NCBI GenBank assembly: GCA_002917775.1
Contig: KZ627153.1
Location: forward strand, 519,806 to 583,805
Length of the DNA stretch: 64,000 nucleotides
Direction of reading: 5' to 3'
Source: Glaciozyma antarctica PI12
Lineage: Eukaryota > Basidiomycota > Microbotryomycetes > Kriegeriales > Camptobasidiaceae
Part shown: positions 1-64,000 of the stretch, in pieces
Position numbering within the stretch: the first letter of the stretch is position 1
Layout of the letters: each line of letters begins with the position of its first letter
Position numbers and translations under genes: made by a program
The notes under the pieces: model-generated
Database searches by the model: none
What the model was told of the DNA's origin: nothing
What the model saw: only the letters and a program-made list of their open reading frames with translations

Positions 1-164
1 AGCCTCTTCTCCGCTCTTCCTGCTCCTTGCGAAAGGCGACCGTCGCGCTCGAAAGACCGTTCCTCGTTCCTCGTTCAGCGACCGTCCCAGCCGACCTGTA
101 AACGTCAATCACGCCCGCACTGAAGCAAGACCGCAACCGCATACTTAACCCAGAACTCAATTGC

Positions 165-1763
165 TCAATACCTCGGCCTCTTATCATCTCCATACCCACC
201 TCGCTGCGGCCCCTCAAACTCCCTCTTCGGCGGACCCATCCCAGCCCCACCCGCTCTCGCACCGTAACCACTATCCGGCCCGTTCTGACCCTGGAACCCT
301 CCTCCAGGCGCGCCGCCAAACCCTCCTCCGCCACGAGGAGCGAACCCACCTCGTCCCCCGTCGTTCCCACCGAACCCACCTCCTCCTCCGCGGTACCCTC
401 CTCCGCCACCCATCCCACCTCCAGGAGGTCCACCCATTCCGCTGCCGGGAGGACCACCGTAGCCACCTCGTCCGCCGTCAAAGGATCCTCCGCCACGATC
501 TCCGCCGAACCCACCCCTGCGCACACAAACTCGTCAGCTCCCATCCCTCCTCCCCCACTCGCACACGGAAACGCACCTTCCACGATCCCCAAAGCCTCCT
601 CCTCCCCTATCGCCTCCAAACCCACCACGGTACCCTCCTCGATCTCCTCCAAACCCTCCCCTATCTCCTCCTCCTCCTCCTCCTCCAAACCCACCTCGAT
701 CTCCGTACCCTCCTCCTCCTCCAAAGTTGCCCCGCGGCTGGAACCCCCCACGCTGCACGAATCCACCGCGTCCGCCTCGAGGCGCGAAGCCTCCTCGAGG
801 GGGGCCAAAGTTGCCTGGTCCGAACGCGTCGGGAGGAGCTGGGAGGAGGTCAGTATGGGGAGGAGGATGGGGGCAGAGAACGTACGAGCTGAGAGAGGCT
901 TGGGACGGCCACCGAGGCCGCCGCCCAGACGACGGGGCTTCCAGCCCTTGACGGTGCGGCCTCGCTCAACGTCGATGAGGAGTCGACGGTTCATGAGTTT
1001 GAGACCTTCGGCGTCCTTGTACGCCGCTGCACGAGCGCGTTAGCTCCTCGCGCCCACCAGTCACACGAGGGAGGAACGCACCCTTCATATCCTTCTCCCG
1101 CTCGTAGACTAGGAAAGCGTAGCCCCTGCTCTTCCCATCCTTCTTGCGCACGACGCGAACGCGCTCTAGAGGACCGTACATCTCGAACTCGCGTCGAAGG
1201 TCGGCTTCGGTGCAGGCGTAAGGGAGGCGTCCGACGAAGAGAGTCTTGTAAGGGTCTCCAACGGCTTCCTCGTCCTCTGCAGGATCGTCTGCGAGTTCGT
1301 TATGAGTACGCGTAGCGCTGGGAGGACGAGGAGAGGACCTACACTCCTTGATGCCCTTCTCCAGGTTCTCAGCATGCTTCTTCTTCCGTTCAGCAGCGCG
1401 CTTGATCCGAGCCTCCTCAGCCGTAAGGGTGAAGATCCCCTCCTTATCTCCTACTTCCTCCCCCTCTTCTGGCAGCTTGCCCTCTGCCACCTCCTTCTCC
1501 TCTAACTTGGCCTTCTCCTCCTTGATCAACTTGAGCGTCTCTGCCACTCCCAGAGACGGGGGCTTGCGCGCGAAAGACTGGAGAGGAACATCGGGGTCAC
1601 GGCCCGTTGGCTTGAGGTAGGGGAGAGGCGGGCGAGGGGCGAAGAGCTTGAGGAGGTTGGGAGGGAGGAGATGGGTCTTTTGGGAGAGGGCGGGAGAAGG
1701 GGGTTAGTGGGGCGCAGGAGGGCCAGGCTGCGGGTGTGAGAGAGAGGTTCTTACTCCGACCAT
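165..1763 (-). CDS. SNP1: U1 snRNP 70 kDa protein (U1-70K)
   Basis: Binds stem-loop I of U1 snRNA and helps define 5' splice sites. Six exons join in frame: 1763-1755, 1676-1343, 1288-1082, 1026-886, 838-577 and 516-165, giving 434 aa. The N-terminus ([20 protein letters not shown]) is the conserved U1-70K N-terminal segment. A helical linker then leads to one RRM: RNP2 is [13 protein letters not shown]1 is [10 protein letters not shown], and the family signature [20 protein letters not shown] follows it. The C-terminal ~200 residues are Gly/Arg-rich (GGFGGDRGG-type repeats) in place of the RS/RE tail of animal proteins, and end [20 protein letters not shown]. The first exon codes for only three residues (MVG). 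Head to head with the disulfide isomerase gene, 138 bp away. Identity is secure; the splice model is read by eye. Confidence 0.93.
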
Positions 1764-1901
1764 TCTCGAGACAGTTTCGTTAGAGTAAACCTGGATCTGG
1801 TCAAGTCGGCGAAGGGAGAAAGGAGCCGAGTCAGGCGGGGAGGTCTTCCCCTCGGAGTCTTCTGGTCGTCGACTCTCTTCCTTCCGCCAACAGTCTCTGG
1901 A
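1764..1901. promoter_or_regulatory. Bidirectional intergenic promoter (U1-70K / PDI)
   Basis: 138 bp separate the two divergent start codons, so both 5' leaders and both core promoters must share this stretch. No TATA box stands out. Its promoter role is inferred from the gene arrangement alone. Confidence 0.45.
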
Positions 1902-3083
1902 ATGAAGTTCTTCGCACTTGCTCCCCTCTTGGCCTTTGTGCCTTCTGTCCTCGCAGGTCTCGAAGACGCCAAGTTCTCAGTGAGCCGCCCTCCCAGCTGC
2001 GACGTGTCGCTGAGCTAACCTTCGAGTGCAGACCGTCCTCTCAGCAGCCAACTTTGACCAGCGCGTTCTACTTGCTTCCACCAGGAAGGAGCTGTGCTAA
2101 CGCTTTGCCCGGCGCAGAGTTATCGCCTCTCAATCTGAGGGAACCCTCGGTGAGCTGCCTTGCCTCAGCGTCATCCAAGCTCCTCTGACCTGTTTCCTAA
2201 TGCAGTGGCTTTCTTTGCACCCTGGTGCGGACACTGCAAGTCGCTCGAGCCTACGTGGACCAAGATCGCAGGCGCGTTTGACGGAGACGATCGCGTAGGT
2301 CACAGAAGAGCTGGAGGGAAGGGGGCGGATGGAGCTAATGCCTCTCCACTCGCAGTGCAAGGTCGCCCACCTCGACGCCGATAAAGCAGAGAACAAGGTC
2401 TTTGCGCAGAAGTATGGCGTCTCGGGCTTCCCAACCATCAAGGTGCGCCTCTCCTTCCCATCTGTCTCGCGCACCTCAGACGACTGCAGCACAGTTCCTC
2501 CCCTCTGGCGGCCGCGCTCCTATCGACTATTCGGGCGCCCGATCCGAGGAAGCTTTCCTCGAGTTCCTCAACAAGCAGTGCGGGACGCACCGTCTCCCCG
2601 GCGGCCGTCTCTCCGACCTCGTACGCTTTCTCCCTCCCTTCAATCCTCCCGGCTCACTCCAGCGCACAGGCCGGCCGTATCTCCTCCCTCGACGCTCTCG
2701 CTTCCACCTACTTCTCTCCTACCGCCGTGCGGTCTGCGATCCTCGCTTCTGCGTTAGAGGTCGCGTCGCAGATCAGCGAGGCGGAGAAGGCCTTGTCGGC
2801 GTACTACCTCAAGGTGATGACCAAGTTTGTTGAAGATGCGGAGGGCGCGGAGGCGTGGGTTAAGAAGGAGGGAGAGAGGTTGGGCAAGATGGCGAGCAAG
2901 AGGGGAAAGATCGCAGGCAAGAAGTTGGATGAGCTCAAGATGAGGCAGAACGTGCGTTTCGTTTTGGCTGTGGGAGTCGGGCAGAGGAGCTGATGTAATT
3001 GGTGCGTGCAGATTTTGGACGCGTTCAAGTATGTCGAGGGACAGGCGGAGAAGGTTGCGAAGCGGATCAAGGAGGAGCTCTGA
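1902..3083 (+). CDS. ER protein disulfide isomerase, single thioredoxin domain plus ERp29-like tail
   Basis: Forms and isomerises disulfides in ER client proteins. A signal peptide (MKFFALAPLLAFVPSVLA) is followed by a thioredoxin domain with active site APWCGHCK and the cis-Pro segment SGFPTIK. About 120 residues of charged helix (KFVEDAEGAEAWVKKEGERL and on) then resemble the ERp29 C-terminal domain. The protein ends IKEEL, a KDEL-like ER retention signal. Seven introns are needed. The second is best read as a GC-AG intron (2061-2117), because the nearest GT donor breaks the frame. Fungal ERp38/TigA-type enzymes usually have two thioredoxin domains before the ERp29 domain; only one is visible here. 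A GH or kinase role is excluded by the CGHC motif. Confidence 0.85.
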
Positions 3084-3457
3084 ACGCGTTGACACTGAAT
3101 CGAAGCTAGAGTATTTCGCCCAAGGTCTTCTGCTCGCTCGCTCGTGCTTTGCTACCTTTGAAGCCTTCTGCTTGCGCTCGCTCGTGACACGGCAGGAACG
3201 GTGTGTTCGCACTTCGCAGAGCGAGACGCCTCCCCGAGTTGGATTTCGTTTTGTTTCCGAGTTTCGGGCGTGTGTTGCAGCGAATTCTTGTCCTCTATTG
3301 CTCGACTCGACAGTCTGTTTGACGAGGAGAGGAGAGGGAGAGAAGCAGAGTGAACTGGAAGGTTAGCGGGCGAGACACTTACCCCTGTTGGTGTAAGTCC
3401 CGAGGCCATTCGCGCCTTTCTCCCTCTTCCCCCCTCACTCTCAACGCATCGAGCAAG
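3084..3457. other. Intergenic, 374 bp
   Basis: Holds the 3' flank of the disulfide isomerase and the 5' leader/promoter of the BAR-like gene. I see no RNA gene, repeat or credible ORF. Confidence 0.5.
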
Positions 3458-4546
3458 ATGCTCAAACGCCTCTCTTTCACTGGCAGTGACCACGCGACGC
3501 CTTACCTCGCCCCTCCAACCCCAGCAAGCCAGCGCACACCCCTCGACTCGTCCCCTAATCCACGTTCCACCTCTCCCGGTGGCTACCCCTTCCCGACCAC
3601 TCCCTCGTACCCACAGCAGTCGCCACAGGTCGAACGCACAACGCTGCACAAGAGCCTAACGAGCTTGTCGGCGCTCCTCGTCGCGCTTGACGAGTACAGG
3701 AGCTTGGTGTTTTTTATGGCCAAGGCGGAACGCAAGGTTGGGAAACTGAGTAGGGAGCTCGCGGGGACGTTTGGGGATAAAGTGGAAGTGGGGGCGAGAA
3801 GTGAGATTGTTTGTGAGTCTGTGTGAGGAGGGGACCGGGAGGAATGCGGGAAGGGTGGAGCTAATGTGGCTCTGGACGCAGTGAATGCGCTGGGAGCGAG
3901 TGCGGGCATGTTTGAGGCGCTTGCTGGGGTAGATACGGCGCTTGCAAAGGCGGTGCAGAGAGATTACGAGGGGGCGAACGAGGTTGCGGGCAAGTTCTTC
4001 AAGAAGGTTGCGGTGAGTGCTCTCGCGGTTTCGTAGCTGAGATCAGTAGATTCTGACGCTTCTTGTGGGCTCTAGAAGGAAGAGAAGGCGCTCGACGATG
4101 CCCTCGCAGCAATGGACGCAAAGGTGCGTCCTTCGCAATCTGTGAGAATCTCTCGAGGAGCTGATGATTCACCATCTCTTCGCAGGTCCAGAAAGCCACC
4201 GCCGCCTACGAGAAGTCACGTCCCCGCGCCCGACCGTCCCTCGCCGACGCTGCCGCCGTCGCCGTCGCGCACGACAAATACATGGCCTCGCTCTCCTCGC
4301 TCTCCTCCTCGACCGCTACCTTCAAGAGATCGCACGCTGAGAATATGGGAGACAAGCGGGATAAGGCGGGAAAGGAGGTTGCGAGGATTATGTGTGGCCT
4401 TGCGGAGGCGGGGTGGAAGAATAGGGTCGAGGGGACGAGGAGGGGTGGGGAGAAGGCGGGAGAGGTGGTTGCGAGGGGAGTTTGGTGCGAGACGGGGATG
4501 CCACCGGTCGCTCCTGAGGACTTCTACTACGAAGCAGGGCAGCAGA

Positions 4547-4577
<31 letters not shown>

Positions 4578-6019
4578 AGCACAACAGCAGCAGCAACAAC
4601 AATCGACATCGTTCCGCGGACCTCGGCCTCTCCCTTCGACGAACGACTCGTACTTCCACCCCGAACAACTCTTCCCCGCCTCTCCCGGCCCTCCAATCAA
4701 CACCTACCCCGCCCAGCAACTCTCCTCCTCCCCGCACTCCCTCCTTCCTCCCTCAAGCCCGATCCCGCCCTTCGCAAGCTCCTCCCACCCCGTCTCCCCT
4801 GCCACCTCCGCCCCTCCCTCCCCTCAAGACATTCCTCGTCAGTTGGAGCCCGCTCCCGAACATCAGCCTCACAGAACCCTCAGCCGCAAGCCCTCGACCT
4901 CGTCCCTCATCTCGCACCGCTCGACCTTCTCCTCCCGCCCACCTGCCCTCGACGCGAGCCACCCTACCGATCTCGAGCCCCCTCGTCCACCTTTCGCACA
5001 GCAATTCGATCCCCCACCTTCCCCTTCTGCGATCCTGAAGAGCCTCGAGACGCAGCGAGCTCCCAGTCCTCAGCCGGTTCGGATCGTCGCTGCTGGCCCC
5101 GGGGTCCCGCGACGAGGAGATTCGGACGACAGGAGTACGACGCAGAATTTCTCGCCGCTTTCGTCGGAGGATGATGGGAGGCGTGGGCAGGAGAGGAGGG
5201 GGGCGTGGAGGGAGGAAGCGGATCCGAGGAGGTCGGTGGCGAGGGATGGGGAGAGTGTGGGGAGAGGCTATAAGGGAGAGGAGGGGGTACAGAGGAACGA
5301 GAGTACGGCGAGCGAGAGGAGCTTTGTAGCGAGGATGAGGGAGAGGTATGTCGAGGAGAAGGAGCGGGAGAGGGAGGAGAGGAGCAGGACGGTCGAGAGG
5401 AGGTCTGAGTTGCCGGTTCGTTCCTTCGCTTTCCCAAATGTCGCCCGACTGCTGATTGTTGAGGTCGCAGCCTCCCATTCCTCGATCCAATTCGCGCGTC
5501 GCAGACCTCGCTCAGCGATACACCTCCCCTCCCTCCTCGGACTACGCCCCTCCGCACCAATCGTTCCCCTCCTCGTCCTCCTCCGGCCTTCCCCGCCCGA
5601 CCCACCGCTATTCTCATTCGATGCAGCCTCTCCAAAGCACCGATTCGACGGGCTTCAACGAGTTCGGCCAACGCGGAGCCGGAGCGAGCACCTGGACTCA
5701 ATCCCGTGACGCTTCGACGACGTACGGTTCTCCTCCTCCTACTAGCCGACCCTCGTATGAACCCGAACGACCTTCGTACGATTCGCGTTCGTGCTCGCGT
5801 CCACCTCTCGATCCCGCACCGCAGCACGCCCGGTCGAGGCAGGAGGAGGCGCATCCGGATTTCTGCGGGTGCGAGAAGTGCTCGGAGAGTAATTATAAGG
5901 AGAGGGGAACGACGAGGGAGGAAGAGGAGAGGAGGCAGAAGGAGTTGAGGAGCGTGGGGAGGATGGGGAATGAGAGGAGGATGTCGATGCCGGTCGTTTT
6001 TGGCGGGGGTAGGAGGTAG
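3458..6019 (+). CDS. BAR/I-BAR-like membrane-binding protein with long disordered tail
   Basis: The first ~300 residues are largely helical with heptad-like charge (FFMAKAERKVGKLSRELAGT, KEEKALDDALAAMDAK, RDKAGKEVARIMCGLAEAGW), which suits a BAR or inverse-BAR dimer of the yeast Ivy1 type. The family call is an inference from helical pattern and layout. A Gln-rich run follows (4539-4602), then ~500 residues rich in Pro/Ser and charged RE/EER stretches, ending VVFGGGRR. A short Cys motif (CGCEKCSESN) near the C-terminus could bind metal. Introns are ordinary; the first donor is GTGAGT inside ...IVL. The start is the first ATG after a C/T-rich leader (MLKRLSFTGSD). It could instead be an unrelated coiled-coil protein; a structure prediction would settle this. 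Confidence 0.6.
4539..4602 (+). repeat. CAG/CAA run coding polyglutamine
   Basis: Imperfect CAG/CAA codon run with occasional AAG and GCA codons, coding a Gln-rich stretch inside the BAR-like protein. It marks the border between the helical half and the disordered tail and is probably length-variable between strains. Confidence 0.8.
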
Positions 6020-6203
6020 AGGGGGGAGGGTTGGATTTCGTATATGCCAATTCGCTTGTTGTGCTGCTGCAAAGGAAGGGAGAAGGGAGAGAAGGAGATA
6101 CCTTGCGAAGCTTCTACTGTCGCGCTCGCGCTCGCGCTCGTCCCAAGTCGCGAGGACAACTTCTCCTTCTCCTCTCTTGCAACACACTCCTTCCGACCGA
6201 GTG

Positions 6204-7355
6204 ATGAACTGGAGCGGTGTGAGAGGAACTCTCGGAGCTATACTCAGGCCCAACACTCTCAACCCACGCCTCATCGTACCAGGTACGCGAAAGCTCCCGC
6301 TCACCTCCTTATCCCAAGCTCACCCCGCTCTCGACAGACATCACTCGCCTCGACTGGGCTTGCTTCAGATCTCATGGCATCACTGGCGTCGTGATAGACA
6401 AGGACAACTGCCTCGTACGCCCTCCGTTCCTCCTCAACCAGCTCGTTCCTCTCTGACGCCCTCTTCCGACAGACTCGACCTGACCGCGACACCCTCGAAC
6501 CCTACCTACAGCCAAGCTGGGAATCGCTACTCCACACCTTTGGCCCCGCCAACGTCCTCGTCGTTTCCAACTCTGCCGGAACGCACAAAGACTCTCTCCT
6601 CCTCCAAGTGCGCTCTCAGCACTCCCCTCCTTCTTCCACCTAACCAAGGGACCCCACAGGCCGAATCCGTCTCTCGCAACCTCCTCGTCCCCATCCTAGT
6701 GCATGCAGATCCCAAACCAGGACGCGACTGCGCCCTCGGGATCCAGCACTACTTCCTCCCTCCTCCTCCCTCTCCCCCGACCCTTCTCCGCCGCCTCCTT
6801 CCCAAACGCCCCACTCCAAGCTCAACCATCTGGCCCGCGCGCCTGCGCAATCCCCTCCTTCCCACCCCCGTCCCCCGCCCTCACCTCCTCGTAATCGGCG
6901 ATAGACTCACGACCGACGTCCTCCTCTCCCACCGCCTCGCCTCCCTCCCCTCTTCCCCCCTCTCCACCACTTCTATCCTCACTACTCAATTACACGCCTC
7001 CGAGTCCCTAGGGACGACTTTCCTTCGGTCTCTCGAGCGACTGGCATTGCATTTCCTCCGCCGGAGACGCAGTACCGAAGGACCTTGGGACGCATGCGTC
7101 TTCCCTTCTTCCCCACTCCCTCCTCCAAAACCAGTACTGGAGCGGCTAAAGAGACTGGAGGTGGAGCAGTTGAAGGAGCCGTGGGAGCCGATGGGGGAGT
7201 GGAGGTGGACGGACAAGTGGAAGGGGCTGTTTGTGGGGGAGCAAGGCGCGGTTAGAGTCGCGGAGAAGGTGGTGCAGTCGTGTGAGGATGGGGTGGAGAG
7301 GGGGAGATTAAAGCTGGGCTTGTGGAGGTTGGGATTGGGGGAGAGCAAGTCGTAG
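6204..7355 (+). CDS. GEP4: Mitochondrial phosphatidylglycerophosphatase, GEP4 type
   Basis: Dephosphorylates phosphatidylglycerol phosphate, the penultimate step of cardiolipin synthesis at the inner mitochondrial membrane. The HAD motif I is in its family form, VVIDKDNCLT (joined across an intron). It follows DITRLDWACFRSHGITG, matching the GEP4 layout. HAD motif II is VLVVSNSAG, and HLLVIGDRLTTDVLL carries the late GDxxxTD motif. Four exons join in phase: the donor after LIVP, the donor after NCL and the donor after SLLLQ are all GTRCGY. The N-terminus MNWSGVRGTLGAILRP is plausible for matrix targeting. The C-terminal ~130 residues are less conserved. The nearest ATG to the conserved region was chosen as start. 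Confidence 0.9.
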   Translation: MNWSGVRGTLGAILRPNTLNPRLIVPGTRKLPLTSLSQAHPALDRHHSPRLGLLQISWHHWRRDRQGQLPRTPSVPPQPARSSLTPSSDRLDLTATPSNPTYSQAGNRYSTPLAPPTSSSFPTLPERTKTLSSSKCALSTPLLLPPNQGTPQAESVSRNLLVPILVHADPKPGRDCALGIQHYFLPPPPSPPTLLRRLLPKRPTPSSTIWPARLRNPLLPTPVPRPHLLVIGDRLTTDVLLSHRLASLPSSPLSTTSILTTQLHASESLGTTFLRSLERLALHFLRRRRSTEGPWDACVFPSSPLPPPKPVLERLKRLEVEQLKEPWEPMGEWRWTDKWKGLFVGEQGAVRVAEKVVQSCEDGVERGRLKLGLWRLGLGESKS

Positions 7356-7588
7356 AGAGGGAATGCCTATTGAGTGCGACGGTGTTCTCCCGCTGCTTGA
7401 CTTCTTGCGCGCTCGCTCGCAACGCTGCAGGGATAGGAAGAGGTTTGGTGCAACGCGCGAACGTCTTTGTGCTGCGATGCGAACTTGACATTCTGTCTCC
7501 GTCGCACGCTCTCTCTCTCTTCGCACTCCGTTTCTGCCGAAAGCTGTACACTGCACACACTTCTACTCCCCTTTCCCCTTCTCACCTG

Positions 7589-10190
7589 CTACTGGAAGTC
7601 CGTATACTTCTCCAAGAACCTCAACCCCGCCTCGAACCCCACGACCTCCACCTCCACCGTCCTCGCAAGATCATGCCCCTCCCCAGGGAACGTCAACATC
7701 TCCACCTCCGCCTTCCTCAGCGCCTTGAGCGCATGATACCACGCCCTCGACTGATCAGGCGGGACCCGCCGGTCGTCCTGTCCCACGAGAAGGAGCGTCG
7801 GAACGACGACGTTCGCCACGTTCGCGAGCGGGGAGAGGGCGTGCAGGCGCGCGTAGGTCTCGGGATCGAGGGTGGAGGGAGGAGAGTCGAAGGAATAGGG
7901 AAGGAGGGCCTCGGCGAAAGTCCAGTCGGGAATATCGGTCGCGTAGAGCATCGAGGGGAGGTCGACGACGGGGTTCCGCATGACGACTGCGTCGTATTCC
8001 TCAGGGTGTCGTCCGCTGAGGTGCGCGGAGATGTAGCCGCCGTGCGAGCCGCCCATGAGGAGCTTCTTCCCTTTCGTGCGAGAGGCGAGAGAGAGGGTGT
8101 TGAGGTAGTGCGAGGTGGCGAGGGTGGCGTCGACATCGAGCTGGCCTAGGCAAGGAGGGAGGGCGTCGACGAAATCTTGGCCAAAGCCTAGCGAGCCAGG
8201 GTAGTTGACGAGGGCGATGCGGTAGCCTGCGATGGCGCTTCAGAAGGGAGGTCAGTGGGAGTTTCGCCTTGAAGAAGGAGAAGACGCACAGTGCGGCCAT
8301 CTGGGCTGAGAATTCGGTCGTGTAAGCCGCGTGAGGTCCGCCGTGAGGGATTGTAAGGAGAGGAGGGAGGTTGAGTCGGGATTCGGCGGAGGGGTCGATC
8401 GTGACGGGGGAGATGAGGAGGATTTCGCTAGGCTCGAATTTGGGAAGAGGAAGGACGGTCCAGTCGAGCTTTGCGAGCGCGGATGATACGGCGGAATCGG
8501 TTTGAAGGTCAGCGAATGCTGAACAAGAAAGGAGAACGAGCGCACCTTGCGAAGGTAGCTTTGGGGCCTTGACGACCTTCCACTCCACCTTCCTCGCGCT
8601 CAAATCCGCCACCACCACCTCCCCAGGTCCCACCATCCCACTCCTAAGTCCAACGACCCTACTCCCTCCATCGGTCCCTAGGACCGAAATGCTCTTAAGC
8701 GCCTCCCTCTTCTTCTCCCCAAGCCAAGGAAGCACGACGTCGTTCTCGCTCCTCTCAGGCCACGGTGCCAGGCCCGTCACTCTCCCATCCCTAAGCGACA
8801 CGACGATCGGCACCTTCCTACTCCTCCACACGCTGCTGAGCACTACTGCCGGTCCATCAGGCCCGACAACGAACGGGTTCTGCGGCAATTGGTCGAGATA
8901 CAACCCCGGGAACGCGTCTGGCCTTGCGGGAGTCGAAACGACCGGTACGAGGACGGCAGTCTGGGACGAGGCGAGGGAGACGGCGTGCAGTGCCGCACAG
9001 GAGGAGTGAGGTCCGCCGGCGGGGTTGGCGAGGAAGACGACGAGGGGGGCGAACTTGGCGCCTGGGGGAGGGTGAAGGGCGCGAGGAGAGCGGCAGGAGA
9101 GGTGAGAGGGGCTTTGGAGAGTGGCGCTGGTGGAGGACCAGGTGGAGAGGGAGAGGGAGAGGCCGAATTCGTAGATTCCTGCGGGACGGTTGGCGCAATA
9201 CACGATGCCGAGCTTACGCGCGTCGCCGAGAGAGGAGTAACCGGTTGCGAGGATGCGAGGGGTCTTCCCATTGTCTGAGGAGGGGAGGAAGATGGCCTGG
9301 CCGAAGGACGTCGAGGGGAAGATCGTGTGGTTCGTAAGTTGGTGCAGGACGGGTTTGGTCGAGGGGGATTCGTGGAAAGGCGAGGAGGTGAGGGCGAGAA
9401 GGAAGACGGTGGGAAAGCGCTTTCCAGTGAACTTCTCCCCAAAGTCGGCGGTGTAGCGGAAGGTTGAGGCGGAGGGAGTGGGGGAGGAGGGAGCGAGGGG
9501 TTCGGCGGTGTAGAGGAGGGCGTGGCCAGCAGGATGCCAGGTAGGAGCTCCAAACGTGTCTGCGTCCAGGCATCAGCTTCTCGCGCTTCGTGGCTTCCAG
9601 AGAGGACAACCGCACCATCAAAGTACCAGTCCCCGTGCTCCTTTGTAACCTCGAGCTCCTCCTCTTTCACGCCCGCGAGTACGTCCCAGATCTCCACCAG
9701 AAGCTTCTTGTCCTTCCCCTCCAGCTTGACAGACCGAAACACAGCTGAGCGCATGCCGTCGGGCGAGTAGCTCGTGTGCTGGACCTCCGGCGCCGTGAAC
9801 GCGAGAGGAGAGGTGGAGAGGACCTCGTTCGCTGAGGAAAGAGCGAGAGTCTGAACCGCAGATCGCTTTGAGAGCTGAGTGATGGACCTGTGCGAAGTCT
9901 CGAGGAGGAGATCTGCGAGGAGAGTTAGCTGGGAGGCTCCCCGCGTGTCGTGTTCAGGGAGGCCGCGTGGTGCGCGCAAGGCGCGGGTGGGTTACGCAGA
10001 GCCCCAAAGACCCAACAGAGACGGCGAAGCACGACTCACTGATTCCGCTGCTTCCGCCAGGGAGGAAGGAGGCCCTGGTGACGGCTGGGAGCTCGAGAAG
10101 GGCGGCGTAGGTGACTGCTCCGTCGACCTGGCTCGGGCTGGCTGGGCTGGCGGACGGAGCGACTGGCGATGGAGATTGAATCTGTGCCAT
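7589..10190 (-). CDS. Acylaminoacyl-peptidase (prolyl oligopeptidase family S9C)
   Basis: Removes N-acylated residues from blocked peptides in the cytosol. The N-terminal half reads as a beta-propeller (HTSYSPDGMRSAVFRS, FGAPTWHPAGHALLY, VVGPDGPAVVLSSVWRSRKV). The C-terminal half is an alpha/beta hydrolase: oxyanion region IPHGGPHAAY, nucleophile Ser in LLMGGSHGGYIS, catalytic Asp in LLVGQDDRRVP and His in FPGEGHDLA. These match APEH closely (GGSHGGF in animals). Introns are at about 10043-9915, 9560, 8540 and 8240-8290, all with ordinary signals. The start MAQIQSPSPV is preferred; an upstream in-frame Met at 10319 would leave almost no space before the divergent gene at 10323. Active-site residues are complete. 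Confidence 0.9.
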
Positions 10191-10322
10191 AGCTTGTGCG
10201 TAGCGAGAAGTTCCTTCTGGCTTGAGGTGAGGGGAGGAGGGAGAGCTGTCTCCGCGGTCGTCGCGCTGTCTTGTCGGCTGGACGACGACGCGGCTCTTCT
10301 TCCTCCCTCGCGCTCTCAAACG
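10191..10322. promoter_or_regulatory. Bidirectional intergenic promoter (APEH / unknown helical protein)
   Basis: 132 bp between divergent start codons. No obvious TATA. Promoter function is inferred from the arrangement. Confidence 0.4.
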
Positions 10323-11190
10323 ATGTCCGACTCGGACGCCAACGATAGCTACTCGTCCTTTGAATTCATCGACGGATCAGCTGCCGCCAAAGCTCCGTAT
10401 CGAGCGTATCGCCGCCGCCAGGGCTGCGTCGTCCTCGTACTCCGCCAAGATCGAAGAACCCTCCGTACGTCCTCGTCCTGGCCTCTCAGAGTGCTCCACT
10501 GATACGTCTGTGCAGTGGTTCAGCGATCCTGCAGTCACGGCGAGGAGCAAGCCCGGTCCTGCGCGACCCGACCTCTTTGCCCTCCAGCAGCTTTACCTCC
10601 AGAGGGACTTCAGCGAGGTCGTCAAGAAGGGGCTAGTCCTCTCTTTAAAGCTTAAGAAGGGAGCTACGGCCGATGAGGTGGAGATCGTGGACACGGTGCT
10701 TCGTGCGGCGTTGAGGAGCGACACCCCGGTGGAGAAGGAGGTGGTGGAGCTCGCACGCCGGTACAAGCAGCACGTACGTCTGTTTCCTCTCTCTCCAGGA
10801 GATCATATCAGCTAAGACAAGTCTACGGCTGCAGCCCACGCATCCCTCGTTCGCCCTCTCCGCCTCTATCCTCTTCGCCCGCTCTCCTCTCACCCTCGTC
10901 AAGCCGACAGAAGCTCTTGAAGCCGTCCTCGCCGCACTCTCCAGGCATCATTCACTCATTCCCTACCTCAGCCAACTCTCCACCCTCCTCGAACCCACCT
11001 CTCCTGTCCTCGCGGGAATCATCGAAGCTCCTGCCACGCGGAAGGACTTTGAGCGAGGAACGCTGGTGCTCGAGATTGAGCGGTTGGGACTTAGTGATGA
11101 TGGGAGGCTGGTGCTGGAGACGATTGTGCAGCTGGATGGCGTGGTGGTGGAGGAGGAGGAGGAGGCGCCGAGGGATGTGCGGAATCTATG
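10323..11190 (+). CDS. Hypothetical helical (TPR-like) protein
   Basis: Not recognised. The start MSDSDANDSYSSFEFIDG is acidic and Ser-rich. The body is helical (LFALQQLYLQRDFSEVVKKG, EVEIVDTVLRAALRSDTPV, PTEALEAVLAALSRHHSLIP), with a helix-pair rhythm like TPR or Pex26-type repeats, and it ends in a Glu-rich tail (EEEEEAPRDVRNL). Two ordinary introns are seen, with donors GTACGTCC after IEEPS and GTACGTCTG after YKQH. The ATG exon and the next segment are in different frames. A 25-nt GT...AG segment (10397-10421), or one extra base, must be skipped to join them. The downstream frame contains no ATG of its own between a TAG at 10201 and the helical region. Confidence 0.6.
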
Positions 11191-11825
11191 AGCTGGGACT
11201 CTCGAGCGAAGCGGCCGCCGGTTGGATTCGCGTTGGTGGGGAAGACGCTCAGTCACAGTACGTGCACTCTTGCTCGATCCTGGAGATGGTGAGTGACCGT
11301 GATTGCAGAGCTGATTCTGTCCCAGAGCAGGTCGATATTCTGCACCGCCGCACTTCCGAAAAGGTCCGTGTCGCTCGAGCTTCGCAAGGCGAATTCAATA
11401 CTCTCGTGAGTGTTTCTTGCTTCCGCGTTGAAGTTTTGACACGCCGCTAATCCTTACCAGCCTCCTTGATGAGGTGTTGTGCCTTTTTGCGGCTTCGAAA
11501 GTTCCCCAGGTCACAAATTCACGTACGGCCTCGTACGGCGTCTCAACTTTGTCTCGACCCAGGCTGGCAACTCCGTGGACTCTTCTGGAATGATTTTCGT
11601 CGGGACGCTCGTTCAGGCTCGTTCGCTCTCTGAATCAGCCTCGACCGAGAGTCTGGACGCGGGAGATGGACGCCTGGCGCCTGGCACGGAACGTCGGCGC
11701 AGCGGAGCGAGTTCCTAATGCCGTCGTCGTTGTTTCGTTCCTTGACGCGATTCTGCTCTTGCTTTTCCTTTAGATTCCAGCAGTGTGCCCGACTTCAACG
11801 CCTTCGCCATCTTTTGTTCGCAGCC
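11191..11825. other. Intergenic, 635 bp
   Basis: Short ORFs occur (for example 79 codons at 11479-11718) but none shows a recognisable domain. Probably the 3' flank of the unknown helical gene and the promoter/leader of the YeeE-like gene. Nothing else seen. Confidence 0.4.
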
Positions 11826-13015
11826 ATGGCGTTCACACCCCTTCCCTCTCTCATCGGAGGCGTGATGCTCGCTCTCTACACCTCCTCTCTCGCGGCGCTC
11901 GAAGGCTCAGTCCTTGGCATCTCTGGTATCGCACACGCGACTGTGTCGGATAACCTGCGACTACGGGATAACGGAAAGAAGCAGCCTGCCGGGGCGGGGT
12001 GGAAAGCGGCGAGCTTCGTCGGGCTTTTGGCGGGAGGAGCGCTGTTGTCGATCTTCAAATCACCGCTCGAGGTCTTGCTGGGGGGAGCCGTGTTTGACGC
12101 GCCTACAGCAGCGTCGCTGGCGAGGATCGTCTTCGCTGGGTTTGCCGTGGGGCTGGGAACGAAGGTGGGTCTGCTTCCCATTCCTCCCGTTGCGAAGTTC
12201 GTTTTCCTAACTCGGTCACTCCCTCCGCAGCTCGGTAACGGCTGCACTTCCGGTAAGACTGCCGCAGCTTCTATCGACATGAGCGAAAGCTAATCCATCC
12301 TCCCCAGGCCATATGCTCTGCGGCCTCGGACGCCTCTCCTACCGATCCCTCATCGCCACCCTCTCCTTCTTCTCCGTCGCCCTCCTCACGGCCCAATCCT
12401 TCCCCGCCTCTCTCCCATCTCTCTCCCCCTCCTCCCCCTCTCTCGACCTCACCACCATCCTCCTCCTCCAACTTCCCTTCGCACTCTACACGACCCTCCC
12501 TCACTTCCTCCCTCGCCGCCTTGCCAAACCCCTAACGACATTCCTCATCGGCGTTCACTTCTCCCTGGGCCTCGCACTGGCAGGAATGACGAAGCCATCA
12601 AAAGTCCTAGGCTTCTTCTACCTCCCTTTGCCATTCCTACCGATGGCGGCGGAGCGAGCTTGGGACCCCTCGCTGGCGATGGTGGCGATCGGAGGATTGC
12701 TGCCCAATATCCTCGCGTGGAGCGTGCTGAAGAACTGGTCTCGCCCCATGTTTGCGGACAGTTGGGCGATGCCGACGCGCTGCGATATCGACTGGAAGCT
12801 CGTCGGTGGCGCCGCGCTATTTGGGTTGGGCTGGGGTGAGTTCTCGCTCTATAGCCTTGCGAAGCTCGTTGCTGATCAAGCTTGTGCGAACAGGTCTACA
12901 AGGACTCTGCCCTGGTCCGCTACTGGCTACGCTGGGATCGGGAACGGCGTTGGGCACGACTGCACCGTTCTTCGTCGCGTTTGTGGCGGGAGGAGCGGTG
13001 GGGAACCTTGTATAG
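11826..13015 (+). CDS. YeeE/YedE-family (DUF6691-type) membrane transporter
   Basis: Many hydrophobic helices (LPSLIGGVMLALYTSSLAAL, ASFVGLLAGGALLSIF and others) with the two family signatures. LGNGCTSGHMLCGLGRLS lies across two introns; the second repeat's GLQGLCPGPLL lies near the C-terminus. Bacterial YeeE/TsuA members import thiosulfate through conserved cysteines in these motifs; sulfur-compound uptake here is an inference from family. Four exons join in frame. The final exon starts at GLQGLCPGP and ends AGGAVGNLV. The two half-repeats are fused in one chain, as is usual in fungi. The start MAFTPLPSLIGG directly precedes the first helix. Confidence 0.85.
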
Positions 13016-13111
13016 ACGTGATAGAACAGGCGGCCTTGTGCATAGAACCGAGCGACGTAATCATACACGGTATCATTAACAACGTCCGCGAAACTCCAAC
13101 AAAAGTACTGC

Positions 13112-16009
13112 CTAATCCTCCCTCAACGTAAACCCACTCTCCCCCGCCGAAGCCGTCCCCATCTTCCTCGTCGTCGACCTCCCCCTCGTCCTCTCCCTCT
13201 GCCCACCCTCCACCCTTGCCTCCCCATCCACAATCCGACTCTTGAGCCTAACGCACATCATCGCTCCAAGTGAGACGCTGAACAAGCCCACGGCGATCCA
13301 GAACATGAGTTCCGGGAAATCGACGCGCTTATCCACGCTCTTGAAGTAGACGACTCCGAACAAGATCGGTCCGATGACTTGTGCGCCGAGGGATTGAAGG
13401 ACGGAGAGAGAGGCGAAGAGTCGTCCGGCGTCGCGCGGGGAAGCGAGGGCGAGAGCGAGGGATTGGATCGCGGGAGAGGCGCCGCCTCCTAGGGCTTCGA
13501 TGGCAGTGGCAACGAGGAAGAGGGTTGGGGAACCACCGTTGAGGGCTAGGATGATGTAGCCTAAGATGTCGATCGAGATGGAGGCGCGAGCGAGGAGGAG
13601 GTCGAAGTCTGTGCGAAGTGTCAGCGTCGGTTCGGGCGCGAGGTGAGAAGGACGCACGAGAGTCGTGCACGACCCGAAGGTATTTCGCCTCGTCCTCCCA
13701 CTCCTTCTGTTCCTTCGTGAGCCTCGAAGAGCTAGATGCGCCATCGAGCTCGATGAGATCGCCTTCGGGCCTCGGAGTGGCGGGGACCGGTGGGGGCTTG
13801 CGAAAGGTCTTGATGAGGAGGGGGAGAGCGATGATGAGGACGAAGACGCGGGTTCCGCCAATGAAGGAGAGGTAGTAGCCGTTCTCTTGAGGACCCCAGC
13901 TGAACTTGTAGCCCGTGTACACTGCGAGGCGAAACGTTGGTCAGTCGGCGAACGTATGAGGTGGGAACGAGGAGCGCACTGATTTTGACGCCCAGGATAG
14001 CCTGCAGAAGCCTCGTCAGCAGCTGCCTCGACGCAGATGAGAGGGAAAGGACGTACCATCACCATCATATAGCTCCCGTACCCCACGGCAATCTTGGTCA
14101 ACTCCCAACTCCTCCCGCCCACCTTCCTTCCCCTACTTTCAATCACCGGTCTATCCTCCTCCTTCTCCTCCCCCCTCTTCTTCGGCAACAGCAGCGCAAG
14201 AGGCTTGAGGAACCAAAACCCCTTCGCCAGCAACGTCCCACCCCAGATCCCCAGCACCGCTCGCCACCCCTCCGCTCCGTCGTACGCCCTCTTCTCCACC
14301 TCCTTCCGTTCCTCGACCTCCTCCACATGTCGCTTCCGCGCCTCGAGCTGCCGCACGATCGAGAGGCTCTCGGGGAAGACGACGAGGATGACGAGGAGGT
14401 AAACGATGTGCATCGTCAAGGCGACGTAGAAGGGGGTGAGGACGGATCCAGTGAGGCGGATGAGGAAGGCGCCGAGGACTGGGCCAATGGCGATACCTCC
14501 GAACAAAAGTCCACCGACAACGGAAAAGATGCGCGCGCGCGAACCGGCATCGGTGCAGTCGGAGAGGTAGGCGTTCGTCGCTGCTGTTGCGGTACTGGAG
14601 AGCGCGGTTAGTGGACGAGGAAGGCGGAGGGGAGAGCGACGCACGACATGCCGCCCAGCAGGCCATCGAAGGCTGGGCCGACGATCAAGAAGCGGTAGCC
14701 AACGACAGCGTGATAGTTGACGACGATGAGGAAGATGGCGTCCATGAAAACGGTCCCGAATAGTGCGAGCGCGAGAATGGGCTTTCGCCCTCGTCGATCA
14801 CTGAGCGAGCCCCAGTAGCCCGTCGTCAAAGCGGACAGGATGCCCATGACGAGCGTCAACGTTGTCGCCTGCGGTCGAAGCATCAGCGAGAGCACATTGA
14901 AGACGGAAGCAAGAAGCTCACCAAGCTCGTAACCGCCTTCTGCACCTCGGGAGACCTCCTGCATTGCTTCGACCACGTATCCCCCTCCGATTCCTCCCAG
15001 CTCATCACGTTCCCCCTCGCAGTCTCGACGAATCTCAAGACCTCCCCATCTTGCCCTTCGGGGAGCTTGACGCCTCCGCCAGCACCCCAAGGACTCGTGT
15101 GGAGGCTTCCGAGCGAGATTGATGGCGGGGGGAGGGTAGTGCCAGATTTGGGACCGATGGCTCGGCAGACGAGTTGGGTGTAGATCTAAGGCGAGTGAGC
15201 GAGATTCGGAGGAAAGGTTGAGTTTTGAATTACCTCGATCTTGGGGGAGCTGAGGATTTGGTGTCAGTGAGGACTGGGAAAGGGAGGGGGAAGAGGACTC
15301 ACATGATCATTCCGATGGAGAGGGACATGATGAGCGTGCCTGGAATGAACCTGCGAGGGAGCGAGGTCGTCAGCAGGTGCGATGTTGGCGAAGCTGAGTC
15401 GAATCTTCGGCGCCGTCAAGCACCGCGAGCAGAGGCACCCTCTTCTGCTGTCCCATCATCAAAAGTGCAGCAACTCCCTCCTTCACAACAAAGCGATCTC
15501 CTTCCTGCATCGCTGCCAGCGGTGCTGAGGTCCGCACCGTCGTCATCACGACATCGCGGCTATCCTGCCCATCCCTCGCCACACCTAGCCAAGTCCATGC
15601 ACGGCCACAATCTAGGAACCGGTACTCACCAGATAGGCGAAGGCCTCTCGTGCCACTTGAGCTTCCTCCTCAAGCTCTTGCTCCTCGACCTCGCTGACCT
15701 CACCCCCCTCTGTCCCTCCTCTTCCTCCAGCTCCTCCTCCTCACCTTCCCCCAGCAACGGCGTCCTCTCCTCTGACACCCCCTTTCCAGCTCTCAGCACA
15801 TCCAGCAGACTCTCCCCTCTCGTGACGCCCGGCCTCGAGCTCGGCGCTTTGCTATGCAGTCCGAGTAGCCGGTCCGCCAGCACGTTGGGCGCGCCCCCTT
15901 CAAGGAAGGTGCTCGAATCGACTGTGTTGGGAGGGAGGTTGATCCGCGAGGTGGACGGGGTCGGAGATGGGGAGGAGGTGCGGCTCGGAGAGAGAGATGG
16001 GGTTGACAT
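13112..16009 (-). CDS. MFS transporter, DHA1-like
   Basis: Major facilitator carrier, probably a proton antiporter in the plasma or vacuolar membrane. After ~125 disordered Ser/Pro- and Glu-rich residues (MSTPSLSPSRTSS onward, with RTPLLGEGEEEEL), membrane helices begin (FIPGTLIMSLSIGMIM). MFS motif A is WGSLSDRRGRKPILAL. Helices 4-6 (YRFLIVGPAFDGLLGG, TAATNAYLSDC, GPVLGAFLIRL) follow; then comes a long cytosolic loop with EEVEERKEVEKRAYDG before the second bundle (ATAIEALGGGASPAIQSLAL). The second cytosolic loop, GASSSSRLTKEQKEWEDEAK, is typical of the fungal YCR023C-like group. At least seven introns. Substrate unknown. Confidence 0.85.
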
Positions 16010-16299
16010 GGTGATCGGCGACCGAGGGTAAGGAGAGCTTGGGCGAACGGCGGATGGGCGAGCCTGTGTAGTGCTCGCCTGTGTAGGGTCTTGGTGCGAT
16101 TGGGTTGGAAGTCAAGGAGACGAACGCAGGTCGACCTCGTGCTGGCGCTCTGGCAAAGACCGCCGGATCTCCGTCAACGTCGCTGCTTCAGCTCTTCCTC
16201 TCTGCTCTCAGCCTCTCAACACAACGCTCCCTAGTCCTGCTTTTGGCTCGTTATAGATCCAGCCCCGCGAGCTCCATCACAACCGCACGCCTTGACATA

Positions 16300-16440
16300 A
16301 TGGCGCTAGCCCGCCGCGCCGTCGGCCGACAGTCATCTCGCAGATCGGATCCAAGTCCAACACGAGGTACCTGGCCGCCGCCAAGGGTGCCGGACGATCT
16401 AGCAAACTCGTCCGCACCGCTTCTCCCTCTTAAGTCTTGA
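16300..16440 (+). other. Short upstream ORF (46 codons) ahead of the sugar transporter
   Basis: ATG at 16300 opens MALARRAVGRQSSRR and ends at TGA 16438-16440, inside the presumed 5' leader of the next gene. It may be a translated uORF, or the first exon of a small gene: an overlapping frame after a possible acceptor reads IGSKSNTRYLAAAKGAGR. No evidence distinguishes these. Confidence 0.25.
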
Positions 16441-16495
16441 CCTGCTCTCTGCTAGTACCCCCCGCTTTTGCTCTATCACCTCACGGCCTCTCGCA

Positions 16496-19399
16496 AGTGC
16501 GTACCCCTTCTCCAGTTCGCGAGCGAACACGCCACGCCCTGCTGATCGATGGGACATGCAGTGGCCGACAAAAAAACCTCTGAAGAAGCTGTCGTGCGAC
16601 CTGGTGACTTTACGTTGATCCCCAACTGCCTGGATGGGAAGCGATGGTTCCACCTGCGAGGTACGCGCGTCCTTCTCCCTTACGACGCTCCTCGCTGACC
16701 CCGCCGTCACCTTGCAGGGCTCGTTCAGGTGCGTCTGCGTCCTCGAGACCACCATCGCCAAGCCCTAACCCGCTCCCCATTCGCAACTCCCCTGCTTCTA
16801 CATCTTCTCCTCTCCTCCGTTTCATCCGCGCTCACCGCTTCTCCTCTCTTCTCCTGCTTCGTGGTTGAACTTCTTCGTCTCCATCGTCTTCGTCGCTCAG
16901 ATGCTCAACGGTTTCGACGATAATCTACTCGGTGAGTCTCCCTCCCCAACGCTTGACCCCGCTGCTCACGCTCTGCACCAACAGGTGGCTTCCAGGCATT
17001 GGTACCCTGGCGTCAAGCGCTCGGAAACCCTTCTCAGAGCGATATCGGCTTGCTTTCTGCTTCGGCCTACATTTCAGTATGCAGTCCGCTTCACTTTCAC
17101 TCGTAAAGACACCTAATCTCGCTCTCCAGGGATTACTCACGGCACCGGTGGCAGCGTACGTCGCAGACAGATGGGGAAGGTGCTGGTGCATCCGCTACTC
17201 GGCCTGCACGATGCTCGTAGGATCCATCCTGGGAAGTTGCGCCGGTCTCGGAGATTCAGGGTGCGTGCTTGCCCATTCCTCCAGCAGCAGCGCATGGCTG
17301 ATACTGCAAACCGCCAGATTCGCCCTCTTCGTCACTTCGCGCGTGGTTGTGCGTTGTTTACGTGAAAAGTCGAGGTGGCGAACAGCTTGCTGACCGGTTG
17401 CTAAATCCGCAGATCGGTAGCGGCCTCGCTTTCTGCTTGATGGTCTCCCCGATTATTCTCCAGGAGATTCCTCACCCGCGTCACCGAGTTCTCGTAGCGG
17501 GACTGTTTAACCTCAACTACGCCGGTTCGTCCGCTTCGAATTACGGTCGGCGCAGCTCGCTGACCCTTCTCTCGCGCACTTTCAGTCGGGTCCTTCATCG
17601 TGGCCTGGATGATCTTCGGCACAGGGAACCTGTTGAACGACTGGTCCTGGCGCATTCCCTACGTGCGTCTTCCCTCTGCACGTCGAAGCTCCGCTCACGA
17701 AGTCTTCCTCTTCAGGTCTCGCAAATCGTTCCAGCTTTGTACCTCGTGATCTCAGTCCACTTCATGCCCGAGTCTCCTCGCTGGCTTTTCTCGCAAGGTC
17801 GAGAAGAAGAAGCGTGAGTCGCTCCTCTTCCTCCCAGCAATCCAGCTTAATCTTTCGCAGCATGGCCTTCCTCGTCAAGTACCACGGAAATGGCGATCCC
17901 AACGACGAGCTCGTCCTATTTGAGGCTCAGGAGATGCGAGAGGCCATTGCGCTCGAGAAGGTGAGCATGAAGAGCGTTCGGCAGCTTTCGATGGTGCTAA
18001 ACACTGGTATCGCAGGTTCGCAAGCAGGACACATGGGCTCAGCTCTTCGCTACCAAGGGGAACAGGCATCGTATTGCGATCGTCATGCTCATTGTTATCT
18101 GCCAGAACCGTGAGTGGATTCGCTTCGAGAGTGCGAAGACGTGCTGACCCCCAGGTCGCAGTGAGTGGAACCGCTGTGAGTCTTCGCTGCATCTTCTCGA
18201 GCTCTACCTGACTTCGCTTCTTCGCAGATCACCCAGGGGTACTACACGCAAATCTTGAACCTCGTCGGGATTACTGGAAGTGCGTGCGCCGATATTCGTC
18301 TCGCAAACCTCGCTGACCGAATCGCAGCTCAACAACAGACCGGAATCAATGCTGGTACGTCAAATCGCTCTGCTTTTGCGCAAGCCAGCTTCTCACTTCC
18401 CCTCCATAGGTCTCACTGGCTTCGTCATCGTCTCCGCGTTGTTTGGTGCCTCCATCGTTAACCGCGTACCGCGTCGGAAGCTACTCATGGTCACCTGGAG
18501 CTGCTTGATCCTCGTCAACGTCGGTCTCGTCGTCTCGTACGTCCTTCCCGCTCCAAACAGCCTCCTCGCTCCGACGACGTGAGCAGCACTGAATCTCCTC
18601 TGCAGATCTGCCCAATACGTCAACACTGGGAGCACCGCAGCGGCGTACACCAACATTGTCATGGTCTGGCTCTACACAGGAACCTTCGTACGCTCTCTCA
18701 GACTTGTTGCTGAGCTGCTGCTGATCTCCTGGCTAGTTCGTCGTTTGCGGACCTCTCTTCTTCTCCTACCCCGCCGAATGCCTTTCGTATTCGATTCGGG
18801 CGAAGGGGATGATGATTTGGGGCATCACAAACAAGACGATCAACGTGTTCAACTCTTACGTCAATGCCATCGCGCTGTAAGCCCATCTTCTGCTTCCCCA
18901 GCTTCGCTGCGACGCTGATGCTCGTCCTTCGCAGGGAACGAATCGGCTGGAAGTACTAGTACGTCCCACTTTCTTCTTCTTCCCAATCGCCCTACTGATG
19001 TTGCCTACGATGTTGCTCCTTCACAGCCTTGTATAGTACGCTCCTTCGTTCTCCCACGCGCTCCGTCCTCCGCTAACACGAAAAACAGCACCGTCCTCCT
19101 CGTACTCCAGCTCATCGGAATGTGGTTCCTGTGCCCCGAAACGCAAGGCTACGTAAGTCGTCCACGCTCTCCCTGCTCGACACCGCTGACCACTTCTCGC
19201 AGACGCTGGAAGAGTACGTCTCGCCCTCGCGTTGATGCTGAGGAATCTCGCTAACTGGCTCGCTCGCAGAATTGCGATTTTGTTCGACGGACCCAGTGCC
19301 GTGAATGTTGATCCCACGTCTTTTGAGAATGGTTCGCATGAGAAGAAGAACGACATTGGGAGTGGGGTCATCAAGGTGGCGAGGGAGGAGGTCGCCTGA
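16496..19399 (+). CDS. MFS sugar transporter (SP family)
   Basis: Proton-coupled sugar carrier of the hexose/lactose-permease type. Hallmarks: MLNGFDDNLLGGFQAL in helix 1, VADRWGR (motif A), HFMPESPRWLFSQGREEEA, the loop QDTWAQLFATKGNRHR, and the C-terminal PETQGYTLEE. About 530 aa in some 15 exons, several very short. The best start is a codon assembled by splicing: A at 16496 joins TG at 16562-16563 to give MADKKTSEEAVVRPG. An in-frame ATG at 16549 exists if that intron is retained. An 11-bp microexon (16718-16728, GLVQ) is inferred. The next exon (LNFFVSIVFVAQ, 16865) has no AG just before it. It runs convergent with the alpha-galactosidase gene, which fits a shared role in galactoside or sugar use, but this is only neighbourhood evidence. 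Confidence 0.85.
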
Positions 19400-19547
19400 G
19401 GGAAGGAAGGAACTCGGGATGAAGAGGGACGCTGACGATGTATATGTAACTCAGTATTCTTTTGACTGGCATCTATAAACAAAAAAGAAGGTATCGCTCT
19501 CGCGTTCTACATCGCCACCTCCGTCCACGCCCTCCTCCCCATCATCC

Positions 19548-21497
19548 TCATCTCCACCGTCCCCGCCTCACCCCCTCCATCGCAGCCGTGAGCTTGAAGA
19601 CCCTAATCCCATGCGCCTCAACCACGACGGCCGGGATCGAACCAGAGACGACGCCCGCGTCGGCGCCACAGAGGCGCGAAGCAGCTTCGGCGCGCGAGGC
19701 GTTTTTGGGAGCGGTAGGGTCCGCGGCGGGGGCCCAGACGTCGTATACGTTATACAGGAGAGTTTGCGCCTCGGGGCCCTGTGATATAGGAGCGTTAGTT
19801 CTTAATTAGGAGAAAAAGAGTAGAGGACGCAAGTAGTCGAAAATGTCGAGGGCCTCGCTGAGCTCGAGATCGTAAGTGAGGTTTCGGGGTGAAGTGTTGA
19901 AGAGCGCGACGACGAATCCATCTTCGAGGCGGCCGGACCAGAGCTGGAGAGAACCAGCGGTGGTAGGCTGGAGCTGCCAGGTTGCGAGGGACGAATCGGC
20001 AGCGATTTTAAACTCCTTTTTAAAGACGCGGTGAGCGGGAGAGGAGAGCGAGTCTTGGTTGATCTGTGTAGGACAAGTTAGAGAGCGCAATATGGTGGTG
20101 CTGAGTTACGTACGGAAATCATGACTTTGTTGCTGATAATAGAAAGCGTCTCCGTCGACATGTTGCCGAGGTCGTTCCCAAGAATTAGAGGAGACTAAGT
20201 GAGGGCTAGTCAGGATGCGCGCTCCAATATCCTCGAACGCAGTAACGCACCTTGGCCATGCTCCAGAGGGAGAAGTGTGCGACTGGAGAAGGAAGAAAGT
20301 CAGCACGACCTCGAGCGCCGAACGAAGAGGAACCGAACCGACCTTGCTCCGCAAAAGTCATCAATCCTCCAACGCCTACTTCGAGCATGTCCCAGTCGCC
20401 GTAACTTCCTGCACGGACTTTCTGGCCTAGAGGAGCGCCCTTGTCGACGATGTTGGTGACGGAGCACTGTACGCGAACGAGGATAAGTGCTTGAATTGAG
20501 CAAAGCGAGCGACGAGACTCACGTGGTAGCCAGGGAGAAGGCAGTCGTACGTATCGCAAGGGCATCGAGCGTCAAAACGATCAAAGTAGGGGTAGATGTC
20601 TCCCGAAATACCTGTGGGAGCTTTGTCGTGAGCAACACATCTCGCAGGAGAGGAGTGCGAGGACGAACGGTAGCTGTTGGCGATCGTCGAAGCCCAGTCC
20701 CAAACGTTGTCTTGACCCCAGGTGCAGAGGGAGTAGAGAATTGGACGATCCGTAGCGTTGAGAGCCCTGGACATGCGCTCGTATCGCTCGTAAGAAATGT
20801 TGGCATTTCCACTCTGGCCTTGGTTGAAGCAGTTGTCGTACTGCAGGTCTCGCACATCAGTAAGACCCTCGACAGTTTACGAGAGAAAGGACGAACCTTG
20901 AGGTAATCCACTCCCCAGGCGGCCCAAGTCTGCGCGTCCGAGACTTCATGTCCCAGCGAACCGGGGTAGGAGCCGCAGGTGAACTCTCCGGCATCGGAGT
21001 ACATGCCGACCTTGAGGTTTATTGAATGAATACTGTCGGTTAGGTTCTTGACCCCGCTGGGAACTGCGCGTGCGAGGGTTAGCTTGGTATCCGAGGAGCG
21101 AAGGGGAAGACGCACATTTGGTCGTGTTCGCCTGGATCGCTCCCTCGGGCGTACGTTCGTGCGAAGTAGCTCCGTCGTCGACCAGAATGTACTTGTATCC
21201 TAGCGCAGCGAGCCCAGACTAGAGGAACCAGTCAGCGTCGCTCTGGAGGACAGGAACGAAGCGAACTCACGTTAACCATCTCCTTCGCAGCGGTGATTAT
21301 GATCTCCTCGCTGATGTCGGTAGCGAAGGTCTGCGTGAAGATGTTCAGTACTTGGTTCGCCGAGAGAGTAGACAGCGACGAACGTTCCACGAATTCCAGC
21401 CGAGGGCGGGAAGGACGCCAACACCATTGTCGAGGGCGAAAGCAGGCGTCGCAAGGCGCGCAAAGACGGCGAGTGATCCGAGGCGAGTGAGAAGCAT
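19548..21497 (-). CDS. Secreted alpha-galactosidase, GH27
   Basis: Hydrolyses terminal alpha-galactose of melibiose/raffinose-type sugars outside the cell. Signal peptide [21 protein letters not shown], then [17 protein letters not shown]. Further landmarks are [30 protein letters not shown], the nucleophile region [11 protein letters not shown] and the acid/base Asp in [14 protein letters not shown], followed by [18 protein letters not shown]. The C-terminal beta-sandwich is in two pieces. The first ends [18 protein letters not shown]. The second, after an acceptor at 19779, starts [15 protein letters not shown] and ends [14 protein letters not shown], with a stop at 19548-19550. The two pieces do not join in frame with the only GT donor (one base over). 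Without the join the ORF stops at 19806. Either a sequence error, an odd donor or a real C-terminal truncation. Confidence 0.85.
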
Positions 21498-22202
21498 CGA
21501 AAGCAAGTCTCTTGAAGGGATGAAGAGGAAGAGAAGAGAGAGATCTTAAGATCGAGCAAGCAGAATTCGGGGCGCCGCGTCCGCCCACTCCGTGGGGGAA
21601 GGAGAAGAGCAGCCATGACGAGCTAACAGGAAGGACCGATCTGCGGGGAATCCGGAGAGAGTATTAGGCTACAGGCACGGAGAGGCGGAGTCAGGAGGGG
21701 GGGGAGGGGGGGAGGGAGGGAAATTTGGCCGTAGTGGCATCGATGACTGGAGAGGCGAGCTAATGACCGGTGATGGCGTGGCAGCGGTCGCTGGGTGTTC
21801 ATCAAGCCACAGAAAGCATAGCAGGGCCCAGGAGAGCAAGCAGGAGGAGTGCGAGAGCGGGGTTGAGGAGCGAGGCTTGGAGGATTGAGGATCGAGTCGA
21901 CTGGCGGATCGGCAGCAGAGCGCGCTGTGGATACCTCTAAGAGAGCTTTAGCAAGCTAGAGGTGCAAGCTTGAAGCAAGGAGAGACCAAGGAGCAGGATT
22001 GAGCAGGAAAGAGGACAAAGCTGCTGAGCTCGCTCCCCTCCCTCCCTCTCCTTTCTTCGACTTCGACTTCCACCTCCTCCAACGCTCTTGATTCCATCAG
22101 ACTAGCCCCTTCTCCACACGCCACCTTCTCCCTCCCCCACCACGTCGGCGGCGGCAGCCCCTTTCCTGCGCCAATCTCACTCCCCGCATCCGCGAATCCG
22201 CG
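21498..22202. other. Intergenic, 705 bp (divergent promoters)
   Basis: Lies between the divergent starts of the alpha-galactosidase and the first coiled-coil gene. Contains a G-rich run near 21691-21722 and C/T-rich leader sequence from about 22030. A sugar-regulated promoter would be expected here, but no specific operator was recognised. Confidence 0.4.
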
Positions 22203-23068
22203 ATGTCCGACTCGCCCGCATCGACTCTCGTCGACAACAGCGGAAGAGCCAACAAGAGCAATCTCATCAACGCGCTTGCGGCTGAGCTGAAGAAGGAGAA
22301 GGAGCGATGCAGTGGGGTGGAGGCTATGATGGCGGAGACGGAGGCAAGGGTGCGTTGGGAAGGTCCCACACGATGGCGGAGCACTGACTTTCTGACTTTG
22401 TGAGCTGCTTGCAGGTTGAGGCACAACATCGTATCCTCCTTTCAGCCGAGGACGCTGCTCGAGCCAAACGAGACGCGAACGACGCTGTCATCGCGGCGCT
22501 TCGGAAGGAGCTCGCCACGGCTCGTCAGAACCTCGACGAAGCGACGATCGTCAACGAGGTCGACGCAGAAGAGTACCTGGCGCTTCTAGGTAGTCCTCTC
22601 CACACCCCCCTTCCCTCGATCGGGATCCACTCGCTCAACTCCGGCATTCCCCTCTCCACCAGTCCGTACAGCTACGGTTCTGCCCCCCTCCCTTCCGTCG
22701 ACGCTGCCCTCCCTACAAGCTCTTTCACTGAGCGCAACGTCGGCCGCTCAGCAGCCGAGCGCGTCGCCCTCCGCAAGGTTCGTCTGGAGAACCAGCTCCG
22801 AGATTCCTATCGCGGTGCGCCTGGGGAGGGACGGAGGGAAGCGAGATCGGAAGGCTTTCCAGCTACACCAATGATTTCGGAGGTTGAGGATAGGCAGAGG
22901 GGGACGGAGAGGAGCGGTTGGAGCTTGCACGAGGGGGAGAGCGGGAGTGTGGAGGGGTACAGAGCTGAGTTGGGGAAGGAGCGCAAGCCCAGCTGGACGA
23001 CGAGGTTCTTTCCTGGAGCTGGAGCTGGAGTTGAACGCAAGAAGGGAGACTTGCCTTTGTGGAAGTGA
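22203..23068 (+). CDS. Coiled-coil protein of unknown family, paralogue A
   Basis: Not recognised. MSDSPASTLVDNSGRANKSN leads into a coiled coil (LINALAAELKKEKERCSGVE) interrupted by one intron (GTGCGTTGG...TTGCAG). It resumes as VEAQHRILLSAEDAARAKRD, then IAALRKELATARQNLDEA and a short motif EVDAEEYLALLG. The remaining ~150 residues are low-complexity Ser/Pro, then basic and acidic patches, ending KKGDLPLWK. The order coiled coil - xEYLAL motif - disordered tail is repeated in the next gene on the same strand, so the two look like tandem paralogues. About 265 aa. Coiled-coil and tail suggest a scaffold or adaptor role; function unknown. Confidence 0.75.
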
Positions 23069-23641
23069 TTGGGGGAGAGATGGGAAGGAAGGCCATGGCT
23101 GTTGTTTACTCGATTTTGTATCTTCTCGTTCTGCACTTTTTTTGTCAGTTTTGTAGTGACTCCTGTAACAGCTCAAGTGCACTTGCTCGCCGCTGGTGGA
23201 TGGGATCATAATTTTTGTGCTGAGATCGAAAGAACGAGGAACGAATTTCGCCGCAGAGAGCGTGGAGTCGAGCCCGAATCGAGAAGAGAGGGCTGTGCTC
23301 AAAGCTTCCCTTGTTCCCTGAAGCCTTCCCCACCACCCCCAATCCTCAAAGAAGACAGCTCTCTCTTCAGCACGAAGGGACGATTCCCCAGGACGACGAG
23401 CGCCGAAATCCCATCTCGGTCCCCCACGACCCCAGGCGCTTCTGCACGAGTGGCGGGAGCAGGACCCTACCTCCCCTCTTCCACAGACCATTCGTTCTCC
23501 TACGCCTCCTTCGCCACCTGCCAGGAGGACAGTACTCGCTCTTCCTCCTCCCGCGGCGGCTGCACCCCTCCTCCGACCCCAACCACCCCGCCCGCCCCTA
23601 CCTTCCTCCCGCCATCGACCTTCCTACCGCCCCTCTTCACT
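23069..23641. other. Intergenic / long 5' leader, 573 bp
   Basis: Open in the frame of the next gene for much of its length (Pro/Ser/Thr-rich when translated) but without an ATG in that frame, so it is probably 3' flank plus a long leader. A T-rich stretch near 23137-23155 could serve the upstream gene's 3' end. Confidence 0.35.
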
Positions 23642-25037
23642 ATGCCACCTCGTCCTACTCCCACCGAAGGTCCCTCCCCTCTCCACCGCCACAACTCGGT
23701 CGAAGCACGCGTGATCGGGCCCAAAGCCGGAGCCATCTTCCTAGCCTCGAACGACGCCAAACGAGCACAGGAAGAAGCGGACGACCTCGACGAGGGATTA
23801 TCGATCAATAGTGCTTTTCGTGCGCGCGAGATGGAATCAAGGGGGACGAGCGATTCGGGTCCTATGATTCGGGGAGATGAGCAGGGGGAGGCGGCGCGGA
23901 TTAGGTGGGACAGTATTTCGCCAGGAGCGGCGGCGGGGTTGGGGACGCCGTGGATTGGGCGGAGGGAGAAGGTCGAGGAGAAGCAGTACCCTCCTACGAG
24001 TGCTGTGAGGCCGGTTAGGAAGAGGGCGACGAGCGATGCGAGTCATGGGAGTACGGGGAGCACGTCGAAGGATTATCTGCTCTCGCAGCTCGCGGAGGCG
24101 CTCAAGAAGGAGCGGAGGAGGTGCCAGCTGTACGAGCAGGAGATTCTCGCGGCTGAAGAAGAGGTGCGTTCTCACTTCTGCAGGCTCATTAAGAAGCTGC
24201 GAACGACCCAAAACTGACTTCTCGCTTCGCACAGATTGATGAGATCGCGGCCAACCACTCTGCGATGAGCGAGCGGTACGGCCTCTCCCCCTCTTTTTGC
24301 TTATACTGACTTCTACACTGAGCAGATACGAACAAACCTTTCGCCAGCAAGCCGACACGATCAAATCCCTCCGCGCCGAGCTCTCGGAAGTCCGATGCGA
24401 GCTCACAACAGCGCACGACCTCGACCCCCTCTCCGCGTACGAATACCTCGCCCTCATCGACCGTCCCCACCTCTCCCCTACCCTCACACGAGCGAACCAA
24501 AACGACGTCGCGCGTGTCCCGCTCGTCTCAGCTTTCAGCGGAACGATGACTGAATCATCCCGCACGCATCGACGCGTCGAAAGTCGTCTCGCCGCTTCAT
24601 CCGATACCGACCTCCCTCCTCCCAAATCAGTCCCGTTCTATCGCCGTACCCGCAGGCTTAGCAAGACGCGACGAGAGGGATCGGAGGTGGCGAAGCCGTA
24701 CCCTGTTACCGATTCGCCGCCGGTGGAGCTGAGGGAGGGTTCGGCGAAGAAGAACTATCCACCTGTCGCGGGAGGAGGAGCGAGGCCGCGGAGGGGGAGT
24801 TTCGGGAATGGGATCGCAAAGACGTTACGAGTCAGTAAGTCCCTTCTCCCTCAATTCTTTCGACGCTCGCTGAGGAAGTGCTTCGCAGTCTTTCCGACTC
24901 ATGGTTCGCGCGAGGAGGAGGACCCCCCGACTACCGAGGCGATTCAGGCGTGGTTGAGCAAGAACGAACGGGTGCCTGCTGGGCCGCATGTGGCGGTTGG
25001 GGAGGGGTATGCGAACCCTTTCGTCAAGGCGGGCTGA
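23642..25037 (+). CDS. Coiled-coil protein of unknown family, paralogue B
   Basis: Not recognised, but matches its upstream neighbour. YLLSQLAEALKKERRRCQLY lines up with A's LINALAAELKKEKERCSGVE; SLRAELSEVRCELTTAHDL lines up with A's ALRKELATARQNLDEATIV; LSAYEYLALIDRPHLSPTL lines up with A's DAEEYLALLGSPLHTPLPS. An extra ~160-residue N-terminal region (MPPRPTPTEGPSPLHRHNSV onward) and a longer basic tail (VPFYRRTRRLSKTRREGSE) distinguish it. Introns: three short ones split the coiled coil and tail, the last leading to VFPTHGSREEEDPPTTEA. It ends EGYANPFVKAG. The start is the only ATG in frame for several hundred bases. Confidence 0.7.
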
Positions 25038-25154
25038 CGACGTGGAGAGAGGAAGGACACTTGGTCGTGGCTTCTTTCGCAACACCCTTTGTACATTTTT
25101 CTACGTCGACAGTTTGTACCCTACAACCCCCCCTCTTGATGACAATACGAACTT

Positions 25155-27064
25155 CTACCTCCCATTCACGACCTCCAATCCCCAGTCTATGAACGCCGAC
25201 GCAATCTTCTCCACCTCAGCCTTGACGATCGGTGTCCTCGCCTGAACGTAATCGGACAGCTTGCGGTTGAGCAACTTGCTCGTCAGCTCGAATTCGTACC
25301 AATGCGCATTCGTGCCGTGCTCTCGAACTTCGCACACCGTCGCTCGAACCGTCTGCGTTCTTCGTTAGCGACGTGCGAGGGATGGGAGGGAGGAGGACGC
25401 ACGGAGTTCTCGTAGCGGCATTTCGAGACCCAGCGAATCTCAGTCTCGCATTCCGCAAAGCGCGAGGCGTCGAGATCGATACTGTGTCGACGAGGTTAGC
25501 GTCGTGCAGGGGGGAAGGAGGAGAAGACGAACTGGACTTCGAAGATACCTCCTTCGTCGAGATCCCAGCTCGCCCGCTGGACCGCTGCGCTGAGTTCGAG
25601 GCTCGGAGAAGTGGCGGCTTTGTCGGCTGCGAAACTGCGTTAGCAGAGGCAGAGGAGAGGAGGGGAAGGACGTACCGAGGACCTTGATGCGCAGATCTGA
25701 GCCCTCAGAAATGGGTTCGCCGTCGCGCGTTGGAGTGGTGATGGAGAGGAAGAACGGTTTCGAGGGGAGGGTCGAGACTTTCTTGAGGACGAGTGTGCCC
25801 GAAACGGCAGTGCCTTTGGGGATATTCCATAGCTCGCCACCCTGCAAAATCATTTAGAAAAAGGACGGAGAAGAAGGGCTGGGAGACGAACGCGGAGTTC
25901 GGTCGTGGCGACGGCGTAGACGGCTCGTTGACGGTCGAGATGAATGATATGCACATGCGACGTCTGGTGCGACAGCTGCAGTCCCATCTTGTCGACCAAG
26001 CGAGCTTTGTACGCTTCGGCCGTCTCCAGGGAGAGAGCGAGCGAGAAAAAAGGCGAGAGGTTCCTCCCAGCTCCATCAATCTGCACGCGCTCATCAGTTC
26101 CTACTAGCTCCATCGTGTGCTCTGGAAAAGAAGCGCACCCTCCATTTCGAAGCCTCCTCCATCGACACCCGCTCTCCAGGTTCAGGCGACTGAGAACCAC
26201 CTGAACGAAAGAGCTGACTCCCCGCGAACAGCTTGAGTCGCGACAACGACGACCTCGCCACGCACGCTTCCAGCTCCTCCAATATCGCCGCGACGTACGC
26301 GTGCCTATTCCCCACAAACGACCCAACGCTCGGCAGCGAATGTCCCTTGATTGATTCGCCACTCGAGCTCGCCCTCGACATACTAGCAAAGAACGACCCC
26401 TCGCTCCGTTCCGAACCGGGCGTACCGACGAACTCGGTCTTGTGGTACCCTTCGCCGTCGGGTTCTGGAGGAGGGGTAAGGCAGCGAGGGAGGGGGTCGC
26501 TTTCGACGATGCAGAATGAGTTGGGGGGAAGGGGAGGGGAGGGGGAGGGGCAGGGGATAAATTGGATGCTGCTGCGTTCGTCGGAGAGGCGGAGAGCGAG
26601 GAGGATCCGTATTGGCGTCTGAGAGAGCCTGCGGTATCACCATCCAGTCAGCTGCTACCTCACTAACCGACTGCGCCCTCTCCCGGGGAGGAGCGAACGA
26701 TCACCTCCTACACTCCTCCCCCCTTCTGCCGCCCATCCCGCACAGAGAAAAATACCCACCTAGCGTCCACCAACCCCCTCGCCTTCCCGACCGCCGACGC
26801 GCTCCCCGTCGCCCTAAACCTCCTCTCCCCCACCGCTCCAACAACCTCAGCTCTCTCAACCCCACTCGCCTCCCTAATACTCCTTATCGTCCTCCCGTCC
26901 CTTCCCTCCAAAAACTCGGCGAGGTGGTCGATGAGGGGGCGCTCGAAAGTCGTGGTTTTGGGAGTGCGGACGGAGGGCTTGGAGGGGGAGGAGTGTGGTG
27001 GGGGGAGCTTGGAGTGCGGTCGGAGAGGGAGATAGAGGGGAGTTAGTGGGTCCAGAGAGGGCAT
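25155..27064 (-). CDS. Hypothetical protein, basidiomycete-type
   Basis: Not recognised. Proposed start MPSLDPLTPLYLPLRPHSKL at 27064, then a helical segment (RPLIDHLAEFLEGRDGRTI), an intron to LSQTPIRILLALRLSDERSS, a Ser-rich linker, HAYVAAILEELEACVARSSL, and after more introns a beta-rich region (LSPFFSLALSLETAEAYKAR, GELWNIPKGTAVSGTLVLKK, RASWDLDEGGIFEVQ). It ends with HWYEFELTSKLLNRKLSDYV and IASAFIDWGLEVVNGR. Seven exons join in frame with ordinary donors, which argues for a real, conserved-type gene of roughly 480 aa. An upstream in-frame Met at 27103 is an alternative start. Confidence 0.65.
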
Positions 27065-27419
27065 CCTAGTTCGTGAGAGTTGAGGGAGGAGGGAGAGGAG
27101 CAAAACGGGAGCATCAACAATTCGTCATCTCTCTCCTGCGCGCTCCCGGCTGGATTCGAGCTCGCCGTGCTCCCTCCTCGTTCAGACCGGTCGACGTCTG
27201 AGAGCGAACGATGAGAGCGAGAGCAAGAGCAAGTCGACTCGGAGACGAAGAGCGCGAAACGAGAGCCTCTCTCGGGATACGAAAGGATAGCTTTAAACCG
27301 ATACGAGTTACAGTTCTTCAGCATACGCCCAACAAGGAGGGGCGCTCTATAAGCGCTAGCAGAACGGGGAGAGGAAAGGTAGCAAAGAAGGATACAAAGG
27401 GCTCTCACTCGTCGAGTGA
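27065..27419. other. Intergenic, 355 bp
   Basis: Promoter/leader of the hypothetical gene on its left and 3' flank of DBP2 on its right (both minus strand). No RNA gene or repeat seen. Confidence 0.4.
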
Positions 27420-30359
<2,940 letters not shown>

Positions 30360-30559
30360 GTCGATGATAAAGAGAGTGTAAGGGGGAGGGGGTGGAAGAG
30401 AGAGAGAGTTCTTCGAAGCGAAGGGAGTGAAGGGGGTGAAGAATAGAGAGAGAAAGAGGCAGCGTTTTCGTCCCCTTGCCTTCGCTGCTTTGAGCTCGGT
30501 CCACACAAGAGTCCCATCAACTGCAACTTTGGAGTTCGCTTCCTTCCTTCCGCTTTGAG
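30360..30559. promoter_or_regulatory. Bidirectional promoter (DBP2 / LAS1)
   Basis: 200 bp between two divergent genes that both act in ribosome biogenesis. It is A/G- or C/T-rich around 30370-30440. A shared growth-linked promoter is plausible; no named element (RRPE or PAC) was confirmed. Confidence 0.45.
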
Positions 30560-32356
30560 ATGGTTATCGTACCCCGTAGAGTAGCTTGGGCTACTCCAGA
30601 AGAGTTTCAGCTCGTCTTCTCCTACCTCTTCACCAGCGAGGGAGACCTCCACGCTCAGCACTACGCCATCGACCGCGTACGTCCAAGTTTTCCAAGTCTC
30701 CCCGTCCTCTCGAGCTCACCTCGAACGCCGCTGCGTAGATCAAGGTATGGCTCGCACGAGGAAACTGCCCTCATGCAGTCGAGAGCACGGCGAGCCTGCT
30801 CGAGATCGTCCTCAGGGACACGGAGGCCGTCGGATCCTCCTCTCGCCCGTCTCAACAAGAACTCCGCCTCGCGTACTCTATGGCCCTCATCCGGTTCGTC
30901 CTTTTCAGTCAGCACAGTGCTATAGAACACGCTAACACTGCGCGCGAACAAAGATTCGTCAACACCCTCGTTGATCCTCTCCAAACGACCTACTTCGCAC
31001 GGTCGATCGCCTCTCTCGCCGCACAACTCGGTCTCCCCCTCTACTTTGTCGAAGTCCGACACGCCGCCACGCACGAGGACCTCCCGAGCATATCCGTTCT
31101 CCGCGAAGCCAGCCGCCAAGTTCGTCCTTCTCTCCCTCTCCTCGTTCCTCCTCTAACCGCTTTCGCAGGCACTCGATTGGCTCTACGGCAACTACTGGCT
31201 CCCCACCCTCTCCCCTTCCACCTCTGCCATCGTTCTCATCCCTCTCGACCCTCTTCGCGTCCTTCTCCGCTCCTACAAAGTCCTCGCCAAGACGAACCTC
31301 CGCGACGCCTCGAAAGCGCTGAGAACAAAGACGGACCTCCTCAAGGTGTATCGCGGGATCGACGGATGGGTCGTCCAGGCTGAAAGTATGGGCAGGGGAA
31401 GAGATCGAGCGGTCGAAGGTCTGGTGGAGGCGTTCCTCGAGATCGGAGGAATGGTCCCGACTGCGAAGAAGTAAGTTCTCGCTTCTCTCCCCACCGCAGC
31501 CCCTTCTGATGGTTTGGATTACGCAGAAAGCGACCTTCTGCACGTACGCCTGAACTCCCGCGCGAGCTTCTCGCCATCTGGACCCCCATCATCACACGCA
31601 TGGAAGAGCAGTACGAAGGCTTTATCGAATGCCTCGTCTCGCGCATGGTCGAGATCCTCTCCCTCTCCTCCGAACCCGGTTCGTCCCCTCTCTTTCACTC
31701 CCACCCTCACTAACCCCTCGCCACCAGAACCGCAAGCCGGCCCTACAGGCGTCATCGACCGCTCCTACGCCCAAACTCTCACTGCCTGGATCCTTCACTT
31801 CCTCTCCCTCTCCTAACCGAAACCACCCTAACCGAAAGCGTCATCAAATCCTCCCTCCTCTCCTCCTCCCCCTCGTACGTCCCTCCCCCTCCCCCTCTTT
31901 TCGCTCACTAACCCCCTCGCAGAGCTCTAGCACTCCTCGACGTCCTCGCTCGCTCCGACTCAACCCTCTCAGCAACCGTTAAACCCCTCCTCCACGTCCT
32001 CCGTAACTCGGATTCAGGAATCGTGCGTCCCTCTCCTCCTTCTCCCCCGTCGTGCGCGCTCGACCCCCCCGAAAGTCAATGGCGATACCAGACGACCTCG
32101 CCGAGTCCTCGCTAGATCTAATGGAGCGCCGAATGCTCGAGCTCGAACAACGTGCTCGTACGTCCCTCTCTTATCCTCCCTCCTCTTTCGTGCGGCGCTG
32201 ATTCCCGCATAGGCAGCGCCGAGTAGGCCGAAAAAGGTTCTGGCGGCGGTGGTGACTGGTCCGGAGGCGGTGAATGGGTGGAAGAAGGTGCAGGGGTGGA
32301 AGGCCCGCCCGATTGGAGCGCTGCCGGGGGGGAAGGTGGGAGGGTTGGATTTGTAG
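30560..32356 (+). CDS. LAS1: LAS1, pre-rRNA ITS2 endonuclease
   Basis: HEPN nuclease that, with the Grc3 kinase, cuts ITS2 in 27S pre-rRNA. It starts MVIVPRRVAWATPEEFQLVF; the conserved block AIDRIKVWLARGNCPHAVES is joined across an intron. The HEPN catalytic motif R-x4-H is EVRHAATHEDLPS. Middle region YRGIDGWVVQAESMGRG; C-terminus NGWKKVQGWKARPIGALPGG ending GGLDL. Introns join in phase except at 31795-31816. There TAWILHF runs to a stop (TAA 31814-31816), while the evident continuation LLTETTLTESVIKSSLL is one frame away with no intron between. A one-base deletion in the C/T-rich run is the simplest reading; a truncated or broken gene is the alternative. Confidence 0.85.
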
Positions 32357-33254
32357 GGGTGGAATGTACCGAGGAATCGTGGAGGGACTGGACTGCGAGC
32401 GAGTTTGACGAGGGCTTTCGCTGGGATTCCTGCTCCTGCTCGTATCGCTTGACTCCTCTTTCGGGGAGGGAATCTGCAGCAAATCGTCGAGCAAAGTGTT
32501 TCCTGCTCACAGAAACCAGGAGTCCTAACTAACCGTGTCTGAAAACAGATCTCGCCCATTTGCTCTGCCCGCTGAACAAGCGAGCCAAGAGGGAACAAGC
32601 TGTGGGCCTCTTTGTTTCTTCTGCTTCTTCGTAGAGTCACCTTCGGCTGAAAACACAATGGCGGTACGTCGGAGACGAAGCGCTGCAAGCTCACTGAACG
32701 AGGGAGGAGTCGGGATTCTGGCTCGCGTCGAAACTTCCTCTCACCAGCTTGACTCCTCTGCGGTGGCGGGTTGGTGGAGGAAATCGTAGTAGAAATATGA
32801 GCAGAAAGCTGCTGTTCAGGAGCAGAAGCGAGCGGTTCGCGCTCGTCACGGTTTGGTCGCGATTTGGTCGCGCTCTTGTCAAGCTCTCGTCTCAACATAG
32901 TCCGGATTGGTCGCACTCTGGTCGACTCCGTCTCTCAGGAAACAGTTTTTGCCGATCTGCCGATCCGGTCTTATCGGGGGAGTCGAGGAGGGGAAAGCAG
33001 ATGCGGGGAGGTCGGAAGGTGGAGCGACGCGCGCGAGGTTGAAGTTGGTCGAGTGTGGAATGCACTTGATGAAAGTCGTCCAAGGCAGCTTCGCGTTATC
33101 ATCGTGCAGATCCAGAGCTACAGTAGCGGTGAGAGAAAAGCAGGGTAGAGCAGGTTGAGCTTAAACAGCAGAACAGGCTGATATTACGAAAAGCACCCGA
33201 AGTGCGACGCGACGGTCTCCCCTCCTCTCCTCCCCTCCACCACACGGAAAAGTG
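32357..33254. other. Intergenic, 898 bp, convergent 3' flanks
   Basis: Lies between the 3' ends of LAS1 and MED19, where little sequence is normally needed, so its size is unusual. Several ORFs of 60-130 codons occur but none looks like a protein. It holds a cluster of near-identical TTGGTCGC motifs at 32852, 32863 and 32906. Confidence 0.4.
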
Positions 33255-34109
33255 TCAAGGCGATATCCCGCCCTCCCCTTTCCGCTTCTTCTTCTTCCTA
33301 TGCTCCTCCTCCCCGACTCCCGTACTCCCATCCCCCTCATGCCTCCGTTTCTTCTTCTACATCCCACCGCATCAGCTCCCTCCTTCCTCCTTCCCGCACG
33401 ACAACGCACCTTCTTCTTTGGAACCTCCGCTTCGCTCTCCCAGATCATCGCGTCGAACCCGGGGATCTGACCGGGCTTGAGCGTGAAGGCGTCGCGGAGG
33501 GTGTGCGCATCGAAAGGCTGGATATCAACCGGTTGGGCATCGGGATTCAGGACGAGGTCGCGGAGGTGTTTGTCCTTCTTGATCGTATTCCGTCCTGCAA
33601 CGCCTCATCAGCTCCCGTTCCTCCCTCCCTCCATCGCGACCCCCGCGCAATCGCGTGGCTGCGCCCCTCCACGCCGACGAGCAACGTACCTGGGATATCC
33701 AATATCAACCCAGCGTACGACCTCTCCATCTTGGCCTTCTTGACCTTCCCCCCCTCTCCCCCAAATCCTCACTCCCCCCATCGTGAATCCCAAACTCGTA
33801 AACGCCTTCTCCTTCCCCTTCCCCTCCGCTCTTCCCTCCGCCCTCGGACTCTCAGCTGCTTCCCCCGCTGGCGTAGGGAGGTACGGTCGAACGTAGGTGT
33901 CGTAAAGCGGTGAGAGGTGGAAGAGGGAGAGGAGGTCTTGTGAGCCCGAGAGAGGGGAGGGGTTGGTATCTGCGAGAGCGAGGTCAGTCGGTCGCTCCCT
34001 CTTCGGCTTGCGAAGGCGCGGACGCACTCCCTTGTTGGAGGAGGAGGTCGGAGAGGGGGAGAGGGGAGGGGCGACTGGGTCCGGCGAGAGGTGGGTCTTC
34101 GTCGTCCAT
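33255..34109 (-). CDS. MED19: Mediator subunit MED19 (Rox3)
   Basis: Head-module-linked Mediator subunit that connects regulators to RNA polymerase II. MDDEDPPLAGPSRPSPLPLS is followed, across an intron, by SQDLLSLFHLSPLYDTYVRP. The conserved block is MERSYAGLILDIPG joined to NTIKKDKHLRDLVLNPD, then FDAHTLRDAFTLKPGQIPGF and a Lys/Arg-rich tail (KKKRRHEGDG...EEHRKKKKRKG). The tail is typical of MED19. Between YLPTPAGEAAES and KVKKAKMERSYAG the frame changes by one base at a run of seven G (plus-strand C run 33748-33754); six would make one continuous frame (...RGGKVKKAKM). An upstream in-frame Met at 34244 is an alternative start. Confidence 0.85.
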
Positions 34110-34394
34110 TGCTGAGCTTGGGAGGGGGGAAGCCGCAAGGAGGCCGAAGCCGCGTGCTCGGAGGGGGGCTGCTCGGAGTTGAAGAGGAGACTGGCTTGCT
34201 GTTGTGGCGCTGGGAGAGGAGGGCGAGGAGAGCGAGTGGCTCACCTTGAGTAAATTTAATAAGGACGTAAGGAGGCCTAGAGCTAAATCCTCGAAATTAA
34301 ATCAACTCCTTCTCATCGCGCGCTGCCCTCTCCTGCAGCCCGACAACGCCCTCCTACTCAACTCCAACCAGCTCTCCTACTACTCCTAACTAAA
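34110..34394. promoter_or_regulatory. Bidirectional intergenic region (MED19 / TOM22)
   Basis: 285 bp between divergent starts. It becomes A/T-richer around 34245-34305 than the flanking genes, as expected of a fungal promoter. If MED19 starts at 34244 the shared region shrinks to 150 bp. Confidence 0.4.
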
Positions 34395-35048
34395 ATGGGC
34401 GTAGATTACTCTCTGGATCCCGCAACTCCGAGAGCTAACACGAGCGTTTGCAGGGTCAACATCCAAGACGTCGATGATTCCTCCTCCTGGGCCGAAGAAG
34501 ACGACGACGCCTCCTCCGTCTCGTCCTCCTCCTCCACCAACTCCCTTCAACTCGCCCCCTTTGACGCCTCCGCCGAAACCCTCTCGGAGCGCCTCTACGC
34601 CCTGCGCGACATCATCCCTCCTTCGACCCGCGCCGCCATCTCGGACTCGGCCGCTCGCACGGCGGCTTGGGTCAAGTGGACCGGACTCAAGGCTGGAAAC
34701 GCCGCGTGGATCGTGACTACCAGTGCACTGTTGGTCGGGCTGCCGTTCCTCTTGACGGTCGAGGGAGAGGCGGCGATGATGGCGCAGGAGAAGGAGTATT
34801 TGGGTCAGCAGCAGGTGAGCCCGATTTCATCTTGAGATCTGTAGCTGGACCCGAGGAGTGCTTTGCACGAGCGTGGGAGCTACTCGTCCTCTTGCGGAGA
34901 CCTTGAAGAGGTCGGCGAAGAGGACACGGATCGTAGCTCATGGAACTCGAGCTGACCATGGCCTTCTTCGATGCAGGGAGCTCAAGCGGCGTACGGTCAG
35001 CAGCCTGGAGGAGCTCAACCATCGGGCATCGTTCCTCCTGGGTTCTGA
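34395..35048 (+). CDS. TOM22: TOM22, mitochondrial import receptor subunit
   Basis: Central receptor of the TOM complex, with an acidic cytosolic domain that binds presequences. The acidic Ser-rich N-terminus (VDDSSSWAEEDDDASSVSSS) is followed by SERLYALRDIIPPSTRAAIS, which is diagnostic of TOM22, then one transmembrane helix (AWIVTTSALLVGLPFLLTVE). After an intron comes a short intermembrane-space tail rich in Gly/Gln/Pro (GAQAAYGQQPGGAQPSG). The first 60 bases are doubtful. A typical intron end (CTAAC ... TTTGCAG) sits at 34434-34453 with a GT at 34401, but removing those 53 nt shifts the frame by one. Leaving them in keeps the frame open (MGVDYSLDPATPR...). Confidence 0.9.
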
Positions 35049-35561
35049 GCAGGGACTCGAACGGAGGAATAGATGAACTCGGAGCAAGTGGAGGAGCGCA
35101 GCTTGACGGCAGCGATGAGATTGAATGTACACACCCCTCGCACCACATTTTCTGGCTGTATTCAGTCTGCTCGGACGTACGATTGCCCTAAGAGAGGCTT
35201 CACCTTTGAATCCTCGAGCGGAAAGAGAGTTCAGACCGACTCACCCCTGGTGGTTCGTCCTCGGCCTTCGTCCCTTGCCCTCTCCTCCAGACGCGAACAA
35301 CTCCACTCAGGCACGCTTAGACTGCTTGGGGCTCTAAAGAGTAGAGCCACGAAGCTCGCGCAACCACTCTCTCGCGACCGGTGCGCCTCCCTGCCATCTT
35401 GCTCTCTGACCTCCCTCTGACCCTCCATCCCTCCCAGGAACGACCGCCTCCCTCGCTCTCCTACCCACCGAGTAATCTACCCACCGTGCCCAGGTCCGCC
35501 CTCCGCCCTTCCGTTTCACGACGCGAGAATAGCTCACAAGCCAACCTCCAGCCCTTACCAC
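35049..35561. other. Intergenic, 513 bp
   Basis: 3' flank of TOM22 and 5' leader/promoter of FMP27; strongly C/T-rich from about 35390. Nothing else seen. Confidence 0.4.
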
Positions 35562-38500
35562 ATGCCTCCCCTCCCCGCCACCCTCCTTCTCATCGGACTC
35601 ATCCTCCTCCCGATCATCACTCTCCTCCTCCTCCCGGCCCTCTTTCCCTCCCTCCGTATCCGCGGAATCACCCCCATCTCTTTACTCCACCTCGCCTACC
35701 GCCCTACCTCCTTCCGCCTCGATATCGCCCGCCTCGGATGGTGCTTACGCCGCCGGAAAAAAGGGTGGCTTGTCCTACGACTAAGCGGGGTGAAGCTCGT
35801 CCTCCCGAGCCGGTTCTTCGCCTCCCGCCCTCCATCTTCAAGACCTACTACCTCCAAACGCTCCTTTGGACCCGTCGCTCGTCGGATAGCGGAGGGCCTA
35901 GCGCCCCTCGTGAGGATGTTGGCGGTCGAGATTGAGTTTGTCGTCGAGCTTGAGGGGGTGCTGAAGCTCTCTGGGATCGTCAGTGCGGGAGGGGATGTGG
36001 GGAGACAGCATCTTGCGGAGGGCAGACGCGTAGGAGGGTGGCTCGCACTGGAGAGATTGAGGATCGTCGAGCTGGGGATGGAGAAGGCTTTACCGGCTCT
36101 TGAGGTGCGGGAGAAAGTTGAGGTCGGGGTGAAGGCGTTGTTGAGGGAGGGAGGAATGGCAGGCGTAGAGGTCGAAGTGGAGTTTGGGGAGGGATCGGAG
36201 GGAGTTCATCTGCGGGTTCATGAGCTCGGACGCGTGCTGGATAGCTTAGAGGAGCTTCGTCCTGCGCCAACGACGACGGGGAGGAAGGACGACGCGACGA
36301 CCCCTCTCTCCTTCCTACGATCCATCTCCCTCCGACTCCCCCTCGTTGTCCTCTCAGCGCACTACCACACCCCTCTTCACATCCTCGCCTCTGCTCCAAA
36401 TCGACCTCTGCCCCTCTCGGTCGCGTTCGCGCTGACGGTGCGAGGCGTGGAGGGAAAGGTCGTCATGGGCGGAACGACGGACGGAGCGAGCGTGCGGAAG
36501 GAGCATGTCGAGTGGCTTGGGAAGGGGAGGGAGTTGGGTGTGAGAGCGAGGTTCGGGTGGGAGGAGATTGAGGGGAGAGTCAAGGCGGATGGGCCGGAAG
36601 GTGCGTTTCTCGCTGCTCAAGCGAGAGAGAGTGCTGACGAGCTTGCGAACGCAGAGGACATCCCGCCCGACTCGGCAAAGGCGTTCGCGATAGGCCCTTC
36701 CTCCCTCTTCCTCGTTTCGACCTGGCTCCCTCCCTCCCTCACCACCTCCCTCGTTCCCCTCCCTCGACCCGCCCCCTCCTACGCGCCAACGAACTACAAC
36801 GACTCAACCCTCATCGCAGAAATCTCCATTGGCCGGATCCGCGGTCACACGACGTTCGAGACGCTCGATAGCGCATTGCGCATCTTTAAAGCTCGTCCAA
36901 AGCCCCCACGACGTCGGAGCGGCGCTCGCGCTCCTCCGGCAGAGGAGTCTATTCGAGGTCTCCCGAGGATCGCAGGGACGCTCGAGTGCGAAGGCCTCGA
37001 GGTGAGGATTCAGGCGCCTGCGAATGCGGAGCGGAGGGTGGCGGATGGGAAGGCGGAAGAGTTCTTCTATAGGACTTGGACGTCGCCCGATTTGCTTTGC
37101 GTGTCGTTCCCGAATGGGTCGATGTCGTTTGGAGGCGAGTATGCGGACAGGAGCGCGAAGAGGACGGAGGCGGAGAATATGATTATGAGGAGGAGTGCGA
37201 GGAGGGAGCAGAGGGACGAGGAGAGGGAGAGGGCAGGGGAGAGCGTGGTCTCGACGCCCGAGGAGCATTGGACGCCCGTGATGAAGCTCGAGGAGGAGCT
37301 GGGAGTCCCGCCCCCGCCGCCGATTTACGTCAAGGAGCGACGACACGTCCCCGCGAAACCCGATCCCAATTTCAACCGTGACCTCGACGCTCACCCCCTC
37401 AAGTACTCCATGCGCGTCAACCTCACTACCGACTCCCTCAACGTCTTCATCTTCGCTACGAACCTCGGTTCCCGGACGCCCGAGGACGTGACGAGCTGGC
37501 TGGACGACACTCCCACCCTTCCCTCCGACCCCATTCGTCTCGACATCTTCGCCCTCGGCCCCGTTGAACTCTCGGCGTCGCAGTCTCTCCTCGGGAACGA
37601 CGTCGTCGAATTCGAGGGATCACCCGCAGCCCCGATTCTTGACTTGACGACGCACAGCGGCGAGGTCTACATCCTCGTCGAAGCGATCGGGGTCGACCTC
37701 TGGCGACCGGTTGTAATGGGAAGCCTGCGCGACTTCCTCCAGTCCTTCGCCTCCGCCTCCGCCACCGCCACCTCCACCCTCCGCACTCCCTCCTCCTTCC
37801 CTTCCACCCCTCCTGAACCACGCCCGTTCGTCGACCGCCTCCCCGCCAACGTCTGCATCTACTTTGCCGTCGCCTCTCTCGACCTCCGCGTCGCCGGCGC
37901 GGATCCCAAGAACGACGTCCGCGCCTGCCGAGGCGTCGCAGTCCACTCTGGCCCTCTCGTCCTCGAGTACCTCCTCCAAAGCTCCCTCCGACCCGGCATC
38001 GTCCACTACCCCAATCGCCAGTCGCTCGATCTTCGCGAGGACATTCGCGTCGAGGCGAACGCGAACGTCGCGGAGCACCCGGGAGCTCGGCAGGCTCTTT
38101 TCAAGCTCACGGCTGGAGACGTCCATCTCGACCCCGTCGTCGATGCGCGGGCTTCGAAGGGACATACGACGAACAGGCCGTCGTTCGTAGGCGGGGGACG
38201 AGGACCGGACGACTGGGAGCTCAAGAATCGAGGGAACATCTCGGATATGGCGAGGCGCTCGATCTTGATCTTGCCGAGTCGGATTCGCGGACGGACGAAC
38301 GGGAGTCCTCTACTTCCCCGCGATGGCGCTCCGCGTTAGGCTGCACGCTGCGACGCGGGATGCGGACGCGGGAGAAGGGCAGGCGCTCGACAAGTTCGTC
38401 GTCTCGGTCGAGGCGGAGAACCTGACCCTCCGCGTGGGCCTCTTCAATATCTACCTCTGCCTTGTCGCCTTTTCCGCCTTCAAGTCCCTCTCCCCTCCTC

Positions 38501-41500
38501 AGCCCTCGTCGTCGTGGGTACACAAACACGCCGTCGCCAAACGCCCTCCTCCCCTCGTCAGCCTGCGGATCGAAGTCACCGACCTCCACCTCTTCGTCGA
38601 CCTTCCGCACAACGTTCTTCTATTCGGACACGTCAGGCGACTCCGCGTTCAAGCTTCGAAGGTGATCGGAGCCATCCTCGAGTGGGATATGCTCCTCCTC
38701 GCCGGCGAGAGCCAGACGGTTCGCTCCAAGTGGGAGGACCTCCTTCGGCTGCGGGTCACGACGATCAGCATTTGCCCAGAGCCGGACAACGCGGGTTCGC
38801 AGCCCTTCGTCGTCGTCCTCGCTACCGACTCGGCTCGCCTTCGGATCCCGTTTCGCTACGTCGTCGCCAACATCATCGACAACACCGTCAACCTTGTCAA
38901 GGCGACGAAGCAGCTTGTTCATCAGCTCATCAAGGGCGGACTCGGTTTCATCATCGAGCCCGAAATCGAGCAGGCGAAGCGACTCCCCAAGGTCGAGCTT
39001 CGGGTCAAGATGGTCGCAATCGAGATCCAGGACGACCCGTTCGAGACAAGACTCAACATTATCTGGCGAGCGGGGTACGAGGAGCAGCTGGCGCGGTTGG
39101 CGAGGCAGGCGGCGTTCGAGGCCAAGGTCGAGGCGATTCGCAAGATGGAGGCGCATCAAGGCAAGGAGGAGTCGGACTCGGACAGCGACGACGACAGCAA
39201 TCTCCTCCCTCGTCGTCCCAAGGTCAGCGGGCAGCATTCGATCGGCGTCGAGGAAGCGCGGACGGAACTCAAGACGTACGACTCGTCGCACTGGGCCAAG
39301 CGGATCCGAAACGCCATCGCCGAGCAGGGTCGTCGAGAAGAAGCCCTCACTCGTCGCCTCTACGGTCCTCGCCACAACAGCCAGCGACCCGACGCCCTCC
39401 TCCCCGTCGAGATCCTCCCCGCCAGCCGCTCCGCACCCCTCGCCCGAGCGACGTTCCAGGACGTTCGCTTCGTCATCTCCCGCCCTTCCTTCCCCGCCGA
39501 CAAGCTCTCCGACTTCCTCTTCGACGTTGGCAAAGGCCTTCCTCGCGATACCGACTTCAGCCTCCTCGTCCCGCTGCATTTCTCCTGGAAGCTCGAGGAG
39601 GCGCGCTGCCAGCTCCGCGACTACCCTCTCCCTCTCCTCCACATTCCGCCTATGCCGCAAGGCGGTGGGCACGACTTTGCGGTCTGGGAGTGCGAAGTCG
39701 ACTTTGTCATCGCGGAGGAGATGGGAGGTCCCGAGTCGGTACGGCGGGTCCCCTGCGCCATTGTGCCAGCGGATTCGGCAGGCGGACAGGCGCTCTACTC
39801 GATCGTCGTTCCTCGCTCCGCCATGACGGTCAAGACGTACGCGACGCCGACGGTCCGGATCAAGACTCCGTACGCCACTCGCATCGGCTGGGGCAACTCG
39901 GTCGCACCGGCGATTCAGGACGTCGCCAAGGTCCTCGACACGCTCTCGAAAGCGTCGCCCGACCCCTCCGAGCGCATCGGCTTCTGGGACAAGATCCGCC
40001 TGCAGTTCCACTGGCGCGTCAAGGTCCTCTTCCAGGGCGAAGGACCGGTCCACTTCCACCTCAAGGGGACGCGAGACCCGTACGCCCTCACCGGCTTCGG
40101 CGCAGGATTCTCCAAGGCCTGGCGCGGCAACGTCAAGTTCCTCCTCGGCCTCGAGAACCCCGACCAGGAGTTCTTTCAGATCGAGAGCGACGAGTACATT
40201 CTCGGCATCCCCAACCTTCGCGACTACGTCGACAACGCCGCGACCGGTCTCGCGCAGGATCCGAGCGAGAACAACGACCGTTCGACGCAGCACTCGTTGG
40301 GAACGGGCGACCCGCGAAACCGCTTCGGAAAGGAGGCCGAGTTCATCAAGGTCTTCGCCAAGTTCATCAACGGCGTCCGGTGGGGCTTGGGAGCGGTCCT
40401 CGAGCGCACCTGCCTGCCGGATTGCGCGGAGGGACCTTGCCTCGGGCAGTCGACGTTCCACCGGCAGTGTCGCTTCTTCGACTTCTCGCCGCATTGGGAC
40501 GTTCACACTCGAACCGCGAACGCAGGAATCGGGCCCACTGGAGTCGTGAGCTTCTCTCTTCGCAACGACCGTTTGCCCAGCTAAGCATGAGTATCCGTAG
40601 ATCACCGACTCGTTCCTCGGCTTCCGCTCCGACTTTATCCACTTCTCCATCTCCCTCACCTCGCCCCTCACTCTGAGCCTCCCCTCCAACTCCTCCACCC
40701 CTCTCTCTCCTAGCGACAACGACGGAGAACTCGGCTGCAACAGCCTCCACTTCAGTCCTCAGGCGGCGACGCACTTTTGGGCGTGGTGGAAGCTCTTCGA
40801 CGGCGTCATGTCCCTCCCTATCCGGCAGGGCAAGCTCTTCCCGTCGGCTCAGCCGTCCTCGAAGAAGTTCGGCAAGCACTGCGCGACGATCAAGTACCGC
40901 TTCAGCTTGGCGCCGCTCTTCATCGCGCATACCTACCGCCAGGAATCGTGGGCAGACTGGTCGAAAGGCGAGACGATCGTCGTCGGGCTCAAGGGCAAGA
41001 TCGCACGCTTCAACGTCGACCTTCACCAGCGCGCGCAGGAGGAAGTCGTTCGAGGGCTCGACGGGAAGGAGATGAAGACCGTCGTTCACAAGACGTTTTC
41101 TCAGGCCGAGGTCGACTGCGACGGAGTCGACTTGCGAGTCATCTCCGCGTGCTTCAAGGAGCCCGAGAAGCAGCTCGTTTTGCCTGAGTACGCGGAACTC
41201 GACGTCGATGAACCTCCTCCTTCGACTCACGACTACACCGTCGTCGACGCGGATCTCGAGTGGATCGATATGGACGACTTCGTCGACGCCATCTACTCCA
41301 TCCCCGACCTCAACCCCCAGGTCCGCGTTCTACCCTTTATCGTCTGCCCTCGCTTCACCTACTACCGCCAGAAGGACGCGCGCTCGAAGGACGCCGAGCC
41401 AGAGAACGAGGAGAGGACGCCAGCTTCGCTCCCCAAGACCAAGTTCGGCACCGAGCCTTCTCATACGTGCTTGATGGGAGCTGCAACAGGTACATTTTCC

Positions 41501-44500
41501 CTCCTCCCCTCGCCGCTGTTCGTCTCTGATGAGCCCGTATCCTCAGCCGACACCCTCACCGTCCAGATCGAGTCGGCGAAGGCTCGCCTCGCGGAGCTTG
41601 AGGCAGAATCGCGTTTCGTGAGTCATCCTTGTCGAACGCTGCTTCGTCTTAGACTCACGCTCATCTTTCGCAGCCTTCGCCGGTGTGCAAGGACGGGCCA
41701 CCGAAGCAGATCGCTCTTCGAATCGCGGCGATCCAGCGAATTATCGACCGTCTCGTTCAAGTCCGCGATGGTCTCCACACCGGGGCTGCCGACGACCAGA
41801 ACAAGTCGCAACACTTTCATTTCGAGACGCAGATTCCCAAGTCGGATTCGCCGTACGGTCGACCTCCACCGATGCCGGCGACGGAAGGCGAGGATCAGGG
41901 CGGCGAGGGCGCACACCTCCCGCACATCACGTCGAAGCTTTATCAAGAGTGGACCGAGTGGGAGAACCGCTACATGGTCCACAACCCGACGATCCAAGTC
42001 TCCAACATCACCCGCGACGTCCTCCTCAACTACTACTACTCGTCTCGCGAACGACGCGGCTTCGTCTACCACCTCTCCGCGTCGGCCATCAAGTTCCTTC
42101 GCGACCTCACCAAGCAGAGCGAGAAGAAGTCCGAGCACAAGGGATCTCGCCACAAGTCGAGCACGAGTCGAACCGGATCGGCGAGGAAACGAACCGTTCT
42201 GGAGGAGACGCAGCAGACGAATCGCTTGCTCGACAACCTCCTCAACAGCGGCAGCGACGGCAAGTTCTGGGCTTCGAACGAGTCTACGGACGACGGTCGT
42301 CGCTCCTTTGGATTCGGAGCCGCTCTCGACGTCGATCCGGAGTCGGCAGCCGACAGTCTTCCCGACGCCTTCGATCTCCAACCCGGCCACCTCTGCATGT
42401 TCATCAAGCCTCAAATCGCCCTTCAGAGCGACGTCGACAACAAGTCGACCATCATCCTCACCGCCTTCCGCGCCCAGCTCAAGGTCTTCTCCGTCGTTGA
42501 CCTGCGGACGCCCGACGACCCCGTCAACGCACAAGTCCTCAGCCAGACGTTCGGGACCCTCGACGGCCTTCAAGCCTTCTACCCTCGCGAGCAGTATCAT
42601 CGCGAGAGCCGCATGGGGACGACGTTTGTTCCCCTCGAGACCCTGATCGACCTTCGCGTCGAACCCTGGGGATTCGATCGCGTCGTTCCTCGCACGTCGG
42701 CTGCGTTGCGCTACGACAAGTTCAACCAGCTTCGCATGAGTTCAAAGAACGGCTACGACGACGGCTTCCACCCCGCAGGACCGCAGGATAGCCATTTCCA
42801 GACTGGAACCGATCGGTGAGTGCTCGACTCGAAGCGCACGCACGGAGGACTGACCTCGCTCCTCAGAATCTCCGTCGAATGCGACAAGTTCTCGGTCTCT
42901 GCCAACCCCGATCACTTCGCCGCCATCTACAACGTCGTCACCGACCTCCTTCTCTACAGCGACCCCCTCCAGAAGTCGAGAAGCAAAGAACTCGAGGCAG
43001 TCGTCTTCACTCACGACTTTTCGGATATCGCCGGAGCGATCAAGATCGTCGTGGACCTTCAGCAGCGTATTCGAAGCCTTGTGGACCTCGCGCAGCAGTA
43101 CCAAGCGCACCTGGACGAGCTCGACGACGAAGGTCGCTATGAGCTATTCGTTGCCCGCGCCGAATTCACCAAGCTCTCGAACAAGCTCAACCTCGTCGTC
43201 CTCGGCATCACGCGCGCGCAGGACTTCAACGGAGTCGCCAAGACGGTCAGCAAGACGGCCGGAATCCAGTTCGAGGCGAGGGCGTCGGAGCTCGTCTGGC
43301 ACATGCTCGACAAGTCGGACACGCCCTTCACCAAGTTCTCCGTCAAGGGCGTCGAGTTCTCGTGGATCAGCAAGCAGGATAGCTCGGTATCGAACCGCCT
43401 CGTCATCAAGGACCTCAAGGCGCTCAACAGCAGCCCCGAGCAGGTCTTCGCCGAGATCATTGCGAAGCACGAGCACGTCCCAGACCACGAGCTCTGCAAG
43501 GTCGACGTCTTCGCTGCGCTTCTTTGGAACGCTCTGGCGCCCGTCGGCGGCATCTCGATTGTAGAGCAGTTCGAGCTCCACCTGCACCCCGTTCGCCTGC
43601 AGCTCGAGCATCGCGTCGGACGCCAAATCCTCGACTACGTTTTCTCGCAGCGCCGGAGCAAGCCCGCCGAGGAGGAAGACGGATCGACCGGCAGCGACAC
43701 CCCTCCCGCCAAATCCAGTCGCCACTCCCTTTCCCCTCTCACTCCGAACAAAGTCGCTAGCCGCTCAGTCGAGTCTCTCGCACTCAACAAGGAAAGGACG
43801 CCAAATCTCTCGGGACAGTCTTCGTCGGCAGTGTCGATCAACGGCGAGCATCGGCTTCAGAGGACGACTTCAAAGGAGGTTCTCGCGCCGTCGGGAGTGG
43901 AGGAGGGTCTCAATGCGGACGAGATGCGCTTGCGAGCTGCGCTGAATCGCACATTCATCCTCGTCGACTTCACGTCAACGGTGCTTTGCCTGACGTATCG
44001 CGTGAGTTGTTCCTTTCGCGGCTGCGTTCGACAGCGCTAACTCCTTTCGTGCAGTCCGAGAGGGAAGATCACAGTCGACTCCCCGACATCTACAACATCA
44101 CGTACAAGACGCCGAGCATTCAATATCGAAGCAAGACCTGGTCGTTCTTAGATCTCCTCGACGAGCTCAAGCGAGGTGCGCCTTCTCCCTTTCCTTCCGC
44201 CTTTTTGTTTCCGGCTGACCGCGGTCCGCAGATATCATCAAGTCTGTTTGGTCACAGAAAGGAGCTCTTCTTGGGCAACTTCTACAAACGGCCCACCGAC
44301 GCCTCCCTCTCCACGACGCGCGAAGCGCCGCCAAAGCGTCCCTCACCGCCAGTCTCAAGTCCCGCATCCACCCCAAAAGCCGTACCGCGACCCCCAGCCA
44401 CGAGCACTCCCGCCCACCTTCAAGCCCTCTTCGCCTCACTGTCAAGCAGCCCACGGGGAGTTCGATCTCAAGCACGCGGCAGCAGTCGTCCGAGTCGAGC

Positions 44501-45021
44501 GACCTTGAGATCGAGAGCCCCGAGGACGAGGACGGATTCTCTCCCTTCGACCGTCCGTTCTCTGGCATCTACAACGCCTCGGATCGTCTCACCGATGAGC
44601 CCGAGTCGATGTTGCCGGCGTCGGCCAGCGGGAGCGTGGCGTCGTCGAAGGAGAGCGACGGCAGCAGGGCTGCGGAGGTTCGTGCTTGACGCTTTCTTCG
44701 GCTCGAGCTTCGGCTGACAGGATCTTTCGCAGGTCCACTCGCTCCCTCCCCCCTCTCGCAACGGACTTCCCATCCGCCAACACGCCCACAGCCTTCCCCC
44801 TTCCGTATCGCGGGCCGCCGACAGCGTCGGTTATCGTGCGTTCCTGCTCTCCTTTTCGGCGTGCGAAGCTAACGTTCCTGCCACCAGCGTTACATCAGCC
44901 TCTTGCTACCATCCGAAGCCAGCACTCCGACGCGGACAAGGCGAGGATGCTTCTCGGTACGCCCTTCGCCTTCAGCGAAACACCAGGAGCTGACCCCCTC
45001 GCAGGAAAGTCGTTCGCCTAG
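35562..45021 (+). CDS. FMP27: FMP27/Hobbit bridge-like lipid transfer protein (BLTP2 type)
   Basis: Giant rod-like protein (~2,900 aa) with a hydrophobic groove; relatives carry lipid at ER-plasma membrane contacts. An N-terminal membrane helix (LLLIGLILLPIITLLLLPAL) is followed by repeating beta-groove segments. Family landmarks: ALRVRLHAATRD; the GFWDK domain (RIGFWDKIRLQFHWRVKVLF, RDPYALTGFGAGFSKAWRGN); the SW region (HFWAWWKLFDGVMSLPIRQG); and late segments IYNITYKTPSIQYRSKTWSF, ending KARMLLGKSFA. A Ser-rich linker (SVASSKESDGS) lies near the end. Only about ten introns occur, all toward the 3' half, each joining in frame. The exception is 38278-38310, where frame 1 ends with a TAG shortly after RRSILILPSRIRGRTNG and the next segment, VLYFPAMALRVRL, is one base over. 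Confidence 0.92.
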
Positions 45022-45225
45022 ACGCCTCATTTGTCGTAGCATCATTTTCTCCTGTACAAATACTGCATTTTGTGCCGTCGACCTCGCACTTGAAGCTCTG
45101 GAAGAGGAGGAATCGGTCGAGAGAGGCTGCTGGGTCGAGTTCGGCCGGCGTCTTGACGTCTTGAGGTTCGCGTTGGCGAGCTGCTCTTCCTCTCGCCCTC
45201 TCCTCGCAAACTCTCCTCAGCTTGA

Positions 45226-45767
45226 TCCACTCCCACGCTGCTCAAGCTGGCTTACCAACCCCTCACCATCAGCTCCCCACGTTCTAACGCCGCGTCTCCG
45301 CGCGCCTCCCCTTCCCTCCCTTCCTCGACTTCTCGCGGCGCGACTCCCGTACGAAAAGGCACGACAGCGGGCGACAACAGTGTGCTATCAGGGCTAGGAC
45401 TCGCAGGAGGGGAAGCGGGAGAGGAGAGTAGGGTGGATGTAACAAGTCCTCACGAGTTGACGCGATTCGTGAGTTCGTTCCTGCTCAGCTGCTGGCAGAC
45501 GAGGGGAGCTAAGGTGTGCCGCAGGTGGATACTCTGCTCACCGAGCTTGAGGCGCGCTTCGAGGCCATGTCGACGGACGTCTTAGGTCGCTGTGCGTGTG
45601 GTTCCCTCTTGAGCTTGGCTTTTGGCCAGCAGCTGACACTCTGGAGGCGCGCAGTGGGGTCCCTTTCGACGCGGATAGACTCTTTAGAGTCCTCGATTTC
45701 AGACATCATGTCAGGCACGGCGGGAGGACCGCTAGTGGGAGAGTCGGAGGGCAATGGGTCGGTTTGA
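45226..45767 (+). CDS. HSBP1-like small coiled-coil protein (start uncertain, no ATG)
   Basis: Heat-shock-factor-binding-protein family: a short coiled coil, FVDTLLTELEARFEAMSTDV then LGRLGSLSTRIDSLESSIS and DIMSG. This follows the human pattern of VQTLLQQMQDKFQTMSDQI... and IDDLEKNIADLM. Two introns join in phase: 45469-45524, and 45592-45654 with acceptor GCGCGCAG. Upstream is a disordered Ser/Pro/Gly segment (SNAASPRASPSLPSSTSRG). The frame is open from the TGA at 45223-45225, yet no ATG occurs in any plus-strand frame between 44949 and 45435. The start given is only the limit of the open frame. A CTG near 45235-45240 or a missing 5' exon are options. Tail GGPLVGESEGNGSV. Confidence 0.7.
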
Positions 45768-46311
45768 GTGGGAAGGAGCTGAAGGGAGGTTGTATTGTAT
45801 AAGGGGGTTTTGCTGGTCCGCGCTGGTGCCTGCTGGTGTCTGCTGGTGATGCAGGTGCGCGTGCGGCGTGCGGTATTGTACGAACTCATTGCTGAAGGTC
45901 CACGCTCGCTCAGGAGGGCTCTTCCCTTGCACGATTCTGCTCTCGGTGATTCCTGGTCCCCGCCACTGCTCCCCGTCCCTGCTTCGTCTTTGACAGCTTG
46001 TAAGTTTACAGTCCATCTCGAACCCGCAACCTGCCGCGCGAACGACACCAGCTAAGGCCAGCAGGAGGGCTCGCTCGGCTCTCAAGTTGGATTCCGCTCC
46101 TTGGTCTCGCGTCGAGCTCTTGCAAATCTGTGTCCCTTCGCCTGGCATCTCTCTGCCTTGCCACGACTACGACCTGCTCTCTTCGCAGATGGAGCAGGAG
46201 CTCGCATCTCGCGAAATCCTCGGAGAAGATGCGGAGATCTTGCGACCACTGCCGAAGTCGAACGAAACTTTCTTTGCCTGGCCTGTCTCTCTCTCTCAAG
46301 GGTTCGCCACT
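45768..46311. other. Intergenic, 544 bp
   Basis: Promoter/leader of the first DUF6534 gene. Contains a small GCTGGTGTCT-like tandem repeat at about 45811-45852. A short ORF (46087-46392) overlaps the real start and looks like a shadow. Confidence 0.35.
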
Positions 46312-48056
46312 ATGTCCCTGCTTGATGCCTCTATCGGTGAGTCGCGCGCAGGACTTCCGGAGAAAGAGCGTAGAGAGGAGAGCCCAGGCTGACACCTTGC
46401 GCAGGCGCTTTCGTACGCTCGCTATCTCGGTGGGGTTTCGGTGTGGAGCTAACGACAGTGACGGCAGATGATTGGTACTCTCATGGCTGTCTGCTTGGTG
46501 AGCTCAGTCCTAGACGAGGAGGCGAGGCAGGCGCTGATTCGGAACGCAGAGTGGCGTCGCCTGGAACCAGTGTGAGTGGCTCATTCTCTCCTCCTGGACC
46601 TGCTGAGCTTTGTACGCAGCCTTCACCTACTTCACCACGTTTCCAGGAGACAGAAAGGTTTACTCCCGACTCGTTATCTTCCTCCTCGTTTGCGACGTCT
46701 CGCACACGATCATAACAATGGGCGTGCGATGTCCTCCTCGCTAGGTGCTTGCTAACACCCTCAATCCTTAGCCTCACCCTCTATCGCTGGGCTGTAACCT
46801 ATTGGGGCGTCCTCGAAATCCTCGTTCGAGTTCCTTGGACTTTTGCGGTCGAGCCGGCGTTCACCGCGGTGGTCGCAGCCACGGTGCAGACTTTCTGTGC
46901 GTTCCCTACTCTCCAGTTCTTTCCAGTACTTATCCAGAGCACCGCAGATGCCTATCGCGTCTTCATCATCGGCAACCGCAAGCCCTACCTCCCTGTCGCG
47001 ATCCTCCTCTTCTCGGCGATTCAACTCGGTGCGTCAAACCGTTCCTCCTTCGCTACCTTCCAGCTAACGCTGGACGCAGGGTTCGGAGTAGGTGCGACAA
47101 TCAAGATCTTCGTGCTAGATGGCGTTATTGCAGACTTCCCGTCCTGGAACTATGGCGGTTCGCTCTCCTCATTTTTGTTCTGCGAAGCGAAGGCTGACTT
47201 TTTCTCTCCAGTTGCGATATGGCTCATCTCGGCGAGGTAGCTGCGGTCATGGGCTCTCCTAGCGTTTGCGCTGACGATACTGTCCCTCAGCATTGCAGAC
47301 TTCCTCATCACAGGCTCGATGGTCTACGTGCGTCGTTCTCGCCTTCCGCCCTTAGCATGCTGCCGCTAACTCGCGTCTCGCCATCGCAGTACCTCAAGAA
47401 GCTGAAGTCTCAAGGCGCCTATCTTCGAACCAACACTCTCGTCCAACGCATCGTCCGCAACACGGTCGAAACGAATCTCTTATGCTCGGTCGTTGCCCTG
47501 TGCGTGCGAAGTTCTCTGATCCTCCCATCTCGCTCTCCCTTCTCACTTCTTTCCACCCCAGGATCGACGCGATTTTGTTCCTCGCGCTCCCTGGTGAAAG
47601 CTGGCACGTTATCCCACAGTTCGTACTCGTCAAGCTCTACTTCCTTTCCCTCCTCGTCTCGCGTACGTGCGTTCTCACTCGAGCACGTTGCGAAAGCTAA
47701 CGCTTCTGCAGTCAACTCGCGCCAGAAGGTAACGGATCAGCTCAACCCGGCTTCCGGCCAGAGCATGTTCACCAAGACTGGCGTCAACGACTGGCAAGGC
47801 GTCAAGCCGAGCACGCAGACGGAGCTCGCCCCTATTCGAGTCACCATCGAGTACGTCCTTTCTCCCTCCTTTCAAAAGTAGCTCGTGTCTGATCGTTCTT
47901 CGCGGCAGCCAGACCGTCCGTACCGACCTCGACGAAGAGAAGACCATCGCCTCGGGTTCGTCGCCGGTTCGTCGCGGTTCTCATTCTCTCTCCTTGCCCT
48001 CGCTGAAGTTCTCGATTCTTACAGGCTACTTCTCCAGACAGCAAAGTCGACGGTAA
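46312..48056 (+). CDS. DUF6534-type seven-helix membrane protein, copy 1
   Basis: Basidiomycete-specific multi-pass family of unknown role. Order of segments: MSLLDASIGAF, then FMIGTLMAVCL; AFTYFTTFPGDRK-like QSFTYFTTFPGDRKVYSRLV; FLLVCDVSHTIITMG; LTLYRWAVTYWGVLEILVRV; WTFAVEPAFTAVVAATVQTF; and AYRVFIIGNRKPYLPVAILL. Then come helices with DFLITGSMVYYLKK-like ADFLITGSMV, LVQRIVRNTVETNLLCSVVA and FVLVKLYFLSLLVSVNSRQK, before a hydrophilic tail ending SILTGYFSRQQSRR. About ten introns. One (46726-46771) joins in frame only with a GC donor. A second copy with the same order follows directly, and a third lies at 56 kb. The C-terminal exon is tentative. Confidence 0.75.
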
Positions 48057-48484
48057 CGACTTCGGAGACTGGCGCGGTTGTGGCGGACACCCTTTCTCGG
48101 CGTGATCACCTCGCTTTGCTTGCACCCCCTCTTCGCAACCTCGATAGGCTCCTTTCCTTCCTCTACCCGCTTGCAACAAAAGCTTTTATCCCGTTTGATG
48201 GTGTGGTGGTTCTTCGTGTTCGCAGGGTGCGAGTTGCGAAGCGAAAGAACACCCCCGGCGAGATCGGATTCGGGCGAGAGACGTTTGTTCCCCTGTACTG
48301 TATCACCAGCTCTCTACGACCTTTTTCGCCGGCCAGCTCTGAGTCCCAGCTCTGGGGAGAGAGGAAAGCGCAACCTTCCGCGACAGCAGAAGATCGCCCA
48401 ACCCCGCGGAACTCAACGCGCTGGGGGTTTGGACTTGAAGGTCTCTTTCCTTCCTACCTTTCACCCTCTCTTCAAAGCACCACT
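48057..48484. other. Intergenic between DUF6534 copies, 428 bp
   Basis: Separates two tandem paralogues on the same strand. It should hold the 3' flank of copy 1 and promoter of copy 2. No repeat flanking the duplication is obvious by eye. Confidence 0.35.
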
Positions 48485-50360
48485 ATGAGCACCTTCGACT
48501 CTTCGCTTGGTGAGCCGTTCGTAAGAGGAAGAAGAGGAGAGAGCTGACGGCGTTCCGCAGGCGGCGTCGTACTAGGTCCTCCCTCTCCTTGGCCGTGCAG
48601 ACGACGCTGACCTCTTCGCCGAAGCTCATCGGGACAGTACTTGCTGTCTGGCTGGTAAGTCGTCTCAATCAGCTGCGAAGAGTGGGAGCTGATCGCCATC
48701 GCAGTGCGGGATTGTTACCGTTCAAAGTGAGCTGCGTCCGGATCTTTCTCTGAGAACTGTGCTGAGACGCCTCGAAGCCTTCACCTACTTCACGAGGTTT
48801 CCCAAGGATCGCAGGACCTACATGCTAAGCGTTTCTGCCCTGCTCGCCCTCATCCTCGCTCACACGGCCATCCTCATGTGAGTTATCCTCCTCTCTCCTC
48901 CCTTCCGTCAAAGGGAGAGCATGGTCAGTCGTGTCTTATTGAAGTCGTTGTCGCAGTCGAACGGTGTGGTTCTGGACAGTGGCGAACTGGGGCCAGCTTC
49001 TCAAGCTCTTCCGCGTTCCCATGGCTGCGGCTGTCGAGTGAGTCGCCACTTTCTTTCGCGTTTTTCTCCTCGAAAGATCCATGCTGACCCTCTCACAAAG
49101 GCCTGGAATGACGGCGGTCGTCGGTTCAATCGTCCAGGTCTTCTGCACGTCACTTCGCGGGCCTGTCGGTCGACTTCTCCTTTTTCAAAGCTCACCCTTC
49201 GGCTTTCGCAGATGCCCGCCGTATCCACGTCGTTGGGAACCGATCTCTCTACATTCCTCTCGCCGTTCTTGTTTGCTCGACGATTCAACTCGGTGCGTCT
49301 TTGCCTCAACCCTGCAAAGGCCACAGCTGATTTCGCTTCGCAGCCTTTGGGTTGGCGAGCACGGCCAAGATCTTCGTGTTCAACGGCGAGATTTCACGCT
49401 TCCCCGAGTGGAAGTGGGGTCGTGAGTGGCCTCCTCTGGCGTCTTGACGCCGTGCGAAGCTGACTTCTCGCATCCAGTTGCAGTTTGGCTGTTTTCGGCG
49501 AGGTGATTCGGGACGGAGCTCGCAGAGCATGGTATCGCTGACTAGCATCCTCCTTCACAGCGTCGCGGATCTCCTCATCACGACCTCCTTGGTTTACGTG
49601 CGTCAGCTCCCACACTTCGCGCGACGCCACTCACCCGAGGCTTCGCAGTACTTTAGGAAAGCTCAAGGCGAATATCAAAAGTCGAACCCTCTCCTCCAGC
49701 GACTCGTCATTCTCACAGTCGAGACGAACGGTGTTACAAGCGTCGCCGCCTCGTAAGCGCCTGTTCCTCGCGTATCCAAGTCCGCAGGCTGTCTGACCAG
49801 CGTTTCGCGACACAGGCTCTCCGCCATCTTGTTCCTCGCGTACCCTACCGCGAGCTGGTACGTTATGTTTCAGTTCCCGCTCGCCAGTCTCTACTTCATG
49901 GCGGTCTTGGTATCTCGTGCGTTCTTCGCTTCGCATCGCAAGCCACCCGGAATTCCTAATTGCACCTCGCTCGCAGTGAACTCGCGCCAAAAGATCGGAG
50001 ACGAGCGCAACGATGTCTCTGGACAAGGCATTCTCACCAACACCGGCGGCTCTGGCTCCCAGGTCAACGGGGTCAAGGTGATTCGAGTCTCGATGAGGTT
50101 CGCTCTTCTCGCTCCTCCTGCGAGATAGTGCTTTTCTGATTGCGGTATTCGGCAGCACGAACACTCAATACGATCCTACCGAATCGGGGAAGGGCTTCGT
50201 CTTCGCCAATTTGAACGGTCCGGTACGCTCACATATCTCGCTCGGTCGGTCGCTCCGACCTGACACGGGACGCTCTCGCAAGGCTTGCTCGAGGGAACAA
50301 ACCAAGGACAGCTTCGAGCTCAACAGTCTCGACGGTCGAGTCCATCCCTTCGCTGCCTAA
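48485..50360 (+). CDS. DUF6534-type seven-helix membrane protein, copy 2
   Basis: Same architecture as the gene upstream. MSTFDSSLGGVVLG; SPKLIGTVLAVWLCGIVTVQ; FTYFTRFPKDRRTYMLSVSA; ALLALILAHTAILI; TVWFWTVANWGQLLKLFRVP; a segment with GMTAVVGSIVQ; a loop with RRIHVVGNRSLYIPLAVLV; SVADLLITTSLVYVRQ; LLQRLVILTVETNGVTSVAA; and MFQFPLASLYFMAVLVSVNS. The tail is RQKIGDERNDVSGQGILTNT, then STNTQYDPTESGKGFVFANL and a last exon ending LDGRVHPFAA. More than ten short introns. The shared word order FTYFT.FP.DRR, VETN and SLYF..LLVS.NSRQK shows descent from one duplicated ancestor. Possible roles (receptor, transporter) are not supported by any motif. Confidence 0.8.
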
Positions 50361-50585
50361 TTCCGAAGCTTCGTCCGCCCACTCCACGCTTGTTCGTACT
50401 TGGCTATAATCCCCCCTCTCGCGACCGACCCCCATCTGTACCCCTCTGAACTGGCCTCGAAGTAGTGTCCCCCTGATCTCGTTGACAATACAGTCCGAGA
50501 GACCAGCTCGAAGAGCTTTCGAGAGCGTCGCGAAGTCTCATCCTCTCCCTCGCTCTTCGCAACGCGCAACGACGTGCTCGAATTC

Positions 50586-52451
50586 CTAATCCAACAAGAA
50601 CTCCTGCACAACGCTCCTCATCTCCTCTTCACTCCGCACCCTGCTCCCAATAAGCTTCTCCTCCTCCTCAACCTCCCATCTTCGCGCAGCTGCTTCCGCC
50701 ACGTAAGGCGGTAGAATCACTTCATCTCCTCCTATTTGCTCCTGTCCGGGCTTCGACGATTGCTGAATATCCTGGTAGACGAGGAGGCAGCCGTAGCAGA
50801 GGAGGGAGGCGAGAGGGACTTCAGAGGAGGTGGACGAGGTGGCGGGTGGCGGGGGTGAGTCGGCGGGGGGAGTGATTGAGGAGGGAGTGATGGCGAGGGC
50901 GGCGAGAGCGCGTGAGTCGACGAGGGAGGAGATGGTGATGGCTGTTCGCCATTCCTGCGCGCCGACTTGGGCGGGCCTGTCGAGGGATTAGCGAAATCTA
51001 GGGAACGAGAGAAGAGAGCGTACAGTCCGCAGAGGGGACAGGGCGTAGCCTTCGCACCTCTGCTTTGAGCGTCGGCTGATCGTAATCCGAGCTTCCCTGC
51101 TGTCCGAATGATGGTCGAAACGGTCGAGGGGAACGCCGCCTCCAGTCCCATCACGAACTCTGCTCAAACCTCGTTCAGCGCGGTTCTCCACGAAGAACGA
51201 GAGGACTGCTCACCCTCCGTAAGCTTCTCAATCCCCGCCTTCTTCGGCTCCACCGCCGTCCCAGGCCTCACCTCCACCCTACCCTCCACCCCCTTCGCCC
51301 TCCCGAAATACGCCACCTCCTTCGCCAAACACAGCCCAAGTGGCCTCACAACTCTCAGTCCTTCCTCCTCCCAGCTCACTCCCACCTCTTCTCCCATTCC
51401 CCACCCGCGTCCCTCGGCCATTCCAGCGAGAGTCTTGATCGCTATTCGCGTGGCGGTTTCGCCAGTCACAAGAAGCTCATGGGATCGGGAGAGAGCGGTA
51501 CGGCGGAGTGAGAGGAATGAAGGGCTGCGAGGGAAGTGAAGGGCTGCGCGGGAAGTGGTGGAGTGAGGAGCGAGGAGGGAGGAGAGCGAGGATAAGGGGG
51601 TCGAGGAGCTCGTGCTGGGGTGGGAGAGGAGGTCTGTGGGAGGGTTAGAAATGAGACGCATTGGGAGGGAGGATGGACCTGGGGTGGTGAGGTCCATGGA
51701 GAGGGAGCTGCTAGAAGAGGAGAAGACATTCTCAAGCTTGAGGGCGAGGAACGGGAAGCCAGCTGCTTCGACGATGGCGCGCATCTCTTCGGTTCGATCA
51801 GTTTCCTGAAGGAGGGTATTTAGCAGCGGCAGACGCCCCGGAGAAGGCGCGGCTCACCTCGAAGCCCGGCACGCCACTCTCGTCCACAAAGACGACCTCG
51901 ATCCCAGCGAATGTTGGCGGAGGAGTGTACCGGGGGTTCGACGAGGAAGCCACCAGCTCAGCAGCGGGTAGGTACGGCTTCATGAGCTCGAGCAAGGCAC
52001 TGCGACCGGCCATCAGCTCCCTCTTCCAGATCGAGAACTCGAAAGACGCACCTCGATGCGGGACCTCCTGAGAACGCCAGCAACACCGAGGACCTCTGCT
52101 TCCCCCGCTTGATACCCGCCTTGACATCTTCGGCCGTCCCTGTCCGACTGAAAGTCCTCGCGACGTCTATCCCGGTCTTGAACTTGTTCTGAAAAACATC
52201 GAGAAAGCATTCGCTGCGCCGGGGTGATCAGCGGGGACAGAGAGGCGCAGTAAGGGTGGGGCGTACTGGCAGTAGCTTGTTGAGCGCACGAGGATGGTGG
52301 GTGGGGTACTGCAACGGACGCAGGTGCTTGAAGCTGGGACTACAGCTGCGAGAGGAGGAGGTGAGCTGTGTTTGCGTCGGAGGGATCAAGCAAGCTCACC
52401 TGGCAGAGCTGGGTTCTCTTCGTCGTCGTTCTCTGTACGCCCACAGCTCAT
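50586..52451 (-). CDS. NCS2: CTU2/NCS2, cytosolic tRNA 2-thiolation subunit
   Basis: Partner of the Ctu1/Ncs6 thiolase; together they place 2-thio on U34 of Lys, Glu and Gln tRNAs. MSCGRTENDDEENPALP is followed by a Cys pair (STCVRCSTPPTILVR) and YCQ. Then FQNKFKTGIDVARTF and the PP-loop-like VLLAFSGGPASR, degenerate as usual in CTU2. Middle block PPTFAGIEVVFVDESGVPGF; then a Ser-rich insert and LSRSHELLVTGETATRIAIK. A late CPLCGLYA zinc pair comes before EWRTAITISSLVDSRALAAL and LLCYGCLLVYQ. The C-terminus IGSRVRSEEEMRSVVQEFLL matches the family end. Several introns. Divergent from the OPT transporter across 166 bp. Confidence 0.88.
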
Positions 52452-52617
52452 CGTAGAAGCGTACCTGGTAGAGGGTGTGGAGGGAAGGGACGAAGTGGAG
52501 AACAACTAGCAACTACGCGCCTCGTCGAGCTGGTTGTTCCTTCTCCCCTTCCTCATGAGAAGAACACCTCGAGCATCTCCTCCACAACAGCGGAATCTAT
52601 CTCTACACGACTCAGCG
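52452..52617. promoter_or_regulatory. Bidirectional promoter (CTU2 / OPT)
   Basis: 166 bp between divergent start codons. No specific element recognised. Confidence 0.4.
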
Positions 52618-55479
52618 ATGGACGCCAACGGATCTTCCTCTCGCGAGCCACTTCTCCCAGCTGACGGCACCAAGTCAGCAGCGCCCGACGAGGCAGAGTT
52701 CACGGTACGACAAGGCCGAGGTGGTGGGAGGATGGACTGCTGGCTAACGATGCGCTCTCCTGGTAGCTGCGGGCGGTAGTGGTGGGCCTGTTGATTGGGA
52801 TCTTGTTGTGGTAAGCGAGGCTGCGTCCTGACCCTCCAAGCTCCTAGCTTCAGCTGATCCTAGCTGCTCCCGCCAGCTTCACGAACACCTACTTTGGACT
52901 ACAATCGGGCTGGATCAGCATGATGAGCTTACAGGCGTCGCTCCTTGGGTACGTCTCGATGCCTACGTCGCAGAGCGCATGTGCTGACTCGTTGCTCCAG
53001 CTTCGCAATGTTCAAGGTCATCCCGCAGAGCAGCCTATTCAGCCAGCGACCCTTGACGGTTCACGAGAACGTGCGTGCAGACGTCTCCGGCTCTCTCACA
53101 CCTTCAGCGCAAGCTGACCTCCTCTCCCGTCCAGATCGTTCTCCAAACGACCGCAGTGGCCACCGGAACTCTCCCTCTCGCCGCTGGACTCGTGGGAGTG
53201 ATTCCTGCGCTGGCTCAGCTTTCCGTCGCCGAGGATGGCTCCCCACCCCTAGTTCTCTCGCCTCTCCACCTTGTTTTGTGGTGCTTTGCCGTTGCGTTTT
53301 TTGGCGTCTTCCTGGCGGTACCTCTGCGTCGGCAAGTGATTATCAAGGAGAAGCTCGTGTTTCCCAGCGGTACGTGGTTTCTCGTCGAAGCAGCGCGAAC
53401 ATTATCTCACACGTCGCAGGTACGGCGACGGCACAAATCATCTCCATGCTTCACGACGCACCGATGAAAGGAGCGAAGGATCGTACGGAAGGCGAGTACA
53501 GCGCACTTGCCATGACCGACGGCGAGGATGCTGTTTCGGCGAAGGCGACGAAGATTGATCAGGAGGGGTGGATGGCGCTCGTCTGGAGCTTCGCAGTTTC
53601 GGCGGGATTCACGGTGAGTCTCCTTGCGCTCTGAAATACAGTGGAAGCTGATGCGTATGTTCTGCAGCTGCTTAGCATTGCATTCCCAGTCTGCAACGCC
53701 ATTCCTATCTTCAACGTGTTCGGGAACCTCGCGCACAACTGGCTGTGGTGGTGCGTTGATTTTTGAACTCTCTCCGTACTCTGCTCACCACTTTCGCAGG
53801 TTCTCTCCGTCGTTCTCGTATATTGGTCAAGGCATCATCATGGGCCCGTCCGTGACAATGTCGATGAACCTCGTACGTCCCTCGCCCCCTCGGCCTCACT
53901 TTCTCGTCTGAACAAAGCTCGCAACGCAGGGTATGCTCGTTGGCTGGGCCTTCCTTAGCCCTCTGTCCAAGCACGCTGGCTGGGCTCCTGGCCCCGTCTC
54001 GAGTTCCGTCGACGGCGCACGCGGTTCGTCTCTCTTTCGCGGACCTGAAGCTCCTCTGACGCGCCTTCTTCGCGTAGGCTGGATCCTCTGGCCCGCTCTT
54101 GCGGTCATGATGGCCGAATCAATCCTCTCCATCACGATGGTGGCGCTCTCCTCCGTCTGGGCTCCGCTGAAGAAGAAGCACCTCGTCAAAGCCGTCGTTC
54201 AGCCATACGAGGAGGACGACAACGGTCTCGACGAGGACGTTGAGGAGGTGGAGACGGAGGCGGATGAGATCGAAGCGGACATGCGCGTCGTTGGATTGGG
54301 AGTCGTGCTGAGCTGCGTCGCGTGCGTGGTGCTGGTGGGAGTCGTGTTTGGCGAGGAGGGGATCAAGTGGTGGGCGACGATCATCGCGCTTGTGTTGGCC
54401 TCTGTATTCAGTATTCTAGGGCAAGCCGCGCCGTACCTGTCGCTCCCGCTTTGCGACTGATCCCTCTCTTCCACAGCGTACGCGCCTTGGGCGAGACCGA
54501 CCTGAATCCGTGCGTCGCTCCTCCTCGCTTCCCCGCATGTCTGACCTCCCCAAATGACTTTCTCCTGCAGAGTGTCGGCCATCGGAAAGATCAGCCAGTT
54601 GATCTTTGCGATCGTTCAGCCTCACAACATCGTCGCGAACCTCATCGCCGGCGGCATCTCCGAGGCCGGAGCTCAGCAGGCTGGAGACCTCATGCAGGAT
54701 CTCAAGACGGGGCATTTGCATGGTGCCTCTCCTCGAGCGCAATTCTATGGACAGGTACGTTGGTGATGATGAGATCGAACGAGGCTGACTTGGTTTGACG
54801 CAGATGATCGGGTCGTTCGCTTCGGTGTTCGTCTCATCAGGGATTTACGTCCTCTATCGCTCCGTTTACGAGCTTCCGAGCACGAACTTTCCGGTACCCA
54901 CCGCTGCGATCTGGTAAGAACCTTTTGCACCCTCCCTAGTCGTTCTCGCTGAGACCTGTCGTCGTGTCCAGGCTGAATTTGGCGCGCCTCGTCAACAACG
55001 GCAAACTGCCGCCACGGAGCAAGGAGGCGATGCTCATTTTCGGTGCTACGTTCGTCGTTCTTGCTGGGATCAAGATCATGGCGGTCAGCAGCGGGAATCG
55101 GAACGCGTCTAGGTGGAGTCGCTTCATTCCATCGGGGTGCGTTTCGCTCTCGCTCGCTCGCGTTTCCAGCCGTTGACGTTCTGAATCTCCGCACAGCATC
55201 GCCTTCGCTATCGGATTCATCAACACTCCCTCCTTCTCCATCGCCCGTCTCATCGGCGGACTCATCTCCCTCTACGTCTCGCGCCGCACGCCCGCTCAGG
55301 CGCACTCGTCAACACCGTCTCACCTCGAGAACATTACTCTCATCATCGTCGCTTCCGGCTTCGTCCTGGGAGAAGGGCTGGCCAGCGTGGCGGGGCTGGT
55401 TTTCAAGAGTGCAGGAGGAGAGGCGATCAGCTGTTGGGGATGCGGACTTGGAGGAGGAGGATATTGCGGAGGGTGCTGA
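52618..55479 (+). CDS. OPT-family oligopeptide/metal-chelate transporter
   Basis: Multi-helix OPT superfamily protein of the YSL-like branch. After MDANGSSSREPLLPADG, helix 1 leads to FTNTYFGLQSGWISMMSLQ, the signature of this branch (NxYxGLQTGW). It is followed by FKVIPQSSLFSQRPLTVHEN, LRRQVIIKEKLVFPSGTATA (family LRRQxIxxxKLxFPSGTATA) and YIGQGIIMGPSVTMSMNLGM. Then HAGWAPG, ILGVRALGETDLNPVSAIGK, IAGGISEAGAQQAGDLMQDL and a PPRSKEAMLIFG segment; the last helices include GFVLGEGLASVAGLVFKSAG. It ends CGGGC-like GGGYCGGC. A long acidic cytosolic loop (EEDDNGLDEDVEEVETEADE) sits in the middle. About 14 introns, all in phase. Substrate (peptide, glutathione or metal chelate) cannot be told. Confidence 0.9.
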
Positions 55480-56000
55480 GAGTTTTAGCTTCCTTCTTTT
55501 GCGACGACAAGGTCGCAGGTGCGCTTCCTCTGCTTCGCTCTGGTTCTGCGTCAAGCTTCAGAACTCCTGGATCAGTCCTCTCGACAAAGGCGCCAGAGCT
55601 GAACACGTCGCAAGCGCAACTGGACCTCCTTTGCAAGGCGCTGTGCTCCCTTCGCAAGTTCGCTAGCACTTCGCCAGCACCCTCGTACCTTCTGGTGCGT
55701 ACTGCGACCTCCCTCGACCCCAATTTTACTGCGCTAACGTCGTAGGCGAGAGGTCTCAAGAATTCATTACGACTAACGAGACAGGCGATCTCTTATAGGC
55801 CGTTGGTCCCGGGACTTGCGTGCGGGGTTGTCTGTAGCTCTAGTCTGCTGGGTTCCCTAGGCAGTTCTGCTCCGCGGGATTCTTTCTCTTCCCTCCCTCC
55901 CCTCGCCCTCCTCACCTGGCCTTCCGCTCGCACGCTTCTCCGAGCTCGTCTCTCCCCGTTCTCCGGCGTCTCTCCTCCTCCTCCCGTCTCGCCCTTGAAT
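55480..56000. other. Intergenic, 521 bp
   Basis: 3' flank of the OPT gene and promoter/leader of the third DUF6534 gene. A 103-codon ORF at 55434-55745 overlaps the OPT end and has no recognisable features. Confidence 0.35.
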
Positions 56001-57609
56001 ATGGGTGCTTTCGGTACGTTCTTCCTTTCCTCGCACTTTGGTTCCTCCCTGAATTCTCCTCGCTCTTTGCAGATGGATCTCTGGGTGCATTCTTGGTCGG
56101 CACGCTCTTCTCAACCTTCCTCCTCGGGGTTACCGCCACGCAAGCTTTCAGTGCGCCTCTCCTCTCTCCCCTTCGCAGCCGTGCTAAGCTCTTCTATCTT
56201 CAGCTTACTACGTGAATTTTGCCAACAGCGACCGACGAATCTACTTCTGGATCGTCACGGTGCTCCTCATCATAGATTGGGCGCACACCGCTATCTCCTG
56301 CTACACTATATATCTCTGGCTCGTTCAGCACTTTGGGGACGTTGCTTATTTGGCCATCTCACCCTGGTACGTCCTCTTGCGTTCCCTCTTCCGCCGGGAG
56401 AAGCTGACCGTGTCTTGGCAGGTCGTTCGCTGTTGACCCTGCGATGACTGGCGTTGTCGCAAGCATTGTACAAGGCTTTTACGCATACCGAGTTTACATC
56501 GTCAGCAAGCGAAGCCTCACATTCCCCATCCTCATCGGCTTTTTTAGTGCCGTCCAGCTCGGTGCGCTCTCTCGCTCTCCGCGTCGCAGGCTTCCAGTGC
56601 TGAAGTTGGGCGTTCAGGGTTCGCCTGTGGAGCAACGGGAATGGTTTTCAAGCTCAAGGAATTCGTAGAGTTTCAGTCTTGGACGTACGGAGGTGAGGAG
56701 CGAGCTGGAGGTGCCGACGAAGAAGGGAGCTGATCGCATTCCTCTCCCTTCTCCTTCTTCTCCTTCCCTATTTTAGTTACGATTTGGCTCGTGGCCGCAG
56801 CTGTCTGTGATATTCTTATCACCGGCTCCCTCGTCTTCCACTTGCGAAAGAGCAAGACGGGAATGCTCCAGACGAATTCGTGCGCGGTTCTCTCGGTTTA
56901 CGGGACTAGTTCGCGGGCTGATTCTGAGTCCTCGCAGCGTTTGCGACAAGCTTATCGAGCTGATCATCCAGTCGAACGGATTGACTTGCGTAGCTGCCAT
57001 CGTACGTCTCCATACACATTCCTTCGAACAGAGCTGACTTCTCGCTCGCAGATCAACGCAATCCTCTTCGCCACTCGTTCGTCACTCCACTCCCTCTCTC
57101 CCGCTCGCTCTGACACCTCGCACAGTATCTTCAAGCTACCACGTTATGGTGAACTTGTGCCTCATCAAGCTTTACTTCAACTCTCTCCTCGTCTCGCGTA
57201 CGTCCCTCCCTCCCGCATCCCCCACTCGCGCTGACTCCCGAACTCACAGTCAACGCCCGTGCCGACCTCGGAAAGCAGCTTGGTCCACGTTCGCAAGGCA
57301 ACGGTCGCCCCGACTTCCAGAACACCAGCTCTCATTCGTACTCGTTTGGGAACCGGAGCTCGATTAGTCGCGTTCTCCCTGCTGCGAAGGTGCACGTCAC
57401 GACTCTGTGCGCTCTCTTCCTCGCTTTGTCACTTCGATTCTGACGAGACGAACAGGCGGACGGTCACAACGGACAAGTACGACGACTCGGATCCGGAGAG
57501 GCTTTGTTTGGGAGACGAGAAGGCGGAGATGCATGTTCTTACGACGAGGATGAGGAGGAAGGAGAGCGAAGGGGGGCACTCGGAGACGTCGGGAGCGACG
57601 CTGTATTGA
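56001..57609 (+). CDS. DUF6534-type seven-helix membrane protein, copy 3
   Basis: Third member, separated from the tandem pair by CTU2 and OPT. MGAF joins DGSLGAFLVGTLFSTFLLG and VTATQAF; YYVNFANSDRRIYFWIVTVL; LIIDWAHTAISCYTIYLWLV; FGDVAYLAISPWSFAVDPAM; TGVVASIVQGFYAYRVYIVS; KRSLTFPILIGFFSAVQLG; VTIWLVAAAVCDILITGSLV; VDKLIELIIQSNGLTCVAAI-like; and YHVMVNLCLIKLYFNSLLVS then LNARADLGKQLG. The C-terminal tail is basic then acidic (DKYDDSDPERLCLGDEKAEM) and ends HSETSGATLY. This copy fits the published DUF6534 pattern (YY.NF..DR, WAHTA, FF.VQLG) most closely. Confidence 0.82.
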
Positions 57610-57781
57610 GGGAGGGAGGAGGATGTATATACGAAGGAAGCGCACAGCAGCAGCAGTAGCAACAGCAGGGGATTGACTTCGCTTCGCAACGAGCAAGTCC
57701 TCGGATGACCCACGGACGAGAACGCTGGCTGGGTTGCGGCAAGAAGGACAAATCGAGAGCAGATCGCGGAAGGAAAATCAG

Positions 57782-58850
57782 TCACGAGAACGGCGATGCA
57801 GCAGCTGCGCTACAACGAAGAACTGTCCAACGCCATGTCCACCGCTGGGACTCCTTCCCAGACTTCTTCTTAGCCTTCTTCTTCCCATTCTTCCTCCTCC
57901 GCTTCTTCTTGACCACTCCATCAGCGGGCTCAACCGTCGGCTCCGACTGGACGTCCATGGCGTCGAGACTGCGATCATCTAGCGCGGCCACCTCCGCACG
58001 ACGAGGACGAGGCTCCGGAGCTTGATACCTGCGCCAGAGCCTCAGCAAACGTATCAAATAGCGTATAGGAGAGCTTACGTGAAGTCAGGATGCTTCTCGA
58101 GGAGTTGAAGGGCCGTAGTAGAGAGCACCACCAGCATGTACGGCGTGTGCTTCTTCCGCGGTCTGCACCCACCATCAGCTCCACCATGCATCTCACAGCA
58201 ACGCAGGACTCACCTCTTTCTACCCCCAGCCCCAGTCTCCACCCACTCCAGTGCAATCCTCTCCCTTCGCTCCTCCTCCGTCTCGTCCTTCTCGCCAGCG
58301 TCCGCAAGACCGATATCCTCCTGGGCCCCAAGTCGCGAGTACTGATACAGTCCCATCACCTTCCCCTTCCCCTTCTCCTTTGACTCCTCAGGCAGCTGCT
58401 CCTTTCCCTTCCCCTTCCCTTCCGAGAAAGGAGGAACATAAGAGCGTTTCACAATCTCTGCGATGGAGACGAGCTTCGGTAGCGCAGCGGCGGAAGAGGA
58501 TGAGAGCTTTTTGGGTGTTTTGGAGGCGGGAGCGGAGGGGAGAGGAGCAGGTGGTTGGGCTTTGGCGGCTGTTGGAGTGGAGGTGGAAGGGCCGTCGAGG
58601 GGTGCCGAGGTAGCGGAAGGAGGCGGCGGGAGGGTGTGGAACACGATAGGCGGGTTCGTAGGGTCCTATAAAAGAGTTAGCGTGGCTCATTCAGCGAGCA
58701 GAGGGAACCTACCGAGAGGTGGGAGAGGGCGAAGGCGATGAGGTTGGTCATTTTGGCTTGTGAGGTGATTCTGACTCCATGGTGAGGGATTCGAGGGAGG
58801 AGAGTTGCCAGAGCTGGGTGCGCTAGTGGCGTTGCGAGGTCTTCTGCCAT
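57782..58850 (-). CDS. Alba-domain protein, Rpp25/Pop6-like RNase P/MRP subunit
   Basis: The Alba-type core is split. HGVRITSQAKMTNLIAFALS is the Rpp25-like RNA-binding strand and helix. DPTNPPIVFHTLPPP follows an intron. PKLVSIAEIVKRSYV, the second helix, comes only after ~45 residues of Ser/Pro/Ala linker, and QYSRLGAQ after a further Lys/Gly-rich insert (SEGKGKGKEQLPEESKEKGK). A C-terminal Lys/Arg-rich tail (VVKKKRRRKNGKKKAKKKSG) would help RNA binding. Role in pre-tRNA and pre-rRNA processing is inferred from family. Three ordinary introns. Start MAEDLATPLAHPALATLL; an upstream in-frame Met lies at 58892. Confidence 0.75.
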
Positions 58851-58977
58851 CGTCGTCGTCGTCGAAGTGGAAAGAGAAGACGTTGAGCCCAAATTCGGCG
58901 CGTCTTAAGGCCTAAGGCCTCAGCTTGTCTCTCTCGTTCCCGCCGCCGTCTCGAACTCGACTCAACTCAAGCCTAGG
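58851..58977. promoter_or_regulatory. Bidirectional promoter (Rpp25-like / DPB11)
   Basis: 127 bp between divergent starts, the tightest such pair in the window. A short inverted CTTAAGGCCTAAGG-like sequence lies at 58904-58919. Function inferred from position. Confidence 0.4.
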
Positions 58978-61900
58978 ATGGCATTTGCTGGCAAGTTCGG
59001 AGGAGGAGGAGGAGGCAAGAAAGGACCTCGCGCCCACCTGGGCTCCTTCAAGAACAAGCAAGTCAAGCTCCGCCCCGCGCCCGAGAAGCGCGCCACCGAC
59101 GCGACAAAGGGCGAACAGGCGTATCCAGGCGAGGACGGACCTCAGGACGAGGAGGAGGAGATGGAAGAAGGAGAGGACGAGTACGGCTACAGGGAGAACC
59201 TGCGCAAGGAGGTCAAGCCGTGCGAGGGGATGGTCATCAGCGTGACGGGGTGCAAGGACTCCAAGGCGCAGCTTCTCGAGATCGCGGCCGAGATGGGAGG
59301 CGTAGGGAAGGGAGACCTCGAGGCTGATACTACGCACCTCATCGCGGACGCGCAAGGGAGTGCCAAGTACGAGGTGCGTCCTTGTTGTTCAGAGAGGCGG
59401 GACTGGAGCTGACCTCCAGGGACTACGCAGGGAGCGCTGGCGTACAAGCGCCAGTACAACATCAAGATCATGATGCCGGATTGGCTTGTAGCTGTGCGCG
59501 ATGCCTGGACCAGGGCGCTTCCTGTCGACTACGGCTTGGTGAGGACCTCCCCCTCTTCTTCCCTTCGCGAACTGCTGCTGACGTCCTCTTTTAGCTCGAA
59601 GCCGAGTATGTCATGCGTCCATTTCATGGCTTCAATATCTCTGTCACCAACTTTGCTCGAGGTAGGCTTCCTCACGACCCAACTTTCTTCGCATCTAACC
59701 CGTCGCACAGGACCCCACAAGGACGAATTCCGCGAGTTCCTCATCGCCAACGGCGCATCATTCCACACCAACCTCTCCAAGAAGAGCACCCACCTCATCG
59801 TCGCCTCTCCTTCCTCTCCGCACTCCCAAAATAACCCGAAGAAGCTCAACGACGCACGCAAGGTCAAGAACCTCAAGATCGTCTGGGAAGGCTGGGCGCA
59901 CGAAGTCGTCGCGCAAGGCGGCGAGCGCAGGTCTCGCACAGAGCTTTGGAGCTGGAAGGCGGGAGGGATGGAGCCGACGGAGGAGGAGTTGTTGGAGGTC
60001 TCTTCGCGCAACGCGGCCGAGGAGCAGGAGACGACGCATGCGGCTCCCGAGGTTGAGAGGGAGCGGGAGGATGAGCGGGAGGAGCGGACGATCATGCCGA
60101 GTCGCAAGATCAAGGCGCGCGGAGCGAAGCAGGAGCTTTTGGCGGTCAACACGCTTCTCCAGGGCTATTCGGGATCGCAGCCGACTCGCGTGCGCGCGGA
60201 GGAGGAGGACGATACGCAACTTCTGCATAACCTCGAGGTGACGAGGGCGAAGGACGTCGGGCTGTCGATGGAGCTCGTCGAGGATACGAACCGTCTCGGT
60301 GCGAAGGGGAAGTCGGTCATCAAGGCGCTCTCGAACTCGCGCTCTTCCTCCTTTCACGGCTCAGTCCCCGCGCGACTCAAGACGCTTGGAACGACGAAGC
60401 CGCTTCCGAATCGGGACGATGGCCCGTCGGCGGCGGACGATTCAGCCTTCTTCGAGGACTCGGCGCTGGTACCGAAGATGGTCGAGGAGGAGGAGGAGGA
60501 CCTGCAGATCTTCGCAGGGAAGTCATTTGCGCTCATGGCGATGGTCGGGGATGCGGGCGAGACCGTGGGCTCTGCGGTGGAGAAGCTCGGGGGGAAGGTC
60601 TCGTTTGACGAGGGAGAAGGCGAGGCGGATTGGGTTTGTGTGCCTCACGTCGAGTGAGTCGTTCCAGTGCGTTCCGCGCTGGGCTGAGCTAACGTTCGAA
60701 CGATCCTTCAGACCGCCATTGCAGTACATCGACTCGACGGATCCACGAATCGTCACCGCGTGCTGGGTCGAGCTCTGCATGTTCGCAGGCGAATTCATCC
60801 TCCCAGCCGATCGTCTACTTGAGAAGCCTATTCCATACGCAGTCCCCGTTCCTGGTACGTTTCCGTTCATTACTTCGTGGTCGTCCTTCTAACGTTCTCC
60901 CCAGGTGCCAAGGAGCTCGACGTGGCCTACTCTGGCTTCACCGACGTCGCGTGTGTGCACCTCGTCCGCTTCATCTCCGCCCTCGGTTCGTCTCCTTTCT
61001 TCCTCTCTGAATCTGCGCCCTAACGTCTGTTCCGCAGGTGGCAAGTCCGACGTCGTCTTCGACAAGACGCGCTCGCATCTCATTCACGCCGCTGTCGACG
61101 AGGGTCTCGAGCCGACTGGATTGAAGGTTACTTGCGCGAAGCTCTGGGGGATCCCGGTGGTGGGGTTGAGCTGGTTGAGGGAATTTGGGGCGAGGAAGGC
61201 CGAGGAGAGGAATAGGGAGCGGGAGAGGAAGGGGAAGGGGAGGGCGGTGGAGGAGGTACCGACGGATATCACGAACGCTGGTGAGTGGCTTCCAGGATCA
61301 GGAGATAGAAGCTGGAGCTGATCTGAGCTCCAGGAACGGACGATCGCACCGGAAGGACTTCGAGGTCAACGAGTCGCGCTGGAGGTGTTCTCGCCGGGTG
61401 TACTGTGTTGGTGTCGAGGAAAGGCGAGGTGAGTACTTATTCTCGCTCGCACGAGCTGGGCAACTTACGCGACGACTCACAGTGCGATCGGGTCAAGCTC
61501 TCCGACGACGTCAAGGCCGCTGGCGGAGAAGTCGTTCAGTCCTTCTCGACCAGCGTCACGCATCTCGTGTACTCGAGCTCGAAGATCAACGAGACGTTCG
61601 CCGAGTTTAAGAACGCGCGCAAGGCGAACGTCGAGATCATTCACCCTTCCTGGGTCGACGAGGTGCGTTTTTACTCGAGGTTTGCTCTCTCGACGTCGTT
61701 GACTCTTTCTCCCATGCGCAGAGCATCTCTTCCGGCGTTCGGCAGAACAAGGGCGACTTCCCGCATACCTACGATCCCAAGAAGGGGGGTCAACTTTCTG
61801 GCCTCGTCGTCTCCCCTCTCCGTGCCCACCCTCCTCGCCTCTCCTCCACCTCTCCCGCCAAGACAGAACGCACAGACTCGAGGCAGTCCTCACGATCTGC

Positions 61901-62783
61901 GTTCTTTGGAGGACCGTCAACGAGCGAGGTCTTTGATGTCGACCTGCCGGTCGTCGGCCTTGTCCCAACTACGGCAGTCGACTCTTTCGAGATAGGACAG
62001 GCCGCCGCTCCCGCCGCAGCGGTCTCCTCCTCGCCAGGCGAAGCGAACGAGTCGTTCATGCAGCTTCCGGATTCGTGCCAGCCCTCGAACGCGCAGGCTG
62101 CGGGGAACGGACGCGACGCGTCGGAGGACTTTGGCGACGATTTGGGAGGAATGGGCTCGTTGATCTTTCCCGAACAGTCGCCTGCCGTCCTCGTTCCCTC
62201 GTCTCCGACCTCAGTCGTCGCTGAAGCGGTACTCGACACCTCTTCCGACCCCGTCGACACCGTCGCGCCTCAACCTCTCCCAGCACCTCTTTCGACTCCC
62301 CACGTCCTTCTTCGACAACAGACGTCAGTCCTCAACGGTCTGCTGCAAGCCGAGCCCATCGAATCTACCTCGGCTCGGATGACCCGACGAGGAATGGCGC
62401 GAAAGAGGGTTCGTCTCCGTCCTCCGTCCGTCTGCGTTCCTCACTCACATTTAGCTACTTTGCAGAGCGCGATCGAAGCTCCGGACAGCCGCATCTCCTC
62501 TCACGGATCCCCCGTCCTCCCTCCCGCCGCCGACGTCCCCCGCCGCGTCCCAGGGATGGGTATCGAGCCGACTCAGTTCACCCAGTATGAGGAGGACAGC
62601 ATGGACGTCATGTACGAGGATCCTGCGGCGCTCAAAGCGAGGGAGAAGATTCTTGCTGCGCTGGGAGGGGGTTCAAAGGCGCCTGAAGTGGCGGAGGGTG
62701 GGCAGGGCAGCAAGCCGGGGTCTTTCGGGGTGGAGGAGCTTTCGCATGCGAAGAAGGGGAGGAGCACGAGGTCGAAAAAGTAG
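58978..62783 (+). CDS. DPB11/Rad4/TopBP1 multi-BRCT replication-checkpoint scaffold
   Basis: Phosphopeptide-binding scaffold needed for origin firing and ATR/Mec1 activation. The basic N-terminus MAFAGKFGGGGGGKKGPRAH is followed by tandem BRCTs. BRCT1 runs from CEGMVISVTGCKDSKAQLLE to MMPDWLVAVRDAW. BRCT2 runs from RPFHGFNISVTNF to VKNLKIVWEGWAHEVV. A linker carries a bipartite-like basic patch (MPSRKIKARG). BRCT3 is LQIFAGKSFALMAMVGDAGE to RIVTACWVELCMFAGEFI. BRCT4 is TDVACVHLVRFISALGGKSD to LWGIPVVGLSWLREFGARKA. A fifth is VLVSRKGE ... VKLSDDVKAAGGEVVQSFST to NVEIIHPSWVDE. The tail has the family motif VMYEDPAALKAREKILAALG and ends RSTRSKK. The trailing W in each repeat is present. Confidence 0.9.
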
Positions 62784-63086
62784 GCGTAGTGTGTATCTTT
62801 GCATTTCGAGTGACGTTCAGCATCTGAATGAGAGAGGGAATCCCTTTCCGTTCGAGTCTTCTGCTTCTCACTCTGAAGTCTCTCTCGGTGGCAAAATTGG
62901 GCAATGGACACGAGTCCATATGATTGCACCAAGAGCGTGTACACCCAGTAAAAGTACAGATGTTGACGGAAAGGTGGGAGTTCCAAAAGGAGGGTGAGGA
63001 TAGAAAAGCGAAGGCGTTCAGGTTTTGACGCAGGAAGCGCTGCGGCACGTCGTCAGCTGCTTATCACGAAGGGGAGGGACCACGCA
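62784..63086. other. Intergenic between convergent 3' ends, 303 bp
   Basis: Between the stops of DPB11 and the collagen-like gene. Nothing recognised. Confidence 0.4.
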
Positions 63087-64000
63087 CTATCCTGAAACAG
63101 TAAGAGTGTTGGGCAGCTTGAAGGATCGGTTGCCGGGAGAACCGGAGCTTGAGATCAGACGCGTGAGTGAGGAAGGGATGGAAGAGGAGAGAGTCAAGCT
63201 TACGAAGTACGCACCACCGCGCAGAGATCGGGGTACGTTTGGCAGGAATACCCGTCGGTGTTGCCAGTCACTAGCCATCCAGTTGGGCACTTCTCGAAAA
63301 CGAAGTAGCTGGCGGTCCCCGGGGCAACTGTTCGGCGGTTTGAGTCAGTCTTGGGAGCTGGATCACCGGGAATCTACGGATTCTCACCAGTTCCAGTCGC
63401 ACCAGTGGGTCCCGCGGGTCCAGTGGCGCCGGCTGCAAGACTCAAGGTATCAGCGAGCGTTGAAGCGAGAGGGATTCGCTGGACGCACCAGGACCGGTGG
63501 GGCCAGTCATACCGGTGTCGCCCTTGGCGCCAGCAGCTCCAGCTGAATGATCGGGGAGACGTCAGCGAGCACCGGTGCGAGAGAAGCGAGAGGCGTACCA
63601 GGTCCTTGAATTCCGGGCGAGCCAGCGTCGCCCTTAGCTCCAGCTGCGCCGTCAAGTCCAGCTGAACGATGAGGAAGCGATCAGCGAGCGTCAAAAGAGA
63701 CGGGTACGCTCGAGCTCGACGACGTACCAGGTCCTTGAATTCCGGGCGAGCCAGCGTCGCCCTTAGCTCCAGCTGCGCCGTCAAGTCCAGCTGAACGATG
63801 AGGAAGCGATCAGCGAGCGTCAAAAGAGACGGGTACGCTCGAGCTCGACGACGTACCAGGTCCTTGAATTCCGGGCGAGCCAGCGTCGCCCTTAGCTCCA
63901 GCTGCGCCGTCAAGTCCAGCTGAACGATGAGGAAGCGATCAGCGAGCGTCAAAAGAGACGGGTACGCTCGAGCTCGACGACGTACCAGGTCCTAAGGGCG
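63087..64000 (-). CDS. Collagen-like protein (3' part; 5' end beyond the window)
   Basis: Gly-X-Y protein, probably secreted or cell-wall, in small exons. From right to left: a partial exon (63986-64000), three identical 63-bp exons (63857-63919, 63728-63790, 63599-63661; seven triplets each, including GLD, GAK, GDA, GSP and GIQ), a 54-bp exon (63489-63542; triplets GAK, GDT, GMT, GPT) and a 45-bp exon (63388-63432; GAT, GPA, GPT, GAT). All are phase 1 and multiples of 9 bp. A non-collagen C-terminus starts at 63327: APGTASYFVFEKCPTGWLV then NTDGYSCQTYPDLCAVV, with three Cys. A last exon (SGSPGNRSFKLPNTLTVSG, stop 63087-63089) joins in frame only by a GC-AG intron (63148-63212); otherwise the frame ends earlier at TAA after AVVRTS. 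Confidence 0.8.
63599..63985 (-). repeat. Tandem 129-bp exon+intron unit, three identical copies
   Basis: Units begin at 63599, 63728 and 63857, period 129 bp. Each is a 63-bp collagen exon plus a 66-bp intron (donor GTACGTCG or the like, branch GCTGATC, acceptor GTTCAG). By eye the three copies match at every base through both exon and intron, except for the intron on the left of copy 1, which differs. Identity in the introns points to recent unequal exchange. The array may go on past the window edge. Confidence 0.9.

Follow-up and report, generated by a model that had tools for sequence, protein, structure and literature searches.

What produced a row of Gly-X-Y exons that all share one phase and a length divisible by nine, and what kind of protein do these exons belong to? 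The locus lies on the minus strand at the end of a 64,000-nucleotide stretch of DNA, which we refer to throughout as the window. A preliminary description had placed a fungal collagen gene at 63388–64000 and had taken its regular layout as convergent with that of vertebrate fibrillar collagens. The sequence bore out its exon coordinates, lengths, and phase: there were five complete Gly-X-Y exons of 63, 63, 63, 54, and 45 bp (7, 7, 7, 6, and 5 triplets), all multiples of 9 bp and all in phase 1. At every junction around these exons, including those with the 66-nt intron upstream and the 60-nt intron downstream, the Y codon was split after its first base, and the bounding introns were of the GT-AG type with lengths of 56–66 nt. 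The window contained 32 Gly-X-Y triplets of the gene in all. The collagen exons stood as described, but the gene did not end at 63388, as it ran on to a TGA stop in a last exon at 63018 (Table 1). Introns in the gene as a whole measured 48–66 nt and GC content along the window was 56–64%, both of which fit basidiomycete yeasts. Intron style and the neighbouring genes are the grounds for taking the organism as a fungus, and some other intron-rich eukaryote is a very improbable source.

Table 1 Features of the collagen-like gene and its tandem array, listed in the direction of transcription after the array.
Feature	Coordinates	Strand	Basis
129-bp tandem array, 3.1 copies, each a 63-bp Gly-X-Y exon plus a 66-bp intron	63594..63993	-	TRF score 800, 100% matches
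3' end of a further upstream exon	63986..64000	-	truncated by window end; xCG CCC TTA GGA CCT G, frame by eye
66-nt intron GTACGT..CAG	63920..63985	-	upstream 81 nt = 15 exon + 66 intron
63-bp exon copy 1, 7 Gly-X-Y triplets	63857..63919	-	sequence and splice sites
66-nt intron, in-frame stop when retained	63791..63856	-	sequence
63-bp exon copy 2, identical	63728..63790	-	sequence and splice sites
66-nt intron, identical	63662..63727	-	sequence
63-bp exon copy 3, identical	63599..63661	-	sequence and splice sites
56-nt intron 56a, resembles 66-nt intron	63543..63598	-	intron comparison
54-bp exon, 6 triplets; 63-bp exon without one GLD triplet	63489..63542	-	alignment
56-nt intron 56b, resembles 66-nt intron	63433..63488	-	intron comparison
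45-bp exon, 5 triplets, Thr-rich	63388..63432	-	sequence and splice sites
60-nt intron ahead of C-terminal domain	63328..63387	-	sequence and splice sites
124-bp exon, first part of collar-like domain	63204..63327	-	Pfam match and alignment
56-nt intron 56c GTAAGC..AAG; removal completes collar match	63148..63203	-	best of 15 GT-AG combinations
60-bp exon, second part of collar-like domain	63088..63147	-	gene model
48-nt intron GTGCGT..CAG	63040..63087	-	inferred from splice signals and resulting C-terminus
Last exon, C-terminus GYASCVKT + TGA	63018..63039	-	[IVLM]-K-x endings of relatives (matches listed)

The Gly-X-Y translation, taken with the first 42 residues beyond it, matched Pfam PF01391 Collagen at 60.9 bits (cut-off 27.2, E = 1e-16), which upholds the reading as a collagen-like gene. 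Raw Gly-X-Y runs of 7, 7, 7, 6, and 5 triplets, the last triplet of each including intron bases, were co-linear inside ~530 bp on the minus strand. Of 200 shuffled windows, one had a longest run of 7 triplets, two reached 6, 50 reached 5, and the remaining 147 stopped at 4 or 3. Run length alone does not discriminate, because glycine-rich stretches elsewhere in the window reached 10 and 7 triplets. The accidental run of 10 fell in a frame at 363–731 (minus strand) with GGFGGGG-type repeats, which presumably resembles an RNA-binding protein more than a collagen. Searching PDB with the Gly-X-Y part returned mostly animal collagen chains, as expected from composition alone, and NCBIfam returned bacterial collagen-like adhesins with scores far under their cut-offs. 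A 25-base exon pattern searched as DNA had zero matches in the viral contigs.

On retention, the 66-, 56b-, and 60-nt introns would each introduce an in-frame stop; 56a had no stop of its own and would shift the frame by two. Skipping of an exon would keep the frame, a point made earlier that holds by arithmetic. Among the 18 distinct triplets, Pro occurred at X in five and at Y in one, and Thr occurred at Y in six, a composition that fits a helix without reliance on hydroxyproline. Upstream, in the truncated exon at the window end, the triplet preceding the last Gly begins with a residue other than Gly. The collagenous part may begin in this exon, for a total of ~33 triplets, or the repeat may instead be interrupted there.

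The three 63-bp exons were identical members of a single array. Its 129-bp periodicity was exact across 400 bp and lost on both flanks, a separate repeat search likewise gave 100% identity, and the same 13 bp stood at each end. Since these exons are array copies of one another, the number of independent exon types is only three; the regularity previously read from the 63-bp exons is present, but they are not independent witnesses to it. Identity through 400 bp with introns included, in an array next to the window end, would also suit an assembly artefact, in which the genome holds fewer copies or the last 7–9 bases are a fold-back join. The last 9 bases were indeed the reverse complement of a stretch of the array, with a match that stopped short of 10. 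We nonetheless regard an artefact as unlikely, given that the 13 bp shared by both array ends are what unequal exchange would leave, that the frame was intact in all three copies, and that the diverged 54- and 45-bp units suggest older duplications independent of the array.

Duplication beyond the array was suggested by both exons and introns. Alignment of the 54-bp exon with its 63-bp counterpart needed just one gap, of 9 bp (one triplet). Over the 18 aligned codons, differences fell at 11 third, 5 first, and 3 second bases, and in the six aligned Gly codons the third base differed in five and the first two bases in none. This concentration at third bases, Gly codons included, is the mark of what would be an older copy of the 63-bp exon, kept under selection at the protein level. 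The 66-nt intron resembled both 56a and 56b: each pair scored above all 58 comparisons with candidate introns that a pattern search had picked out in other parts of the window (46 comparisons one way, 12 the other), and each score was reached in 1 of 2000 shuffles. The score of the 56a/56b pair was reached in 16 of 2000 shuffles and did not stand out from the candidate pool, where 10/46 and 3/46 comparisons scored as high. The six introns compared gave 12 further pairs, of which one was also similar (56a/56c, 30 of 2000 shuffles). All of these shuffle figures are raw, over 15 pairs.

Phase-matched exons could also have come about without duplication of units, through insertions that placed introns independently at a single preferred position of the Gly-X-Y repeat. 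All five complete Gly-X-Y exons end in G before the intron, which suits a common splice-site preference, and the 56a/56b similarity was weak relative to the intron pool. Such insertions cannot yield identical array copies, however, and the similarity of the 66-nt intron to 56a and 56b and the alignment of the 54- and 63-bp exons with one 9-bp gap also argue against them. We consider this explanation very improbable. The comparisons instead favor duplication: the Gly-X-Y exons outside the array appear to be earlier copies of the exon–intron unit found within it, and most likely one such unit was duplicated, at no fewer than two ages. Equal phase and lengths in multiples of nine follow arithmetically from duplicating an exon–intron unit, and the phase-matched layout is thus most likely a record of duplication.

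Counting from the codon split at the end of the 45-bp exon, the C-terminal domain comprised 68 residues, encoded in three exons spanning 63327–63018. We enumerated 15 GT-AG combinations for this part, and removal of the intron at 63203–63148 ranked first with a score of 25.4 bits, followed by a next-best combination at 17.1. Forms of the collar part without this splice (15.0 bits) or with an alternative donor (13.0 bits) were rejected because their Collar matches were weaker. Among the matches listed, 159 relatives had an observed stop, and 93 of these ended in [IVLM]-K-x (e.g., ACIKY and YCIKT), with the commonest other endings mostly of the GIFPSPT kind. The predicted end, CVKT, looks like that of many relatives, but a likeness over only four residues is no more than suggestive.

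On the opposite strand and tail to tail with the collagen-like gene, a BRCT-domain frame (59413–60654, plus strand, E = 2.2e-8) and a further frame extending to 62783 are probably one intron-containing gene, whose end at 62783 is 234 bp from the collagen gene stop. Long-gene frames at 40601–44040 (plus strand) matched Pfam Hobbit/FMP27 (2.1e-41 for 40601–42643 and 5.9e-38 for 42820–44037), and a DUF6691 protein was found at 12283–13128 (plus strand, E = 6e-17). Further frames in the window were APEH-like, MFS, helicase, and alpha-galactosidase. Scans of the window with Rfam at the gathering threshold and for tRNA genes were empty, and two large window ORFs had no match in PDB.

The domain matched Pfam PF07484 Collar, a phage tail-fibre domain, with scores on either side of the curated cut-off. 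Its first 61 residues alone scored 25.4 bits (E = 1.4e-5) against a cut-off of 24, and the domain with the last exon and the two residues preceding it scored 25.0 bits against the same cut-off. With the Gly-X-Y part attached the score was 22.3 bits, and that of a shortened form was 23.1, both just under the curated cut-off of 24. Pfam at E values up to 10 listed no family beyond Collar for the C-terminal domain and no fibrillar C-propeptide. The earlier idea of a convergent layout held in one part, as independence from animal fibrillar collagens is indirectly supported by the Collar C-terminus and by the lack of any other Pfam family at E ≤ 10, while the regularity itself is now read as duplication.

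Profiles built from relatives separated the domain from shuffled sequence. One profile was made from 134 viral and bacterial collars, those of the 160 loci among the matches listed that carry G-W in the segment; it gave the spliced domain 25.1 bits and the unspliced form 17.1, compared with 13.5 for the highest-scoring of 20,000 shuffles. A profile based on a narrower motif, which kept 7 of the 160 loci listed and was set aside as too strict, scored the spliced domain at 22.4 bits and the top shuffle at 13.2. When the domain was aligned with eight phage and plasmid proteins, 11 columns were invariant, including P-x-G-W-L, Y, L, F, and P. These eight were drawn from 18 matches and consisted of seven with tail or collar names plus the hypothetical protein L002; the ten left out were one duplicate record and nine without a tail name. 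Searched against PDB, a profile of all nine aligned sequences retrieved phage fibres, with 8kec the best (6.5e-11), followed by the T4 short tail fibre 1ocy (2.8e-7), 1pdi, and 5iv5. The window protein ended 13 residues past LPN, while the 159 relatives listed had 79–284 residues beyond the collar core; this long part, a trait of phage tail fibres, was absent.

Searches with the domain itself as query were less productive. PHROGs gave E values of 0.24 and 0.3 only, NCBIfam gave nothing, the best phage tblastn match had E = 0.02, and the two PDB searches made with the C-terminus each ended in a single weak match (E = 5.3 and E = 0.93). Used as a single query in two scans, one of viral contigs and one of genome contigs, the domain had zero confirmed relatives. 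These results, and the borderline scores of the forms that include the collagen part (22.3 and 23.1 bits), would also be expected if the gene encoded an ordinary collagen-like protein of a fungus and if chance or convergence had given its small C-terminal domain a P-x-GWL / Y..L / F-x-LP pattern. This explanation fits less well with a domain that on its own exceeded the curated cut-off and scored far above 20,000 shuffles, or with a best splice that lifted the score from 17.1 to 25.1–25.4 bits.

The order of the two domains bears on the same question. Gly-X-Y runs of at least five triplets were absent from the eight aligned phage and plasmid proteins. Among the first 160 loci (matches listed for queries with two phage collars), two had a same-frame upstream run of at least five triplets, L160 and L135, and in L135 the run was short and 52 residues from the collar. 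A third scan favors the collagen–collar architecture because its query was the L160 collar itself. Across the 239 loci listed (L009–L247), runs of at least eight triplets occurred in six (L160, L169, L170, L171, L179, and L193), and other than in L179 they ended at most two residues from the collar. An overlap test reduced the 239 loci to 218 distinct sequences (25 overlapping pairs), with L160 and L169 being one contig. Gly-X-Y stood directly ahead of a collar in 4/218 distinct viral and bacterial sequences among the matches listed, which is not a natural frequency, and these runs were 10 to 30 triplets long (L160 = L169, L170, L171, and L193). The joint between Gly-X-Y and collar reads GPTGTVTPAGSVQMY in L160 and GATGTVAPGTASYF in the window protein. 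Recurrence of this order in four distinct sequences argues further against a chance likeness, which we judge to be a distinctly unlikely account of the collar.

The viral contigs L160, L170, and L171 had 28–30 triplets directly before the collar, along with same-frame stretches of 37–55 triplets. Cyanophage S-CRM01 (L004 506–1216 and 4979–5171) had two annotated collagen triple helix genes near a collar-domain gene.

The gene has coding capacity, splice signals, repeated units, and a collar-like C-terminus. On balance we think it probable that the locus covers the 3' part of a gene that is intron-rich, eukaryotic, and probably fungal and that encodes a short collagen-like fibre protein. Of this protein the window would specify 32 Gly-X-Y triplets and the 68-residue collar-like domain, with an N-terminal part encoded beyond the window. 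Its product is probably a trimeric surface fibre whose stalk grew by exon–intron duplication. The C-terminal collar domain would hold three chains in register, in the manner of trimeric phage fibres. The stalk, a triple helix wound from the Gly-X-Y part, would either present the collar head or link it to the cell wall. Trimerisation, winding of the stalk, and location at the surface are predictions from domain content. The stalk would lengthen through tandem duplication of the exon–intron unit, and since all stalk junctions fall at one position of the Gly-X-Y register, gain or loss of a unit would leave both the frame and the helix repeat intact. A more specific origin, possible but doubtful, is that the fungus acquired a collagen–collar tail-fibre gene from a phage or prophage. 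The long segment following the collar core would have been lost, introns would have been added, and tandem copying of a unit with its intron would then have extended the stalk, with a domesticated surface fibre as the outcome.

The 54-bp-unit model of collagen gene growth was deduced from very old exons. The window gene has identical exon–intron copies beside diverged ones, with point changes and one triplet lost, and these would represent the same process at two ages. A phage-type head, if true, would provide a concrete route to a collagen with its own trimerising domain in a non-animal eukaryote, and the gene could show how a non-animal cell makes its own collagen and extends it.

Collagen was reportedly described in the fimbriae of Microbotryum, a fungus, by Celerin and colleagues in 1996. 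The preliminary description had suggested Microbotryum as a possible relative, but the analysis lent no support to such a kinship or to a connection with these fimbriae. Among the open-licence papers that we searched (titles and abstract openings among the matches listed), there was no fungal collagen gene with phase-matched duplicated exons and no fungal collagen–collar protein. Metarhizium MCL1 and the Entomophthora PF01391 proteins are fungal and share collagen repeats with the window protein (PMC11105155).

The 54- and 45-bp exons of vertebrate and other metazoan fibrillar collagens have been ascribed to duplication of a unit and unequal crossing-over (PMC2852846), and exons of both lengths are shared with the window gene. 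In fibrillar collagens the Gly codon that opens the unit exon is intact, whereas the window gene splits the Y codon in phase 1, a difference that the preliminary description had rightly drawn (PMC2852846). Fibrillar collagens also have a C-propeptide, in contrast to the collar-like C-terminus here. The E. coli prophage protein EPclA and its kin resemble the window gene in joining a collagen domain to a C-terminal domain of phage-fibre type; in these proteins the collagen domain is stable and the C-terminal domain trimerises (PMC3368898). Their C-terminal domain is Phage_fiber_C (PF06820), while that of the window gene is Collar, and the EPclA genes belong to bacterial prophages (PMC3368898). 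The IMG/VR sequences L160/L169, L170, L171, and L193 follow the same order as the window gene, with Gly-X-Y and then a collar at most two residues apart and with the collar core motifs. They differ from it in part: the L160 frame, the only one read whole, was intronless, and the long segment after the collar core that the 159 listed relatives carry is missing from the window protein. Further Gly-X-Y stretches lay upstream in all four, and in L160 and L170 the triplets at the joint were Thr-rich, as they are in the window gene.
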